Part shown: positions 1 to 64,000 of the stretch, one piece after another
How positions within the stretch are numbered: the stretch's first letter is position 1
How the letters are laid out: every line of letters begins with the position of its first letter
Origin: Ardenticatenales bacterium
GTDB taxonomy: Bacteria > Chloroflexota > Anaerolineae > Epilineales > Epilineaceae
Reading direction: 5' to 3'
Assembly: GCA_020853525.1 (NCBI GenBank)
Contig: JADYYS010000056.1
Location: 62,001 to 126,000, forward strand
Length of the DNA stretch: 64,000 nt
The notes under the pieces: generated by a model
Database searches by the model: none
Seen by the model: only the letters and a program-made list of their open reading frames with translations
Told to the model about the DNA's origin: nothing
Translations under genes and position numbers: made by a program

Positions 1-984
1 GCCGGGATCGCCGGTCGGACCGGAGGCGAGGGCCAGACGGCCGCCGGTGTTCAGGGCGAGGCGCTCGGCCGGCGCGAAGCGGGCAGGCTCGGGCAGCATG
101 TCGCTCGTGATCGCATCCGTTTGCGCGAGCGCGCTGTCGAGGACCTTGATCTCATCGCGGTCGCCGGAGGGGCCGTTGAGCAGGACGTACACCGTGCCGG
201 AGTCCGGGTGCACCGCGACGTCGCGGATCCCTTTGAATGCGTGGCGCTCGATGAAGGCGCCGGTGCTCGCAAAGACCGAAAGCCGCCCGAGCGGCACCGA
301 GCGATCGTCGCTCGGCGCGCCGGCGGTGTCGGCGACGAGGATCCGGCCGTCGGGGGTCACCGCCAGCTCGTTCGGCCCGGCCAGCTGGTCGGCCGCGCCG
401 CCGGCCCCGCCAAAGCCGCTCAACCACGTGCCGTCCCACGTGAAGCGCTCGACACGCCGGGAGCCGTCGGACAGCACGAGGACATCGCCGTTCGGAGCGA
501 GCGCGACGGCATGCGGGACGAAGGCTTGGAAGTCGGCGGCGGCCATCCACTGCGACACGGGCTCACCGGTGAGCGTGAACACGGAGAGTCGCCGGTTCGC
601 GCGGTCGGCCACGTAGACGCGGTCGCGCGCCGCGTTCACCGCCACGTCGCGCGGCTGGTTCAGCTCCGCCGGCCCGTTGCCGTACCGGCCGAATGCGCGT
701 TCCACCCGGCCGTCCGTCCCCACGACGGCGATCCGGTGGTGGCCGCTGTCGGCGACGTAGAACAGGCCGCCCGGCGCGGCGGCGACCCCGCCGGGGAGGT
801 AGAGGCCGCCGGTATCGAACGCGGCCATGCGCGTCTCGACGAGCGACCACTGACGCAGCGGCTGCGCGCGGGCGGTCTCGGGGCCGGGGGGAGAAGGCAT
901 TCCCAGCGTCAGCAGCAGGGCGGCCATGAAGGCGCCCGCCATGCAGGTCCGCAGCCGGTGGGGGGGCAGGAACGGCACGGGCAT
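1..984 (-). CDS. secreted NHL-repeat beta-propeller protein (3' end outside window)
   Basis: The minus-strand frame is open from an ATG at 984 to the window edge (328 codons, no stop), so only the N-terminal part is present. Residues about 12-42 form a signal peptide: Arg-containing start, a hydrophobic stretch around AFMAALLLTLGM, then an Ala-X-Ala type end. It is followed by NHL-type blades such as FYVADSGHHRIAVV and VYVADRANRRLSVF. NHL repeats build extracellular beta-propellers, usually for binding; no catalytic motif is visible. It lies downstream of the glycosyltransferase gene in the same direction, 194 nt away, so it may have its own promoter. Ligand and role are unknown. Confidence 0.8.
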   Translation of the reverse strand, partial: MPVPFLPPHRLRTCMAGAFMAALLLTLGMPSPPGPETARAQPLRQWSLVETRMAAFDTGGLYLPGGVAAAPGGLFYVADSGHHRIAVVGTDGRVERAFGRYGNGPAELNQPRDVAVNAARDRVYVADRANRRLSVFTLTGEPVSQWMAAADFQAFVPHAVALAPNGDVLVLSDGSRRVERFTWDGTWLSGFGGAGGAADQLAGPNELAVTPDGRILVADTAGAPSDDRSVPLGRLSVFASTGAFIERHAFKGIRDVAVHPDSGTVYVLLNGPSGDRDEIKVLDSALAQTDAITSDMLPEPARFAPAERLALNTGGRLALASGPTGDPG

Positions 985-1178
985 GTCTCACCTATCGCGT
1001 TGGCGGTCGGTCGACGGGCGCGCAGGCAGTGCGCACCGGAGATCCCGGCAGCGGGGGGGGTCGTCGGCCGGTGGGGGGAGGGATTGGGCGCCAAGCTTAG
1101 CGCCGTGGGCGGGGCATCGCCAGCCGTGGGCGGTCCAATCGACCTCCGCGGGGTTAGACGCGGAAGGGGGGGTCGAGG

Positions 1179-2486
1179 TTATGGGGGATGCGCGGGCAGG
1201 GAACGTGGCGAGGCCTGAAACGACAGAGATTCGGCGTAGGCGCGCTCCAGGGACATGACCCGCGTCGACCAGACGTATTCCTTGGAAACCCGCGTCCGTG
1301 CGCCGTCACCGAGGCGTTCGCGAAGGGATCCGTCCCGCAACAGGGCGACGACGGCCTCGGCCATGACGTCGACGTCGCCCGCGGCGACGACGCGCCCGCT
1401 CTCGCCGTCGACGACGACCTCGCGCAGCTCGCCGACGGCGTCGGCGACGATCGGAAGTCCGGCGCTCATCAGCTCGAGGAGCTTGAACGGCGACTTCGTG
1501 CGGTTGACGAGCGTGTCGTCGAAGGGGTAGAGGGCGATGGCGGCCTGGGCGAACGTCGTGGCCGCGGCCTGCGGGTCGAGCCAGCCGTGCATCTCGACGG
1601 CATCGGCCAGACCGCGACGCGCCGCCAGTTCGGCGAAGCGCCGCTCCTCGCCGAACAAGCCCTTGCCGGCGACGACGAGTCGCGCGTCCGGCACCGCGGC
1701 GCGGACGCGGGCGAGGACGTCGAGCGGGCGGTCGAGGGCGAACTCGAAGAAGCGGGTGTAGAGGAGGAGCGTCGGCGGGCGCCGCGACGTGGGTCGACCG
1801 TGGTCCGTCGACATCGAGGCGTTGTACAGGCTGTCGTCGATCGCGTTCGGCAGGTACGTCACCCGCGCCGGAGGCACGCCCATCGCCCACGCCAATCCTT
1901 CGAGCGCGCGGCTGGCGACGGTCACGTGGTCGGCGTGGGTGAGGCCCCAGCGTTCCTGGAGCGCGAAGACGGCGCGCTGGGCGCGGCTGTAGCGTTCGAG
2001 GTCGTTCCAGCCGCCGGCGCCCTCCCAGTCGTCCGTGTCGACGAAGAGGCGAATGCGGCGAGGCGCATCGTGTCGCGACGGACGGAGCGGCCACACCGGC
2101 AACACGCGCGTCTGTCGCCGGAGCCACAACATCGTCGCCGCGAGGCCGCTGTATGCCTTGGGCTTGAAGGCATGGACGATGTCGGGTTCGAGCGCGAGGG
2201 CCATGCGTGCCATGCGGGCCGCGACGACGGCGTGGCCGACGACGGGTGTGCGCAGGCCGGCCAGCGAGACGTTGACGATCCGCACGCCCGCGACGTCATC
2301 GTCCCAGGCGCGGTCGGCCTCGGCGGGCGTGTGCCACGGCGGGAGGAGGAGCGTGACGGCGTGGCCGCGCGCGGCGAGTGCCCGAGCGGCGGGAAGGGCG
2401 CGGCGGCGGATCGTCATCTTGGGCCCGAGACCGAAGGGGCCCAGCATGACGATCCGCAGGCTGCCGCCCGGGCGCTCGTCGTTCAT
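1179..2486 (-). CDS. GT4-family glycosyltransferase
   Basis: This 435-residue protein has the two-domain GT-B layout. The N-terminal acceptor half begins LRIVMLGPFGLGP. The C-terminal nucleotide-sugar-binding half carries the group-1 signature SPFKLLELMSAGLP, followed by GELREVVVDGESG. Members of GT4 transfer a sugar from a nucleotide-sugar donor with retention of configuration, typically at the inner face of the membrane during glycan or glycolipid synthesis. Donor and acceptor cannot be read from sequence. The gene starts 31 nt after the glmS stop on the same strand, so co-transcription with the UDP-GlcNAc precursor gene is plausible. Confidence 0.85.
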   Translation of the reverse strand: MNDERPGGSLRIVMLGPFGLGPKMTIRRRALPAARALAARGHAVTLLLPPWHTPAEADRAWDDDVAGVRIVNVSLAGLRTPVVGHAVVAARMARMALALEPDIVHAFKPKAYSGLAATMLWLRRQTRVLPVWPLRPSRHDAPRRIRLFVDTDDWEGAGGWNDLERYSRAQRAVFALQERWGLTHADHVTVASRALEGLAWAMGVPPARVTYLPNAIDDSLYNASMSTDHGRPTSRRPPTLLLYTRFFEFALDRPLDVLARVRAAVPDARLVVAGKGLFGEERRFAELAARRGLADAVEMHGWLDPQAAATTFAQAAIALYPFDDTLVNRTKSPFKLLELMSAGLPIVADAVGELREVVVDGESGRVVAAGDVDVMAEAVVALLRDGSLRERLGDGARTRVSKEYVWSTRVMSLERAYAESLSFQASPRSLPAHPP

Positions 2487-2517
2487 CGCGAATGGGACAT
2501 CGCGTCACCCAACCTGT

Positions 2518-4431
<1,914 letters not shown>

Positions 4432-4922
4432 GGGACTCTCCTGATTCGTTTCAACGTCGGGGGCACTGCCGGCCGCGTTGTCCCGCCGGTCACCCGGCGG
4501 TTTTGGCGGCGGCTTGTTGGGTTCAGGAGAGCAGACCTTGGGCTGTGCCGGCCCAGGAGGCATCCACCGATCTGTCGAATGTTCCCCGTGCTCGGCCGCC
4601 TGCGACGACGATTCGTCGCGGCTGGCCGCGGGTTAGCCCGGCGCGTCCGGGAACCTCCACCTCGTCGACTCTGCCCGCCCCGGCGTCGGCCGCTACCCGC
4701 CGCGGGGTGCCCGTCGCACGGTGGGCGCCGCGACGATCGTCGTCGATCGGCGGCACGCCGGGTGCGGTGCGGGCGATGGGGGAGTCCTGGTGCTTGGCTG
4801 CTCGGGGTCGGTCGGCGCGGGACCGGGCGCGGGGTGGGTGGCGCGGCGGGGGGCCTTTCGGATGAGGGTCGGCGCGGGTGGGCGCGAACGAGGGTCGCTG
4901 TGGGGATGATGCGGACGGCGGC

Positions 4923-4953
4923 ACTATAGCGCAGTGAGTGGGCGGGGGGTCAA
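4923..4953 (-). promoter_or_regulatory. candidate sigma-70 promoter for glmS
   Basis: Read on the minus strand, TTGACC (4953-4948) and TATAGT (4928-4923) are separated by 19 nt. Both hexamers are close to consensus, which is notable in such GC-rich DNA, but the spacing is long. Transcription would start about 480 nt upstream of the glmS start codon. Confidence 0.4.
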
Positions 4954-4967
4954 GTGTGTTAGGTCGA

Positions 4968-4996
4968 TTGATCGTCGGGCACAAACGCATCAGAAT
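4968..4996 (+). promoter_or_regulatory. candidate promoter for the Nudix/SnoaL gene
   Basis: TTGATC and CAGAAT are separated by exactly 17 nt. The predicted transcription start, about 5003, falls at or after an upstream in-frame ATG. This favours the start codon at 5108, which also has the better ribosome site. Confidence 0.35.
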
Positions 4997-5107
4997 GCTT
5001 CCATGCGCACGAAGGTGGACCTGCCCGACGTCGACACCGTCCGTGCGTTCTTCACCGACCGCCCGTGTGTGGACGGGCCAGGTGCAGTAGGGCGGGGAGA
5101 AGGTCGC

Positions 5108-5953
5108 ATGGCCGATCCGCAGCAGCCGATCGTCGTGAAGACCGTCGTGTACATCACGCACACCGACCCGGCCACGGGCGAGGCGCGCCTCGTCGTCTTC
5201 GACCACGTCGACCACCCCGCCGCCGGCACGCAGGTGCCCGCCGGCACGGTCGGCGACGGCGAGGACGTCGCCGACGGGGCGCTGCGCGAAGCGTACGAGG
5301 AGACCGGGCTGGAGGGCATTCGCCTCGTCGACGCGCTGGGCACCGAGGACGTGGACCTGCGGCCGTACGGTGTCGAAGCGACGGCGAGGCGGCACTTCTT
5401 CCACGCGGTCGTCGATGCGGTCGACGGCGCTCACCGCGAGCGCTGGCAACACGTCGAGGCCCATCGCTCGGACGGCGGCCCGCCCGTGACGTTCGATCTG
5501 CGCTGGGCGCCGCTTGCCTCGCCCCCCGCGCTCGCGGGCGAACTCGGCGCGCATCTGTCGATCGTCCAGGCCGCGCTCGTGCCCGACGTCGCCGCGGTCG
5601 TCGCCGCCGAGCGCGCATGGGTGGAGGCGCACCGCCGGATGGACGTCGAGGCGATCGCCCGGCTCATGGCCGACGACTACAGCTCGGTGCGCGAGGACGG
5701 TGCCGTCTGGGGGCGGGCGGAAACGCTGGCGGCGTACGTGCCGGGCGCGCGGCACTGGGACGAGGCGGAGAGCGATCGGTACCACGTGCGCGTGAACGGC
5801 GACACGGCGGTGCTGGTGGCGCGGTGGCGGGCGCGGGGGGTGAACAACGGTCAGGCGTTCGATTACGCGGCGCGATTCACGGCGGTGTACGTGCGGCGGG
5901 AAGGGCGATGGCTGTTGCAGCACGATCACTCGACGGCGATGGGCGGGGGGTAG
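5108..5953 (+). CDS. Nudix hydrolase fused to a SnoaL/DUF4440-like domain
   Basis: This is a 281-residue two-domain protein. Residues about 10-140 are a Nudix domain with a complete Nudix box matching G-x5-E-x7-RE-x2-EE-x-G (GTVGDGEDV then REAYEETGL). Such enzymes hydrolyse a nucleoside diphosphate linked to another group. Residues about 165-280 resemble the cone-shaped SnoaL/DUF4440 fold (ERAWVEAHRRMD, VNGDTAVLVARW, EGRWLLQHDHST), which is often a small-molecule pocket or a ketosteroid-isomerase-like enzyme. The ATG at 5108 is preceded by GGGGAGAAGG; an in-frame ATG at 5003 is less likely. The substrate is unknown, and the pairing suggests one protein processing and binding a related compound. 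Confidence 0.8.
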   Translation: MADPQQPIVVKTVVYITHTDPATGEARLVVFDHVDHPAAGTQVPAGTVGDGEDVADGALREAYEETGLEGIRLVDALGTEDVDLRPYGVEATARRHFFHAVVDAVDGAHRERWQHVEAHRSDGGPPVTFDLRWAPLASPPALAGELGAHLSIVQAALVPDVAAVVAAERAWVEAHRRMDVEAIARLMADDYSSVREDGAVWGRAETLAAYVPGARHWDEAESDRYHVRVNGDTAVLVARWRARGVNNGQAFDYAARFTAVYVRREGRWLLQHDHSTAMGGG

Positions 5954-6076
5954 CTCAGATCACCAGTGGGTTGTGCGTGGAGAACGGTGGCCTGGCTTCA
6001 CGGCTCGGCTCCATGGTCCGCGATCGACCGGCTAGCGAGTGAATCCGGACGAATCGCGACGGATTTCGGCTTGCCG

Positions 6077-6103
6077 TGTCGATTTCGCGTCGCGCCGCTC
6101 GAC
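6077..6103 (+). promoter_or_regulatory. candidate ECF42-type promoter ahead of the DGPF gene
   Basis: TGTCGA (6077-6082) and CGAC (6100-6103) are 17 nt apart, about 75 nt before the DGPF start codon. From memory of published work on ECF42 sigma factors in Streptomyces, their targets are DGPF genes with a TGTCGA -35 element and a CGA/TC -10 element; this site fits. The cognate sigma gene lies immediately downstream of the DGPF gene. Confidence 0.5.
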
Positions 6104-6178
6104 GCTTGTGTAGAGGCCGGTCTTGCGGGCCTCGCAACCAGAGCTCGAACCAGCAACCACTGACAAGGAGATCGAACG

Positions 6179-6607
6179 ATGCGCGTCATGGTGATCGTGA
6201 AGGCCACCGCGGATTCCGAAGCCGGCGTCATGCCGAGCGAGCAGCTGATGACCGAGATGGGCGCCTACAACGAGCAGCTCGTGAACGCCGGCGTCATGCT
6301 GGCCGGCGAGGGCCTCCACCCGAGCGCGAAGGGCGCCCGGGTCCAGTTCTCGGGCACGAACCGCACCGTTGTCGACGGCCCGTTCGCCGAGACCAAGGAG
6401 CTCGTCGCGGGCTTCTGGCTCTGGCAGGTGCGGTCGATGGACGAGGCGATCGAGTGGGTGAAGCGCTGCCCGAACCCGATGCTCGGCCCCTCCGAGATCG
6501 AGATCCGGCCGGTGTTCGAGGCCGAGGACTTCGGCGCCGAGTACACGCCGGAGCTGCGGGAGCAGGAGGATCGGCTGCGGGCGAAGGTGGAGTCGCAGCA
6601 GGCGTAG
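6179..6607 (+). CDS. YCII/DGPF-domain protein
   Basis: This 142-residue single-domain protein has the family hallmark DGPFAETKE around residue 63 and a ferredoxin-like alpha/beta pattern (MRVMVIVKAT at the start). DGPF proteins (PF03795) are small soluble proteins of uncertain biochemistry, usually encoded beside and controlled by ECF42 sigma factors; that is the arrangement here. AAGGAG at 6164-6169 supports the start. It forms a functional pair with the sigma factor gene, separated by 118 nt, and has an ECF42-like promoter upstream. Confidence 0.9.
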   Translation: MRVMVIVKATADSEAGVMPSEQLMTEMGAYNEQLVNAGVMLAGEGLHPSAKGARVQFSGTNRTVVDGPFAETKELVAGFWLWQVRSMDEAIEWVKRCPNPMLGPSEIEIRPVFEAEDFGAEYTPELREQEDRLRAKVESQQA

Positions 6608-6688
6608 CTCCTCGTCCACGTCGGCGATGACGGCGCCGTGCACGCGTGAGCAGGAGTCGGCAGCTGTCGATGCCGATCGTTGGTGATG

Positions 6689-6717
6689 TTGGTAACGGCA
6701 TGAACGCTTGTTATGAT
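6689..6717 (+). promoter_or_regulatory. sigma-70-like promoter giving a leaderless ECF42 transcript
   Basis: TTGGTA (6689-6694) and TATGAT (6712-6717) are 17 nt apart. Transcription would begin about 6724, only 2 nt before the ATG at 6726, so the mRNA is predicted to be leaderless. No Shine-Dalgarno sequence is present, consistent with this. Confidence 0.5.
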
Positions 6718-6725
6718 CGCCCGCC

Positions 6726-8084
6726 ATGCCGATGTCAGCCACCCACCGCGCGATCGACGCCGTCTGGCGGATCGAGTCCGCTCGCCTGATCGCCGGCCTC
6801 ACCCGGATCGTGCGCGATGTCGGCGCAGCCGAGGACCTCGCCCAGGACGCGCTCGTCGCAGCGCTCAAGCAGTGGCCTGAGTCGGGCGTCCCGGACAACC
6901 CGGGCGCCTGGCTCATGGCCGCGGCCAAGCACCGGGCGATCGACCAGTTCCGGCGCGATGCGCGTCTCGGTGCCAAGTACGCCTCGATCGCGCACGTGCT
7001 CGAAGTCGACGACGCCGGCCACGTGGCCGTGATGAGCGGCGACGCCGCGTCGGCAGACGATGTCGCGACGATCGACGCCGCCCTCGACGACGACGTCGGC
7101 GACGACCTGCTGCGGCTCGTCTTCATCGCCTGCCACCCCGTCCTGTCCACGGACGCGCGCGTCGTGCTCACGCTCCGCCTCATCGGCGGTCTGACGACGG
7201 ACGAGATCGCCCGCGCGTTCCTCGTCCCGGAGGCGACCGTCGCCCAGCGGATCGTGCGGGCCAAGCGCACCCTAGCCGAAGCCCGCGTCCCGTTCGAGGT
7301 CCCGCGCGGCGCCGATCGCGCCGCCCGACTGTCGTCCGTGCTCGCGGTCGTCTACCTGATCTTCAATGAGGGCTACTCGGCCACCGCCGGCGACGACTGG
7401 CTCCGGCCGGCGCTGTGCGACGAAGCGCTCCGCCTCGCCCGCATCCTGGCCGGCCTCGCGCCCGGCGAGCCCGAAGTGCACGGTCTCGTCGCCCTCCTCG
7501 AGATCCAGGCGTCCCGCGCCCACGCCCGCGTCGGCCCGTCCGGCGAGCCGATCCTCCTCCTCGACCAGAACCGCGCACGCTGGGACCCGCTGCTGATCCG
7601 CCGCGGCCTGGCAGCCCTCGACCGCGCGGTAGCGCTCGCCGTCGCGCAGGGCGGCGCGCTCGGCCCGTACGCGCTGCAGGCCGCGATCGCCGCCTGCCAT
7701 GCCCGGGCGCGCACCGCCGCGGCGACGGACTGGCCTCGCATCGCGGCGCTGTACGACGCGCTCGCCCAGGTCGCGCCGTCCCCGGTCGTCGAGCTGAACC
7801 GCGCCGTCGCCGTGGCGATGGCGTTCGGGCCGGCGGCGGGCCTCGCGATCGTCGAGACGCTCGTCGCGGAGCCGGCGCTCAAGGGCTACCATCTGTTGCC
7901 AAGCGTGCGGGGCGACCTGCTGGCCAAGCTCGGGCGCTTCGACGAGGCGCGCGCCGAGTTCGAGCGGGCGGCGGGGATGACGCGCAACGGGCGGGAGCGG
8001 GCGTTGTTGCTGGGGCGGGCGGGGGAGGTGGCTGCGCTGGCACTGAAGGCGCATTCGGTGGGGGACAAGGAGGGGACTACATGA
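6726..8084 (+). CDS. ECF42-group RNA polymerase sigma factor with long C-terminal extension
   Basis: The protein has 452 residues. Sigma region 2 is near residues 25-80 (DVGAAEDLAQDALVAALKQW). Region 4 is near 155-185 (TTDEIARAFLVPEATVAQRI), with a helix-turn-helix for the -35 element. The remaining about 270 residues form the helical, TPR-like extension typical of ECF42 (formerly the YlaC/SigJ-like DUF6596 group), including NEGYSA. In this group the extension, rather than a separate anti-sigma factor, is thought to control activity. No anti-sigma gene is adjacent. The DGPF gene directly upstream is the expected target. The start at 6726 is chosen because a -10 box lies 9 nt upstream; an ATG two codons later is also possible. 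Confidence 0.92.
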   Translation: MPMSATHRAIDAVWRIESARLIAGLTRIVRDVGAAEDLAQDALVAALKQWPESGVPDNPGAWLMAAAKHRAIDQFRRDARLGAKYASIAHVLEVDDAGHVAVMSGDAASADDVATIDAALDDDVGDDLLRLVFIACHPVLSTDARVVLTLRLIGGLTTDEIARAFLVPEATVAQRIVRAKRTLAEARVPFEVPRGADRAARLSSVLAVVYLIFNEGYSATAGDDWLRPALCDEALRLARILAGLAPGEPEVHGLVALLEIQASRAHARVGPSGEPILLLDQNRARWDPLLIRRGLAALDRAVALAVAQGGALGPYALQAAIAACHARARTAAATDWPRIAALYDALAQVAPSPVVELNRAVAVAMAFGPAAGLAIVETLVAEPALKGYHLLPSVRGDLLAKLGRFDEARAEFERAAGMTRNGRERALLLGRAGEVAALALKAHSVGDKEGTT

Positions 8085-8186
8085 AGGCGGGCAAGGTGTA
8101 AGGCTGACCTTCGCACGGTTTCGGTTGTCATCCGCTCCGAGCAGGAACATCATCACGCTCAACTTTACGAACACGGAGCGGTCACC

Positions 8187-8261
8187 ATGAGGGAGCTTCT
8201 TGGTGCGCGGTCATGTCAGACCGCCCCAATTTGGTCCGCGGATGCCCGAATCCTGCCGTGA
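8187..8261 (+). CDS. possible 24-residue leader peptide before DUF4258
   Basis: ATG at 8187 follows a GGAGCGG ribosome site and opens a 24-codon frame. Its TGA overlaps the GTG at 8258 of the next gene (GTGA). The product has no recognisable motif. The arrangement suggests translational coupling to the DUF4258 gene, but such a short frame can also arise by chance. Confidence 0.3.
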   Translation: MRELLGARSCQTAPIWSADARILP

Positions 8262-8527
8262 GGCAATTGCGCTGGACTCCGCACGCGCTCGACGGGCTCG
8301 CCGAGCGCGAGGTCGATCAGTCGGAAGTGGAGTGGACCATCCGCCAGCCGACGGAGAGAGCCCCTGGCCGCAACGACCGGACCGTGTTCCTGCGCCGGTA
8401 TCACGATCGGATCCTTGGCCAGGAAATGCTGCTCGTGGTCGTTGCAGAGGAACGAGCCGAGGAGATTGTGATCATTACTGTGTACAAGACCTCGAAGTTC
8501 AACAGGTACCTCAGGGGAGCGGACTGA
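8258..8527 (+). CDS. DUF4258 protein, candidate toxin of a toxin-antitoxin-like pair
   Basis: This small basic protein (89 residues from GTG 8258) has the pattern RWTPHALDGLAEREV near the N-terminus, typical of DUF4258, and a C-terminal strand IITVYKTSKFNRYL. DUF4258 is distantly related to the RelE/BrnT-like RNase folds and is often found next to small acidic partners. A start at 8213 (104 residues) is also possible, but homologues usually begin close to the RWTPHA motif. The stop overlaps the start of the DUF2283 gene by one base (TGATG), so the two are translated together. The RNase role is inference only. Confidence 0.7.
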   Translation: MRQLRWTPHALDGLAEREVDQSEVEWTIRQPTERAPGRNDRTVFLRRYHDRILGQEMLLVVVAEERAEEIVIITVYKTSKFNRYLRGAD

Positions 8528-8721
8528 TGCTGATCCGATACGATACAGAGACGGACACGATGGTGATCACGCTGCGCGAGGAGCGAATCAAGGAGAGCGA
8601 CGAGGTGCGGCCCGGCGTCATCGCCGATTTCGGCTACGACGGCGGTATCGTTCGCTTCGAGATCCTCGACGCCTCAAAGCACGTCCAGAACCCCTTGAGC
8701 GTGACGCTGGCGACCGCGTAG
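8527..8721 (+). CDS. DUF2283 protein, candidate partner of DUF4258
   Basis: This protein of 64 residues begins MLIRYDTETDTMVITL and contains VRPGVIADFGYDGGIVRFEIL, the two-strand-pair pattern of DUF2283. It is acidic, in contrast to its basic neighbour. Families DUF4258 and DUF2283 are repeatedly neighbours in bacterial genomes, and the pair has been listed among predicted toxin-antitoxin modules. Here the genes overlap by one base. No DNA-binding domain is visible, so autoregulation, if any, would need the complex. Confidence 0.8.
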   Translation: MLIRYDTETDTMVITLREERIKESDEVRPGVIADFGYDGGIVRFEILDASKHVQNPLSVTLATA

Positions 8722-8770
8722 TCAGCGGCAGAGCCGACGTCATCCAACACTGAACACCTCAGAGGTTGAC

Positions 8771-9637
8771 ATGTCCCATCCATCGAATGCGCATTGGCAC
8801 TCGCTCACCATCCTGAGAGCCATCGTTGGCGTTGTCGTCGTTGCCGGTTTGTCGGCGCTTGCGGTGCACGCCTTCTTTCAGCTGCCGGACCCTGAGTCGG
8901 CGACCGGGATCGCGCGTCCGCTTCAATTGGGTGGCACGCTCGCCATCTGGGGCCTGAGCATTCCGCTGCTCGCCGCGATCCGTGCATCGGTCTGGGTGTT
9001 TCCCGCCGTCCTCTTGCTGGCCGTCGTCGCGAACGTGCTGGCGCGATCCGCAACTGTCGCACGCGGCGCATCCATGCGCCTTGCCGTTGCGGGCGCGACC
9101 GTCGCGCTCGCCCTCCTGCCGGTCACCACGCTGCGTCCCCGGCTACCGGTTGCGGCCGCGGCGGGCGCCGAGATGATCTGGGTGACGGAACCGAGCCTCG
9201 TCGAGCGCGCGCACTACGGCTCGATGGAGCGCCTGGACGGGACGCCGTGTACGTTCACCATGCTCGAATGGGATGCCGCTGGCAGGCTCTACTACCAGTC
9301 GGACTGCGTCAGGCGCACGAGCATCGGTGGAATCGTCTGGGGAGTCGAGGGCGGCTGGTCGCCCGGTTCCCGCCGCCGAGTCTGGATGTTCGATCCGGCA
9401 GCCGGTCGCGCCCCGCAACCCGTGGCAGCGTCCCCCGGACGGCTCGTGCGACAGCCGTCCCGGATGGCGAATCGCCAGCTCGTGCATGCGGCGGGGCTGC
9501 AGGGGCGATCGGGCCTCGAAGTGCAGCCGATCTTGGGCTCGGACCACGGATTGCAGTCGCCGGACGGCCGTTGGACGGCGCGCGTGGTGACGATGTTCTA
9601 CGAGCCCGAGCACGTGGTCCTCGTGCGTCTGAAGTAA
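8771..9637 (+). CDS. hypothetical membrane protein with extracytoplasmic C-terminal domain
   Basis: I do not recognise the family. The 288-residue product has four hydrophobic segments in its first half (about residues 14-36, 52-74, 76-94 and 105-120). The C-terminal half is soluble, with paired Cys (GTPCTFTML and YYQSDCVR), suggesting a disulfide outside the membrane. The TAA stop overlaps the ATG of the next gene (TAATG), so it appears to be the first gene of the tightly packed block 8771-12964. Confidence 0.65.
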   Translation: MSHPSNAHWHSLTILRAIVGVVVVAGLSALAVHAFFQLPDPESATGIARPLQLGGTLAIWGLSIPLLAAIRASVWVFPAVLLLAVVANVLARSATVARGASMRLAVAGATVALALLPVTTLRPRLPVAAAAGAEMIWVTEPSLVERAHYGSMERLDGTPCTFTMLEWDAAGRLYYQSDCVRRTSIGGIVWGVEGGWSPGSRRRVWMFDPAAGRAPQPVAASPGRLVRQPSRMANRQLVHAAGLQGRSGLEVQPILGSDHGLQSPDGRWTARVVTMFYEPEHVVLVRLK

Positions 9638-10740
9638 TGCCCGAGCCTCCGCCAACCTTCACCGCCACCCGAGGGCGTCCCGCAATGTCCTGGCAATCCC
9701 GTGTCGCCCCCGTCGCCGAAGCCGCCCTGCACAACCGCGCCGTCCCCGGCCTCGTCCTCGCCGTCGCGCGCGGCCACGACGTGCCCGAGAACCTCGTGCT
9801 CGGCACCGACGCCGCCGGCCGCGCCCTGTCGACGGACTCGCTGTTTCCGGTGGCCTCGATCACCAAGCTGGCGACGGCGCTGGCGGTCCTGCGCCTCGCG
9901 GCCGATGGGGTTGTCGAGCTCGACGACGCACTCGCCAAGCACCTGCCCGATGCCGCCGCCGCCCGCGACGGCGTCACGCTTCGCGCCATGCTCTGCCACA
10001 CGGCCGGCCTGCCGATCGACCTCGCGCCCGAGGCCGCCTCGTACGCGCCGGGGCTCGACTGGCCGGAGCTGGCGCGGGCGTGCCTGACGACGCCTCTGTC
10101 GGCTCCGCCCGGCAGTGACGTCCAATACAGCAACATCGGCTCCGGCCTGCTGGCTATCGTCGTCGAGCGGCGGACCGGACTGCCGATCGGTGAGGCGCTC
10201 GACGCCCTCGTGCTGTCGCCGCTCGGCATCGAGGGAACCCTCGGCAGCGAGCCGCCGCGCCCGCCGGCCGTGCTGATGGGCGAACTCGGCGACCATGCCG
10301 GCACCGCGCTCGAGCCTTTCAACTCGCCCTTCTGGCGATCGCTCGGCATGCCGTGGGGCGGCCTGCTGACGACCGCCGGCGGTGCGCTGGCGCTCGTGCG
10401 CGCGTTCGCCGGCGTGCCCGCCGGCTTCCTGCCCGCCGACGTCCTCGCCGACGCCGTCCGCGACCAGACCGGCGGGCTCGGCGGCGGCCTCTTCGGCGCG
10501 CTGCGATGGCCGCGCTGTCCGTGGGGCCTCGGCGTCGAGCTGCGCGGAGACAAGTCGCCGCACTGGGCGCCAGCGGAGGCATCACCCGACTCATTCGGCC
10601 ACGTCGGCGCCAGCGGCTGTCTGGCCTGGTGCGACCCGGCGGCGGATGTGGCCTGGGCGATCCTGGGCACGCGCACCTTCGAGCGGTGGTGGCGGGCGTG
10701 GCCGGCGATCGGTGCGGCGGTGTTGGCGAGCGAAGGATGA
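9637..10740 (+). CDS. serine hydrolase of the beta-lactamase (class C / AmpC-like) family
   Basis: The protein has 367 residues from ATG 9637, with an in-frame ATG at 9685 as an alternative. It carries the penicillin-binding fold motifs SITK (about residues 74-77, the serine nucleophile and general-base lysine), YSN (about 164-166) and HVGAS near the C-terminus in place of the third K-T-G-like box. Such proteins hydrolyse or transfer esters and amides; many are peptidases or esterases, and resistance function cannot be assumed. No signal peptide is seen, so the protein is probably cytoplasmic. It overlaps both neighbours by 1 and 4 bases. Confidence 0.88.
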   Translation: MPEPPPTFTATRGRPAMSWQSRVAPVAEAALHNRAVPGLVLAVARGHDVPENLVLGTDAAGRALSTDSLFPVASITKLATALAVLRLAADGVVELDDALAKHLPDAAAARDGVTLRAMLCHTAGLPIDLAPEAASYAPGLDWPELARACLTTPLSAPPGSDVQYSNIGSGLLAIVVERRTGLPIGEALDALVLSPLGIEGTLGSEPPRPPAVLMGELGDHAGTALEPFNSPFWRSLGMPWGGLLTTAGGALALVRAFAGVPAGFLPADVLADAVRDQTGGLGGGLFGALRWPRCPWGLGVELRGDKSPHWAPAEASPDSFGHVGASGCLAWCDPAADVAWAILGTRTFERWWRAWPAIGAAVLASEG

Positions 10741-11747
10741 GGACCGCCCCACTGTCCCTCGACGACCTCGCCCCGTGGGCCGACCTCCTGTCCGCCGCCT
10801 TCGATCGCCCCACCCCGGACATGGTGCGCGTCCTCGCACGCCAGCACGCGACCTTCCCGGTGGTGGCGTGGGGGACATGGGACGGCGACGTCCTGATCGC
10901 GCAATACAGCTGCCTGATGCGTGCGCTCCGAGTCCCGGGACGCGACGCCACATTGCCGGTCGGGATGAGCGTGAACCTGGCCGTGCACCCAGCGTACCGC
11001 GGGCAGGGGCTCGTGCGCCCGCTGGCGGATCGCGTATACGACGAGGTGCGCGCGCGCGGCGCCGTCGCCGGCGTCGGCTTTTCGAACGCCGCCGGCGTGC
11101 AGGTCGATCGGCGCAGCCGCGGCTACGGTTACCGCGTCGTCGGGCGGCTGCGGCCGGCGGTGGCGCTGCTCCTCGGGCCGGTACGGTCCCCCTTCGCGCC
11201 GCACGTGCTGACGCTGACCGATGCCTGGCCGGCGCAACCGCCCGTGCCCCGGGACGCCGGCCTCATCCGCTTCGCCGATGCCGTCGACGTGGTTGCCTAT
11301 CGGGAAGGCGGGGATCGCGACGGCGGGGATGAGACTGTCGGCGACCGCAGCTACGTCGGCGTCGCTGGCGACGCAGAGCCGCCCGCCCGCCGCTACGCCT
11401 TCGGCGTGTGGCGCGAACGCGGGGTGACGCGCGGCGCCGTCGCGTTCCGCTGGGAGCGTTGGGGTCGCGTGCGCGGCGCGACGCTGCTCGCTGCCGAGGG
11501 CGACGACTTGCCGGCGCTCATCGCCCGGTGGTCCGCGTCGCTCCGACGTCGACCGGTGCTCATCGTCCGCGTCCTGGCGACACCGGCCTCACCCATCTGG
11601 TGGGCGCTGCGCCGCGTCGCGTGGACGGTGACGCTGCCGGTCAGCCGCACGCCGTACTATCTGACCGTCAAGCCGCTCGGCGACGACACCCCGGCGGAGC
11701 TGTTCGACTACGCACGCTGGGACTGCATGGGCGGGGACGTGTTGTGA
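10737..11747 (+). CDS. GNAT-family acetyltransferase
   Basis: The start overlaps the previous stop (ATGA). The 336-residue protein has a GNAT core near residues 50-140 with the acetyl-CoA-binding segment VHPAYRGQGLVRPLA. A second half (about 200-336) looks like a degenerate GNAT or Eis-like accessory domain. Substrate is unknown. It sits between a serine hydrolase and a CoA-transferase with 4-base overlaps on both sides, so all three are likely one translational unit. Confidence 0.8.
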   Translation: MRTAPLSLDDLAPWADLLSAAFDRPTPDMVRVLARQHATFPVVAWGTWDGDVLIAQYSCLMRALRVPGRDATLPVGMSVNLAVHPAYRGQGLVRPLADRVYDEVRARGAVAGVGFSNAAGVQVDRRSRGYGYRVVGRLRPAVALLLGPVRSPFAPHVLTLTDAWPAQPPVPRDAGLIRFADAVDVVAYREGGDRDGGDETVGDRSYVGVAGDAEPPARRYAFGVWRERGVTRGAVAFRWERWGRVRGATLLAAEGDDLPALIARWSASLRRRPVLIVRVLATPASPIWWALRRVAWTVTLPVSRTPYYLTVKPLGDDTPAELFDYARWDCMGGDVL

Positions 11748-12964
11748 GCGGGACACGCGACGTCGGTCCGCTCGACCGTCGGCCGCTCGCCGGTCTCACC
11801 GTCCTCGACTTCACCCGCGTCTTCAGCGGTCCGTATGCCACGCTGCTCCTGGCGGATCTCGGCGCACGGGTGATCAAGGTCGAACACCCGGCGCATGGCG
11901 ACGACAGCCGCGCGTTCGGGCCGTTCATCGCGGGCACCAGCGGCTACTTCGAGACGCTCAACCGCGGCAAGGAGTCCGTGGCCGTCGACGACCGCAGCGC
12001 GGCCGGCCAAGCGGTTCTTCACCGCCTGGCCAGCCGTGTCGACGTGCTCGTCGAGAACTTCCGCCCGGGACGCATGGCACGGGTCGCGCTCGGTTATCCC
12101 GACGCGGCGCGGCTGAATCCGGGGCTGGTCTACGTCAGCCTGAGCGGCTTCGGCCAGACCGGACCGCTGTCTGCCAACGGCTGCTACGACATCGTGGCGC
12201 AAGGCTACGGCGGGCTGATGGGCCTGACCGGCACGCCCGAGCAGCCCGTGAAGACCGGCCCGGCCGTCGCGGATGCGATCAGCGGCCTGACGGCGGCCGT
12301 CGGCCTGCTGGCCGCGCTGTGGCGCCGCGAGCGCACCGGCCAGGGCGCCCACATCGATGTGGGTATGGTCGACGCGCTGTTCGCCGTCCTCGAGAACACG
12401 CTGGCCGGCTACGACATCACGGGCACCGTCCCGCCCCGCGCCGGCAACGCCGATGCCGGCCTCGCTCCGTTCGGCAGCTTCCGCGCGGCGGACGGCTGGC
12501 TCGTCATCGGCGTCGGCAACGACCGGCTCTGGCGCGCCCTGGCCGCGCTGATCGACCCGGCGCTGGCCGACAACCCATGCTTCGCGACGAACACCGACCG
12601 CGTCCGCCACGCCGATCGCCTGCATGACGTCCTCGACGCCTGGTGTGCCGTGCAGCCTGTCGAGGCGCTGTTGGCGCAACTCCACGCGGCGGGCGTGCCG
12701 GCCGGCCCAGTCCGCGACATCGCCGAGCTGGCGTGTGACCCGCACCTCGAGGCCCGCGGGATGCTGGCCCGCGTTGTCCTCCACGACGGCACGTCGCTGC
12801 GCGTGCCGGGCTCGCCGATCCACGTGGACGGCCGGACGCCGGCGATGCGGCGCGGGCCGCGGCTGGGCGAGCACACGAGGGCGGTGCTCTGTGAGCTGGC
12901 GGGGATGGGCGCGGGGGAGGTGGGGCGGTTGGTGGGGGCGGGGGTGGTGCGGGACGGGACGTAG
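11744..12964 (+). CDS. family III CoA-transferase (CaiB/BaiF type)
   Basis: This 406-residue protein, the usual size for the family, starts at a GTG that overlaps the preceding stop (GTGA). It begins with LAGLTVLDFTRVFSGPYAT, and has VIKVEHPAHGDD and GAHIDVGMVDALFAVLEN; the family's catalytic aspartate falls in this last segment. Family III enzymes move CoA between carboxylic acids through an aspartyl-CoA intermediate (formyl, oxalyl, carnitine, 2-methylacyl groups). The substrate pair cannot be assigned. It is the last gene of the 8771-12964 block and converges on the LVIVD gene. Confidence 0.92.
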   Translation: MSGTRDVGPLDRRPLAGLTVLDFTRVFSGPYATLLLADLGARVIKVEHPAHGDDSRAFGPFIAGTSGYFETLNRGKESVAVDDRSAAGQAVLHRLASRVDVLVENFRPGRMARVALGYPDAARLNPGLVYVSLSGFGQTGPLSANGCYDIVAQGYGGLMGLTGTPEQPVKTGPAVADAISGLTAAVGLLAALWRRERTGQGAHIDVGMVDALFAVLENTLAGYDITGTVPPRAGNADAGLAPFGSFRAADGWLVIGVGNDRLWRALAALIDPALADNPCFATNTDRVRHADRLHDVLDAWCAVQPVEALLAQLHAAGVPAGPVRDIAELACDPHLEARGMLARVVLHDGTSLRVPGSPIHVDGRTPAMRRGPRLGEHTRAVLCELAGMGAGEVGRLVGAGVVRDGT

Positions 12965-13008
12965 CGGCGCGGTCTACCCGTGGCCATGCCTGGCCAGGAC
13001 CGACCGCG

Positions 13009-14325
13009 TCATCGCCAGCCGTCCGGCCGGAACGCCACCGGCAGCCATGCGCGCGCGACGATCGTCGCCGGCCACTCCGAACCGTCGCTGAGCCGGAACC
13101 GCGCCACCGCCGGCCGCTCGCCCGCCGTGCGGACGGCCTCGGCGATGTAGAGACCGTCGCCGTCCAGGGCCAGCCCGACCGCGCGCCGGGGCAGCGGCGC
13201 GCGCAGCGCGAGGGTGGGGCGGAGGGGATCGCTCACATCGAACACGGCCAGGCCATCGGCGGCGAGCGCGAGCCAGCGTTCGTTCGCATCGACCATGATC
13301 GGGCCGAAGTCGGCGATGACGCCGTCGCCGAAGTCGCGCAGCCCCGGCAACTTCGTCGATGCAGCGGGCGCGGGATGAAGCGGATCCGCCAGATCGAAGC
13401 CGATGACCCGCCCGTCCAGAACCAACGGGCGCTGCCACTCCTCGTCGAGCACCCACAGAACGCGTCCGTCGGGCGAGACGGCGAGGCCGCGCCCGCGCCG
13501 CAGCCCCGGCAGCGTGCCCGCCCGGCGCGGCTTGACCATGTCGCGCGCGTCGACCACGTCGACCCGGTCGGCGTACAACAGATAGACCGCGCCGCCGGGC
13601 CCGGCGGCGAGCTCGTCCGGGCGACTTCCGACATTCCATCGTCCCGACGCCCGCGGCCGTGCGGGATCGGACAGATCGATGACCCGCAGGTCGTGCCGGT
13701 CCTCGAGCGTGTACGCCCGGTCGCCGAACATCTCGATCTTGGACGGCGAGCCGTCGATGTCCACCGCGCCGACGCCGCCGACCGAGCCGTCGTCCGCCAA
13801 GCCGAAGACACCGAACGTCGCCGGACGGTCGCGGTGGACGCCCGTCGCGCGCTGGCCGGCGACGACGATCCGGCGGCCGTCGGTGCGGACAGCCCACGCG
13901 CCGAGGCCGAGCGTCCACCGCGCGGTCGCCGGCCAGCTGTCGGAGGCGCCCACGTCGACGACCGGCGTGCCGGACGCCCCGTCGGGGTCCGTCCAAAGCT
14001 CGGGCGCATAGGGCAGCCACGCCACCCGACCGGCGGCCGCGTCGAGGCCGGCCGAGCGGCTGTCGGGCACCGCTGGTCCGCCCATGACGCTGACGTCCCA
14101 CTGCCGACCGTCGAGCACGAGGCGCAGCGGGGGATCGAGAGCGGCACGCGATGTCGAGACCGCGCCGACAGCGCCGAACGTGGCGACTACGCCGACCGTA
14201 CCGACTGCGCCGGCTGCGACAATCGCACCGGCCGCCACGATCGCACGGGTGCCACCTATCGCACCCGCGAAAGCGGACGCACGCGTGGTCCGGTTGCATG
14301 TAGAAGGGACGACTCGTTGGCGCAT
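13009..14325 (-). CDS. membrane-anchored or secreted LVIVD-repeat propeller protein
   Basis: The product is 438 residues from ATG 14325; an in-frame ATG at 14454 is less likely. A hydrophobic Gly/Ala/Val-rich segment at about residues 17-55 is a signal anchor. The rest is built of repeats resembling LVIVD/YncE propellers: LRVIDLSDPARPR, VDVVDARDMVKPR, IGFDLADPLHPAP and LAVFDVSDPLRPT. It ends AWLPVAFRPDGWR, a short LP-containing tail shared in style with other surface proteins in this window. It is divergent from the arsR gene, with the palindromic operator between them. Confidence 0.75.
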   Translation of the reverse strand: MRQRVVPSTCNRTTRASAFAGAIGGTRAIVAAGAIVAAGAVGTVGVVATFGAVGAVSTSRAALDPPLRLVLDGRQWDVSVMGGPAVPDSRSAGLDAAAGRVAWLPYAPELWTDPDGASGTPVVDVGASDSWPATARWTLGLGAWAVRTDGRRIVVAGQRATGVHRDRPATFGVFGLADDGSVGGVGAVDIDGSPSKIEMFGDRAYTLEDRHDLRVIDLSDPARPRASGRWNVGSRPDELAAGPGGAVYLLYADRVDVVDARDMVKPRRAGTLPGLRRGRGLAVSPDGRVLWVLDEEWQRPLVLDGRVIGFDLADPLHPAPAASTKLPGLRDFGDGVIADFGPIMVDANERWLALAADGLAVFDVSDPLRPTLALRAPLPRRAVGLALDGDGLYIAEAVRTAGERPAVARFRLSDGSEWPATIVARAWLPVAFRPDGWR

Positions 14326-14475
14326 CGTTGCACGTCCATTCCCGGTTCGCTGTCCGGATCGTCGCGCGGCGGCGGTCATCGTCGAGACAGCCCGCACGAT
14401 ACCGCACGCAACGGATCGAGGCGAAACGGATCGGAGCACGTTCGCACGATCCACGCGCTCCTACGAGCTTGACAC

Positions 14476-14491
14476 GTGACCATATGGTCAC
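14476..14491. promoter_or_regulatory. perfect 16-bp palindrome, likely ArsR-family operator
   Basis: GTGACCATATGGTCAC is fully self-complementary and lies 14 nt before the arsR start codon at 14505. A dimeric winged-helix repressor would bind such a dyad. It contains an alternative in-frame ATG (14484). It also lies within the divergent region shared with the LVIVD gene, so both genes could be controlled. Confidence 0.65.
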
Positions 14492-14504
14492 CTATCATCG
14501 CCCC

Positions 14505-14825
14505 ATGACGGACGACGATCGTGTGTTCAAGGCGCTCGCCGACCCGACACGGCGCTTCCTGCTCGACCAGCTCTTCGAGCGTGACGGCCGCACGCTCACC
14601 GAACTCGAGTCGGTGCTGGACATGACGCGCTTCGGGGTGATGAAGCACCTGCGCGTGCTCGAGGAGGCGAACCTCATCGTCACGCGGCGGTCGGGCCGGG
14701 AGAAGCTGCACTTCCTGAACCCGGTACCGATCCGGCTGATCCACGACCGGTGGATCGACAAGTTCACCGAGCGTCGGATCGCGGCGCTCACCGACCTCAA
14801 ACGCGAACTGGAGGACAGATCATGA
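14505..14825 (+). CDS. ArsR-family winged-helix transcriptional regulator
   Basis: The 106-residue regulator begins RVFKALADPTRRFLLDQLF, with the recognition region SVLDMTRFGVMKHLRVLEEA. It lacks the Cys-x-Cys metal site of metal-sensing ArsR proteins, so it probably responds to another signal. The stop overlaps the SRPBCC start (ATGA). ArsR-SRPBCC pairs of this type are common and usually autoregulated; the palindrome just upstream is the presumed binding site. An in-frame ATG at 14484 exists but lies inside that palindrome. Confidence 0.92.
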   Translation: MTDDDRVFKALADPTRRFLLDQLFERDGRTLTELESVLDMTRFGVMKHLRVLEEANLIVTRRSGREKLHFLNPVPIRLIHDRWIDKFTERRIAALTDLKRELEDRS

Positions 14826-15379
14826 CCGCAACGGACACGACGGCTGCAGACACGACGGCTGCAGACTCTACCCCGCCGACGAAGCCGGCCGCGACCACCC
14901 AGGTCTACCGCGTCTACATCCAGGCCACGCCGCAGCAGGTCTGGGACGCCATCACCCAGCCCGAGTGGAACGCGCGCTACGGCTATCCCGGCCACAGCGA
15001 GTATGACCTCCGCCCCGGCGGCGCCTACCGCGGCATCGCGGACGCCGACATGCTGGCGATGGGCCTCCCGGAGCTTCTCGTGGACGGCGAGGTGCTCGAG
15101 GCGGACCCGCCGCGACGGCTCGTCCAGACGTGGCGCTTCAACTGGAGCCCGGAGATCATCGCCGAAGGCTACACGCGCGTCACGTGGGAGACCGCCGAGG
15201 AAATCGGCGGGATCACGCGCCTCACCGTGACGCACGAGCTCGAGGGCGCGCCGTTGACGGCCGAGCAGGTCGGTGGGTCGGCGCCGATGGTCGAAGGCGG
15301 CGGCGGGTGGGCGATGATCTTGAGCGGCCTGAAGACGCTGCTCGAGACCGGGAAGGATCTCGGGATCCACGACGCCTGA
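14822..15379 (+). CDS. SRPBCC (AHSA1-like) protein
   Basis: The protein has 185 residues. After a Thr/Ala-rich start, VYRVYIQATPQQVWDAITQ opens a START/Bet v1-like fold with a large hydrophobic cavity, matching the activator-of-Hsp90 homologue 1-like family (DLRPGGAYR, TVTHELEGA, GGWAMILSGLKTLLETG). The ligand is unknown. It is translationally coupled to the arsR gene and is probably its main regulatory target or its ligand-binding partner. Confidence 0.9.
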   Translation: MTATDTTAADTTAADSTPPTKPAATTQVYRVYIQATPQQVWDAITQPEWNARYGYPGHSEYDLRPGGAYRGIADADMLAMGLPELLVDGEVLEADPPRRLVQTWRFNWSPEIIAEGYTRVTWETAEEIGGITRLTVTHELEGAPLTAEQVGGSAPMVEGGGGWAMILSGLKTLLETGKDLGIHDA

Positions 15380-15430
15380 TCGATCGCGGCGCGGGCTCTG
15401 GCCGGCCAGGGCCCGCGCCGCTTGGCGTGG

Positions 15431-15436
15431 CACAAT
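15431..15436 (+). promoter_or_regulatory. possible -10 box of a leaderless transcript for the ABC permease
   Basis: CACAAT ends 6 nt before the ATG at 15443, the same close spacing seen at three other genes in the window. No good -35 element accompanies it. Confidence 0.3.
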
Positions 15437-15442
15437 CCCGCC

Positions 15443-16255
15443 ATGCTCCTCTACGCCATCGCCCGACAGAGCTTCCGACGCCACCTCACGTACCGCGCCG
15501 CCGCCGCCGCCGGGTTGCTGACGAACTTCTTCTTCGGCATCGTCCGCGTCGCCGTCCTCACCGCTCTCTACGACGGCCGTCCCGAGGCCGCCGGGATCAC
15601 GCTGCCGGCCGCCATCACGTTTACGGCGCTCAGCCAGGCCGTCATCGGCCCGCTGGCCGCGTTCAGCTGGTTCGACGTGATGCGCAGCGTCCACTCGGGC
15701 GAGATCGCGGGCGATCTGCTCCGGCCGATGGGCTACCTGACGTACTGGCTGGCCCACGACTTCGGCCGTGCCCTGACCCAGTTCCTGCTGCGCGGCGTAC
15801 CGATGCTCATCGGCTACGTCCTGCTCTTCCCGTGGATCGCCCCCGCCGGCACGCACTTCGTCTGGCCGCAGGGCGGCGCGATGTGGGCGGCCACCGGCGT
15901 GTGCGCCGTGCTGGCGTGGCTGATCAGCTTCGGCTGGCGCTTCCTGTCGAACCTCAGCGCCTTCTGGTCGCCCGACGCGCGCGGGATCATCCGCTTCGTC
16001 TTCTCGCTCAGCTGGTTCGCTTCGGGGTTCCTGTTCCCGCTGCGCTACTTTCCGGACTGGCTGCAACGGCTCTGCGCGCTGACGCCCTTCGCCTACACCG
16101 TCAACGCGATCACCGAGGTCTATCTGGGCTTGCAGCAGGGGGGCGATGTCGTGCGCCTCCTCGCGATCCAAGCCGCCTGGGCCGCCGCCCTGCTCGCCGC
16201 CGGCGCCCTCGTCCTGCGCGCCGGCGTACGGCGCCTCGTCATCCTCGGCGGCTGA
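15443..16255 (+). CDS. ABC-2 family transporter permease, first subunit
   Basis: The 270-residue integral membrane protein has about six hydrophobic segments and an N-terminal amphipathic stretch (LYAIARQSFRRHLTYRAAAAA), like the DUF990/PF06182 ABC-2 permeases. It includes SGEIAGDLLRPMGYLTYWLAHDFG, a conserved cytoplasmic pattern of this family. With the following permease and ATPase it forms a complete exporter. The family is associated with export of unknown, probably lipophilic or peptide substrates. An upstream TTG at 15422 is possible, but ATG 15443 fits homologues better. Confidence 0.88.
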   Translation: MLLYAIARQSFRRHLTYRAAAAAGLLTNFFFGIVRVAVLTALYDGRPEAAGITLPAAITFTALSQAVIGPLAAFSWFDVMRSVHSGEIAGDLLRPMGYLTYWLAHDFGRALTQFLLRGVPMLIGYVLLFPWIAPAGTHFVWPQGGAMWAATGVCAVLAWLISFGWRFLSNLSAFWSPDARGIIRFVFSLSWFASGFLFPLRYFPDWLQRLCALTPFAYTVNAITEVYLGLQQGGDVVRLLAIQAAWAAALLAAGALVLRAGVRRLVILGG

Positions 16256-16266
16256 GGGGACGCGCG

Positions 16267-17190
16267 GTGCGGCAGGGCAGGGCGTGGCGCCGCGGTATTG
16301 CGTCATGCGTTGGTAGGGGCGAAGCAATTGCCGAGGCAATTGCTTCGCCCCTACGCCGGGCACACCACCCCGTCGCCGACCTGCGCCACCACCTCGGCCT
16401 GCTCGTCCGCCTCGTCGGCGCGCAGGTGCGCTCGCAGCTCCAGTACCGCGTTTCGTTCACCATGGACTTCGTCTCGTCCTTCCTCATGTTCGGCTTCGAG
16501 TTCGGCGCGCTGGCCGCGCTGTTCGTCCGCTTCGAGACGCTCGGCGGCTGGACGCTGGGCGAGGTGGCCTTCATGGGCGGGCTGACCGCCGTATCCTTCA
16601 AGACGATGGACATGCTCTTCAGCGGCTTCGACCCGCCGGCATTCGGCGAGCACGTCCGCAAGGGCACGTTCGACGCGATCCTGCTCCGGCCGGCACCGCT
16701 CACCCTCCAGGTCCTCGGCTCGCGCTTCGTCCTCATGCGCGTGGGCGCCATCGCCGAGGGCGTCGCGGTCTTTGCGCTGGCGCTGTGGCTCGTCGACGTC
16801 CACTGGACCGCCGCCAAGCTCGCGTTCCTGCCGCTCGTCGTCATCGGCCAGCTGGCCTTCTTCGCCGCCCTCTTCGTCATCGGCTCGACCGTCACGTTCT
16901 GGACCGTCGACTCGATCGAGGCGATGAACATCCTCACCTACGGCGGCCACGAGCTGAACCAGTACCCGGCCCACATCTACCCGCTCGGGCTGCGGCGCTT
17001 CTTCACGTACGTCGTCCCGACGCTCTTCCTGGCCTACTACCCGACGCTCTACCTGCTCGACAAGCCCGACCCGACCGGCATGCCGTCGTGGGTGCGCTTC
17101 GTCGGTCCCGTCATCGGCCTCGGCGCGTTCGCCGGCGCGATGGCGATCTGGCACATCGGCATCCGCCACTACCGGAGCACCGGCACATGA
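16267..17190 (+). CDS. ABC-2 family transporter permease, second subunit
   Basis: The start at GTG 16267 is supported by GAGGGGA six bases upstream. The conserved part begins about residue 42 (LVRLVGAQVRSQLQYRVSFT) and shows six membrane segments and GTFDAILLRPAPLTLQVLG, equivalent to the family's cytoplasmic motif. A 42-bp perfect hairpin repeat (16313-16354) lies inside the reading frame and adds 14 codons at the N-terminus. Without it the protein would have the usual length for this family. A GTG at 16426 would avoid the repeat but also remove conserved residues. The stop overlaps the ATPase start (ATGA). Confidence 0.82.
   Translation: MRQGRAWRRGIASCVGRGEAIAEAIASPLRRAHHPVADLRHHLGLLVRLVGAQVRSQLQYRVSFTMDFVSSFLMFGFEFGALAALFVRFETLGGWTLGEVAFMGGLTAVSFKTMDMLFSGFDPPAFGEHVRKGTFDAILLRPAPLTLQVLGSRFVLMRVGAIAEGVAVFALALWLVDVHWTAAKLAFLPLVVIGQLAFFAALFVIGSTVTFWTVDSIEAMNILTYGGHELNQYPAHIYPLGLRRFFTYVVPTLFLAYYPTLYLLDKPDPTGMPSWVRFVGPVIGLGAFAGAMAIWHIGIRHYRSTGT
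16313..16354. repeat. hairpin repeat of the GTAGGGGC family inside a permease gene
   Basis: Two perfect 20-bp arms (GTAGGGGCGAAGCAATTGCC and its complement) are separated by only 2 bases. The total length of 42 bp is a multiple of three and contains no stop in the permease frame. It has the same GTAGGGGC/GCCCCTAC ends as the intergenic repeats near 40.7, 44.6, 48.5 and 50.7 kb. Confidence 0.85.
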
Positions 17191-18239
17191 CCCATCATCC
17201 GTCCGCTGCCGAGGCTCCGCGCACCGGCCCGGTCATCGAGCGCCCGCCGCTCGCGCCGCTGATCGACGTCCGCGACCTGGCCAAGCACTTCACCATGCGC
17301 CGGCGGCCGCCCGTCCGCGCCGTCGACGGCGTCACGTTCCGCGTCGCGCCCGGCGAGCTCGTCGGCTACCTCGGCCCGAACGGCGCCGGCAAGTCGACGA
17401 CGTTGAAGATGCTCACCGGCCTCCTCGTGCCCACGTCGGGCCACATCACCGTCGCCGGCCGCATCCCGTGGCGGGAGCGGCGGGCCCACGTGGCCACGAT
17501 CGGCGCCGTGTTCGGCCAGCGGACGTCGTTGTGGTGGGATCTGCCGGTCATCGAGTCGTTCGACCTGCTGCGCTACATCTACCGCATCCCGGCCGAACGA
17601 TATCGAGCGAACCTCGACACGTTCCGCGACCTCCTCGACCTCGACGCGTTTCTCCAGACCCCCGTCCGCTCCCTCTCCCTCGGCCAGCGGATGCGCGCCG
17701 ACTTCGCCGCCGCCATGCTCCACGACCCGACCGTCCTCTTCCTGGACGAGCCGACGATCGGGCTCGACGTCGTCGCCAAGGAGCGCGTCCGCCGCTTCGT
17801 CCGCCACCTGAACGCCGAGCGCGGCACGACCGTCCTCCTCACGACACACGACCTGGCCGACGTCGAGCGCCTGTGCCACCGTGTCCTGATCATCGACGGC
17901 GGCCGGCTGCTCTACGACGGCAACCTGGCCGAGCTCCAACGCCGCTTCGGCGGCCGCCGCGAGCTCGTCATCGACTTGGCCGAGGACGTCACGGACATCG
18001 GCGGCGACGGCAGCGCGAACCGGCTCGACGACCCGCGATTCGCAGTACCGGGCGCCGACGTCATCGCCCGCGACGGCCCGCGGATCACGTACGCCTTCGA
18101 CCGCGACGCGACGACGGCCGCCGACCTCATCGCCCGCGTCACGCAGCGGCTGCGGGTCGTCGACCTGGCGCTGAAGGAGCCGGACATCGAGACGACGGTG
18201 CGGCGGATCTATGAAGAGCGGTTGTTGGACGGGGCGTAG
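17187..18239 (+). CDS. ABC transporter ATP-binding protein
   Basis: The 350-residue ATPase drives the exporter formed with the two permeases just upstream. It has Walker A GPNGAGKST (about residues 69-77), the signature SLSLGQR, Walker B VLFLDEPTIGLD and the switch His in LTTHDLADV. A C-terminal extension of about 90 residues after the nucleotide-binding domain is usual for this exporter class. The ATG overlaps the permease stop by 4 bases, indicating strict co-translation. Confidence 0.95.
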   Translation: MTHHPSAAEAPRTGPVIERPPLAPLIDVRDLAKHFTMRRRPPVRAVDGVTFRVAPGELVGYLGPNGAGKSTTLKMLTGLLVPTSGHITVAGRIPWRERRAHVATIGAVFGQRTSLWWDLPVIESFDLLRYIYRIPAERYRANLDTFRDLLDLDAFLQTPVRSLSLGQRMRADFAAAMLHDPTVLFLDEPTIGLDVVAKERVRRFVRHLNAERGTTVLLTTHDLADVERLCHRVLIIDGGRLLYDGNLAELQRRFGGRRELVIDLAEDVTDIGGDGSANRLDDPRFAVPGADVIARDGPRITYAFDRDATTAADLIARVTQRLRVVDLALKEPDIETTVRRIYEERLLDGA

Positions 18240-18266
18240 CAGATCGTCACGCGACGATCGCCCGGT

Positions 18267-19625
18267 TCACTTCCACAGCACCTCGATCTGATCCACCCAC
18301 GCCTCGAAATCGTGCCCCGACGCCTTGATCTCGAGCCGCTTCAGCCGCACCGGCGCTGCCGACCACCCCGCGAAGCCGCGGCGGTTCGCGGCGTCGAGCA
18401 GGTTGCCGCTGTCGAAAGCGGTCCACTCGCGCGGCGTGACCTGCACGTCGCGCCCCTCGATCACGCGCGCCCCGGCGAACTCACTGCCGCTCGGGTCGGG
18501 CGCCAGACTGTAGAAGCCGGTGAACCAGCGCTGCTCGTTTCCCGCCGCGTCCCCGACGACGAGCGTCACGATCAGCGGGAACTCCTCGGCGCGGTCCCCC
18601 CCGCCCGGCAGCGACTGGCGGTCGATTCGCACCGTGGCGGCGACGCTCAGCCACGTGGCGTCCGTGAGGTCGAACGCCTCGAAGTCGCGTGCCAGCACGA
18701 GGTCGGCCGGCGACTTGTTCGAGCCCTCGCGCGCGAATCGCATCGCCGTCCGGCCGCCCGGCGTGAGCACGTGTGTCAGCTGCGGTGGAGCCGCGGTGTC
18801 GGCGACGACAGGCGAAGCCACCCAGCCCTCGTCCTCGACGGGCGGCCGGTCGAAGTCGGAGTCCGGCAGGACATTCTCGGGGCGATCGGTGGCCGCCGAA
18901 GGCCACGCACCCCGCCGGACCACCGTCCGCTCACCGCGCCGGACGACGACCATGCGGGTCGCGGCGGAAGGAGCCGGCGGCGCATCGTTCGTTTCGGCAT
19001 TCGCCGTGACGGACGCCTGCCCCATCGCGACGGCCACCCGCAGCACATCGTCGTCCAGCCGCAGCTGCACGTGCGTCTCGGGCGCAAGCGAAACACGGCC
19101 GTGGGGGGTATCGATGTGGTAGTCCGGCGCGCGGTCGGGCGGGCCGTCGTAGAAGCGAGCGCCGGCGCGCAGCAGCGCCGTGCCGGCGGACACGGGCTCG
19201 AGGGTCAGCGCGATCGTCGGACGGCGGATGCCGAACGGGAACAGCGGGCGGCGCAGCCGCGTGAGGCGGAGGCGCCCGAAGCGTTCGATCTGGGCGGTCG
19301 ATCCGTCGACGAAGCGCAGGAAGGCCGCCGCGTTCCCGCCGCCGGCGAGCTCGAGCGTGGCACTCTCCGGCGCCTGCCATGACTCGTCCTCGCGCAGCGA
19401 CGGCAAGCAGTCCGACCCCAGGCAGCGATCCAAGCCGCCTGCGGTCACCCGGACCTCGGCGTTCGCCCGGCGGGTGGCCAGGTGGGCCCACCGCCAGCCG
19501 GCCCACGGTCCGCCGATGGCCAGCGCGACGAAGATGGTGAACGCGACGAGCAGGATCGACCAGCACACCACCTGGATGCGTCTTGGGTCGAGCCCTTCGA
19601 TCGCGCTCTCGCCGCGCGCCGACAT
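18267..19625 (-). CDS. membrane-anchored protein with a FecR-like segment
   Basis: I do not recognise a full-length family. One membrane segment (about residues 17-42) is followed by an extracytoplasmic region. Residues about 90-215 read like a FecR-type beta-rich module (AAFLRFVDGSTAQIERFGRL, YHIDTPHGRVSLAPETHVQL, RVAVAMGQASVTA). The C-terminal third (about 250-452) resembles a carbohydrate-binding or jelly-roll fold with many Trp/Phe strands (PENVLPDSDFDRP through FEAWVDQIEVLWK). Paired Cys in RCLGSDCLPSL may form a disulfide. It probably acts outside the membrane. It lies 40 nt downstream of the zinc peptidase gene on the same strand. Confidence 0.6.
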   Translation of the reverse strand: MSARGESAIEGLDPRRIQVVCWSILLVAFTIFVALAIGGPWAGWRWAHLATRRANAEVRVTAGGLDRCLGSDCLPSLREDESWQAPESATLELAGGGNAAAFLRFVDGSTAQIERFGRLRLTRLRRPLFPFGIRRPTIALTLEPVSAGTALLRAGARFYDGPPDRAPDYHIDTPHGRVSLAPETHVQLRLDDDVLRVAVAMGQASVTANAETNDAPPAPSAATRMVVVRRGERTVVRRGAWPSAATDRPENVLPDSDFDRPPVEDEGWVASPVVADTAAPPQLTHVLTPGGRTAMRFAREGSNKSPADLVLARDFEAFDLTDATWLSVAATVRIDRQSLPGGGDRAEEFPLIVTLVVGDAAGNEQRWFTGFYSLAPDPSGSEFAGARVIEGRDVQVTPREWTAFDSGNLLDAANRRGFAGWSAAPVRLKRLEIKASGHDFEAWVDQIEVLWK

Positions 19626-19665
19626 CGGTGGGCCCGTTGCGATATCCGTCGGTGGGCGCGGGAGG

Positions 19666-20370
19666 CTAATCGCGCCGACCGGTCAGCAGCGAGACCCAAT
19701 AGAGCAGCTGGAGCACGGCCCCGGCCGCCGCCGCCACATAGGTCAGCGCCGCGGCGTCGAGGACGGCGTTGACGCCCTTGGCGTCGCTCCCCGACACGAG
19801 GCCGAGATCGCTCAGCGTGCGCTTGGCCCGCCGGCTGGCGTCGAACTCGACGGGCAGCGTGACGAGCGTGAAGAGGACGGCCGCACTGAACAGCAGCACG
19901 CCGGTCCAAGCGACAAGGCTGCCGAGTCCGAATGAACCCATCGACTGCAAGGCGAAGCCGCCGATCAGCAACCACATCGCCAGCCCCGACCCCAGGTTCG
20001 CCGCCGGGACGAGCGCCGCGCGAAGGTTCAGCATCGCATCGCCCACCTTGTCCTGCTCGGCGTGGCCGAGTTCGTGGGCCACGATCGCCATCGCGGCGAC
20101 GGAGGGTTGGACGCTGGACTCGGACAGCCGGATGACCTTGCCGCGCGGGTCGTAGTGATCCGTCATCACGCCTTGGATGCTCTCGATTCCGACGTGGGTG
20201 AGGCCCCGTGCCTCCATGATCGCCCGCGCCACCGCGGCGCCATTCAGGCCGCGTGCGTTCACGACGCGCGACCATCGGCCATAGGCGCTCTTGACGCGCC
20301 ACTGTGCGTACAGCGAGAGGGCGAGGCTGGGCAACAGAACCCAGAGCATGTATGACCCATTGCCAAACAT
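19666..20370 (-). CDS. YugP-family neutral zinc metallopeptidase
   Basis: This 234-residue integral membrane protein of the PF04298 type has the zinc-protease motif HELGH (HELGHAEQD, around residue 114). It also has an N-terminal membrane segment and three further hydrophobic segments, with the soluble active site between the first and second. The conserved YDPRGKVIRLSESS precedes the motif, as usual. The physiological substrate of this family is unknown; a membrane or secreted protein is likely. It is divergent from the VWA gene at 20504. Confidence 0.9.
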   Translation of the reverse strand: MFGNGSYMLWVLLPSLALSLYAQWRVKSAYGRWSRVVNARGLNGAAVARAIMEARGLTHVGIESIQGVMTDHYDPRGKVIRLSESSVQPSVAAMAIVAHELGHAEQDKVGDAMLNLRAALVPAANLGSGLAMWLLIGGFALQSMGSFGLGSLVAWTGVLLFSAAVLFTLVTLPVEFDASRRAKRTLSDLGLVSGSDAKGVNAVLDAAALTYVAAAAGAVLQLLYWVSLLTGRRD

Positions 20371-20432
20371 CGATGGAACTCCCTGTCGTCAAGCAGACGA
20401 GGAGACAAACGGGAGCCTCGCCGCTGCGTGAT

Positions 20433-20438
20433 AGTATA
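20433..20438 (-). promoter_or_regulatory. possible -10 box for the zinc peptidase gene
   Basis: TATACT on the minus strand lies about 63 nt ahead of the ATG at 20370, in the short divergent region shared with the VWA gene. I found no clear -35 partner. Confidence 0.3.
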
Positions 20439-20503
20439 GCGTTGCCGAAAACCCACGGATGCCGACGCCCCGTCGCTGCCCGCGACGCTGTTGGGAGGGT
20501 ACT

Positions 20504-23332
20504 GTGCTCCGCCTCCGCCTGACTTCCTCCCGCCGCTTGCCCCGCCTGCCCGCCGGATCGGGTCGACGAACGGCGGCGCTGGTCGCGGGCGCCGCGCTCG
20601 GCGGCATCGCCCTCGCGCGCGGCCTCGGCGCGCAGGACGCACCGGCGCCGCCGACGCCGCCCACCAGCTGCTTCGACCCCAACCCGTTCATCGCCACGAC
20701 GTGCTTCGTCCGCGGGACGACGTTCGAAGACGAGCCGGCGGTCGTCCTCTTCCGCGACTCACCCGACGACACCGCCCACTACCCGGTAGCCACGATCGGA
20801 CAGGTCGGGTCGCTGTGGGGCCTGGCGTACGATGCCCAGCGCGACGTGCTGTATGCCGCGGCATACCACAAGCGGAACACGCACTACGGACCGCTCGGCC
20901 CGGGCGGCATCTACGGCATCCACGTGGCCCGCTCCGACGTCACGCCGCTGTGGACGGTGCCGAACGCCGGGAGCAACATCCACGACGACACGAACAACTA
21001 TCAGCCGGACGACCGCGGACGCAATCCGGTGTCGGAAACGAGCCTCGGCGACATCGACCTGTCCGACGACGGCAAGACGCTGTTCGTCATGAACCTGTTC
21101 GACAAGAAGATCTATCGCTACGACGTGGGCACCGGCAAGCTGCTCGGCAGCTTCTTCAGCGGCGGCGACAGCCAGGCCTGGCGCCGTGAGGCGCGTCCGT
21201 TCGCGCTGGCCGTGCGCGATGGTTGGCTGTTCCACGGCGTGGTGAACAGCCAGCGCAAAGGGCAGAGCGACACCGCGCTCTGGGCGTATGTCTTCGCTTC
21301 CAAGCCCGACGGCACGGCGATGCGGAAGGTGGCCAGCCTGTTCATGGGCTACGACCGCGGCCCAAACACCCAGGGCTGGCGCCCGTGGCCCGAGGACGAC
21401 AATCAGGGCTGGCGGCGCCAGGAGTATCCGCTGCCCCTGTTGACGGACATCGAGTTCAACCAGGCCGGCGACATGATCCTTGGGTTCCGCGACCGCTACA
21501 TCGACACCGGGCCGTCGCTGACCGAGGTCTATCGGCGGGCGTCCGGCGACGTCGTCCTGGCGCGCAAGACGGGCACGCTCACCTGGGAGGTCGAGGACCT
21601 GACCAAGGGCGAGTTCTACACGGGCGACGGCCTGGCCCAGCCCGGCGCGAACAACGACTTCGCTGAGATCGCCGACGGCGGGCTGACGCAGCTGATGGGC
21701 CGCGACGTCCTCGTCTCGACGGCCATCAACCCGTTCCGCGGCTACTCGGACGGCGCCGTGTGGTTCGACAACGCGACGGGGGGCGACATCACCCGCGAGG
21801 AGCTGCTCTACAACCGCCTGCGCCACGAGGGTCCGCAAGGCAAGATGCAGGGCCTCGGCGACGCCGAGCAGGTTTGCTTCACGCCACCGACCCCGACACC
21901 GACGAACACCGCGCCGACCGAGACCCCGACGCCCTCCGAGACACCGTCCCCATCGGTCGTGCCAAGCGCGACCCCGACGGAGACGCCGACACGCACGTCC
22001 ACGCCGGACCGCTACCGGATCTACCTCCCGCAAGGCGAGACGATCTGCCTGCCCAAGCGCCAGTACGTCGACGTCGTCCTCGTGCTGGACCGATCGACGT
22101 CGATGCTGCGGCCCGTCGTGCCGGGCGGGGTGCCGAAGAACGAGGCGGCGATCGACGCGGCCAAGACGTTCGTCAACCTGCTCGAGCTGACGCCCGACGC
22201 GCTCGGGCGGCACGACAACGTGGCGGTCGTGGGATTCAACGACACGGCGTGGACGGAGGCGGGGTTGACGAACGATCGCGACGTGGTGCTGGCGGTGCTC
22301 GAGGGGTTGCGGTCCAAGACCGCCGAGGGGACACGCCTCGACCTCGCGCTGACCGAGGGCCAGCGGCCGCTGGAGGGGCCGGGGCGGGTGAAGGCGAACC
22401 TGCCGGTCATGATCCTTCTGACGGACGGCCTGCCGAACAGGGTGCCGACGCCTCCGGCCGGCGGCCGCCAAGAGGACACCGTCCTCGCGGCGGCGACGGC
22501 GGCCAAGGACCGGGGGACGATGCTCTTCACGATCGGCCTCGGCACGACGCGGGACATCTACCCGCGGCTGATGATCGCCGCCGCCTCCGAGCCGTGGGCC
22601 TACCACTATGCGCCGCAGCCCGAGGACCTGGCCGGGATCTACGCCCAGATCGCGGACGTGTTCATCTACTGCGACCGCCCGAAGGCCCCGCGGCCGACGC
22701 CGTGCGTGCCCGAGTTCGTCCACACGGACGTCTTGCTCGCCCTGGACATGAGCACCTCGATGTACCGCACGACGCGCGCCGGGCGCACGAAGCACGCGGC
22801 GGCGATCGAGGCCGCCAAGACGTTCGTCCGCCAGCTCGACTTCGAGCCGGACGGCTGGGCGCGCGAGGACACGGCGGCGGTCGTCGGCTTCAACGACACG
22901 GCGTGGACGTCGCTGGCGTTCAGCGACCGGCCGGCGGACGTGGAGCTGGCGCTCGATCGGCTGCTGGACAAGATCGCGGAGGGCACGCGTCTCGACCTTG
23001 CGCTGGCGGAAGCCGGGGCGGCGATGGCGCGCGGGCCGCGCACGCCCGAGAACCACGGCACGGTGATCCTCCTGACGGACGGGCTGCCGAACCGCGTCCC
23101 GACGCCCGAGGGGGGCGGCAAGCAGGAGGACACGGTGCTGGCGGCCGCCGCAGCGCTGAAGGCCACCGGCGCACGGCTGTTCACGATCGGGCTCGGCGAG
23201 GAGGACGACGTGTTCAAGCAGCTGCTCCGGGACGCGGCTTCGTCGCCGGAGGACTTCTTCTTCGCGCCGGACGGGGAGGATCTGGAGGGGATCTATCGGC
23301 AGATTGCGGGGCGGATTCGGCCTTGTCCGTAG
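20504..23332 (+). CDS. secreted protein: N-terminal propeller-like domain, Thr/Pro linker, two VWA domains
   Basis: The start is GTG 20504, preceded by GGGAGG; ATG 20459 lacks a ribosome site. Of the 942 residues, 1-45 are an Arg-rich signal peptide and about 50-440 form a beta-rich, propeller-like region (LWGLAYDAQRDVLYAA, LSDDGKTLFVMN). A Thr/Pro/Ser linker (about 455-505) leads to an IYLP motif and two VWA domains with intact MIDAS motifs (DRSTS and DMSTS, plus LTDGLPNR in each). Each VWA is bracketed by Cys: TICLP or TPCVP before, IYCDRP or RPCP after. VWA domains bind proteins through a divalent metal, so an adhesive or scaffold role at the cell surface is likely. Confidence 0.85.
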   Translation: MLRLRLTSSRRLPRLPAGSGRRTAALVAGAALGGIALARGLGAQDAPAPPTPPTSCFDPNPFIATTCFVRGTTFEDEPAVVLFRDSPDDTAHYPVATIGQVGSLWGLAYDAQRDVLYAAAYHKRNTHYGPLGPGGIYGIHVARSDVTPLWTVPNAGSNIHDDTNNYQPDDRGRNPVSETSLGDIDLSDDGKTLFVMNLFDKKIYRYDVGTGKLLGSFFSGGDSQAWRREARPFALAVRDGWLFHGVVNSQRKGQSDTALWAYVFASKPDGTAMRKVASLFMGYDRGPNTQGWRPWPEDDNQGWRRQEYPLPLLTDIEFNQAGDMILGFRDRYIDTGPSLTEVYRRASGDVVLARKTGTLTWEVEDLTKGEFYTGDGLAQPGANNDFAEIADGGLTQLMGRDVLVSTAINPFRGYSDGAVWFDNATGGDITREELLYNRLRHEGPQGKMQGLGDAEQVCFTPPTPTPTNTAPTETPTPSETPSPSVVPSATPTETPTRTSTPDRYRIYLPQGETICLPKRQYVDVVLVLDRSTSMLRPVVPGGVPKNEAAIDAAKTFVNLLELTPDALGRHDNVAVVGFNDTAWTEAGLTNDRDVVLAVLEGLRSKTAEGTRLDLALTEGQRPLEGPGRVKANLPVMILLTDGLPNRVPTPPAGGRQEDTVLAAATAAKDRGTMLFTIGLGTTRDIYPRLMIAAASEPWAYHYAPQPEDLAGIYAQIADVFIYCDRPKAPRPTPCVPEFVHTDVLLALDMSTSMYRTTRAGRTKHAAAIEAAKTFVRQLDFEPDGWAREDTAAVVGFNDTAWTSLAFSDRPADVELALDRLLDKIAEGTRLDLALAEAGAAMARGPRTPENHGTVILLTDGLPNRVPTPEGGGKQEDTVLAAAAALKATGARLFTIGLGEEDDVFKQLLRDAASSPEDFFFAPDGEDLEGIYRQIAGRIRPCP

Positions 23333-23348
23333 GAGGCACGAGGGTGCG

Positions 23349-26300
23349 TTACGGGAGGGAGAGGGCTAGGCGGAAGCCAAGGTTATCGCCCTGCATCGCC
23401 GGGAGCTCGCCAATCCGACGCCATGTTTGCAGCAAGTGCTGATCGTTCCCCCAACACCCTCCGCGGATAACACAGTGGTCGATTTGCCGTCGTTGCACCT
23501 TAATGTGTATGCGATTTGAGGTGTTCTCATTTGCCATCGATTGTGTGTCCATTGATCTTAATGCGGATCGAGTCCATTCATATACATTGCCCGTGAGATC
23601 TGCAATCCCTTCTGGTGTATGACCTTGCGGGAAGATACCGATCGGTGTTGTTTGCCTAACGTGGGTCTCCACCGAGTTACAGCGATCAAGACCGAATTCA
23701 TTGCCCCAGGCATACAGCCGACCATCGGAACCACGCGCAGCCACTTCCCACTCAATCTCCGTGGGAGGCCTGAACGATTGATCGGTTTGGGCAGACAGCC
23801 ATGCGCAATATGCAATGATCTCATGCCAACTCACACCAATAACTGGTTGAAGGCGCGTGCGAAAACCAACATCGTTCCATCGGAACGGCAATCGAATTGG
23901 CCGGTCAGGTGATCGGGCGGAAACGTGCTCGAGGAACTCGTTCTCATCGAGCGTCAACAATACTTGCCAGCGCTCGTAGAACGGTTGCGTCACATAGCCC
24001 TTTCGATGAAGGTCGTGAAGCAGGGTTGGATTGTCGCGAAAAGCCCTGTTGAACTGCTCCTCCTTTGTTCGTGCCGGCGCGCCTGTACCTTCCCCACGAT
24101 GCCACGCCTTGGCTTCATCGGACACCCACCACCGCTCGTCCTCATAGCCACCGCTGTCGATGAAGCACGCATACTCCGCGTTTGTCACGGGGAAGCGCCC
24201 CAGTGCAAACGCAGGCATGTCCACCGTTTCGCGCGGCAGAGCCTCGTCGCCGGTCGGATCGCCGATGCCGATCTCATACCGGCCGGCCGACAGCGCCACC
24301 ATGATTGGGCGGATAAACCTGCCGTTCGGTCCCTCCTGCGGCTCGAACTGTGGATCGCCGACCTCACCCAACCGTAGGCCGGCCTCCATGCGCGCCCGGA
24401 GGTCGGCGGTCGGATCCTCGCGCCGGAGGCGCAGCGCCTCGGCCACGCGCGTTCGGGTGGTCGGGTCGATCGTTGCCTCGCCCGTGGCGATGCACCTCCC
24501 TGCAAGCGGGAGATTGACCTCCAGCAGTGCTCCGACGAAAGCGTCCGGACCGGCGGACATCGGGCAGGCCATCACCATGACCTCGTCCCAGCCACTCCCC
24601 GGCAAGAGCGGCAGCGGATCGGCCGGTGACAGTTCGGCGATCGCCGCCCGCAGCGGAACGGTTACCGCGTCAGCGCGCCACTCCGTCTCGGCTGGCTGGA
24701 AATCGGGAAGTCGCGCCGCGTGGCGGGCAGCGAAGTATTCCTGCAGCAGTTGGTGGATGAACACGATCTCGTCGTGCGCCGTGACCTCCGCCAGCAGGCC
24801 CAGAGCCTCCGCGACCTCGAGGACGAGCAGGCTGTCCGGACGATCGACGAGCCGGCACGCCGTGTCGACGTCGACGACCACTTGGGACGCCTCCGCATCG
24901 GCCGTGCGTGCATGGATGCCGAACGCCAGGCGGCCGAGCGCCTCGAACAGCCGGCCGCGCTCCGGCAACGTGTACGGGGAGTCCCATGGCCCACCCTGAA
25001 CGATCTGGCGATGGTCACGCTCCGTGAGCAGGTCGTTTGGGCCGAGCACCGGGTTGACGTTGCTGATCTCCCGCTCGAGCGCCAGACGCACGAACCCCGT
25101 GAAGAGGGCGGCCCGACCGCGCGGCACCGCACCGATTGCCTCGACCTGATCGACGAGCATTCTCAGCAGATAGGGCGTGCATAGCGCCTCAAACTGTGGA
25201 GTGAACTTCAGCACGTCCCACAACGACGCGGCGTGCTGGGAACAGTATCGCTCGAGGAATGCCTGGATGCGCTCGCTATCCAGTGGCTCGATGACGACTT
25301 GCGGTACGCGCAGCGTCGGGCTGGAGAGTGGTGCGCTGTAGTCCAGGCTGCGACAGCTGAACACCGCGCGGTTGCCCGGGCGTCCGCTCAGAATCACGTG
25401 CACATAGTGACGCCAAGCGATGATGAGACGCCGGAACTCGGCGGCATCCTGATGCGGGATCTCGTTCAGACCATCGAGCAGCAGGACGAGCCGGCCCTGG
25501 CGCCTGAATTCGCCGAGCGGCGGCAGGGAGGGGAAGCGATCGCGCCAGCGCGCCTCGAACCATCGCTCTATCGCGTCCGGCTCGGGTTCTTCGCCCGACA
25601 AGCGGAACTGGTTAAGCGGCACGAACCACGTCACGACGTCGGTTTCGCCCCGCAGCGCGCGTGTGGCCAGCGTGAGCTCGAGGTGGCGCAACAGGGTGCT
25701 CTTCCCGCTCCCCGGCGCGCCAAGCACGACGAGCGCCTGGTGGCCGGTGGTCTCTAGGACGTCGGCGAGGTGGTCGAAGCGCTGCGGTTCCGCCAGCCAG
25801 CGCTGTCCGCGAGCTTCCTCGCCGAGGTCGACGAGGAGAGACAGCGAGACGAAGCGCCGATCGAGCTGATACTGCGGCAGCGACCACTCCGCCAGCCGCG
25901 CGGCCCGATAAGCGGTGAGGTTCTCAGGTACCCGATGGGCCAGCAGGTGAGCATCGGCTTGGCTGAGGACAACTGCTCCACCGGCGGCACTGCGAATGCC
26001 CTGCACCAACCGGGCAACGACCGCCGCGGCATCGGGCGCGGCGCGGATAGTCGGCGATTCATCACCCGCAGCGATGACCACCGGGTTGTCCCGTGACGCA
26101 GCATCCGCCACCCGCAGAGGCTCCTGCACGCGCGGCAGGCCATCGACGACGATCTCGAAGATGTGCTCGCTGAATCGCAGGTCGCGCAACGAGTGGTGTC
26201 CGTGATCTACCAGCGTCAGATCATCGCCGATCCGGCCGCGGATCATCTGCTGGGCAACGAGGGAGGTAAGGATCTGCCCGCCATGACCCGCGCCGAGCAG

Positions 26301-26672
26301 CCGCGCCGTCTGGTTGAGCGTCGGCCCGAACAGGTCGCCGCCACGCTCGATCGCGGGGCCGACGTGGATGGCCATCCGCACGCGGACTGGTCCGATGCGC
26401 GGATCCAGCGCCTGCCAAGACTCAGCCTGCAGAGCGCGCTGCGCCGCTGCCGCCGCCTCGGCTGCCGCCCTCGCGTCACCGAAGACGCTGCAGAAGCCGT
26501 CGCCAACGGTCTTGAACACCTCACCGCCATACGACTCAATTGCGTCACGTACGATCGCGTCATGCCGGTCGAGGGCGCGCGCCATGGCCTCGGCCAAGTG
26601 CTCCCACAGACCGGTGCTGCCTTCAATATCGGTGAACAGGAAGGCGTAGGTGGTGCTCTGGAACGGCGACAT
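23349..26672 (-). CDS. class III nucleotidyl cyclase - NACHT NTPase - FGE/SUMF1-like fusion protein
   Basis: The protein has 1107 residues. Residues 8-175 are a class III cyclase domain with both metal aspartates (FLFTDIEGST and VGDGF), the purine-pocket-region Lys in VFKTV, and the transition-state pair in LNQTARL, so catalysis looks possible. Residues about 310-650 are a NACHT STAND NTPase: Walker A GAPGSGKST (318-326), Walker B LVLLLDGLNE (395-404), and the downstream FIHQLLQEYFAARHA helix typical of NACHT proteins. Residues about 780-1107 are a formylglycine-generating-enzyme-like fold (FALGRFPVTNAEY, RPPTEIEWEVAARG, NVYEWT, VIRGGCWGND, GFRLA). The paired catalytic Cys of true FGE are absent, suggesting a binding role. 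The ATG at 26672 is used because ATG 26756 would run over the divergent gene's start. Confidence 0.9.
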   Translation of the reverse strand: MSPFQSTTYAFLFTDIEGSTGLWEHLAEAMARALDRHDAIVRDAIESYGGEVFKTVGDGFCSVFGDARAAAEAAAAAQRALQAESWQALDPRIGPVRVRMAIHVGPAIERGGDLFGPTLNQTARLLGAGHGGQILTSLVAQQMIRGRIGDDLTLVDHGHHSLRDLRFSEHIFEIVVDGLPRVQEPLRVADAASRDNPVVIAAGDESPTIRAAPDAAAVVARLVQGIRSAAGGAVVLSQADAHLLAHRVPENLTAYRAARLAEWSLPQYQLDRRFVSLSLLVDLGEEARGQRWLAEPQRFDHLADVLETTGHQALVVLGAPGSGKSTLLRHLELTLATRALRGETDVVTWFVPLNQFRLSGEEPEPDAIERWFEARWRDRFPSLPPLGEFRRQGRLVLLLDGLNEIPHQDAAEFRRLIIAWRHYVHVILSGRPGNRAVFSCRSLDYSAPLSSPTLRVPQVVIEPLDSERIQAFLERYCSQHAASLWDVLKFTPQFEALCTPYLLRMLVDQVEAIGAVPRGRAALFTGFVRLALEREISNVNPVLGPNDLLTERDHRQIVQGGPWDSPYTLPERGRLFEALGRLAFGIHARTADAEASQVVVDVDTACRLVDRPDSLLVLEVAEALGLLAEVTAHDEIVFIHQLLQEYFAARHAARLPDFQPAETEWRADAVTVPLRAAIAELSPADPLPLLPGSGWDEVMVMACPMSAGPDAFVGALLEVNLPLAGRCIATGEATIDPTTRTRVAEALRLRREDPTADLRARMEAGLRLGEVGDPQFEPQEGPNGRFIRPIMVALSAGRYEIGIGDPTGDEALPRETVDMPAFALGRFPVTNAEYACFIDSGGYEDERWWVSDEAKAWHRGEGTGAPARTKEEQFNRAFRDNPTLLHDLHRKGYVTQPFYERWQVLLTLDENEFLEHVSARSPDRPIRLPFRWNDVGFRTRLQPVIGVSWHEIIAYCAWLSAQTDQSFRPPTEIEWEVAARGSDGRLYAWGNEFGLDRCNSVETHVRQTTPIGIFPQGHTPEGIADLTGNVYEWTRSALRSMDTQSMANENTSNRIHIKVQRRQIDHCVIRGGCWGNDQHLLQTWRRIGELPAMQGDNLGFRLALSLP

Positions 26673-26680
26673 GCGGCGGC

Positions 26681-26710
26681 TTGCCTGGCCGGGGAACCGT
26701 GGAATACTAA
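26681..26710 (+). promoter_or_regulatory. candidate promoter for the 26747 gene
   Basis: TTGCCT (26681-26686) and TACTAA (26705-26710) are 18 nt apart, about 37 nt before the GTG start, leaving room for the AGAGAGGA ribosome site at 26732-26739. Confidence 0.35.
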
Positions 26711-26727
26711 ACGGAATCGCAGTCAGC

Positions 26728-26756
26728 ACTATAGAGAGGATCCCTTGTGAAGACAA
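26728..26756 (-). promoter_or_regulatory. candidate promoter for the cyclase-NACHT-FGE gene
   Basis: Read on the minus strand, TTGTCT (26756-26751) and TATAGT (26733-26728) are exactly 17 nt apart, giving a leader of about 50 nt to ATG 26672. The -35 box overlaps the first codons of the divergent gene and the two promoters interleave, so the genes may be reciprocally regulated. Confidence 0.45.
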
Positions 26757-27865
26757 AGCCGCCGCGATTCGCCCTAGCCGCTGTCATGGTGGGCTGTGCC
26801 GGCCTTGCGGTCGGCGGAATGACCATCGTCCTTGTCGATGTGCCTGAGTCCATCGCCAGTAGTGGACCAGCCCACATCCAAAGAGAAGTGCGAACGCTGG
26901 GAGCCGGCCCTACCTACTCGAACTACACGCTTCAAAACAATACCTTGGGCAGAGTTGATGAGTGGGCGTTTGAGTTCACGGGTTTGGACAGCGCAAATAT
27001 ACTGCAAGACTATACGAACACAGGATGGAACGCCTCCCGGTCTTCTAGTGGCAAGACCGCGGTAATCACCTGGACTGGTAGCAGTGCACCCATCAATAAG
27101 GGTGACTTTGGACACTTCGGCTACCAATTGACGTCTGATGTGTGGAATGTAGGCGCCGACAAGGGGACATGGCGGAGCGTCGGTACGGGTGCACTCACAA
27201 GTTACAACGCAGCGACGCTAAACAACTTCCACGTGCAACCACTCGTCACCGTAACGCCAAGTGCAACACCGACGTCTGGCCCTGGACCGGTTTCACTGTC
27301 GCTGCATCAGAGAAACCCGCTCAGGCGGCTGACCTTGGAAGGAACACAACCACGGCGCGCGGCGCAACGGGATGGGCCAGGTTATCCGCCGTGGGTCACA
27401 CTCTCGATTACTAACACGTGGACTGCGCCGGAGTCCGGAGATCCCAGAGCGCAAACGATTCTCATCCAGCGCTATGTAAAGATTCTGCCGTCTACTCAGG
27501 AAGTCAGGCTGGAGTCGCTGATTGAAGACGATCCACTCGTAGCGAACGCGCTACTGATCGACCCGACACCGCGCCCACTCGCTCTGAACGAAGGGGTAGA
27601 CACGTTCGTTGGGCCTCTGACCCACGAGTCGCGCGGCGTGCTTGTGTATTACAGGGCCAAGCCGGCCACGCCGCCGGCAGGCGGCGACAGAAACGAGTAC
27701 GCATACACGGCCTTCCTGGTCTTCGAGGTGCTACCGGATGAAACAAGGGTGAGTCCAACCGTGACTCCTACGCCCGCCCGCCCCCGCCCCTTCCTCCCAT
27801 TCCCCTACGCCGCCCACAACCACATTCTCCGCGCCCCCACCGCCATCGCCCCCGCCCGCCCTTAG
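26747..27865 (+). CDS. secreted or membrane-anchored protein of unknown function, low GC
   Basis: I do not recognise the family. GTG 26747 follows AGAGAGGA. Of 372 residues, 8-32 are a signal peptide or anchor (FALAAVMVGCAGLAVGGMT). Residues about 45-165 are a beta-rich domain with many Asn/Thr/Ser (YSNYTLQNNTLGRVDEWAFE). A short linker TVTPSATPTSGPGP leads to a second domain (about 190-345), and the end has TVTPTPARPRPFLPFPYAA, the Thr/Pro-plus-LP tail of other surface proteins here. Base composition is clearly lower in GC than neighbouring genes, with codons such as AAT, ATA and ACA, suggesting recent acquisition. It is divergent from the cyclase-NACHT-FGE gene, with 74 nt between the starts. 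Confidence 0.7.
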   Translation: MKTKPPRFALAAVMVGCAGLAVGGMTIVLVDVPESIASSGPAHIQREVRTLGAGPTYSNYTLQNNTLGRVDEWAFEFTGLDSANILQDYTNTGWNASRSSSGKTAVITWTGSSAPINKGDFGHFGYQLTSDVWNVGADKGTWRSVGTGALTSYNAATLNNFHVQPLVTVTPSATPTSGPGPVSLSLHQRNPLRRLTLEGTQPRRAAQRDGPGYPPWVTLSITNTWTAPESGDPRAQTILIQRYVKILPSTQEVRLESLIEDDPLVANALLIDPTPRPLALNEGVDTFVGPLTHESRGVLVYYRAKPATPPAGGDRNEYAYTAFLVFEVLPDETRVSPTVTPTPARPRPFLPFPYAAHNHILRAPTAIAPARP

Positions 27866-27873
27866 CCCTCCCC

Positions 27874-29847
27874 TCACCGCCCCACCCCCACCCAAGGCAC
27901 CCAAACCCGCATCCCCGCCGCCCCCGCCCAGTCCGCATCGAACACCCGCGCCAGGAACGCGTGCCCGCCCGCCGATTCGAACTGCACCGCCGCCTCCCGG
28001 TTCGCTTTGGCCGAGACCTCGGTCCCGTTCCAGCTGCCCAAGTGCACCCAATGCGCCGCGCGCAGCGCCCCGACGTCGCGGCCAGCGGCTAGCCCTACGA
28101 GGACGATCTTGGCGTGCAACCCGCCGCGCGCCGGGTCGGCCAAACGCGCCTCGAGGTCGAGGTGCTCGGCGCGGGCGACGGCGTTCAGGCGCGCCGCGGT
28201 GGCCCAGTTGCCGTCCGGGGACGCGGCGTCGTCGAAACGGCCGTCGAGCAGGACGCGCACGCGGGCGCCGCGGCGGGCGGCGCCCAGGTAGGCGGCCACG
28301 CGCGGGTTCGTCGGCCGTACATCTGGCGAATCATCGCCGGCCGTGGTCAACGCCGACGCCGCGGTGCCCCACGACCACGGCTCCCGCAGCTGCGCCACCC
28401 GCACCGCATCGCCCGGTCCGGCGCGATCCACGAGCGCCAGCAGGCCGGCCGTCGGGTGCAGGATATTCTCCGGGGCGGTCAGGAGGGAGAGGCCGGTCAC
28501 GTCGGTCAGCAGCACCGGATCCGGTGCGATGGGGGCGTAGCTGCCCGGCACGTCGTCCGGCCGCGGCGGGACGTAGTCCGCCGCCGGCGCGCCGCGCACC
28601 GGATCGGCGGGCTGGAAGGGTCGGACGTCCGCATGCTGTGAGGGATCGATGTCACGGGCGATGAGGTCATTGGCCCACGCTGCCACATCGGGCAGTGCCA
28701 CGGCCAGATATGCGCCACGGCGTCCCGGTCGGCCGGGGGCAGGCGCAGCGCCGAGTCCCGGGTTCTCGGTGCCGATCAGCACGACGCGGCCGTCGATGAC
28801 GATCACCTTGGCGTGGAAGCTGCGGTAGCGTGGCCGGACATCGCCCCCCTGGTCCATGAACCGAACGTCCCCGCCGGCGGCCGCGATCCGGGCAAGACAC
28901 CAGCGCTGTTCCGGCGCATGGCCGCCGACGGGCGAGCCGTCCACCATGACGCGGACCCGCACCCCCCGCCCCGCCTGCCCGGCGACGACGTCAGCCAGAT
29001 CGGCGTTGTCGATCGTGTAGGCCGCGATGTCGATCGTCTCTCGGGCGGCGGCAAGGTGGCGACGGAGGAACGGCAGGAGCGCATCCGGCGCCACCGCCAG
29101 CTCGAGAGCGCCGTCGGCCAGCCTCGCGCCGTCCTCGTCGACGCGGACGGCGCGCAGGGGCACGCGGACGGGCACGACGCGGTCTTCGAGGTCCCAGCCC
29201 GGCAGGCGAACGCGACGGCCGAGCGCGTCGTCGTCGGGGTCGGACGCCCAGTCGGCCGCACCGTCCGTGTCCGTGACCGGCAGGCCGATGAGCGGGTCGA
29301 GCTTGCGATAGAGCACCTGGGCGCCGGCACCGACCCCCGCCAGGCGGTATGGGACGACCGCCGGGCCGCGCCAGCCGGCCGACACGGCGGAGCCGGCCGA
29401 ATCCGACTCCGTCGCCGCGGCATAGCGCACGACGTCGTCGTAGCCGCCCTGCGGCGCGACGAGCCGGATCGTGTCGCCGCCGTTGGCCAGGCGCGGCGGC
29501 GCCGATCGCACCATCAGTTGGCCAACCACGCCGCTCGCGCGATTTCGGCCGACCGGCCAAGCGCCCGGCGGGGACGATGTCCACGCCCAATCGGGCGCTT
29601 CGCCGAACGTGCGGGCGAACACGGACGCGTCTCGTGCCAGCCACCATCGATCACCCGCCGGCAGATGTGTGCCAGCTGGAAACTCCGCGTCGCCGGACGC
29701 GTCTGCGAGGCGGTAGCCGGTCAGATCGATGCCGCGCGCGCCGACGTTCCATATCTGAACCGCCTCGTCGCCCTCGTCGGGCGCGAAGCCGTCGGCGAAG
29801 ACCGCGCTGATTACGACCGCGGCGGCGAGTACGCTGTGCATATCCAC
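27874..29847 (-). CDS. secreted phospholipase D-like protein with N-terminal lamin-tail-like domain
   Basis: The product has 657 residues. A short signal peptide (MDMHSVLAAAVVISAVFADG) is followed by a lamin-tail/LTD-like domain (about 20-150; GDEAVQIWNVGARGIDLTGY). Two PLD-like halves follow. The first HKD motif is intact (HAKVIVID with a following GTEN). The second has HAKIVLVG, with Gly where the Asp is expected, and then HLGSWN. PLD-superfamily enzymes cleave phosphodiesters using one histidine from each half, so activity may persist, but the second site is atypical. The lamin-tail domain is often found on secreted nucleases and PLD proteins. Substrate may be DNA or phospholipid. Confidence 0.82.
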   Translation of the reverse strand: MDMHSVLAAAVVISAVFADGFAPDEGDEAVQIWNVGARGIDLTGYRLADASGDAEFPAGTHLPAGDRWWLARDASVFARTFGEAPDWAWTSSPPGAWPVGRNRASGVVGQLMVRSAPPRLANGGDTIRLVAPQGGYDDVVRYAAATESDSAGSAVSAGWRGPAVVPYRLAGVGAGAQVLYRKLDPLIGLPVTDTDGAADWASDPDDDALGRRVRLPGWDLEDRVVPVRVPLRAVRVDEDGARLADGALELAVAPDALLPFLRRHLAAARETIDIAAYTIDNADLADVVAGQAGRGVRVRVMVDGSPVGGHAPEQRWCLARIAAAGGDVRFMDQGGDVRPRYRSFHAKVIVIDGRVVLIGTENPGLGAAPAPGRPGRRGAYLAVALPDVAAWANDLIARDIDPSQHADVRPFQPADPVRGAPAADYVPPRPDDVPGSYAPIAPDPVLLTDVTGLSLLTAPENILHPTAGLLALVDRAGPGDAVRVAQLREPWSWGTAASALTTAGDDSPDVRPTNPRVAAYLGAARRGARVRVLLDGRFDDAASPDGNWATAARLNAVARAEHLDLEARLADPARGGLHAKIVLVGLAAGRDVGALRAAHWVHLGSWNGTEVSAKANREAAVQFESAGGHAFLARVFDADWAGAAGMRVWVPWVGVGR

Positions 29848-29965
29848 AGCGTACGAGCTGCGCTCGGTCCGAGAAGGTCAATGGCGACCGATTTGCGACA
29901 CGACCGCGCCAAGACGTGCGACACGACCGCGCCAGGATGCGCGACGAGGACCACGGGCCACGCGG

Positions 29966-32900
29966 TCAGCGGCTCCGCCACGCGACGGGCAGCCAGACAC
30001 GAGACGGCGCAGCGATGCCGTCGATCGTCAGGCGCACGCTCGCCGGCCCGTCCAGGTCGTGGTATTCGAGGCGGATCCGGTGGCGACCGGCGGCGGGCAA
30101 TTCGGCGTGCGCCACGTGCGGCCCGTCGGACGGCGTCATCCAGGTGTCGATCAGCAGGTCGTCGTCGAGCCAGAGTCGCGCGCCGCCGCGCCCGTCGAGG
30201 ACGAGGCGCGAAAGTCCGGCCGGAAGCAGAACGTCGCGGCTTGCCCGCAGCCCGAACCCGTCCACCGGCAGCGCATCGCCCGGCGCGGACAGACCCCAGT
30301 TGAGATCCATGGCCTCTGCACCGGAAACGGCGAGCGGGCGCTCGGTCAGCCAGCGGTTGCCGAAGAACTCGATGCGCCACGGTTCGAGCGGCGTCGGGCC
30401 GAACGAGATGACGCGGTGGGCCATCAAGTCGGCCACCCACACACCGCTCGGTCCGAACGCGAGGCCTTCCGGGTTCTGGAGCTCGGCATCGCCGCCTCCC
30501 GGCCCGCTCCAATACCCGACGAAGTCGCCGGCGCCCGTGAAGCACTGGATGCGGTCGTTCGCATCGCCCGTCAGGCCGTCGTCCGTGACGCAAACCAGAC
30601 CATCGGGCGTCACCGCAACATCCGTCGGCCAAATGAACTGGCCCGGGTCGCTGCCGATCGTGCCCCACTCCCTGCGCGGCGTTCCGTCCGGAGCGAACGA
30701 CACGATGCGATGGTTGAGCAGGTCGGACACGAACACCGTGCCGTCGGCCGCGACCGCGATGCCCTGCGGCGACCGGAACTCGCCGAGCGCCCGGCCGTTG
30801 CCGCCCCACGCGGCCAGGAATCCGCCATCGCGGGTGAAGCGCTGCACACGATGGTTGCCACGATCGGTGACGTACACCGATCCATCCGGCGCCACCGCCA
30901 CGCCCGCCGGCCCGACGAACTGGCCGGGACCGCGTCCCTGGCCGCCCCAGCTCGTCTCGAACACCCCGTCCGCATCGAAGCGCTGCACGCGGTGGTTGCC
31001 GAGGTCGGCCACGAACACCGTGCCGCCCGCGTCGATCGCCAGGTCGCTCGGTGCAAGGAACCGACCGCGCCCGTCGCCGCTCGACCCGAACGCCAGCTCG
31101 AACGCGCCGTTGGCCGAGAAGCGCTGGATCCGGTCGTTGCCCGTGTCGGCCACGTACAACCGCCCGTCGGCGGCGACATCGAGGCCCTCGGGTCCGTTGA
31201 ACCGCCCCTCCTGCATGCGCGAAACGCCGACGATGCCGAGCAGTCGCCCGGTCTGACCCAACCGCTGGACGCGGTCGTTGCCGGTATCGGCCACGAAGAT
31301 CGAACCGTCCGGAGTGACGGCGATGCCCTGCGGCCCGTCGAGCTGCCCGTACGCGCCGCCGCGCTCGCCGAACCCCCCGAGCACGGCGCCGTCGGCGCCC
31401 AGGATCTGCACCCGGTGGTTCAGCGTGTCGGCCACGTACACCCGGCCGTCGACACCGACGGCGACAGCGCGCGGGCGGGCGAACTGCCCGTCGTCACGGC
31501 CGTACGCCCCGACTTGGCCGAGAAACGCACCGCCCGCATCGAACCACTGGACCCGATGGTTCCGCGCGTCCGCGACGTACACCCGTCCGTCCGGCGCGAT
31601 CGCGAGTCCGCTCGGGCTGTTGAACTGCCCCGCGCCGTCGCCCGGCGCACCCCACGCGCCCAACGGACGGCCATCCGCCTGGAAGCGCTGGATGCGATGG
31701 TTGCCCGTGTCGGCGACGAAGACCGTGCCGTCTGCGGCGACGACCAACCCCTCGGGGCTGTCGAACTCGCCCGGCCCCCCGCCGTATGCGCCCCAAACCG
31801 CCAGCACCTGTCCGACGGCGCTGAAATGTTGCACGCGGTGGTTGAGGGTATCGGCCACGAAGAGGGAACCGTCCGGGCCGAGCGCGGTCCCGCCGGGCGA
31901 CCGGAACTGACCGGGCGCGCTGCCGAAGCTCCCGATCGCGCCGAGATAATAGCCTTCCGGACTGAAGAATTGGATGCGGTGGTTCTCCGTGTCCGCCACG
32001 TACACCGTTCCGTCGGGACGTACGGCGATGCCGGCCGGACTGTTGAACTGCCCCTCGCCGGTGCCTGGCGCACCCCACGTGCCGAGGAATCGCCCGTCGG
32101 CATCGAACCGCTGGACGCGCCGGTTCCCATTCTCGACGACGAAGACCGAACCGTCGTCGGCCAGCGCGACGCCCCATGGAAGCAGGAACTGGCCGTTGCC
32201 GCGCCCGGGCCCGCCCCAAGGGGATCGGATCGCACCGTCCGGCCCGAATCGCTGGAGCCGATGGTTGTCACGGTCGGCCACGACCAACGCCCCGTCGCTC
32301 CCGACGGCGATGCCGACCGGGAAGCTGAAGGCACCGAGGTCCGTTCCCTCGCGGCCGAACACCTCGATCCATTCGCCGGTGGACGACACGCGCTGCAGGC
32401 GATGGTTGAACGTGTCGGCCACCCAGACGCTGCCGTCCGACGCCGCCGCCACCCCGTAGGGCGAGCGCAACTCGCCGAGCCCCCGGCCGTTTCGGCCCCA
32501 CGCGGCCACGAACGCGCCGTCCGCCGTGAAGACCTGCAGCCGATCGTTGCCGGTGTCGGCCACGACGACGGAACCGTCGGGGCGCACCGCCACGGCAGCC
32601 GGCTGCTTGAACTCGCCCGCCGCCGTCCCGCGGCGACCGAACACCGCCAGGAACGTCCCATCGGCCGTGAACCGTTGCAGGCGATCGTTGCCGGTATCGG
32701 CCACCACCACGGTGCCGTCCGGCGCGACCGCGACCCCCTTCGGCTGGACGAACTGCCCCTCCCCGTCGCCGCGGCTGCCGAACGCCAGCTGGAAGGCGCC
32801 GGATACGTCGAAGCGCTGGATGCGATGGTTGTCCGCATCGGCCACGAAGACCGTTCCGCGCGCGCCGAGCGCCACGCCAACCGGCCCGTCGAACTGTCCG

Positions 32901-33106
32901 GCACTGTCGGCTGCGCCGAGAGCAAAGCGCGGCAGCGCCGGCAGGATGCCCGGCTGCGGCGGCGCCGCGTCGGCGTTCACGGCGACCGGCGTCGGACGGC
33001 TGCCCGGCAACGACACCGCGGCCAGAAGGCCGGCGCACACGATCCGACGCCAGCGGTTGGACCGGTGTCGACACGCGATCAGATGAGCATCGGGCAGTCC
33101 GGGCAC
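29966..33106 (-). CDS. secreted 18-blade NHL protein with C-terminal PA14-like domain
   Basis: The 1046-residue protein has a signal peptide (about 20-46, IVCAGLLAAVSLPGS). It then has eighteen NHL blades, each with a core like VADTGNHRIQRF at about 47-residue spacing, enough for three six-bladed propellers. Several late blades are degenerate (VENGNRRVQRF, VSDLLNHRIVSF, VTDDGLTGDANDRIQ). From about residue 900 a PA14-like sugar-binding domain follows (WRIEFFGNRWL, LWLDDDLLIDTW, GRHRIRLEYHDLDGPASVRL), ending RVWLPVAWRSR. This suggests a carbohydrate- or protein-binding surface protein. No catalytic motif was found. The repeats make the DNA strongly self-similar, which can mislead assembly. Confidence 0.88.
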   Translation of the reverse strand: MPGLPDAHLIACRHRSNRWRRIVCAGLLAAVSLPGSRPTPVAVNADAAPPQPGILPALPRFALGAADSAGQFDGPVGVALGARGTVFVADADNHRIQRFDVSGAFQLAFGSRGDGEGQFVQPKGVAVAPDGTVVVADTGNDRLQRFTADGTFLAVFGRRGTAAGEFKQPAAVAVRPDGSVVVADTGNDRLQVFTADGAFVAAWGRNGRGLGELRSPYGVAAASDGSVWVADTFNHRLQRVSSTGEWIEVFGREGTDLGAFSFPVGIAVGSDGALVVADRDNHRLQRFGPDGAIRSPWGGPGRGNGQFLLPWGVALADDGSVFVVENGNRRVQRFDADGRFLGTWGAPGTGEGQFNSPAGIAVRPDGTVYVADTENHRIQFFSPEGYYLGAIGSFGSAPGQFRSPGGTALGPDGSLFVADTLNHRVQHFSAVGQVLAVWGAYGGGPGEFDSPEGLVVAADGTVFVADTGNHRIQRFQADGRPLGAWGAPGDGAGQFNSPSGLAIAPDGRVYVADARNHRVQWFDAGGAFLGQVGAYGRDDGQFARPRAVAVGVDGRVYVADTLNHRVQILGADGAVLGGFGERGGAYGQLDGPQGIAVTPDGSIFVADTGNDRVQRLGQTGRLLGIVGVSRMQEGRFNGPEGLDVAADGRLYVADTGNDRIQRFSANGAFELAFGSSGDGRGRFLAPSDLAIDAGGTVFVADLGNHRVQRFDADGVFETSWGGQGRGPGQFVGPAGVAVAPDGSVYVTDRGNHRVQRFTRDGGFLAAWGGNGRALGEFRSPQGIAVAADGTVFVSDLLNHRIVSFAPDGTPRREWGTIGSDPGQFIWPTDVAVTPDGLVCVTDDGLTGDANDRIQCFTGAGDFVGYWSGPGGGDAELQNPEGLAFGPSGVWVADLMAHRVISFGPTPLEPWRIEFFGNRWLTERPLAVSGAEAMDLNWGLSAPGDALPVDGFGLRASRDVLLPAGLSRLVLDGRGGARLWLDDDLLIDTWMTPSDGPHVAHAELPAAGRHRIRLEYHDLDGPASVRLTIDGIAAPSRVWLPVAWRSR

Positions 33107-33147
33107 GGGACGCGCGTCTGGGATTCAGCCGATCCGACTCCGCAGGG

Positions 33148-33492
33148 TCAGCTGACGAGCGTCGGCGCGAGGTGCGGCTCGAGCTTGGCCAGGATGCGCT
33201 CCTTGGGCATGTAGCCCACCAAACGCTCGGCCTCGCGGCCGTTCTTGAACAGGATGAGCGTCGGGATGCTGCGCACCCCGAACTGGAAGGCCGAATTCTG
33301 GTTCGCGTCGATATCGAGCTTGCCGACCTTCAACTGCCCGACGGTCTCGCCCGCGATCTCCTCGACCACGGGGCCGAGCATCTTGCACGGTCCGCACCAC
33401 TCGGCCCAGAAATCGACCAGGACCGGCAGGTCCGACTTCAGGACCTCGGCCTCGAAGTCGGCATCGGTGACGACGACACTGTTGTGACCCAT
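33148..33492 (-). CDS. trxA: thioredoxin
   Basis: This is a standard 114-residue thioredoxin with the redox-active WCGPC at about residues 34-38, the buried FWAEW, the cis-proline loop [11 protein letters not shown] and a typical C-terminal helix ([10 protein letters not shown]). It reduces protein disulfides in the cytoplasm using electrons from thioredoxin reductase, which is not in this window. GGAAG lies just before the ATG. It is divergent from the pyruvate-dehydrogenase genes, with 144 nt between the starts. Confidence 0.97.
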
Positions 33493-33576
33493 GTTCTTCC
33501 CATTCTCCTCACGCGGGGGCCCGATTCTCGGTGCCCGGTCTTGGCCGATAGCACTGCTCTCGGCCGCCGCCACTTC

Positions 33577-33606
33577 TTGGCCGCGGCTCCGAGGGCCGCC
33601 TACAAT
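33577..33606 (+). promoter_or_regulatory. candidate promoter for the E1 alpha/beta operon
   Basis: TTGGCC (33577-33582) and TACAAT (33601-33606) are 18 nt apart. Transcription would start about 33613, leaving a 24-nt leader that carries the GGGAGG ribosome site before ATG 33637. Confidence 0.5.
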
Positions 33607-33636
33607 CCCCACCTTCTGCAACGTGGGAGGTCGGCG

Positions 33637-34767
33637 ATGCCCTTGACCAGCGATGAGCGCTACCAACTCTACCATTATATGCGCCAGAGCCGAGCGATCG
33701 AAGATGCCGCGTGGGCCCTCGCGGGCCAGGGGCGCCTGGTCGGGCGCTTGTACACCGGGCACGGCCAGGAAGCCATCCCGGTCGGCTGCGCCTTCGCCCT
33801 TGCCGACGGCGACGTGATCGCCCCGATGTACCGCGACATGGGCGCCCACCTGGTCCGGGGGATCCGACCGGTCGAGGTCTTCGCCCAGTACATGGGCAAG
33901 CGCGACAGCTCGAACGGCGGCACGGATTCCGGACTTCACATGGGCGACATGGCGCGGGGCATCGTTGGCATGATCTCTGTCCTCCCGGACTCCCTGCCCG
34001 TTACGGTCGGCGTGGCGCTGGCCTTCAAGCTGCGCCGCGAGCCCCGCGTGGCGATGACGTTCTTCGGCGAGGGTTCGACCTCGACAGGCGCCTGGCACGA
34101 GGCGCTGAACATGGCCGCCGTCCTCAAAGTGCCCGCGGTATTGGTGTGCGAAAACAACCAATGGGCCCTTTCGACCCCCACGGAGCGCGAGTACGCCGCC
34201 GGCTCGATCGCCGACCGCGCGCACGGCTACGGCCTTCCCGGCGTCCGCGTGGACGGCAACGACGTCGAAGCGGTGTACGAAGCGGCCCGGGCGGCCGTCG
34301 CCCGCGCCCGCATCGGCGAGGGTCCGACGCTGATCGAGTGCATGACGTTCCGGATGCGAGGCCACTCGATCATCGACCCGGCGGACTACGTGCCGGCGGC
34401 ACAGCGCGAGGCCTGGGCCGCCCGCGACCCGCTCGCCCGCCAGTTCGAACGCCTCGTCGCGGCCGGTCTGTGGGACGACGCGCGGGAGGCCGCACTCGTC
34501 GAGTCGTTCCGGGTCGAGATCGACGACGCGATCGACGTCGCCGCCGCGCTCGAGGATCCGCGGCCCGAGGACGTCGGGGCGGGCGTGTGGGCGACGACCG
34601 ACGCGCCGGCGACACGGCTCCCGGCAGCCGCACTGGCGGAGCTGGTCGACCAGGGCTACCCGGACGACTTCCGGGTACCCCGACCGATGTCGCCCCCCCC
34701 CGCCGACGTCCTCGCGATGCCGGCACACGCCGCGGCCGGCGCGGATCGCGAGCGGAACGATGCGTGA
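33637..34767 (+). CDS. pdhA: pyruvate (or branched-chain 2-oxoacid) dehydrogenase E1 component, alpha subunit
   Basis: The 376-residue alpha subunit of a thiamine-diphosphate E1 decarboxylase has the TPP/Mg motif starting [15 protein letters not shown] and ending CENNQWALS, and the phosphorylation-loop region [13 protein letters not shown]1 decarboxylates a 2-oxoacid and passes the acyl group to the lipoyl E2. It overlaps the beta gene by 8 nt, so the subunits are made together. No E2 or E3 gene lies in the window. Sequence alone leaves pyruvate, acetoin and branched-chain substrates open; the symbol is the likeliest choice. Confidence 0.88.
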
Positions 34768-35737
34768 ACTCACCTACCTCGAGGCGATCCGCGAAGCGCT
34801 GCACGACGAGATGACGCGCGATCCGCGCGTCTTCCTGCTCGGCGAGGACATCGCCGGCTACGGCGGGGTCTACAAGGCGACGGACGGCTTCGTCGACGCG
34901 TTCGGCGCCGACCGCGTCGTCGACACGCCGATCAGCGAGAACGCGATCATCGGGGCGGCGACGGGCGCGGCGATCATGGGTATGCGCCCGATCGCGGAGA
35001 TCCAGTTCGCGGACTTCATCGCCTGCGCCTTTGACCCGCTGGTGAACATGGCCTCGACGATCCACTACCGCTGGGGCCAGCCCGTGCCCCTCGTCGTGCG
35101 GATGCCGGCCGGCGCCACGTGGGCCGGGGCCGGGCCGTTCCACTCGCAGAGCATGGAGGCTTGGTTCGCCCAGGTGCCGGGGCTGAAGATCGTCATGCCG
35201 CACACGCCCGCCGACGCCAAGGGACTGCTCCTGGCCGCGATCCGCGACCCGAACCCGGTCCTCTTCCTGGAACAGAAGTACCTCTACCGTCGCCTCAAGG
35301 GCCCGGTCCCGGAGGGCGACTACACCGTTCCGCTCGGCCAGGCCGCCATCGCCCGACCCGGCCGCGACGCGACCGTCATCGCATATGGAACGATGGCGCA
35401 CAAGGCGCTCGAGGCAGCCGCGCTCGTCGCCGCAGACGACATCGACGTCGAGGTGATCGACCTCAGGACGATCGTGCCGTGGGACCGCGAGGCGGTGCTG
35501 GCCTCGGTCGCCAAGACGGGCCGCGCGCTCGTCGTGTACGAGGCCCATCGCACCGCCGGCTTCGGCGCCGAGATCGCGGCCGAGATCGCCGAGGCGGCCT
35601 TCACGGACCTCGACGCGCCCGTGCAGCGGCTGGCCGGCCTCGACACGCCGATCCCGGCCCATCCGATGCTCGAAGCGGCGTACCTGCCCGACGAACACGC
35701 GATCGCCGCCGCGCTGCGCGCGCTCGTGGCCTGGTGA
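34760..35737 (+). CDS. pdhB: pyruvate (or branched-chain 2-oxoacid) dehydrogenase E1 component, beta subunit
   Basis: The 325-residue beta subunit begins [17 protein letters not shown] and has [18 protein letters not shown] and [17 protein letters not shown], where the conserved Glu activates the TPP ring. The C-terminal transketolase domain includes [11 protein letters not shown], and the typical E1 beta ending [14 protein letters not shown] follows. It pairs with the overlapping alpha gene. Its length is normal for two-chain E1 enzymes. The argC gene starts 43 nt later on the same strand, but is a different pathway. Confidence 0.93.
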
Positions 35738-35780
35738 GCGCGCCCCGACGCGGTCGGCGACGGCCTGCGCGGAGCATCGC

Positions 35781-36818
35781 GTGATGCACGGCGCGGTATA
35801 CGGTGCCACCGGATACACCGGGAGCGAGCTGATCGGCCTGCTCGTCCGCCATCCGGGCGTCGAGCTGCGCTTCGCGGTGTCGTCGTCCGGCGCCGGCCGA
35901 TCGCTGGCCGACGTGGTGCCGGGCGCACCCGACGTTCCGCTCGTCGCCGCTGATGCCGTGCTCACCGACGGCCTCGACGTCGCGTTCCTGTGCCTGCCAC
36001 ACGGCGCCGCTGCGGAGACGGCGCTGCGCCTGCTGGACGCCGGGGTACGCGTGATCGATCTGAGCGCCGACTTCCGGCTGCCGGACGCCGACCTGTACGC
36101 CGCGTGGTACAACCGCGCCCACCCGTCGCCTGCGCACCTCGCCGGTGCGGTGTACGGCCTCACGGAGCACGCCCGCGGCGCCCTCCCGCGCGCGTCCCTC
36201 GTCGCCAACCCCGGCTGCTACCCGACGAGCGTACTCCTGCCGCTCGTGCCGCTCGTCCGGGCGGGCGCCGTCGCGACGGGCGCGGTCATCGTTGCCGACA
36301 GCAAGTCCGGCATCTCCGGCGCCGGCCGCGTACCGCTCCTCCACACGAGCTTCGTCGAGGTCGCCGGCAACTTCAAGGCCTACAGCGTGGGCCGCAGCCA
36401 TCGCCATCTGCCGGAGATGGAGGTGCAGCTGGCGCGTCTGGTCGGACGATCGATCGCCCCGCCGCCGCTCATCTTCACACCCCACCTCCTGCCCGTCCCG
36501 CGCGGCATCCTGTCCACGCTGTACGTGCCGCTGGCGCCCGGCTTCGATCTCGCCGCCGTCCGAACCGCGCTGACGGACGCCTACGCCGCCGAGCCATTCG
36601 TCACCGTGCTGCCGCCGGGTGAACAGGTGCAGCTCGCCCACGTCGTGCGAACGAACCGTTGCGCGATCAGCCTGGAGGTCTGTCAACCGCCCGACAGCGC
36701 GGCGATGCTGATCGTCACGAGCGCGATCGACAATCTGGTGAAGGGCGCGGCGGGGCAGGCGGTGCAGAACATGAACGCGGTGTTCGGGCTGCCCGAGACG
36801 ACGGGGCTGCTGGGGTGA
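35781..36818 (+). CDS. argC: N-acetyl-gamma-glutamyl-phosphate reductase
   Basis: ArgC reduces N-acetylglutamyl phosphate with NADPH in arginine biosynthesis. The 345-residue product starts [21 protein letters not shown] (NADP-binding GxxGxxG). It has the catalytic Cys in NPGCYPT and the conserved [10 protein letters not shown] loop, and ends [16 protein letters not shown], as in the family. The stop overlaps the GTG start of the following argB-argA-argG frame (GTGA). It begins an arginine gene run continuing to argJ. Confidence 0.97.
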
Positions 36819-39364
36819 GCGGCCCCCCGATCGACGTCGTCAAGGTCGGGGGGCACGAGCTCGACGATCCGGCGTTCGTCGCCGGCCTCGCGCGGGCCGT
36901 GGCCGCGCTCCGCGCCGCCGGTCGCGCCGTCGTCGTCGTGCACGGCGGCGGGCGGGCGATCGCCGATCTCCAGAACAAGCTCGGCCTCGCCGTGCACATC
37001 ATCGACGGCCTGCGCGTCACGGACGACGACGGCCTCGACGTGGCCGAGATGGTGCTCTCCGGCTTGGCGAACAAGCGCCTCGTGGCCGCCTTCCTCGCCG
37101 CCGGCCTGGACGCCCTTGGATTGAGCGGCGTCGACCGCGGCCTGCTGCGCTGCCGCAAGCGGCCTCATCCCACCGCCGACCTCGGACGCGTCGGCGAGGT
37201 GACGGCCGTCCGCACCGCCGTACTGCACGCCCTGCTGGCCGACGGCGTCGTGCCGATCGTGTCACCGATCTCGCTCGGTCCGGACGATCGGAGCTGGAAC
37301 GTGAACGCCGACGACGCCGCCGCCGCGATCGCCGGCGCCCTCGGCGCCGCGCGGCTGGCGCTGGTGTCCAACGTGCCCGGCGTCCGACTGGGCGACGCCG
37401 TCGCAGCGCGGCTCGATGCGACCGACGCCGAGGCAGCCATTGCGGAGGGTGCGATCAGCGGCGGCATGGTGCCCAAGGTCCGGGCAGCGCTCGCAGCGGT
37501 CGGGTCGGGCGTCGGCGAAGCGCGCATCGTCGACCTCGCGGGCTGGGCCGCCGGCGGCGGAACCGCCATCGTCGCGACGGAGGCCGTCGGCACCCGCGGC
37601 GACGCCGTCGTGCGTCCGGCGGAGCCGCACGATGTGGCGGCGATCGCCGCCCTCGTGGCCGAGTTCGCGCGGCGCGGCGACGTCCTGCCGCGGCCGGCGG
37701 CAGCCATCCGCGTGACGCTGCGGGACTGGGTCGTCGGCGTGGCGGACGGCGACGTCGTGGCGTGCGGCGCGCTGTTCCGCTACGGCACCGGGCTGGCCGA
37801 GGTGCGGACGACGATCGTCACCGACGCGTGGCAGGGCACCGGGCTCGGGCGGCGGATCGTCGAGGCCGTCATCGGCATGGCGGCGGACCGCGGCATCGAG
37901 ACCGTCTTCACGTTGACGCGCCGCGCGCCGTTCTTCGAGCGGCTCGGCTTCGGGGCTGCAGACAAGGCGGACTTCCCGGAGAAGGTCTGGAAGGACTGCC
38001 GCACCTGTCCGCTGATCGATGCTTGCGACGAGACCGCGCTGCGGCTCGACGTCATCCACGCGCGCATCGCGGATGCGCCGTTGCCAAGGAGGCTTCCGAT
38101 GTCCAAGCGAACCCATGTCAACCGCGTCGTTCTCGCCTACTCCGGCGGGCTGGACACCAGCGTCATCGTGCCGTGGTTGCGCGAGGAGTACGGCTGCGAG
38201 GTCGTCTGCTTCTGCGCCGACCTCGGGCAGGGCGAGGAGCTCGAGGGCCTGCGCGACAAGGCGCTGGCCAGCGGTGCCGCCGACTGCATCATCGAGGATC
38301 TGCGCGACGAGTTCGCCCGCGACTTCCTCTTCCCGATGCTGCAGGCCGGAGCGGTGTACGAGCGGCAGTACCTGCTCGGCACGGCGATCGCCCGTCCCCT
38401 CATCGCCAAGTGGCAGGTGGCGGTGGCCGAGGCCGTCGGTGCCGACGCGGTGGCGCATGGCTGCACGGGCAAGGGGAACGATCAGGTGCGCTTCGAGCTG
38501 ACCTTCCAGGCGCTCAACCCGACGCTGCACGTCATCGCGCCGTGGCGCGAGTGGCACATCCGCAGCCGCGAGGACGCCCTGGCCTACGCCGACGCGCACG
38601 GCGTGCCGATCGCCAGCCGCGAGAAGTCCGTCTACAGCCGCGACCGCAACCTCTGGCACATCTCGCACGAGGGCGGCCGGCTCGAAGATCCGCGGCTCGA
38701 GCCCGAGGCCGACATGTTCCTCTGGACGGTCGATCCGCGCCGCGCACCGGACACGCCCGAGGAGGTCGAGATCGGCTTCGACGCCGGCGTGCCGGTCACG
38801 ATCGACGGTGAGCGGATGGCGCCGGCCGCGCTGATCGCCCGCCTGAACGACCTCGGGGCGCGGCACGGCGTCGGCCGGGTCGACATCGTCGAGAACCGGC
38901 TCGTCGGGATGAAGTCGCGCGGCGTCTACGAGACGCCCGGCGGGACGCTCCTCTATGCGGCGCACCGCGAGATCGAGTCCTTGTGCCTCGACCGCGACAC
39001 GGCGCACTACAAGGAGCAGCTGGCCGGGCGCTACGCCGAGCTCGTCTACTTCGGGCAGTGGTACCACCCGCTGCGGGAAGGCGTGCAGGCGTTCATCGCC
39101 CGCACCCAGGAGTCCGTCACCGGCTGGGCGCGGCTGCGGCTCTTCAAGGGCACGGCGACGGTCATCGGCCGCTACAGCCCGCACAGCCTCTACCGCGAGG
39201 ACTTCGCCACGTTCGGCCGCGACGACGTCTACGACCAGACGGACGCCGCCGGATTCATCCACCTCTTCGGCCTGCCGATGAAGACGCGGGCGATGATGGA
39301 GGTCTCGGGCGGCGGCAGGACACGCTACGCCGCGCCGGACTACTCGCAGTTCAAGCGCGACTGA
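36815..39364 (+). CDS. argB-argA-argG: fused acetylglutamate kinase - N-acetylglutamate synthase (GNAT) - argininosuccinate synthase
   Basis: One 849-codon frame runs without a stop through three enzymes. Residues 1-262 are an amino-acid-kinase domain ([33 protein letters not shown]) matching acetylglutamate kinase. Residues 263-425 are a short-form N-acetylglutamate synthase GNAT domain with [20 protein letters not shown] and the typical Cys cluster [19 protein letters not shown]. From residue 429 (ATG 38099) a full argininosuccinate synthase follows. Kinase-synthase fusions are known (NAGS/K), but addition of ArgG is not something I know. The GTG at 36815 overlaps the argC stop. Sequencing error or ribosomal reinitiation at the internal site must be excluded before calling a trifunctional protein. 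Confidence 0.85.
38086..38101 (+). promoter_or_regulatory. strong internal ribosome binding site before argG
   Basis: AAGGAGG lies six bases before ATG 38099 inside the fused frame. It is one of the best Shine-Dalgarno sites in the window and would allow argG to be translated separately even though no stop precedes it. Confidence 0.7.
38099..39364 (+). CDS. argG: argininosuccinate synthase moiety, possibly also made as a separate 421-residue protein
   Basis: ArgG joins citrulline and aspartate using ATP. It has the PP-loop AYSGGLDTS near the N-terminus, [35 protein letters not shown] and the C-terminal [20 protein letters not shown], all normal. Its length from ATG 38099 is close to that of stand-alone ArgG, and the internal AAGGAGG site favours independent initiation. 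The argJ gene follows 11 nt after the stop. This entry is the C-terminal part of the larger frame 36815-39364. Confidence 0.85.
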
Positions 39365-39375
39365 TCGCCATCGTC

Positions 39376-40668
39376 ATGTCGAAAATCGGCGGCAGCTTCG
39401 TTCATCTCGACGGCGACGTCACGACGCCGCTCGGCTTCCGCGCCGCCGCCGCCACGTGCGGCCTGAAGGCCTCCGGCGCGCCGGACATCGCCCTCGTCGT
39501 CAGCGACGTCGAAGCCAGCGCCGCCGGCATGTTCACCCAAAACGCCTTCGCCGCCGCCCCCGTCCGCCTGGACCGCACGACGCTGCGTGCCAGCGGCGGC
39601 CGGGCGCGTGCCGTTATCGCCAACAGCGGCAATGCGAACGCCGTCACCGGGCCGGCGGGCGACGCGGCGGCGGCGGCGATGCAGCGGGCGGCCGCGTCGG
39701 CCCTCGCCTGCCCGCCCGAGCACGTGCTCGTCCTCTCGACCGGCGTCATCGGCGTGCCGCTCGACATCGCCAAGGTCGAACGCGGCATCGCGCAGGCGCA
39801 AGATGCGCTGACGAACGACGCGCTGTCCGGTGACGGCGGGCGGGCCGCGGCAAGGGCGATCATGACGACGGACACGCGGCCGAAAACCGCAGCGCGGCGG
39901 GTCCGGCTGTCGGGGGGCGACGTCCTCGTCGGCGGCATGGCCAAGGGGGCCGGGATGATCCACCCCGACATGGCGACGATGCTGGCCGTCCTGACGACGG
40001 ACCTCCACCGGGCGCCGGCCGACCTGGCCGCCGACCTGGCCGCGGCCGTCGGCGTCTCGTTCAACCGGATCTCGATCGACGGCGACACGAGCACGAACGA
40101 CAGCGTGATCCTGCTCGCCAACGGCGCATCGGGCGTGGTGGTCGCCGACGCCGAAATCGACGTCGTGACCACCGCCGACGTCGTGACATGGCGCGCCGCG
40201 CTCGACGACCTCTGCCAGGACCTCGCGCGCCAGATCGTCCGCGACGGGGAGGGCGTCCGCAAGCTGGCCGTCATCGTCGTAACCGGGGCGGCGGACGACG
40301 ATGGCGCGCGGCGGGTGGCGAACGCCGTCGCCACATCCCCCCTGGTGAAGACGGCCTTTGCCGGCGGCGACCCGAACTGGGGCCGGATCGTCGCGGCCGC
40401 GGGGCGAGCCGGCGTCGCCGTCGATCCGGCGCGCGTCAGCCTGACGCTGGCGCCGGGCGAGCACGACGTCGATGGTGCATCCGCGCCCGTGATCGTCTTG
40501 GCGCACGGGCTGCCGACGGGATTCGACGAGGCAGCAGCCGCCGCCCTCCTCGCCGACAATGCGTTCCGCGTCCTTCTCGACCTCGGGCTGGGCGACGGGA
40601 CGGCGACGGTGTGGACGGGGGATCTGACCGAGGAGTACGTGCGGATCAACGCCGACTATCGGACGTGA
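39376..40668 (+). CDS. argJ: bifunctional ornithine acetyltransferase / N-acetylglutamate synthase
   Basis: ArgJ recycles the acetyl group from N-acetylornithine to glutamate. The 430-residue precursor has the autoproteolysis site within GMAKGAGMIHPDMATMLA, where the Thr becomes the nucleophile of the beta chain. It also has NRISIDGDTSTNDSV and the family ending EEYVRINADYRT. Its presence explains the absence of argE. A separate N-acetylglutamate synthase domain upstream may serve for replenishment, since cyclic acetyl transfer needs a primer. Confidence 0.96.
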   Translation: MSKIGGSFVHLDGDVTTPLGFRAAAATCGLKASGAPDIALVVSDVEASAAGMFTQNAFAAAPVRLDRTTLRASGGRARAVIANSGNANAVTGPAGDAAAAAMQRAAASALACPPEHVLVLSTGVIGVPLDIAKVERGIAQAQDALTNDALSGDGGRAAARAIMTTDTRPKTAARRVRLSGGDVLVGGMAKGAGMIHPDMATMLAVLTTDLHRAPADLAADLAAAVGVSFNRISIDGDTSTNDSVILLANGASGVVVADAEIDVVTTADVVTWRAALDDLCQDLARQIVRDGEGVRKLAVIVVTGAADDDGARRVANAVATSPLVKTAFAGGDPNWGRIVAAAGRAGVAVDPARVSLTLAPGEHDVDGASAPVIVLAHGLPTGFDEAAAAALLADNAFRVLLDLGLGDGTATVWTGDLTEEYVRINADYRT

Positions 40669-40720
40669 TCACGCGGGCCTGCGGCGAACGGACCGCGCAA
40701 GTCATCGTCGGGCGGCGCGT

Positions 40721-40814
40721 GTAGGGGCACGGCATGCCGTGCCCATCGTCGGTCCCGCGAGGTCCGTTGGATCGCGTTGTTCGCCGGACAGGGCACGGCA
40801 TGCCGTGCCCCTAC
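40721..40814. repeat. pair of inverted GTAGGGGC-family hairpins between argJ and argH
   Basis: The left unit (40721-40744) starts GTAGGGGC; the right unit (40791-40814) is its exact 24-bp reverse complement. Each contains the 20-bp perfect palindrome GGGCACGGCATGCCGTGCCC. The 46 bp between them are not repetitive. The right end supplies the argH stop codon (TAG, 40813-40811 on the minus strand). Lying between two converging genes, the hairpins could also act as a bidirectional terminator, though there is no T-run. Confidence 0.85.
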
Positions 40815-42217
40815 CGACGTCCGATTGATGCGCCGCCGTCCTTGTCGCCCCACGCCGCCACAACCGCCCTCGCCACCGCCAACTGCCGCGCCACCGCCGC
40901 CGGCGCCGTACCACCCTCGGCCGATCGGGCGTCGAGCGCCGCCGACCAGTCGAGGGCCGCGATGTCGTCCGGTTCGAACGCCGCGTCGAGGGCGACGAGG
41001 TCGGCGGCGGGGAGCGCCGTGAGCGCGACGCCGCGATCCTCGGCCAGGCGGACGGCGCGGCCGGCGAGGGCGTGGGCCCGGCGGAACGGGATGCCGCGGC
41101 GGACGAGGTGGTCCGCGAGGTCGGTCGCGAGCATCGCCGGGTCGAGCTGGGCCGCCATCCGCGCCGGGTCGACCCGCAGCGTCGCGACGAGGCCGGCGAG
41201 CACCGGCAGCAGCGCGTCCAACGTGTCGAAGGCGTCGAACACGGGCTCCTTGTCCTCCTGCAGGTCCTTGTCGTAGGCCGAGGGGAGCCCTTTCAGCGTC
41301 GCGAGCAGCGCTGTGACGTGGCCGATCAGGCGGCCGGCCTTGCCGCGCGCCAGCTCGAGCGGGTCCGGGTTCTTCTTCTGGGGCATCAAGCTCGAGCCGG
41401 TCGAGAACCGATCGTCGAGGGCGATGAAGCCGAAGGCGGGCGTGGCGAAGAGGATGAGCGGCTCGGCCAGGCGGCTGAGGTGGATGCCGGTGAGAGCAGC
41501 GGCGAACAGGAACTCAGCCGCGAAGTCGCGATCCGCGACGGCATCGAGGCTGTTCGGCGTGACGGCGCGGAAGCCGAGGTCCGCGGCGAGCGCGGCGCGG
41601 TCGATTCCGAAGGCGGTGCCGGCCAGCGCGGCGGCGCCGAGCGGCAGAACGGCGGCCGAGGCGCGGACCTGATTCAGGCGGTCGCGGTCGCGGGCCAGCG
41701 GCCAGACGTGGGCGAGCAGCCAGTGGGCCCACGTGATCGGCTGCGCCGGCTGGAGGTGGGTGAACCCGGGCATCAACGTCGCGCCATGCGGTGTAGCGGC
41801 TTCGACGAGGGCGGAGGCGAGCTGGCCGGTGGCGTCGACGAGGCGGTCGCAGGCGGTCATGACCCACAGGCGGAGGTCGGTCGCCACCTGATCGTTCCGG
41901 CTGCGGCCGGTGTGAAGCTTGCCGGCGACCGGCCCGGCGAGCTCGCCCAGCCGCCGTTCGACCGCGGAGTGGATGTCCTCGTCGGCCTCGGCGAAGGCGA
42001 ACGCGCCGCACCGGAACTCGTCGGCGACGGCCTGCAGTCCGGCGTCGAGCGCCGCGGCCTCGTCGCCGGTCAGCACGCCGGCCCGCGCGAGCGCGTGCGC
42101 CCAGGCCCGGCTGCCGGCGACATCCTCGGCCCACAGCCGCCGGTCGAACGGCAGGCTGCGGTTCAGCGCGTGCGCGGCCGGGTCGAGCAAGCCGGCGAAT
42201 CGGCCTCCCCAGAGCAT
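40811..42217 (-). CDS. argH: argininosuccinate lyase
   Basis: ArgH splits argininosuccinate into arginine and fumarate. The start at 42217 gives the normal MLWGGRFAG N-terminus. The 468-residue product has the superfamily signature GSSLMPQKKNPD, KLHTGRSRNDQV and PGFTHLQPAQPITWAHW. The gene points toward argJ and away from argD. Its stop codon is formed by the end of a GTAGGGGC repeat, so the last residues (GGASIGRR) may reflect repeat insertion. Confidence 0.97.
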   Translation of the reverse strand: MLWGGRFAGLLDPAAHALNRSLPFDRRLWAEDVAGSRAWAHALARAGVLTGDEAAALDAGLQAVADEFRCGAFAFAEADEDIHSAVERRLGELAGPVAGKLHTGRSRNDQVATDLRLWVMTACDRLVDATGQLASALVEAATPHGATLMPGFTHLQPAQPITWAHWLLAHVWPLARDRDRLNQVRASAAVLPLGAAALAGTAFGIDRAALAADLGFRAVTPNSLDAVADRDFAAEFLFAAALTGIHLSRLAEPLILFATPAFGFIALDDRFSTGSSLMPQKKNPDPLELARGKAGRLIGHVTALLATLKGLPSAYDKDLQEDKEPVFDAFDTLDALLPVLAGLVATLRVDPARMAAQLDPAMLATDLADHLVRRGIPFRRAHALAGRAVRLAEDRGVALTALPAADLVALDAAFEPDDIAALDWSAALDARSAEGGTAPAAVARQLAVARAVVAAWGDKDGGASIGRR

Positions 42218-42321
42218 GGCGATCGTCCTTCCGTATGGCGAGCGAATGCAGCGATGACCCGGCAATGCTTGGAACCGCGTCGCACGAGAATGATAATCCG
42301 CTGCCCAGCTTGAGGTGCCCG

Positions 42322-43638
42322 ATGACCCCTTCCGACCAGGACGTTCCCTCGCGCCGCCCGGGCGACGGCCCGACCGCTCTCCTCGCCGTCGACCGCGCCG
42401 CCGTCCTCCAGAACTACGCCCGCCCTGGCATCGTCTTCACGCACGGCGAGGGCGCGTGGCTGTACGCGGACGATGGCCGGCGCTTCCTCGACTTCAACGC
42501 CGGGATCGCGGTCAGCGCGCTCGGGCACGGGGACGCCGAGCTGGCGCAGGCGATCGCCGACCAGGCCGGGCGGCTCATCCATACGAGCAACCTCTACCAC
42601 ACCGCACCCTACATCCGGCTGGCCGGGCAGCTCGTCGCCCGCTCGTTCGCCGACCGGGTGTACTTCGGCAACTCCGGCGCCGAGGCGGTCGAGGCGGCGC
42701 TGAAGTTCGCGCGCCTGTACGCCCGGAAGACGCACGGTGAGATGCCGGCCCCGGATGGGTGGTCCGACCTCGTCGATGTCGATGACGCGGCGACGTCGAG
42801 TTGGCCGCGCAAGTGGCGGACCGTCGCCTTCGACCACGCCTTCCACGGCCGGACGATGGGCGCGCTGTCGCTGACGCACAAGGCGGCCTACCGCGCCCCG
42901 TTCGCCCCGCTGCTCCCGGGCGTCGTGTTCGCGCCGTTCAACGACGTCGCGGCGGCGGAGGCGGCGATCGACGAGACGACGATGGCGGTCGTCGTCGAGC
43001 CGATCCAGGGCGAGGGCGGCTACGTGCCGGCGACGCTGCCGTTCCTGCACGCCCTCCGGGCGCGGTGCGATGCCGTCGGCGCGCTGCTCATCCTCGATGA
43101 GATCCAGTGCGGCCTCGGGCGCACCGGCCATCTCTTCGCGCACGAGATGTACGGCGTGCGGCCGGACATCCTCTGCCTGGCCAAACCGCTGGCGGGCGGC
43201 CTGCCGATCGGTGCCGTGCTCATGACGCAGGCGGTGGCCGACTGCGTCGGTGTCGGCGAGCACGGCAGCACGTTCGCCGGCGGCCCGCTCGTCTGCCGCG
43301 CGGCCGAGGTCGTGCTGGACCGCGTCAGCGATCCCGCGTTCCTGGCCGCCGTCCAAGCCCGCAGCGATCACCTCGTCCGCGCCCTGCTCGCCCTCGACAG
43401 CCCGCACATCGTCGACATCCGGGGCGCGGGGTTGATGATCGGCGTCGAGCTCGATCTGGCGGTGAAGCCGATCGTCGACGCCGCCCGCGACGACGGTGTC
43501 CTGCTCATCGGTGCGGGCGAGCGCGTGCTCCGGCTCTGCCCGCCGCTGATCGTGGACGAGGCGCAGATCGACGTGGCCGTGGATGCCATCGGGCGGGCGA
43601 TCGCGCACGCCGCGGAGCGCTCCGGGGCGCCCGGTTGA
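42322..43638 (+). CDS. argD: acetylornithine aminotransferase (class III, PLP-dependent)
   Basis: The enzyme converts N-acetylglutamate semialdehyde to N-acetylornithine with glutamate as amino donor. The 438-residue protein has YFGNSGAEAVEAALKFAR, the PLP-contacting EPIQGEGGY and LILDEIQCGLGRTG, and the Schiff-base Lys in CLAKPLAGGLPIGA. The ATG at 42322 is preceded by AGGTG. The location among arg genes supports ArgD; related enzymes acting on GABA or other omega-amino acids cannot be fully excluded. It is divergent from argH. Confidence 0.9.
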   Translation: MTPSDQDVPSRRPGDGPTALLAVDRAAVLQNYARPGIVFTHGEGAWLYADDGRRFLDFNAGIAVSALGHGDAELAQAIADQAGRLIHTSNLYHTAPYIRLAGQLVARSFADRVYFGNSGAEAVEAALKFARLYARKTHGEMPAPDGWSDLVDVDDAATSSWPRKWRTVAFDHAFHGRTMGALSLTHKAAYRAPFAPLLPGVVFAPFNDVAAAEAAIDETTMAVVVEPIQGEGGYVPATLPFLHALRARCDAVGALLILDEIQCGLGRTGHLFAHEMYGVRPDILCLAKPLAGGLPIGAVLMTQAVADCVGVGEHGSTFAGGPLVCRAAEVVLDRVSDPAFLAAVQARSDHLVRALLALDSPHIVDIRGAGLMIGVELDLAVKPIVDAARDDGVLLIGAGERVLRLCPPLIVDEAQIDVAVDAIGRAIAHAAERSGAPG

Positions 43639-43721
43639 CCCGCTGCGAGTTGCCTTCAGCCGGCCGATGCCTACGATGAGCGGCCAGCCCCGACGAACCG
43701 TGCCCCCGAAGGAGCCTTCCG

Positions 43722-44345
43722 GTGACGACACCCGACACGCTTGCCGCCCGCTGTGACGCCCACATCGCCGCGCACAGCCTGCTGCAGCACCCGTTCTATC
43801 AAGCATGGAGCGACGGCACGCTGCCCGTCGCCGCCCTGACCGACTACGCCCGCGAGTACGGCGCGTTCATCGGCCGGATCGCCGATGGATGGCGTTCGGT
43901 CGGCGAGCCCGACATTGCCGCCGTCGAGATCGGCCACGCGCGTGTCTGGGCGACAACGTTCGCCGACGGCCTCGGCACCGCGGTCACGGCGCCCGAAGTC
44001 CGTGCCGTGCAGGCGCTCTGCGCCACCGCCGACGCGCTCTTCACGGATCGCGTGACCGCCCTCGGCGCGCTGTACGCCTTCGAGGCGCAGCAGCCGGCCA
44101 CCGCCCGCAGCAAGCGCGCCGGCCTCGCCACGCACTACAGCGCGTTGCCGGCGAGCTGCGAGACGTACTTCCGGCTGCACGAGGACGACGACCACGAGCC
44201 GGCGCTGCTGGCGGCCGGGCTGAACGCGCTGCCGGCCGAGGACATGGCCAGGGCCGAAGCGGCGTGCGCGCAGATGTCCGTCGCGCTGTGGGACGCGTTG
44301 TCCGGGCTCCACGCGCCGCATGCCGCGGCGTGCATGACGAACTAG
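43722..44345 (+). CDS. TenA/CADD-like heme-oxygenase-fold protein
   Basis: This 207-residue all-helical protein starts at a GTG preceded by AAGGAG. HPFYQAWSDGTLPVAALTDY and AREYGAFIG match the TenA/CADD/HDO superfamily, whose members include thiaminase II and di-iron oxidases. It keeps Glu in YAFEAQQP and His-x3-Asp in LHEDDDH, but the distal His of the usual H-x3-D-x2-H metal motif is replaced by Pro, with a His two positions earlier. It lacks the obvious thiaminase Cys. The thiamine genes are about 2.6 kb away, so a thiamine role is possible; a CADD-like oxidase is the alternative. Confidence 0.75.
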   Translation: MTTPDTLAARCDAHIAAHSLLQHPFYQAWSDGTLPVAALTDYAREYGAFIGRIADGWRSVGEPDIAAVEIGHARVWATTFADGLGTAVTAPEVRAVQALCATADALFTDRVTALGALYAFEAQQPATARSKRAGLATHYSALPASCETYFRLHEDDDHEPALLAAGLNALPAEDMARAEAACAQMSVALWDALSGLHAPHAAACMTN

Positions 44346-44392
44346 TAGACCGTCACTTGACGATCTGCGGATGACGGTGCGTGCGTCGCAAT

Positions 44393-44540
44393 CCACCGGC
44401 AGCTGAAGCTGGCCGGCTGCAGGCGTCCCTGACGGGCCGCCATGGTGCCCGCCTTCGCGGGCACCCAGAAGTCCGAAGCGCCCGCGAAGGCGGGCGCAAT
44501 GGCCGAAGGCCACCAGCCGGCCAGCTTCAGCTGCCGGTGG
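44393..44540. repeat. 148-bp MITE-like palindromic element, copy 1
   Basis: Perfect 27-bp terminal inverted repeats (44393-44419 and 44514-44540) begin CCACCGGCAGCTGAAGCTGG. The core holds two smaller hairpins of REP type, GTGCCCGCCTTCGCGGGCAC and GCGCCCGCGAAGGCGGGCGC. Weaker complementarity extends outward to about 44350 and 44574. A second copy lies at 57111-57259. No open frame or transposase is inside; it would be a non-autonomous element. Confidence 0.85.
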
Positions 44541-44638
44541 TTCGTCGTCCGCAAATCGAGATGTGACGGGGTACGAGCAGTCCGCCGAAGGACCGGGTTG
44601 ATCGGCCGCGTTGCGGCCGTCGCGACGATTGCACGGTG

Positions 44639-44672
44639 TGGGTAGGGGCGCGCGGCTGTGCGCCCCTACCCA
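44639..44672. repeat. GTAGGGGC-family hairpin
   Basis: TGGGTAGGGGCGCGC and its near-complement at the right (one mismatch) enclose a short loop, giving a stem of about 15 bp. The ends match the other GTAGGGGC repeats. It lies 47 nt before the GT-C start codon, so it may lie in the 5' leader of that gene. Confidence 0.75.
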
Positions 44673-44718
44673 TCGGCAACTCCACATCGTGGCACCCTCG
44701 TGGATCGAGGAGGAGTCG

Positions 44719-46929
44719 ATGTCGGATGGATCGATGGGCGAATCGGCGGCCGGCCGGCCGCGTGATCGCCGCGCGCTCGTCCTGTTCGCCCTGGCGATTG
44801 CCGTCTACCTGATCACCCGCCTGTACGCCCTCGATCGCTTCCCGATTTTCTTCCATGCCGACGAGGCCTTCGGGCCGTTGACGGCCGCGAGCCTGCTGAC
44901 GAACGGCCTGAGCGACGCCTACCAGCGCCTGCTGCCCGTCTACTTCGAGCCGGCGCCCAACCGCTGGATGCCGATCGGCACGGTGTACGCCCACCTGCTG
45001 ACCGTCGCCCTGTTCGGCAAGAGCATCATCGCCACGCGCGCCACGACGGCCCTCGTCACCGCGGTCGGCGCGGCCGCCGTGGCATTGGCGCTGCGCGACG
45101 GCTTCCACGCGCGGCGCTGGTGGGCCGGCGCGCTCGTCCTCGGCGCGATGCCGACGTGGTTCCTCCACAGCCGCACCGGCTTCGAGGCGGCGATGATGAC
45201 CGCCGCGTTCGCCGTCTTCCTGTGGACGTACCTGCGTTACCGACGGGACGGCGGGCGCTTCTGGTCGTGCGCCGCCGTCACCGCCGGCGCGGCCACGTTC
45301 TACGCCTACTCCAACGGCCAGTCCCTGATGGCCGTCCTCGGCATCCTGCTGCTCCTCGTCGACGGGCGCTTCCACTGGTCCCAGCGGCGCGCCCTCGGGC
45401 CCGCCCTGGCGCTCGGCCTCGTCCTCCTCATCCCGTTCGCGCGCTTCCGCGTCGCGCATCCCGGCGCCGAGATCGAGCACCTGCGGGCGATCGACAGCTA
45501 CATCGTCGACCCCGCCGCGTCCGCAGGCGACAAGGCGCTCGGCTTCGCCCGGCGCTACGCCTTCGGCCTTCACCCGCGCTTCTGGTTCATCAGCCACGAC
45601 GTCGACAACCCCCTCCACTGGGCCGAGGAGCGCTGGCCGACGATCCGGCCGGCGCTCATGCTCGGCGGCAACCTCGACATCGAGCGCCATCGCTACCGCG
45701 GCCGCGGTCACATCGCGCTGTGGATGCTGCCGTTCTTGGTCGTCGGGCTCGTCGGTGCGCTCCGCCGCTGGCGGTCGCCGGCCCATCGCACCGTGCTCCT
45801 CGCCGTGCTGGCCACCCCCTTCGGCGCCGCGACGGCGGGCGTCGGCGTCACGCGCGTCCTGGCCTTCGTCGTGCCGGCGGCGGTACTGATCACGTTGGGG
45901 ATCGAAGCGGTCATCGACGTCGCCGGGCGATGGCTCGCGCGCGAGCGCGCGTCGACGCGGGGATGGGCGTCGTCGTTGGCCGTGCTGGCGGCGCGTTGGC
46001 GTTCCCGGGCGCCCGGCGTCGTGACCGGGTTGTGCTTCATCGCCCTCGCCGGCGCCAACGTCGAGCTGCTGACGACGGCGCTGCGCACCGGCGACCGGTG
46101 GTACGACGACTACGGTCTGTACGGAATGCAGTGGGGGGCCGCGCAGCTGTTCGACGACGTGATCCCGTCGCTGTTGGCGGCGGACCCGGACGCACAGGTG
46201 CTCGTGACCTCGGACTGGGCGAACGCCGCGGACCGCCTGCCCTACTTCTTCCTCGACTTCGAACAGACGCGCCGGGTCCGGTCCCGCAGCGTCTCGGATC
46301 CGCTCACGCGCCTGATCGAGCTGTCGGACGACGAGATCTGGATCGTCACGGATCACGAACTGGACGGCGTCCGCAAGAGCGGCAAGTTCGCCCCGCCCGA
46401 GATCGTGCGCACGCTGAACTGGCCGGACGGGCGGCCCGGCTTCCACGCCGTGCGGCTGCGCTACGCAGCGGGCGTCGACAAGGTGTTCGCCGCCGAGCGG
46501 GCCGAGCGGCGCAAGCTCGTCGAGGCTGCCGTCGTCCTCGACGGCCAGAACGTGGTCGTCCGCCACTCCGTGTCCGACATGGGCTCGCCGGCCGAGCTCT
46601 TCGACGGCGATCCGAGCACGTTGCTGCGCGGGATGGAGGCGAACCCGCTCATCATCGAGATGGCATTCCCGACGCCCCGCGCCTTGACCGGCATCGCCGC
46701 CCACTTCGCCCACATGCCGTTCACGTGGTCGGCCGACCTCTTCGCCCCGGACGCCGACGAACCGGTGACCTATGCGCAGACGGTGACCGACGTCCCGGAC
46801 GGCGACGCGCACGGGGACCTCGCATTCGATGCGGGGCCGGCCGCGGTGTCGCGGCTGAAGCTGACGATCCACCAGGACGACCTCGAGGACGAGGCGCACA
46901 TCCACGTGCGGGAGCTGACGCTACGCTGA
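44719..46929 (+). CDS. GT-C fold membrane glycosyltransferase (ArnT/PMT-like) with C-terminal discoidin-like domain
   Basis: The protein has 736 residues from ATG 44719 (GAGGAGGAG upstream). About ten to eleven membrane segments fill residues 18-460. The first loop carries HADEAFGPLTAASLL, matching the acidic catalytic D-E motif of polyprenyl-phosphate-sugar glycosyltransferases (PMT/GT39/GT83 type). The C-terminal region (about 610-736; SPAELFDGDPSTLLRG, LIIEMAFPTPRALTGIA) resembles an F5/8 type C sugar-binding domain. The enzyme would glycosylate a substrate on the outer face of the membrane. The 3' end overlaps the converging thiE by 9 nt. Confidence 0.82.
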   Translation: MSDGSMGESAAGRPRDRRALVLFALAIAVYLITRLYALDRFPIFFHADEAFGPLTAASLLTNGLSDAYQRLLPVYFEPAPNRWMPIGTVYAHLLTVALFGKSIIATRATTALVTAVGAAAVALALRDGFHARRWWAGALVLGAMPTWFLHSRTGFEAAMMTAAFAVFLWTYLRYRRDGGRFWSCAAVTAGAATFYAYSNGQSLMAVLGILLLLVDGRFHWSQRRALGPALALGLVLLIPFARFRVAHPGAEIEHLRAIDSYIVDPAASAGDKALGFARRYAFGLHPRFWFISHDVDNPLHWAEERWPTIRPALMLGGNLDIERHRYRGRGHIALWMLPFLVVGLVGALRRWRSPAHRTVLLAVLATPFGAATAGVGVTRVLAFVVPAAVLITLGIEAVIDVAGRWLARERASTRGWASSLAVLAARWRSRAPGVVTGLCFIALAGANVELLTTALRTGDRWYDDYGLYGMQWGAAQLFDDVIPSLLAADPDAQVLVTSDWANAADRLPYFFLDFEQTRRVRSRSVSDPLTRLIELSDDEIWIVTDHELDGVRKSGKFAPPEIVRTLNWPDGRPGFHAVRLRYAAGVDKVFAAERAERRKLVEAAVVLDGQNVVVRHSVSDMGSPAELFDGDPSTLLRGMEANPLIIEMAFPTPRALTGIAAHFAHMPFTWSADLFAPDADEPVTYAQTVTDVPDGDAHGDLAFDAGPAAVSRLKLTIHQDDLEDEAHIHVRELTLR

Positions 46930-47595
46930 CCAGCCTTCGATCAGCGCTGTCACCGTCGTCCTCGGATCCACCGCCCGCGCCACCGCTCCCATCACCGCGA
47001 CGCCCGCCGCCCCCGCCGCCCGGCACGCCGCGACGTCGTCGGGCGTCGTGATGCCGCCGAGCGCAAGGACGGGAATGTCGACAGCCTTCGCGATGGCTTC
47101 GAGTTCCGCGACGCCCAGCGCCGGTCCATACCCCGGCTTGCCGGCCGAGGCGAACACCGGGCTGAGCGTCGCATGGTCGGCGCCGGCCGCGGCGGCTCGT
47201 TCGGCCTCCCGACGGTCGTGCGCGCTCACGCCGACGAGCGCGTCCGGTCCGAGCGCCGCCCGCACCGCCGCAACGTCGCCGTCACGCGGCAGGTGCACGC
47301 CGTCGGCGGCGGATGCGCGGGCGATGCGCGCGGCGGCCACGGCGTCGGCAACGCCGGCGACGAGGATCGTCGCACCGAACGGCTTCGCCAGCGCCACGAT
47401 GTCGGCGACGAGGTCGGCCAAGTCCGCAGGTGCGAGGTCCTTCTCCCGCACGGCGAACCAGCGGCAGCCGCCCGCGAGGGCCGCCGCGACGACGGCGGGC
47501 AGCGGCAGGACCGAGGCGCGCCGATCGGTGACGACGAGCAGCGGGGGTGTCGGCAGCGGCGCAGTCGAACGACGGTGGGTCGGGCTACTTCGCAC
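46921..47595 (-). CDS. thiE: thiamine-phosphate synthase
   Basis: ThiE joins the pyrimidine pyrophosphate and thiazole phosphate to make thiamine monophosphate. The GTG at 47595 gives 224 residues and overlaps the end of the upstream membrane-protein gene by 11 nt; the conserved part begins LLVVTDRR. Typical elements are FAVREKDL (pyrophosphate contact), GVHLPRDGD, VGVSAHDRREAERA, DHATLSPVFASAGKPGYGPA and LGGITTPDDV. The TIM-barrel length is normal. Confidence 0.9.
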   Translation of the reverse strand: MRSSPTHRRSTAPLPTPPLLVVTDRRASVLPLPAVVAAALAGGCRWFAVREKDLAPADLADLVADIVALAKPFGATILVAGVADAVAAARIARASAADGVHLPRDGDVAAVRAALGPDALVGVSAHDRREAERAAAAGADHATLSPVFASAGKPGYGPALGVAELEAIAKAVDIPVLALGGITTPDDVAACRAAGAAGVAVMGAVARAVDPRTTVTALIEGWSA

Positions 47596-48433
47596 GGAAC
47601 GCGGCGGCCACCAAGTCCGGCGGAAAGTACCCGCCGACGCGCTGGCCCTCGGCATAGCGATAGACCGCGGCGGTGTAGATGCCCTGCAGCGCACCCTGGA
47701 CCAAGCCGATGAGGAGGATCGCCAGCACGAAGATCACGACGGCGGCGATGATCATCACCACCGACTCCGTGGCGGCGGCACCGATGATCGCGATCACGCC
47801 GACCGGGATCGCCACCAGATAGGCCAGCCCGAACACGAAGCCCATCCCGAGCCCGCCCGCCAGCTGTTCGCCCCAGGTCTGCTTGAGCAGCGCCGTGCTG
47901 CGCTTCACCGCGGCCATCGGGCCGAGGCCCTCGTTCACCAGGACGGGCACGACGAGTGCGGTCGCGATCGTCCAGCCCAGGCCGCCGAAGCGCGAGATCG
48001 TCTGTCCGGCGCGCCCGCCGCGATCGGCCAGCACCTTGAGCGCCACGCCGACGGTGGCCGCCATCGCGGCGTAGCCCAGGATGTGGGCGAGGTGACTGCT
48101 TGCGACGCGGAAGCCGTCCGACACGGTCGGATCGCCGCCGTCGAGGCGGATCATCGCAGCGCCGACGAGGGCCGAGTTGAAGTAGAAGATCACGACATAC
48201 TGCACGAGGTAGAACGCGAATAGGAAGAGGTAGCCGCCGATGCTGCGGTCGGCGTTGCGCTCCATCACCTGCTGCCCGAACCCGGTGATCCAGGCCGGCA
48301 CGAAGAAGCTGGCGGAGACGATGAGCGCCGCGATGCTCGAGACGATCGGAAAGACGAGCAGCTCCTTGTCGGCCCGCAGCACGGCGGCGCTGGCCTTGAC
48401 GAGCTGCCAGCTGTTGGTCAGACGTTGCATCAT
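47585..48433 (-). CDS. DUF6159-like integral membrane protein
   Basis: The 282-residue protein starts RLTNSWQLVKASAAVLRADKELLVFP, the pattern typical of DUF6159 membrane proteins, and has six hydrophobic segments. It ends with a soluble tail containing YFPPDLVAAAFR. Function is unknown. It lies between thiG and thiE on the same strand and overlaps thiE by 11 nt, so it may be co-expressed with thiamine synthesis and could conceivably be a transporter; that is inference from position only. Confidence 0.75.
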   Translation of the reverse strand: MMQRLTNSWQLVKASAAVLRADKELLVFPIVSSIAALIVSASFFVPAWITGFGQQVMERNADRSIGGYLFLFAFYLVQYVVIFYFNSALVGAAMIRLDGGDPTVSDGFRVASSHLAHILGYAAMAATVGVALKVLADRGGRAGQTISRFGGLGWTIATALVVPVLVNEGLGPMAAVKRSTALLKQTWGEQLAGGLGMGFVFGLAYLVAIPVGVIAIIGAAATESVVMIIAAVVIFVLAILLIGLVQGALQGIYTAAVYRYAEGQRVGGYFPPDLVAAAFRAK

Positions 48434-48506
48434 GGTGGGCCTCCTGGGCGGGGGTGCGGTTGTACGAGCCGCGCCAACAGTTTACGCCAAGGATTCGGAA
48501 TCATTC

Positions 48507-48530
48507 GTAGGGGCGACGCATGCGTCGCCC
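48507..48530. repeat. GTAGGGGC-family hairpin
   Basis: GTAGGGGC followed by the 20-bp palindrome GGGCGACGCATGCGTCGCCC (48511-48530). It lies between thiG and the DUF6159 gene. Only one GTAGGGGC end is kept; the right end lacks the terminal CTAC. Confidence 0.75.
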
Positions 48531-48586
48531 ACACGCCGCCCACACGCCGCCCACCCCGCGAATTCCCCAACGAACTCCCCAACAAC

Positions 48587-49672
<1,086 letters not shown>

Positions 49673-49804
49673 CTACCCTTGACGCGGAAGCACCGGCGCA
49701 GCAGCGAGACCGTTCTTCTTGGCCAGCTTGGCGGCCTTCTTTTCCTTGGCCGTCAGTGCCGGCTGCTTCTTGGCTTCTTTGGTGGTCGGCGTGGCTTTGC
49801 CCAT
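49673..49804 (-). CDS. small Lys/Ala-rich protein of unknown function
   Basis: This 43-residue frame starts at ATG 49804 with a GAGGAG ribosome site seven bases upstream. The product is strongly basic (TKEAKKQP, AKEKKAAKLAKK) and then has a hydrophobic, Pro-containing tail. I do not recognise it; short Lys-rich proteins of this kind can be nucleic-acid-binding or ribosome-associated. The frame lies 52 nt upstream of thiS on the same strand. The clear ribosome site argues that it is real. Confidence 0.55.
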   Translation of the reverse strand: MGKATPTTKEAKKQPALTAKEKKAAKLAKKNGLAAAPVLPRQG

Positions 49805-50004
49805 GGTTCTCTGCTCCTCGTGTGCACCGGTGAACGCGTGTGCGCATTGCAGCATAGCGCACTTTGGCGTGGCGCCATCATCGCGCACGATCGCCCGACG
49901 CCCCGGATCGATTGACACCCCGTCCCCCCCCTGGTAACGTCGTCGCGCCGGGTGGGGACCCGGCATCGCACGCATGACGACGTCGTTCGCGACAGGAGGT
50001 GGCT

Positions 50005-50727
50005 GTGGGCCGGGTGGCGGTTGTGACCGGAGGTACGCGCGGGATCGGGCGCGCGATCAGTGTGGCGTTGACGGAGGCCGGGCACACCGTGGCGGCCGTG
50101 TACCACGGCAACGATGCGGCCGCCGCCGCGTTCACGGCCGAGACCGGCATCGCGACGTACAAGTGGGACGTGGCGGACTACGAGGCCTGCCAGGCCGGCA
50201 TGGCGAAGGTCGCCGCCGACCTCGGACCGGTCGACATCGTTGTGAACAACGCCGGCATCACGCGCGACGGCACGTTGATGAAGATGTCGCACGACGACTG
50301 GGACCGCGTGATCGCCACAAACCTCGGCTCGTGCTTCAACATGGCCAAGGCCGCCTTCCCGGGGATGGTCGAGCGCAAGTTCGGCCGGATCGTGAACATC
50401 GGCTCGATCAACGGGCAGGCCGGGCAGTACGGGCAGGTGAACTACGCCGCCGCCAAGAGCGGCATTCACGGCTTCACGAAAGCGCTGGCCCAGGAGGGCG
50501 CGCGCCACGGGATCACCGTGAACGCGATCGCGCCGGGCTACATCGACACGGACATGGTGGCCGCCGTGCCGCCGCCCGTGCTCGAGAAGATCATCGCCAA
50601 GATCCCGGCCGGCCGCCTCGGCAAGGCCGAGGAGATCGCCCGCGGCGTCGTGTTCCTCGTGGCCGAGGACGCCGGCTTCGTCACCGGCGCCACGATGTCG
50701 ATCAACGGCGGGCAGCACATGTATTAG
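50005..50727 (+). CDS. phaB: acetoacetyl-CoA reductase (SDR family, PhaB-like)
   Basis: This 240-residue short-chain dehydrogenase has the NADPH motif TGGTRGIGRA, NNAG, a catalytic Ser in NIGSINGQAGQYGQ, and Tyr-x3-Lys in NYAAAKSG. The segments GQYGQVNYAAAK, HGFTKALAQEGARHG and INGGQHMY match PhaB better than FabG. PhaB reduces acetoacetyl-CoA to 3-hydroxybutyryl-CoA for polyhydroxybutyrate. No phaA or phaC is in the window, so FabG activity is the alternative. GTG 50005 has AGGAGGT with proper spacing; GTG 49999 would overlap it. Confidence 0.85.
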   Translation: MGRVAVVTGGTRGIGRAISVALTEAGHTVAAVYHGNDAAAAAFTAETGIATYKWDVADYEACQAGMAKVAADLGPVDIVVNNAGITRDGTLMKMSHDDWDRVIATNLGSCFNMAKAAFPGMVERKFGRIVNIGSINGQAGQYGQVNYAAAKSGIHGFTKALAQEGARHGITVNAIAPGYIDTDMVAAVPPPVLEKIIAKIPAGRLGKAEEIARGVVFLVAEDAGFVTGATMSINGGQHMY

Positions 50728-50731
50728 GGAC

Positions 50732-50766
50732 GGTCTACGGGGCAGGCACGGGGACCTGCCCCTACC
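50732..50766. repeat. degenerate GTAGGGGC-type hairpin after phaB
   Basis: TACGGGGCAGG and CCTGCCCCTA form a stem of about 11 bp around a G-rich loop, with the family's GCCCCTAC right end and one mismatch on the left. Its position just after the phaB stop suggests it may serve as a transcription end. Confidence 0.6.
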
Positions 50767-50844
50767 GGGCATCGCGGCGTGTGGGCCGGGGCATCGTCGT
50801 CGGCGTGCCGGCGCGACGTTGTCGCCAACGTGTCGCGCCCGCGC

Positions 50845-50873
50845 TTGTCGTCGCCGCTGCGTGTCGGTACGCT
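50845..50873 (+). promoter_or_regulatory. candidate promoter giving a leaderless recQ transcript
   Basis: TTGTCG (50845-50850) and TACGCT (50868-50873) are 17 nt apart, and the -10 ends 6 nt before ATG 50880. No Shine-Dalgarno sequence is present before the ATG. Confidence 0.4.
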
Positions 50874-50879
50874 CTGCGC

Positions 50880-52895
50880 ATGATCCAAGACCCGCTCGAC
50901 CTCGCCGCCGACACCACCATCGACCGCTCCGTCGACACTGCCGCCGCCGACCCGCGCGCGGTGCTGCGCCGTGTCTTCGGCTTCGCGGAGTTCCGCGGCC
51001 AGCAGCGGGCCGTCATCGACCGCGTCCTCGGCGGCGGCGACGCGCTCGTCGTCATGCCGACGGGCAGCGGGAAGTCGTTGTGCTACCAGCTGCCGGCGCT
51101 CGTGCGGCCGGGCATCACCGTCGTCGTCAGCCCGCTGATCGCGCTGATGACGGATCAGGTGACGGCGATGCGGGCGCTGGGCGTGCGCGCCGCGGCGCTG
51201 AACTCGTCGCTCGACCTCGGGGCGCAGCGCGGCGTCGAGGCCGCCGTGCGTGCGGGGCGGCTGGACCTCGTGTACGTGGCGCCCGAGCGGCTCGTCACGG
51301 AGGGATTCCTCGAACTGCTCTCGTCGACGAGCGTCGCGCTGTTCGCGATCGACGAGGCGCACTGCGTTTCGCAGTGGGGGCACGACTTTCGGCCGGAGTA
51401 CCTCCAGCTCGACGTCCTGGCCGACCGCTTCCCGGGCGTGCCGCGCATCGCGCTCACCGCCACGGCGGACGGGCCGACGCGGCGCGAGATCGTCCAGCGG
51501 CTGCGGCTGGCGGACGCAACCGTCTTCGTGGCCGGCTTCGACCGGCCGAACATCCGCTACCGGGTCTGGCTGAAGGACGATCCGTTCAAGCAGCTGCTGT
51601 CGTGCCTGAAGCGCGAGCACGTCGCGCCCGACGGCGGCATCGAGACCGGGATCGTGTACTGCCTGTCGCGCAAGAAGGTCGAGCAGACGGCCGAGCGGCT
51701 GAGCGCCGCCGGGATCGCGGCGCTGCCCTACCACGCCGGCCTGGACGCGGCCGATCGCGCGCTGCACCAACGGCACTTCACGCACGACGAGGTGCCGGTC
51801 ATCGTCGCCACCGTCGCGTTCGGGATGGGGATCGACAAGCCGGACGTGCGGTTCGTGTTCCACGTGGATCCGCCCAAGAGCTTGGAAGCCTACTACCAGG
51901 AGACCGGCCGCGCCGGCCGCGACGGCCTGCCCGCCACGGCGACGATGCTCTACGGCATGGCGGACATCGCCCGGCTGCGCTCGATGATCAGCGACGGCGA
52001 GGCGGACGAGGCGCGTCAGCGCGTGGAGCACCACAAGCTGAACGCGCTGCTGGGTTTTTGCGAGACCGCCCGCTGCCGCCGCCAGGTCCTTCTCGAGTAC
52101 TTCGGCGACGCCCCGGCCGAGCCGTGCGGCAACTGCGACACGTGCCTCGAGCCCGTCGACACCTGGGACGGCACCGTCGCGGCGCAGAAGGCGATGTCGG
52201 CCATCCTGCGCACCGGCCAGCGCTTCGGCCAGGCGCACGTCGTCGACGTGCTGCGCGGCGAGACGACCGAGAAGGTGGAGCGCTTCGGCCACGATCGGCT
52301 CCCGACGTTCGGCGTCGGCGCCGACCTCGACGTCCGCGGCTGGGCGTCCGTCATCCGCCAGCTCGTCGCTGGCGGCCTGATCAGCGTCGACGTCGAAGGC
52401 CACGGCAGCCTGCGGCTGACGGACGGCGCGGCAGCGGTGCTGCGCGGTCAGCAGTCGGTGACGCTGCGGCGGGACCCGGCGCCGCAGGCGGGGGCGGCGC
52501 GGCGGAATCGGTCGGCGGAGCGATCTCGGTCGCGGGCCGGCATCAGCGGCACCGGCGGCAGTGTGGTCGGCACCGGCCTCAGCACCGGCGGCGGGCTGTT
52601 CGACGACGACATCGACGCCCCCCAGGTCGACGAGGTGCTCTTCGCCGCGCTCCGCGCCTGTCGCCTCGGCCTCGCGCGTGAGCAGGCCGTGCCGCCGTAC
52701 GTGATCTTCCACGACAAGACGCTGCTCGCGATGGCCGCCCGGCGGCCGACGACGACGGCGGCGCTCGGCGGGATCTCGGGCGTCGGGGACGTGAAGCTGG
52801 CGCGGTATGGGGAGGCGTTTCTGGATGTGATCCGGGGGCATGTCGATGCCAGCGATGTCGGGGACGGCGGATCGGGCCTGAGCGACGTCGAGTGA
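50880..52895 (+). CDS. recQ: ATP-dependent DNA helicase RecQ
   Basis: This 3'-5' DNA helicase of recombination and repair has 671 residues. It has helicase motif I MPTGSGKSLCYQLPA, motif II DEAHCVSQWGHDFRPEY, motif VI YYQETGRAGRDG and the RecQ zinc-binding Cys set (CRRQVLLEYFG, CGNCDTCL). A winged-helix RQC region follows, then an HRDC domain at the C-terminus (LRACRLGLAREQAVPPYVIF). A Gly/Ser/Arg linker joins RQC and HRDC. The stop overlaps the next start (TGATG). Confidence 0.97.
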   Translation: MIQDPLDLAADTTIDRSVDTAAADPRAVLRRVFGFAEFRGQQRAVIDRVLGGGDALVVMPTGSGKSLCYQLPALVRPGITVVVSPLIALMTDQVTAMRALGVRAAALNSSLDLGAQRGVEAAVRAGRLDLVYVAPERLVTEGFLELLSSTSVALFAIDEAHCVSQWGHDFRPEYLQLDVLADRFPGVPRIALTATADGPTRREIVQRLRLADATVFVAGFDRPNIRYRVWLKDDPFKQLLSCLKREHVAPDGGIETGIVYCLSRKKVEQTAERLSAAGIAALPYHAGLDAADRALHQRHFTHDEVPVIVATVAFGMGIDKPDVRFVFHVDPPKSLEAYYQETGRAGRDGLPATATMLYGMADIARLRSMISDGEADEARQRVEHHKLNALLGFCETARCRRQVLLEYFGDAPAEPCGNCDTCLEPVDTWDGTVAAQKAMSAILRTGQRFGQAHVVDVLRGETTEKVERFGHDRLPTFGVGADLDVRGWASVIRQLVAGGLISVDVEGHGSLRLTDGAAAVLRGQQSVTLRRDPAPQAGAARRNRSAERSRSRAGISGTGGSVVGTGLSTGGGLFDDDIDAPQVDEVLFAALRACRLGLAREQAVPPYVIFHDKTLLAMAARRPTTTAALGGISGVGDVKLARYGEAFLDVIRGHVDASDVGDGGSGLSDVE

Positions 52896-55036
52896 TGATC
52901 GGTGATCTGCGTGCTCGACTGCGCGACCACTTCGAGGGATCTCGTGGCCCATCGCGCGCTGCGACTGTGTGGATCGCCGCCGCCCTCCTCTATCCCCTCG
53001 CCCTGACCTGGCTCTACTTCATCGCCCTGGCCGACGTACCGGCGCCGTGGCCCCAGCTGGCCTACGGCCTTGGCAAGGCCGTCCAGTTCGGACCGGCGCT
53101 GTGGTGGCTCGCCCGCGTCCGCCCCGACCTCCTCCGCCCCCGCGACCGAACCACGCGCCGCGACCTGGCGGTGGGCGCCGCGTTCGGCGCCGTCGTCGCC
53201 CTGGCGCTGTTCGCCGTCTACACCGGCCGCCCGTTCGACCTCCTCGGCCCGTCCGGCCACGCCGCCTTCGCCGCCGCCGCGTCCGACAAGGCCGCTACGC
53301 TCGGGATCGCCTCGCCCGTCCGGTTCCTCGTCCTCGGCCTGTTCTACGCCCTCCTCCACAGCGGCCTCGAGGAGGCGTACTGGCGCGGCCTCGTCTTCAC
53401 CGCCGTCCGCGACCGCACGCGCGCCCGGACAGCCGTCTGGGTGTCGAGCGTCGCGTTCACCCTGCACCACATCGTCCTCGTCACGACGCTTCTCCCCGGC
53501 CAACTCCCGCTCGCGCTCCTACTGGCGGCCTGCGTCGGCATCGGCGGCGCGGCGTGGAGCGTCCAGCGATCCGTCACGCGGTCCCTCCTGGGGGCGTGGC
53601 TGGGGCACGGGATCGTCGACGCGGCGATCTTCGCGGTGGGGGGGTGGGTGTTGTTCGGGGGCGGTGCGGGCGGGGGGCCGTCGTCGATGGCGGGGATGCG
53701 ATCGACGACGACGCGGGCGATCACGTGGGCGTCGCCGTATCCGTCGGCGACACGGGTGCCGATCACGCCGCCGTCACCGCACCCGTTCACGACGCGGACG
53801 CCCCAGCCGACGATGACGCCGCGTGCGACGGTGGATCCGGCGGTGCCTCTGCCGGTGGCGATGTCGTTGGACGAGGCACGGGGGCGGGTGATGTCGTGGC
53901 TGGACTCGGATCACGCGCCGCGGATCATTTCGGCGGACTACGTGCCGGCGACGGCGGTGGCCTTCGAGCGTGACCACGTCGGGGCGTTCGTCGTCGACGA
54001 TTATTACGGGGGCTGGTGGGAGGATCAGCGTCTGGAGAGGCTTCCAACGACGCTCGTACGCGTCGTCGCCGACGCCGAGCTGCTTGATCTACGTCTAAGC
54101 CTGCGGCGGCCTGATCTCGACACGCCGCTGTTCGACGACCCGAACGCAGACCCGGACAGCGAGCGGTGCCGGATCGTGGCGTGGTTCGATGCACTCTCCG
54201 GTGAGCGTCTCGGGGTGTCATGGATCGATCGGCCCGGCGATGACGTCCAACCCCTGAATCCGGCGGAGCCGACGGCCGCGATCACCTTCTTCGTCACCGC
54301 GCCGCCACAAACGGCCACGCCGATCCCGGCGCTTGCCGCGGCACCGACGCCGGCACCGACCCCCCTCGGCGCGCCTGTTGGGGCCGACAATGTCCCGCTG
54401 GCCCTGCGCGACGTGCTCACCGCATACCCGCTCCTGCCCGGCAGCACGTGGACGTGGGACTCGACGTCCTGGGAGTACTTCACGACGTGGTCGCGTTGGC
54501 GGACGTCGGAGACGGTGACCGGTGCATGGCGGTTGGACGATCGGCGGATCGTCGTTCGGTCCGTAGTCGGACCGAAAGTCGTCAAGCTTACGCGTTCAAT
54601 CGGTCCGCCGCTCGACGCGCACGTAGTGCCGCTCGAGAGGTGGCGGACGGTCGATGCGGATGGCCTCATTTCCGTCGCGACCGCGCCGGGCGCAGATCAC
54701 CCGCTACTGGACGACCGCTCGCGCCGCCTCGTCGCTGAAGAGTCAGGGGGTTTTGGCTTGCCGATCGAGGCGCTCGGCTTCGCCCACGAAGGCGGATCAG
54801 CGGCGTGGGGCTTACTGGCGGCACTGTCTACGGACCGCTTCACGATCACGACACCCTCGGGGCGCTTCGACGACTGCGGCGTGATCGAGATCACAACGAG
54901 CGCCGGCTCCGGATCCTTCCGCGCGATCTGCCCAGGTGTCGGCTACGTCGAGACGGACACGTGGGTGAATCACCATGCGTACGGCTGGCAGACGGTGTCG
55001 CAGCTCGTCTCGTACGACGTCGTCCTGCCGCGCTAA
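52895..55036 (+). CDS. CPBP-family intramembrane protease fused to an extracytoplasmic domain
   Basis: The product has 713 residues from ATG 52895 (a GTG one codon earlier is possible). The first 260 residues have about seven membrane segments and the CPBP/Abi motifs: EEAYWRG (EExxxR), FTLHH and LGHGIVDA. CPBP proteins include Rce1-like CAAX proteases and bacteriocin-immunity proteins. A Thr/Pro/Ser linker (about 275-320) leads to a soluble part. That part has a domain with DEARGRVMSWLDSDHAPRI, a second Pro/Thr linker (about 465-490), and a C-terminal domain with LLPGSTWTWDSTSW and VGYVETDTWVNHHAYGW, a pattern I associate with secreted Chloroflexota lipoproteins. The fusion is unusual. The gene overlaps recQ by one base. 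Confidence 0.8.
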   Translation: MIGDLRARLRDHFEGSRGPSRAATVWIAAALLYPLALTWLYFIALADVPAPWPQLAYGLGKAVQFGPALWWLARVRPDLLRPRDRTTRRDLAVGAAFGAVVALALFAVYTGRPFDLLGPSGHAAFAAAASDKAATLGIASPVRFLVLGLFYALLHSGLEEAYWRGLVFTAVRDRTRARTAVWVSSVAFTLHHIVLVTTLLPGQLPLALLLAACVGIGGAAWSVQRSVTRSLLGAWLGHGIVDAAIFAVGGWVLFGGGAGGGPSSMAGMRSTTTRAITWASPYPSATRVPITPPSPHPFTTRTPQPTMTPRATVDPAVPLPVAMSLDEARGRVMSWLDSDHAPRIISADYVPATAVAFERDHVGAFVVDDYYGGWWEDQRLERLPTTLVRVVADAELLDLRLSLRRPDLDTPLFDDPNADPDSERCRIVAWFDALSGERLGVSWIDRPGDDVQPLNPAEPTAAITFFVTAPPQTATPIPALAAAPTPAPTPLGAPVGADNVPLALRDVLTAYPLLPGSTWTWDSTSWEYFTTWSRWRTSETVTGAWRLDDRRIVVRSVVGPKVVKLTRSIGPPLDAHVVPLERWRTVDADGLISVATAPGADHPLLDDRSRRLVAEESGGFGLPIEALGFAHEGGSAAWGLLAALSTDRFTITTPSGRFDDCGVIEITTSAGSGSFRAICPGVGYVETDTWVNHHAYGWQTVSQLVSYDVVLPR

Positions 55037-55087
55037 GCAGAACGGGCGAGCATCGCTTAACCGTACGGCCTAAGGCCCTCTCCCCCC

Positions 55088-56980
55088 TCAGTCCCCACCA
55101 CCACCCCAAACCGCCCCCCCCGGACAAGGCAACGTCCCCGCGATCCCCGCATACACCCCCGCCAACTCCGCCGACGTCGGCGCCTCGTAATACAGCGAAG
55201 GCGACGACGCGACCGCGCGCAGCAGATCGCGGTCGATGTCGTCGCCCAGGCCGATCGTGAAGACCTTGCGGCCGTCGCGGGCGCGCTGGGCGGCGGCGAG
55301 CACGTCGGCGCTCGGGGCGCTGGCGCGACCGTCCGTCAGGAGGACGATCATCGGCTGGCGGGCGGGATCACCGGATGCCGGGACCGCCGCGGCGGCGACG
55401 TCGAGGGCGCGGTCGATCCGCGTGCCGTCGGCCGTCTGGATGCCGTCGATCGCCGCGCCGAGCAGCGCCGCATCGGCGGTGAGCGCGGCGGCGACGGTCG
55501 CATCGGCGTTGAACGCGACGATCGCCGCCCGATCGCCCGGCTTCAGCAGCGCGACGAACGCCCGCGCCGCGGCCTTGGCGGCGTCGATCTTGGCCACGCC
55601 GGCGCTCTGCTCGCGCATGCTGCTCGACGCGTCGATGACGAGCGCGACGTCGAAGCGGACGTCCTTGGGCAGGCAGACGGCGCGGGCGAGGACGGGCAGC
55701 CAGATCTTGCCGGCGCGCGACTCGCGCGTCGGCGTTGCCGTCGGCGGCGTCGTGGCGGAGGGCGTGAACGTCGGCGCCGGCGTCGGGCTGACGTCGGGCG
55801 TGTCGCTCGGGACGGGCGTCGGGGGCTCGGGCGTCGGTGTTGCGGTCGGCGGGGCGCACGGGCCGGTGACGTCCAGCGTGTCCGGCGGCACAACGGCGGG
55901 CACGCCGTCGCGGCCGATCGAGTCCTCGAGCAGGACGGTGCTGTCCTTCGTGCGGTTCGCCTGCTGGCCCAGCGCGGTCGTCGAGATGCGGTACGTGGCG
56001 GTCAACGTCGTTCCAGGCGCGGCGTTCGCCCAGGCGAAGGCCAGCTCCTGGCCGGTGACGACCGGCACCGGGATCGCCGAGCCCGGGACGAGCCGGAGGG
56101 CCGGCGGCAGGATGTCCTTCAGCGTGACGGTCTTCACCGACACGCCGCGGCCCGCCTCCTGCAGGGCGCGGACCTCGGAGGGCAGCTTGCCGCCGGGCGC
56201 CTTGAAAGCCAGCGTCTTCGGTTCGGAGATCGCCCGATAGTCCTGGCAATTCGCCCGCGGCCCGCTCTCGAAGCAGACCGTAGCGATCTTCACGTCCTTG
56301 GCGGTCGCCTGACCGGCCGCCCGCTGCGCCGCGCCGGGGCAGGATGGGACGCTCGGGTCACAGCCGTCGCCGTAGAGAATGATGATCTCGATCGGCGCCA
56401 GCGGGCGACCGTCGGAATCGTTCCGGATCCGTTCGAGCATGCTGACGGCCTTGTCGATCGCCTCCGGCGGATCCTCGCCGAGGTCACCCGCATCGTAACG
56501 GATGCCGTTGACGGCGCTTTGCGCCCGGCTGGCGGAGTCCGTCCAGTCCGACTCGACCTTCACCTTGAAGCCGTGGGACAGGACGGCGGCCATCGTGCCC
56601 GGGATGTTCCAGTCCAGCTCCGCCAGCACGTCGCGCGCGCTCTTGCGCACATCCGGCAGGAGCGGCTCGATGGACTGCGAGCGGTCGACGGCGATGACGA
56701 GGTGGATCGGCCGCGCGGCCGGGCACGTGATGCCCATCGTCACCGTGACGGCGGCGGTGTCGCAGGCGCGGATCGAACCGGGCGCCAGCGTGTGGCTGAT
56801 GATCGCGGCGCAGGCAGACGGCGGCACGCCGCCTTGCCGCGGAGCCTGCTGCGGTGCCTGGGCGCTGGCCGCGTCGGGCCGGCCGATTGCGATCGCGACG
56901 GCGACGAGGGCGATGCCGGCGATCGAAGAAACGGCGGCGGCGACGGTCGTCGCGCGCGCGAAGGCAAGGCGGGGGGTCAT
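55088..56980 (-). CDS. secreted double-VWA protein with Thr/Pro linker
   Basis: The start at 56980 follows GCAGGAG. The 630-residue protein has a signal peptide (about 8-42). A first VWA domain (about 90-290) has MIDAS DRSQS and Cys-rich loops (SCPGAAQRAAG, VCFESGPRANC). A beta-sandwich region (about 300-390, DUF11-like) and a Thr/Pro linker (about 395-440) follow. The motif KIWLPVLARAVCLP comes next, then a second VWA (MIDAS DASSS, VLLTDGRA) ending in TLPCP. The last VWA is bracketed by Cys, as in its relatives here. It is probably a surface adhesin or scaffold. It is followed on the same strand by no other gene. Confidence 0.85.
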   Translation of the reverse strand: MTPRLAFARATTVAAAVSSIAGIALVAVAIAIGRPDAASAQAPQQAPRQGGVPPSACAAIISHTLAPGSIRACDTAAVTVTMGITCPAARPIHLVIAVDRSQSIEPLLPDVRKSARDVLAELDWNIPGTMAAVLSHGFKVKVESDWTDSASRAQSAVNGIRYDAGDLGEDPPEAIDKAVSMLERIRNDSDGRPLAPIEIIILYGDGCDPSVPSCPGAAQRAAGQATAKDVKIATVCFESGPRANCQDYRAISEPKTLAFKAPGGKLPSEVRALQEAGRGVSVKTVTLKDILPPALRLVPGSAIPVPVVTGQELAFAWANAAPGTTLTATYRISTTALGQQANRTKDSTVLLEDSIGRDGVPAVVPPDTLDVTGPCAPPTATPTPEPPTPVPSDTPDVSPTPAPTFTPSATTPPTATPTRESRAGKIWLPVLARAVCLPKDVRFDVALVIDASSSMREQSAGVAKIDAAKAAARAFVALLKPGDRAAIVAFNADATVAAALTADAALLGAAIDGIQTADGTRIDRALDVAAAAVPASGDPARQPMIVLLTDGRASAPSADVLAAAQRARDGRKVFTIGLGDDIDRDLLRAVASSPSLYYEAPTSAELAGVYAGIAGTLPCPGGAVWGGGGD

Positions 56981-57298
56981 CGCGAACTCCTGCGGCATCC
57001 GGCTTCGGCCGCCCGCCATTGTAGCGCGATGCCGGGGCGGCGCGATGCACGTCGTGTCAACGGACGATGAGCGGGCCTTAATCCCCAGGGCGTGTGTGCC
57101 GACCGAACGCGCCGGCAGCTGAAGCTGGCCGGCTGGGGGCCTTCGGCCATGGTGCCCGCCTTCGCGGGCACCCAGAAACCCAGAATTAGGCGCCCGCGAA
57201 GGCGGGCGCAATGGCGGCCCGCCAGGGACGCCTCCAGCCGGCCAGCTTCAGCTGCCGGCACGTTCGACCCACGCATTCGTCCGCCCCGCCCCGCCCCA
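56981..57298. other. 318-nt intergenic region containing repeat copy 2
   Basis: Between two same-direction VWA genes, the sequence is dominated by the 149-bp palindromic element at 57111-57259. I see no gene and no clear promoter in the rest. Confidence 0.65.
57111..57259. repeat. 149-bp MITE-like palindromic element, copy 2
   Basis: Perfect 26-bp terminal inverted repeats (57111-57136 and 57234-57259) share the GCCGGCAGCTGAAGCTGGCC sequence with copy 1. The core hairpins are the same and in the same orientation as in copy 1. The segments between ends and core are exchanged: the AGGCGTCCCTG-type arm is on the left in copy 1 and on the right, as reverse complement, here. Confidence 0.85.
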
Positions 57299-60200
57299 TC
57301 AAGGGCACGGGATCGCCCCCGCCACCGTGCGGTACACCCGGGCGAGGTCCTCGGCCCCCGGCGCCTGGTAGAAGTAGCGCGTCGACGATGCCAGGAGCTT
57401 GAGCAGATCAGGGTCGACATCGGGGCCGAGGCCGATCGTGAAGAGCGTCGCGCCGGCTCGCTTGACGGCGTCCGCGGCAGCGACGACGCGCCCGGCGGTC
57501 GAGCGCGTCGGCTGGCCGTCCGTCATCAGGATGACGACGCCGCGCGCCGTGGTCCGGCGGCTCGGGCCCTGGAGCTCCGCCCGCGCCGCGTCGAGCCCGG
57601 CGTCGATCCGGGTACCGGGCGCCATCGGCAGGTTCGTGAGCGACTGCTTGAGCGCCGCGCCGTCGCCCGTCAGGCCGATCCGCAGCCGCGCCGCGTCGTC
57701 GAACGTGACGACGGCCACGTGGTCGCGGGCGAGGTCGATCAGCGCGAGGAAGCTCTGGGCCGCCTGCTGGGCCGCATCGATCTTGCGGATGCCGCCGGCG
57801 GTCGTCACGCCGGCCATCGACGTCGACGTGTCGAGGACGAGCACGATGTCGGCCGAGCGCTGGCCGGGCTTGCAGCGGTTCAGGACGGCATACGGCAGGT
57901 AGAGATCGACAGGCGGCCGCGGGGTGCGCGTGGCGGTGCGCGTCGGCGTCGGGGTGCGCGTTGCGGTCGGGGTCGGCGTGTCCGACGGCACGGGCGTCGT
58001 CGTCTCGGTCGGGGTGGGCGTGACGGTGGCCGTCGGCGTGTCGGTCGGCGTGTCCGTCACGACCGGCGTCGGGACGATCACCCGCACGACGGGCACCGGG
58101 AACGGCGCCTCGCCGACGGCACCGGTGCCGTCCGTGTGGCGGGTGCGGGCGTCGACGTTCGTCGGGAACGTGCCGCCGGTGCGCGGGACGGCGCGGTAGG
58201 TCAGGCGGAAACCCGGGACATCCACCTGGCCGAGACGCCACGTGAGCGTGCGAGTCGGCGCGTCCCACTCCGGCTCGCTCGGGCGGCCGGATCCCGGCAC
58301 GTAGTCGACGTTGGGCGGCAGGACATCCGTCACCACGGCATCGCGGAACAGCGGCACCGCGCCGATCCGGCCGGCGATGCGGCTGAAGATGTCGCCGAGC
58401 TCGGCTTCCGTCGGGCTGAAGAAGTAGTCCTGCGGCGTCGAGGCGATCCGCTGCATGGTGGGCACGTCGACGTCGAAGCCGAGGCCGATCGTGAAGACCC
58501 GGATCTGCAGCCGACGCGCCTCGGCGATCACGCCGTCGATCTCGCTCTGCTCGTTCAGGCCGCTCGTGTGCCGCCCATCGGTGAGCATGACGATGACCGG
58601 CTGCGTGCCCGTCCGCGGCGAGGCCGTCAGCGTCTTGATCGCCTCGTCCAACCCGGCTACCAGGTTCGTGCCGCCGTTCGCCTGGATGCCGGCGACGGCG
58701 CGAATGGCCGTCGGGCGATCGGCCGTCAGGTTCTGGACGCGGGACGCGTCCGTGCTGAAGATGACGACGCCGAAGCGCGAGCCGGCGCCGCCGCGCACGA
58801 TGAACGTCGCCGCCGCGTCGCGGGCCGCCTGCATCTTGCTGCCGAGCATCGAGCCCGAGTTGTCGATGGACAGCGCGATGTCGACGGCCGGCGGGGGATC
58901 GGGGCAGACGCCGTCGACGACGAGTTGGATCTCGATTTCCTGGCCCAACTGGATCTCGGCCGGCTGGGCCGCCTTGCTGGCCATCAGCTGGCATCCGCCG
59001 TCCGTCAGATTCGGCAGCGGCCCGGCGTTCGCGTCCGGCGCGTAGACGCGCACGATGTCGCCGAGCTCGCCGATGAACGTGACATACAGCCGCCCCTGCG
59101 CGTCCAGGGCGAGGTCCGTCGGCACGCGGTCGCGGCCGCCGACGGGGCGGGCGAGCGTCAGCACGCCGTCCGCCTGCCAGCCGAAGACCCAGCCGTTGCG
59201 CGTCAACGCGAAGGCGCTGCCGTCCGGCCCGGCCGCCACGCGCTGCGCACCGGCCAGCACCGGGATCGTGCGGAGCAGCGTGCCGTCGCGCGCGTACACG
59301 ACGAGCGAGGCCGAGCTGCGGTCGACGAGGAAGACGTGGTCGGCCGAGAGGGCGATGTCGAAAGCGGCAGTGAAGCCGGCGCCGTCGATCTTGAACGAGC
59401 CGACGGCGTTAAGATCGCGGTCCAACAGGAAGACGCGCTGGCCGAGGGAGTCGAGGGCGGCGACGTTGGGGCCGTGCGCGCTGATGGCCGTGATCCAGGC
59501 ACCGTTCGGCGGCACCCACTCGGCGCCCCAGCTGCCGTCGGGCGCCAGGCGGCGGACGACGCTCGTCTCCCACAGCACGTACGGGTCGTCGCCGGCCATG
59601 GCGACGTCGATCGGCGGCGTGAGCTCGGCGCGGGCGAGCGGAGCGCCGGGGGGGACCGGGGTGCCGAGGACCGGCAGAAACGACGGATCGAACGGGACGT
59701 CGCGCTCGGGCTTGCCTTCCAGGTCCCAGATCTGCACCCGCGCCGCCAGGTCCCCGATGACGGCATCGTTGCCGACGGCGATCCGGCTGGGCTGGAGGAG
59801 GAGGCCGAACGTCAGCCGTGACTGCAGCTCGAACAGCCCGAGGTCCGGCACGCGGATCAGCCCGTTCGGTGCGACGGCGGCGTAGGCAACGCGCGGGCTG
59901 GCGATCTCGATGTCGCTGACATCGTCGAACGCCAGCCGGCCGACGGTCTGGTAGAGCTCATCGCCCAGCACGAGGCCGATCTGGGGCGCGCCGATGAGGA
60001 AACGCGCATTGCTGCCGCTGCGCGAGAGCAGCCCGCCGACGCGGACCGACTGCAGGCGGTACTGCTCGAGGGCGGTGGAGGAGTTGGCGGCGGTGAAGAA
60101 GAGGCGCGATTGGCGCGGGTCCGCCAGGTCGAACGTCGGCACCGGGCCGCTCGGCCCCTGCCCGTCGCCGCGGTACATGATCCCTTCCGGCTCCGTCACG

Positions 60201-60769
60201 CGGTTCTGGACCGCCATGACCCGCGTCGGCGTCCCGTCCGGCTGGAACGCGAGCACCCGTTGGTCGCGGCGGCTGACGACGAAGATCTCGTCGCGCACGA
60301 CCTCGATGCCCTGTGGGTCCGCCACGGGCCAGCTGGCCAGCGAGATCCCGGCGCCCGAAACCACCTGCACGCGGCCGTTGCCGGTGTCGCTGACGACGAG
60401 CCGGCCGTCGGACAGGTAGTCGACGTCGCGCGGCTGCTTGAACTGCCCCGCCTGGCTGCCTTCGCTCCCGACGGCCTTGACGAACAACCCGTCCCGGTCG
60501 TAGATCCGGACCGTGCCGCTCGTCACGTCCGTCACCGCCATCTGCCCGACCGTCCCGTGCCGACCGATGCCGCCGGACACGTGCCCCGCCGGCCAGTCAA
60601 GCGTGTCGTAGAGCGACTTTCCCTGGCTGTGCCACTCCGCCAACATGTTGTCGCCGGGAGGTCCGGACTGCGCACGGGCCGTCGGGCCGCCGGACGCGGT
60701 GACGGACAGCGCAATGACGACCGGCAGGCTGAAGGCACAGAACGCGGCGACGACGAATCGCCGGTTCAT
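57299..60769 (-). CDS. secreted NHL-propeller protein with two VWA domains
   Basis: The product has 1156 residues from ATG 60769. It has a signal peptide (about 1-34). NHL-type blades (about 40-600) include VTDVTSGTVRIYDRDGLF and VVSDTGNGRVQVV. A first VWA (about 680-850; MIDAS DNSGS, LTDGRHTS) follows, then a beta-sandwich (about 855-950) and a long Thr/Pro/Val linker (about 950-1000). The motif DLYLPYAVLNRC leads to a second VWA (MIDAS DTSTS, LMTDGQPT) ending AGAIPCP. Architecture and ending closely match the VWA proteins at 20504 and 55088. A surface-bound binding or assembly role is inferred. Confidence 0.86.
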   Translation of the reverse strand: MNRRFVVAAFCAFSLPVVIALSVTASGGPTARAQSGPPGDNMLAEWHSQGKSLYDTLDWPAGHVSGGIGRHGTVGQMAVTDVTSGTVRIYDRDGLFVKAVGSEGSQAGQFKQPRDVDYLSDGRLVVSDTGNGRVQVVSGAGISLASWPVADPQGIEVVRDEIFVVSRRDQRVLAFQPDGTPTRVMAVQNRVTEPEGIMYRGDGQGPSGPVPTFDLADPRQSRLFFTAANSSTALEQYRLQSVRVGGLLSRSGSNARFLIGAPQIGLVLGDELYQTVGRLAFDDVSDIEIASPRVAYAAVAPNGLIRVPDLGLFELQSRLTFGLLLQPSRIAVGNDAVIGDLAARVQIWDLEGKPERDVPFDPSFLPVLGTPVPPGAPLARAELTPPIDVAMAGDDPYVLWETSVVRRLAPDGSWGAEWVPPNGAWITAISAHGPNVAALDSLGQRVFLLDRDLNAVGSFKIDGAGFTAAFDIALSADHVFLVDRSSASLVVYARDGTLLRTIPVLAGAQRVAAGPDGSAFALTRNGWVFGWQADGVLTLARPVGGRDRVPTDLALDAQGRLYVTFIGELGDIVRVYAPDANAGPLPNLTDGGCQLMASKAAQPAEIQLGQEIEIQLVVDGVCPDPPPAVDIALSIDNSGSMLGSKMQAARDAAATFIVRGGAGSRFGVVIFSTDASRVQNLTADRPTAIRAVAGIQANGGTNLVAGLDEAIKTLTASPRTGTQPVIVMLTDGRHTSGLNEQSEIDGVIAEARRLQIRVFTIGLGFDVDVPTMQRIASTPQDYFFSPTEAELGDIFSRIAGRIGAVPLFRDAVVTDVLPPNVDYVPGSGRPSEPEWDAPTRTLTWRLGQVDVPGFRLTYRAVPRTGGTFPTNVDARTRHTDGTGAVGEAPFPVPVVRVIVPTPVVTDTPTDTPTATVTPTPTETTTPVPSDTPTPTATRTPTPTRTATRTPRPPVDLYLPYAVLNRCKPGQRSADIVLVLDTSTSMAGVTTAGGIRKIDAAQQAAQSFLALIDLARDHVAVVTFDDAARLRIGLTGDGAALKQSLTNLPMAPGTRIDAGLDAARAELQGPSRRTTARGVVILMTDGQPTRSTAGRVVAAADAVKRAGATLFTIGLGPDVDPDLLKLLASSTRYFYQAPGAEDLARVYRTVAGAIPCP

Positions 60770-60886
60770 GCGTCGGAATCGATCCGTAGGATGGGCGGGG
60801 ATCAAAGCGGGCGCCTCCAGGGCATACATGCCGACGTTTCCGAGTGGGGGTCGGTTACGGGCGGGCGAAGGGTAGCATCGAACCGC

Positions 60887-60892
60887 TATAAT
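60887..60892 (+). promoter_or_regulatory. perfect TATAAT box just before the Memo-family start codon
   Basis: TATAAT ends 9 nt before ATG 60902, and no ribosome site intervenes, so a leaderless mRNA is predicted. The -35 region is poor. Confidence 0.45.
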
Positions 60893-60901
60893 TCGCCGCC
60901 C

Positions 60902-62173
60902 ATGTCCCAAACCCCAACCCCTCTCCTTAAGCTACGCCCCGTCCCGATCGAGGTCGCCCAGATCCAGGGCCGCCCGGCGCTCGTCTTCGTGGACCCGGCA
61001 CGCCTGGCCGGCCGTCCGGTGCTGCTGCCGTTCGCCTTCGCGCCGATCGTCCAGCTACTCGACGGCACCCGCGACCGTGCGATGCTGGCCGCGGATCTGG
61101 CCGCCCGCGACGACGGCGGCTGGCCGGACGACGTGATCGACGAGGTGATCGGCCACCTCCACCGGGCCTTCCTGCTCGAGAACGAAGCCAGCCTCACGGC
61201 GCTCAGCCTCGCCGTCGCCGCCTTCCGCGACTTGCCCGCCCGCCCGCCGGCCCACGCCGATGCGGTGTACCCGGCGCATGCCGGGCGGCTGGCCGACGTG
61301 CTCGACGGGTATCTCGCTGCGATCGGCGGACACGCGGTGGTGCGGGCGGGCGACGACGGTCCGCCGGACGGCCCGCATGCGGACGACATCGCCTGGCCGT
61401 TCGCGTTCTTCAGCCCGCACATCGATTACGCCCGCGGCGGCCTGGTGTATGCCGGCGTCTGGCACCACGCCCGCGCCGCCGTCGAGGCGGCCGACATCGC
61501 CATCCTCATCGGCACGGACCACCAAGGGCCGGCCGGGACGTGGTCGCTGACCCGTCAGAGCTACGCCACGCCGTACGGCACGTTGCCGACGGACACGGCG
61601 GCCGTCGACGCGCTGGCCGAGGCGATCGGCGCTGAGCGGGCGTTCGCGGGTGAGCTGCGGCACCGCGAGGAGCACGCGCTCGAGCTGATCGCCGTCTGGC
61701 TGCACCACATGCGCGGCGGCCGACCGATCGAGGTCGTCCCGGTCCTGGTCGGCGGCTTCGACCACTTCGAGGCCGATCCCGACGAGCCCGAGCGCGATGC
61801 GACGGTGCGCGCGGCCATCGAGCGCCTGCGCACGACGATCCGCGGCCGCCGGGCGCTCGTCATCGCCTCGGGCGACCTGTCCCACGTCGGCCCGGCGTTC
61901 GGCCAGCTGCCGATGACGGACGACGACCTCGTCACGCTGCGATCGGACGACCATGCGCTCCTCGAGCGGCTGTGCGCGGGGGACAGGACCGGTTTCTTCG
62001 CCCCGATCCAGCACAGCGCCAACCGGACGAATATCTGCGGCGTCGCCCCGTTCTGGCTCACGATGGCCGTCGCCGAGGCCACCGGCGGCACGCTGATCGA
62101 CTACGACCAGTGCCCGGCGGATGACGACGACACGTCGTGGGTCAGCATCGGCGGCGTGGTGCTGCACCGGTGA
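60902..62173 (+). CDS. Memo-family protein (AmmeMemoRadiSam system protein B)
   Basis: Residues about 150-423 match the Memo/MEMO1 family (PF01875), which has a dioxygenase-like LigB fold. They show SPHIDYARGG, IGTDHQGP, HREEHALELIAVWLHH, VIASGDLSHVGPAFG and a C-terminal GTLIDYDQ. In bacteria Memo proteins often occur with an AMMECR1 protein and a radical SAM enzyme; neither is in the window. The first about 110 residues are a separate N-terminal domain (ALVFVDPARLAGRP, LLDGTRDRAMLAADLAARD) resembling a small winged-helix or PqqD-like module. The stop overlaps the next GTG (GTGA). Confidence 0.88.
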   Translation: MSQTPTPLLKLRPVPIEVAQIQGRPALVFVDPARLAGRPVLLPFAFAPIVQLLDGTRDRAMLAADLAARDDGGWPDDVIDEVIGHLHRAFLLENEASLTALSLAVAAFRDLPARPPAHADAVYPAHAGRLADVLDGYLAAIGGHAVVRAGDDGPPDGPHADDIAWPFAFFSPHIDYARGGLVYAGVWHHARAAVEAADIAILIGTDHQGPAGTWSLTRQSYATPYGTLPTDTAAVDALAEAIGAERAFAGELRHREEHALELIAVWLHHMRGGRPIEVVPVLVGGFDHFEADPDEPERDATVRAAIERLRTTIRGRRALVIASGDLSHVGPAFGQLPMTDDDLVTLRSDDHALLERLCAGDRTGFFAPIQHSANRTNICGVAPFWLTMAVAEATGGTLIDYDQCPADDDDTSWVSIGGVVLHR

Positions 62174-62751
62174 GCGGCGCAGCGGGTTCCGTACCGGCGT
62201 CGACGCGGCCGGCCGGCGCGCGTGAGGCGCTGCTCCCGTCGCCGTTCGGCCCGTTCCGCGTCACGGTCGACGAGGAAGGCCGGCTCGTGCGGGCGGACTT
62301 CGTCGACGACGCGCGTGATGGCGGTCGCCCGGTCGCCGAAGTCGGCCCGGCGGGCAGCGCCGGACCCGTGGGCGACGCCGACCTTCACCCCGCGCTCGCC
62401 CGCGCCGTCGCCCAGCTGACGGACTACTTCGCCGGCCGCCCGGTGACGTTCGACGTGCCGGTCGCACCGCGCGGCACGGACTTCGAGCGCCGCGTGTGGG
62501 CGCACCTGACGACGATCCCTTACGGCCGCACGACGTCTTACGGGGCCGTCGCCGCCGCCATCGACGAGCGCCCCGAAGCCGCCCGCGCGGTCGGCGCCGC
62601 GAACGCGCGCAATCCGATCGCGGTCGTCATTCCGTGCCATCGGGTGATCGGGGCCGACGGGTCGTTGGTGGGATACGCGGCCGGGTTGGATCGCAAACGC
62701 GGGTTGTTGGCGATGGAGCACGGCCAACCGTCGTTGCCCCTACTGGGGTAG
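62170..62751 (+). CDS. ogt: methylated-DNA-protein cysteine methyltransferase
   Basis: The 193-residue suicide DNA-repair protein takes alkyl groups from O6-alkylguanine. The acceptor Cys is in IPCHRVIGADG, preceded by the helix-turn-helix segment TIPYGRTTSYGAVAAAI. The N-terminal RNase-H-like domain is degenerate, as usual. GTG 62170 overlaps the Memo stop by 4 bases, so the genes are co-translated; no functional link is evident. Confidence 0.93.
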   Translation: MSGAAGSVPASTRPAGAREALLPSPFGPFRVTVDEEGRLVRADFVDDARDGGRPVAEVGPAGSAGPVGDADLHPALARAVAQLTDYFAGRPVTFDVPVAPRGTDFERRVWAHLTTIPYGRTTSYGAVAAAIDERPEAARAVGAANARNPIAVVIPCHRVIGADGSLVGYAAGLDRKRGLLAMEHGQPSLPLLG

Positions 62752-62776
62752 GTCATCGCGGACCGCCGAACGTTGC

Positions 62777-63445
62777 CTATGGAAGGTACTGCTCGGCGAT
62801 TCGGATGATGATTCCGTTCGCGGTCGTGATGTACATCGGGGGACCACCTGTCTCAAGCATCCACTCCGCGTCGATGGTGAAGATCGGCGCACCTGGAATC
62901 GGTGTGCCCGTAAACCATCCCATGAACGTTTCGACGCTCGAGTTCATCGGGTTCTCGCTGATCCCCCCGTCCGCCGCCCACGCGACGAGTTCGACGACGG
63001 CCGTCGGTGAAACGGGAAGTGTCACCGTCGCCGCGTCGAGGTCCCGGATGTAGAAGCCGCTCGGCAAGGCGTGCCGTTCGGTCGTGTGGCCGTCCGCGAT
63101 CGACGCCGCGTCCGCTTCGTCGCCGCCGAACATCACGGCCGGGTTCACGACGAGCATGGCCGGCGAGCCCGGCATCGCGGCCCGCACGAAGGTGAAGTGC
63201 ACACCGTCGTGCATCTCCTCAGCGGTTGGATCGCGCGGAAGCGCGCGGCCGGTGGCGGCGGCCTCAGGGCCGGTCGTCGGCGTCGGCGTTTGGATGAGCG
63301 CGCCGTGGGCGTACTCCTGGGTGGCGCGCAGTGACGCGGCGGCGGTGGCGGCCGCGTCGGGTGTCGCCGTCGGGCGGGCACACCCGACGAGCGCTGGCCC
63401 GAGGACGAGGACGAGTCCCGTGGTCCATGTTCGCACCAGGTTCAT
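62777..63445 (-). CDS. predicted lipoprotein of unknown function
   Basis: Of 222 residues, 1-22 are a lipoprotein signal ending in LVGC, so the Cys would be lipid-modified and the protein anchored outside the membrane. After a Thr/Pro/Ala spacer (TATPDAAATAAAS, TPTPTTGPEAA) the body has VHFTFVRAAMPGSPAMLVVNP and VAWAADGGISENPMNSS. I do not recognise the family. It overlaps the gap stop by 4 bases (ATGA), so it is likely co-transcribed with gap, without a clear metabolic reason. Confidence 0.75.
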   Translation of the reverse strand: MNLVRTWTTGLVLVLGPALVGCARPTATPDAAATAAASLRATQEYAHGALIQTPTPTTGPEAAATGRALPRDPTAEEMHDGVHFTFVRAAMPGSPAMLVVNPAVMFGGDEADAASIADGHTTERHALPSGFYIRDLDAATVTLPVSPTAVVELVAWAADGGISENPMNSSVETFMGWFTGTPIPGAPIFTIDAEWMLETGGPPMYITTANGIIIRIAEQYLP

Positions 63446-64000
63446 GGGTTGTCTCCGATGTAATGCACGAGGTCCATCACCCGCCCCGCATACCCCCATT
63501 CATTGTCGTACCACGCCACGACCTTGGCCACACGCCCCGTCCCGCCCAGCACCATCGTCGACGGCAGGTCGACGATCGCCGATTCGCCTCGCCCGACGAT
63601 GTCGCTCGAGACGATCTCGTCGTCCGTCACGGCCAGCACGCCGCGGAACGATGTGTCGGTGGCCGCGGCGCGGAAACGGGCGTTGATCGCGTCGGCGTCG
63701 ACATCGCGCCCGAGCTGGCAGACGACGTCGATGACGGAGCCGTCGGGTACCGGGACGCGGTAGGCCATGCCGTCGACCTTGCCCGCCAGATGGGGCAGGA
63801 CGAGGCCGATCGCCTTGGCGGCGCCGGTGGAGGTCGGGACGATGTTCAGCGCGGCGGCGCGACCGCGGCGGCCCTTGGCGGCGACGTCGACGAGGGCCTG
63901 CGAGCCGGTGTAGGCGTGGACGGTCGAGACCATCGCCCAGTCGACGCCGAACGCCTCGTCGAGGGCGCGCAGGACGGGGGCGAGGCAGTTCGTCGTGCAC
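63442..64000 (-). CDS. gap: glyceraldehyde-3-phosphate dehydrogenase (5' part outside window)
   Basis: The frame enters at the window edge just at the active site, CTTNCLAP, whose first Cys is the catalytic thiolate. It continues with STVHAYTGSQ (catalytic His), PTSTGAAKAIG, GMAYRVPVPDGSVID and the C-terminal WYDNEWGYAGRVMDLV. This is glycolytic/gluconeogenic GAPDH, oxidising glyceraldehyde-3-phosphate with NAD and phosphate. About the C-terminal 185 codons are present; the NAD-binding half lies beyond 64000. Confidence 0.96.
   Translation of the reverse strand, partial: CTTNCLAPVLRALDEAFGVDWAMVSTVHAYTGSQALVDVAAKGRRGRAAALNIVPTSTGAAKAIGLVLPHLAGKVDGMAYRVPVPDGSVIDVVCQLGRDVDADAINARFRAAATDTSFRGVLAVTDDEIVSSDIVGRGESAIVDLPSTMVLGGTGRVAKVVAWYDNEWGYAGRVMDLVHYIGDNP

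What the first reader, a model, noticed from the sequence alone, without database searches (positions are those of the whole stretch)
23349..26672. Cyclase-NACHT-FGE fusion: a candidate STAND sensor that makes a cyclic nucleotide
Seen: a class III cyclase domain with both metal aspartates and the Asn/Arg transition-state pair, a NACHT domain with intact Walker A and B, and a FGE-like C-terminus lacking the catalytic Cys pair. Known: STAND NTPases oligomerise on ligand binding and activate an attached effector; Pycsar defence uses class III cyclases; FGE-like folds serve as ligand-binding C-type-lectin modules. Inference: the C-terminus senses a ligand, NACHT assembles, and the cyclase produces a nucleotide signal. 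This would be a single-protein sensor-to-messenger system, possibly for defence or cell-cell conflict.
Basis: partly seen in the sequence, partly recalled or inferred. Interest (0 to 1): 0.8.

Follow-up and report, generated by a model that had tools for sequence, protein, structure and literature searches.

The report
NLR-like lectin receptor with cyclase output
A bacterium of the Anaerolineae class carries a one-gene, immune-receptor-like protein whose variable lectin end probably recognises something foreign and whose front end probably makes the messenger cAMP; the general receptor type is known, but a cyclase as its output appears not to have been described, and nothing here has been tested in the laboratory.

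Summary
Window 23352-26672(-) encodes an intact 1107-aa protein: class III cyclase (10-145), NACHT (314-478) and FGE/C-type-lectin domain (790-1103). The cyclase keeps both metal Asp, the Lys/Asp adenine pair and the Asn/Arg pair, so the likely product is cAMP. The predicted C-terminal domain matches a Treponema variable protein (Z 25.9) and has no FGE Cys pair.

Comparative evidence supports a STAND receptor with exchangeable outputs. In related genomes the same NACHT-FGE core carries cyclase, TIR+cyclase, an HTH-like domain, TCAD9, EAD8, EAD8+TIR, DUF4062 or HNH at its N-terminus. Relatives with this core are targets of diversity-generating retroelements (DGRs), and the 16 codons such a DGR randomises are the most variable positions of the whole core, also in copies without a DGR. 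The window's own genome has no DGR, only a CRISPR-type reverse transcriptase.

This is a new variant of a known kind: STAND-FGS conflict systems (Kaur et al. 2021) and NACHT-CLec sensors (Dore et al. 2024), neither of which lists a cyclase as output in the passages read. Pycsar membership is not supported. Ligand, cyclase activity, downstream target and defence role are untested.

The parts
23349..26672 (-). Whole gene: cyclase-NACHT-FGE protein, 1107 aa, ATG at 26672, stop 23349-23351
26145..26651 (-). Class III nucleotidyl cyclase domain (about residues 8-176); metal D15 and D58, adenine-specifying K54 and D113, transition-state N120 and R124
   Evidence: Pfam Guanylate_cyc; Ma1120 alignment; residue table; fold matches to Ma1120, VIA-align Z about 23.9
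25737..26030 (-). Linker and helical region before the NACHT domain (about residues 215-312), shared with paralogues that carry other N-termini
   Evidence: alignment of 7 own-genome paralogues, motif AEWS..Y.LD.RFV.LSLL.D.GE
25239..25736 (-). NACHT NTPase domain (residues 313-478)
   Evidence: Pfam NACHT; Foldseek matches to NOD2, NLRP3 and NLRC4
25695..25721 (-). Walker A GAPGSGKST (residues 318-326)
   Evidence: sequence; G-P-G-S-G-K-S-T invariant in the seven own-genome paralogues
25455..25487 (-). Walker B region VLLLDGLNEIP (residues 396-406)
   Evidence: sequence; LLLD.LNE.P invariant in the seven paralogues
24351..25238 (-). Helical region after the NACHT domain (residues 479-774) with the H-Q-x-x-Q-E-Y-F-A-A motif at 640-649
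   Evidence: invariant columns; predicted helices
23355..24314 (-). FGE / C-type-lectin domain (residues 787-1106), predicted ligand sensor, no catalytic Cys pair
   Evidence: Pfam; Treponema variable protein 2y3c, Z 25.9 over 212 residues
23370..23465 (-). Segment colinear with DGR variable repeats of relatives (residues 1070-1101); hypervariable codons 1075-1080, 1087-1090, 1092-1093, 1095-1098
   Evidence: TR/VR of G019; entropy 3.20 bits against 1.41 for the other core columns, rank 1 of 823 placements

Best explanation
The protein is a cytosolic NLR-like receptor of the STAND-FGS type. Its C-terminal FGE/C-type-lectin domain binds a ligand, probably from an invader or competitor, through a hypervariable face. 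Ligand binding releases the ADP-bound NACHT switch, which exchanges nucleotide and oligomerises. Assembly brings the N-terminal class III cyclase domains together as catalytically competent dimers, which convert ATP to cAMP (or another cNMP); the messenger then acts through a receptor encoded elsewhere in the genome and triggers a protective or growth-arrest response. Shown here: intact domains and catalytic residues, exchange of N-terminal modules on one core, hypervariability of the C-terminal face at DGR positions, and real DGRs on related cores. Inferred: ligand binding, oligomerisation, cyclase activation, cAMP as product, and the defence role.
For: Domains and structure model. All six catalytic and substrate residues are present in P0001 and in 12 of 15 aligned relatives; the K and D are the positions changed in the Ma1120 KDA-to-EGY mutant structures. 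The same core carries a cyclase (own genome x3, G037, G069), TIR+cyclase (L084, L086, L213, L215), a helical HTH-like domain (P0004-P0007), TCAD9 (L218), EAD8 (L220), EAD8+TIR (L092, a contig-end fragment), DUF4062 (L090) or HNH (L091). On a core tree the module labels need 8 changes, and well-supported branches alone force at least two for cyclase and for HTH. The three genomes of the family show 13, 15 and 23 matches to this protein, mostly NACHT-FGE proteins. Template/variable repeats with 15 of 15 (G019) and 15 of 16 (G196) mismatches at template A lie at the 3' ends of NACHT-FGE genes. The randomised codons are the most variable core positions in the family. Kaur et al. 2021 (PMC8195603) and Dore et al. 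2024 (PMC10907252) predict an invader-sensing role for STAND-FGS/CLec proteins.
Against: No activity data. The window's genome has no DGR; its only RVT_1 match is a reverse transcriptase beside cas1 and cas2, and the variable segment has no template copy in the genome. The gene does not sit in a defence island. No dedicated cNMP receptor lies next to it; cNMP-binding genes lie on other contigs than the cyclase-NACHT-FGE genes in the two sister genomes. One TIR-cyclase relative has lost key cyclase residues and two others have altered substrate residues, so a cyclase domain need not always be an active output. Hypervariable surface positions could also arise by ordinary divergence of paralogues.
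Confidence: 0.6

Rival explanations
1. It is a physiological signal-transduction regulator, not a defence protein: the lectin domain binds a nutrient or cell-surface glycan, NACHT acts as a MalT-like switch, and the cAMP controls transcription, development or behaviour.
For: Four own-genome paralogues carry a helical HTH-like N-terminus in place of the cyclase. A paralogue (P0003) lies beside an ECF sigma factor gene and a cNMP-binding-domain gene. Cyclase domains of the same type sit on ATPase-TPR proteins and on two nSTAND1-WD40 proteins of the same genome.
Against: N-termini of the same core include TIR, TCAD9, EAD8 and HNH, domains known mainly from conflict systems. DGR diversification of relatives and hypervariable ligand positions do not fit a constant nutrient ligand. 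Copy number is high and patchy.
Confidence: 0.25
2. The cyclase domain is not the output: it is a nucleotide-binding or dimerisation module, and another activity (TIR in relatives, or recruitment of a partner) carries the effect.
For: The TIR-cyclase protein L213 has lost the metal Asp, Lys and Asp (E/R/D/A), and L214 and L222 have changed substrate residues. Kaur et al. 2020 (PMC7159879) report inactive cNMP cyclases fused to vWA components of ternary systems.
Against: P0001 and 12 of 15 relatives retain all six residues, and P0001 has no other candidate effector domain.
Confidence: 0.15
3. It is a Pycsar-type cyclase that makes cCMP or cUMP for a separate effector.
For: Weak matches to PADLOC PycC models (E 6e-7 and weaker).
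Against: The adenine-specifying Lys/Asp pair is present. The 15 solved matches are Ma1120-like and other cyclases, none of them named a Pycsar cyclase. No effector-like gene was recognised among the adjacent ORFs, and no neighbour is conserved across the family.
Confidence: 0.04
4. It is an FGE, EgtB or other non-haem metalloenzyme fused to regulatory domains.
For: Sequence and fold matches to FGE, EgtB, OvsA and ToxD.
Against: No Cys pair; the segment that holds it in FGE is hypervariable across the family. Scores lie far below the NCBIfam cut-offs for EgtB, SenA and OvoA. The FGE paralogue SUMF2 and a Treponema variable protein match about equally well.
Confidence: 0.02

Closest known systems
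STAND NTPase-FGS conflict systems (Kaur et al. 2021, PMC8195603)
   Same: Central NACHT, C-terminal FGE/FGS lectin-like domain, exchangeable N-terminal effectors or EADs, several copies per genome, DGR association in relatives.
   Different: The effectors listed in the passage read are TIR, DRHyd, calcineurin, caspase, trypsin, S/T/Y-kinase and FHA; a nucleotide cyclase is not among them. The paper mentions a cyclase only with iSTAND2 and in a TRADD-N/FGS/caspase protein of Gemmata.
DGR clade 5D NACHT-CLec antigen sensors (Dore et al. 2024, PMC10907252)
   Same: NACHT fused to a C-terminal CLec domain that DGRs diversify; filamentous Chloroflexi are among the hosts.
   Different: The word cyclase does not occur in that paper's main text; the window gene is not itself a DGR target and its genome has no DGR.
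Avs / bNACHT antiviral STANDs, including NCBIfam EruA
   Same: N-terminal effector, NACHT, C-terminal sensor layout.
   Different: Cyclase instead of a nuclease or other effector and lectin-like sensor instead of repeats; EruA matches are far below cut-off.
Cyclase-STAND regulators (cyclase-ATPase-TPR; cyclase-nSTAND1-WD40)
   Same: A class III cyclase of the same type in front of a STAND-like NTPase; two nSTAND1-WD40 proteins of this genome carry one.
   Different: Different NTPase clade and sensor (TPR or WD40), no lectin domain.
Pycsar
   Same: Class III cyclase in a suspected defence context.
   Different: Pycsar is a separate cyclase plus a separate effector (own knowledge); here cyclase, switch and sensor are one chain and substrate residues predict ATP.
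VMAP and iSTAND ternary systems (Kaur et al. 2020, PMC7159879)
   Same: cNMP cyclases and FGS domains both occur as modules; TCAD9 (ternary complex associated domain) sits on the same core here (L218).
   Different: Those are multi-gene systems with MoxR and vWA; none of these adjoin the window gene in a conserved way.

Membership tests
STAND-FGS conflict protein (Kaur 2021) | STAND NTPase with intact Walker A and B | tested here: met
STAND-FGS conflict protein (Kaur 2021) | C-terminal FGE/FGS C-type-lectin-fold domain | tested here: met
STAND-FGS conflict protein (Kaur 2021) | Exchangeable N-terminal effectors or EADs on the same core, several copies per genome | tested here: met
STAND-FGS conflict protein (Kaur 2021) | Frequent (not obligatory) DGR association | tested here: met
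   Met for related cores in G019 and G196, not for the window's own genome
STAND-FGS conflict protein (Kaur 2021) | Counter-invader function | not testable with these tools
   needs phage challenge
Class III nucleotidyl cyclase | Two metal Asp, Lys/Asp base-specifying pair, Asn/Arg transition-state pair | tested here: met
   D15, D58, K54, D113, N120, R124
Class III nucleotidyl cyclase | Catalytic activity | not testable with these tools
   needs enzyme assay
Pycsar | Adjacent separate effector gene responding to cCMP or cUMP | tested here: not met
   none recognised among adjacent ORFs; no conserved neighbour in the family
Pycsar | Pyrimidine-specific cyclase | tested here: inconclusive
   K54/D113 predict adenine; weak PycC model hit
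DGR target | Variable repeat with a template copy and a DGR reverse transcriptase in the genome | tested here: not met
   Only RVT_1 match lies beside cas1 and cas2; no template copy. Draft genome, 97% complete
Formylglycine-generating enzyme | Catalytic Cys pair | tested here: not met
   absent from the RGG...GFR segment
NCBIfam EruA antiphage NACHT protein | Score above curated cut-off (1000 bits) | tested here: not met
   27 bits for P0001

The most novel reading that the evidence does not exclude
A bacterial NLR whose antigen-binding lectin face derives from, or is shared with, a DGR-diversified receptor lineage and whose output is a diffusible second messenger (cAMP) made in the same polypeptide; in a sister genome the same receptors add a TIR domain, giving two nucleotide-processing outputs on one sensor.
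Probability: 0.4. Interest if true: 0.75.

Novelty: new variant of a known kind. Interest (0 to 1): 0.55.

Why it matters
If true, one gene contains the whole path from an evolvable antigen receptor to a diffusible messenger, which makes bacterial NLR signalling directly measurable (cAMP output) and modular (TIR, TCAD9, HNH and other modules on the same core). CLec/FGE sensors on STAND proteins had not been characterised experimentally according to Dore et al. 2024; a single-protein system of this kind would let ligands of such sensors be screened by cAMP read-out.

Tried and rejected
Looked for a DGR in the window's genome: the only RVT_1 match is a reverse transcriptase beside cas1 and cas2, and no template for the variable segment was found. 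A first TR/VR screen with strict BLAST settings found nothing; relaxed settings found clear A-specific pairs in relatives. Looked for a conserved partner gene: none across the family loci. Looked for a cNMP-binding gene by the cyclase copies: one beside P0003 only, none on the same contigs in sister genomes; with 6 such genes in 4.3 Mb one neighbour is weak evidence. Tried to identify the HTH-like N-terminus of the paralogues: a confident all-helical model but no PDB match at E below 0.001, so that name rests on an HTH-like sequence pattern only. First thought P0003's cyclase degenerate because Pfam matched only part of it; alignment shows all six residues intact. Verrucomicrobia loci L121 and L124 looked like the same architecture but read as kinase-cyclase-FGE proteins without NACHT. 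Plasmid records hold only partial matches. Papers joining NACHT, FGE-sulfatase and cyclase: none found in the library.

Full report
What is there. The minus-strand gene at 23349-26672 encodes an intact 1107-residue protein. Pfam places a class III cyclase at 10-145, a NACHT domain at 314-478 and an FGE-sulfatase domain at 790-1103, all above curated cut-offs. An AlphaFold2 model built on 25 sequences has mean pLDDT 85 and pTM 0.76. Its N-terminal part matches adenylyl cyclase Ma1120 (VIA-align Z about 23.9, 1.8 A over 160 residues); its middle matches NOD2, NLRP3 and NLRC4 by Foldseek; its C-terminus matches ToxD, EgtB, FGE and, at Z 25.9 over 212 residues, Treponema denticola variable protein 1, a DGR-diversified C-type lectin (that 2y3c is a DGR protein is general knowledge).

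Catalytic state. D15 and D58 (metals), K54 and D113 (base specificity) and N120 and R124 (transition state) are all present, also in both own-genome paralogues and in most relatives. K and D are residues changed in the Ma1120 'KDA to EGY' mutant structures, so ATP is the expected substrate. Three relatives depart: L213, a TIR-cyclase protein, has E/R/D/A and is probably inactive; L214 and L222 have D or A for K54 and G for D113 and may use another substrate or none. The FGE domain lacks the Cys pair of formylglycine-generating enzymes.

A receptor family with exchangeable outputs. The window's genome (4.27 Mb, 97% complete) holds three cyclase-NACHT-FGE genes, four genes with the same core behind an all-helical HTH-like domain, one such gene without NACHT and one without FGE. 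The two sister genomes in the family (one corresponds by contig to Anaerolineae MAG OFTM155, the other to MAG UCB3) hold further copies, including four that carry TIR plus cyclase and three with TCAD9. In the wider class the core appears with EAD8 plus TIR, DUF4062 or HNH, or with short N-termini. On a tree of the core the N-terminal labels need eight changes, and starred branches alone force at least two changes each for the cyclase and HTH-like labels; for example a fully supported group joins two cyclase proteins with an HTH-like one. Many other branches of that quick tree are open, so the exact number of swaps is unsure.

The C-terminus as an evolving sensor. In G019 a NACHT-FGE gene (41% identical to residues 448-1106) ends in a variable repeat whose 15 differences from a nearby template all lie at template adenines, with a reverse transcriptase next to it; G196 shows the same at two FGE genes (15 of 16 at A for one, about 93% at A for the other). 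The G019 repeat aligns without gaps to the C-terminal segment of the window protein from RGG to GFR. The 16 positions it randomises have a mean entropy of 3.20 bits across 22 family members against 1.41 for the remaining core columns, and of 823 placements of that pattern along the core the true one ranks first. None of these 22 was shown to be a DGR target, and the window's genome has no DGR. So this face is hypervariable in the family whether or not a retroelement drives it. That is what a ligand-recognition surface under changing selection would look like; ordinary paralogue divergence on a surface cannot be fully excluded.

Context. Neighbours are secreted or metabolic proteins: a vWA protein, a PLD-like protein, an NHL-repeat protein and a Zn peptidase. 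No neighbour is conserved across the family, which fits a stand-alone, one-gene system. The gene has GC3 0.75 against 0.83-0.91 for its paralogues, and the ORF beside it is also low (0.66), so this stretch may be a recent arrival. A paralogue, P0003, lies next to an ECF sigma gene and a cNMP-binding-domain gene, a lead and no more.

Mechanism. The best reading is: ligand binds the lectin face, NACHT exchanges nucleotide and assembles, cyclase domains pair and make cAMP, and a receptor elsewhere acts on it. Anatomy, residue conservation, module exchange and hypervariability are shown; every functional step is inferred from NLR, Avs and class III cyclase biology. The main rival is a physiological regulator with a cAMP output, favoured by the HTH-like paralogues and by cyclases on WD40- and TPR-type proteins, disfavoured by TIR, TCAD9, EAD8 and HNH on the same core.

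Known or new. Kaur et al. 2021 (PMC8195603) described STAND-FGS conflict systems with many effectors; the passage that lists them names no nucleotide cyclase, although the same paper links cNMP cyclases to iSTAND2 and a cyclase to a TRADD-N/FGS protein. Dore et al. 2024 (PMC10907252) proposed NACHT-CLec proteins as DGR-diversified antigen sensors and does not mention cyclases in its main text. Kaur et al. 2020 (PMC7159879) found cNMP cyclases as effectors of ternary systems. The window protein joins these known ideas in an arrangement I could not find described. I call it a new variant of a known kind. Searches of the phylum sample and of the genome collection found the full architecture only in this family, but coverage was not exhaustive and figures and supplements of the papers were not readable.

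Noticed in passing
L084:4136-8062(+), L086:4880-8809(+), L215, L213 (G037): TIR-cyclase-NACHT-FGE proteins: two nucleotide-processing modules on one receptor; in L213 the cyclase has lost its key residues while TIR remains.
   Followed up: partly
L109:1969-2096 and 3810-3937 (G019); L093:7209-7331, 9425-9550, 7497-7619 (G196): DGRs with A-specific template/variable repeats at the 3' ends of NACHT-FGE genes in Anaerolineae relatives.
   Followed up: yes
L108 and L114 (G069): DGRs in a sister genome diversify other FGE proteins, including a TIR-FGE protein (L114:363-3467); no A-specific match to the cyclase-NACHT-FGE genes of the same genome was seen.
   Followed up: partly
L035:9262-9942(+) and 9963-10751(-): An ECF sigma factor gene and a cNMP-binding-domain gene lie directly after the cyclase-NACHT-FGE paralogue P0003.
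   Followed up: partly
L045:359-4639(-) and 5217-9584(-): Two large nSTAND1-WD40 proteins in the same genome carry class III cyclase domains at their N-termini (about 50% identical to that of P0001): the same output on another STAND and sensor type.
   Followed up: partly
L218:406-15985 (G069): Three NACHT-FGE genes in a row; the N-terminus of the one scanned matches TCAD9 / APH-like phosphotransferase and the other two resemble it.
   Followed up: partly
window 23349-27865: The gene and the divergent ORF 26747-27865 have low GC3 (0.75 and 0.66) in a window where most neighbours have 0.86-0.93: possible recent horizontal arrival.
   Followed up: partly
L042:1520-4851(-): Reverse transcriptase gene beside cas1 and cas2, suggesting RNA spacer acquisition in this genome.
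   Followed up: no
L041:4497-6326(+) and L038:3683-5587(+): Reduced paralogues: HTH-like domain plus FGE without NACHT, and HTH-like domain plus NACHT without FGE.
   Followed up: no
L121:5083-9456 and L124:5083-8622 (Verrucomicrobia): Kinase-cyclase-FGE proteins without NACHT: another use of the cyclase and FGE modules together.
   Followed up: no
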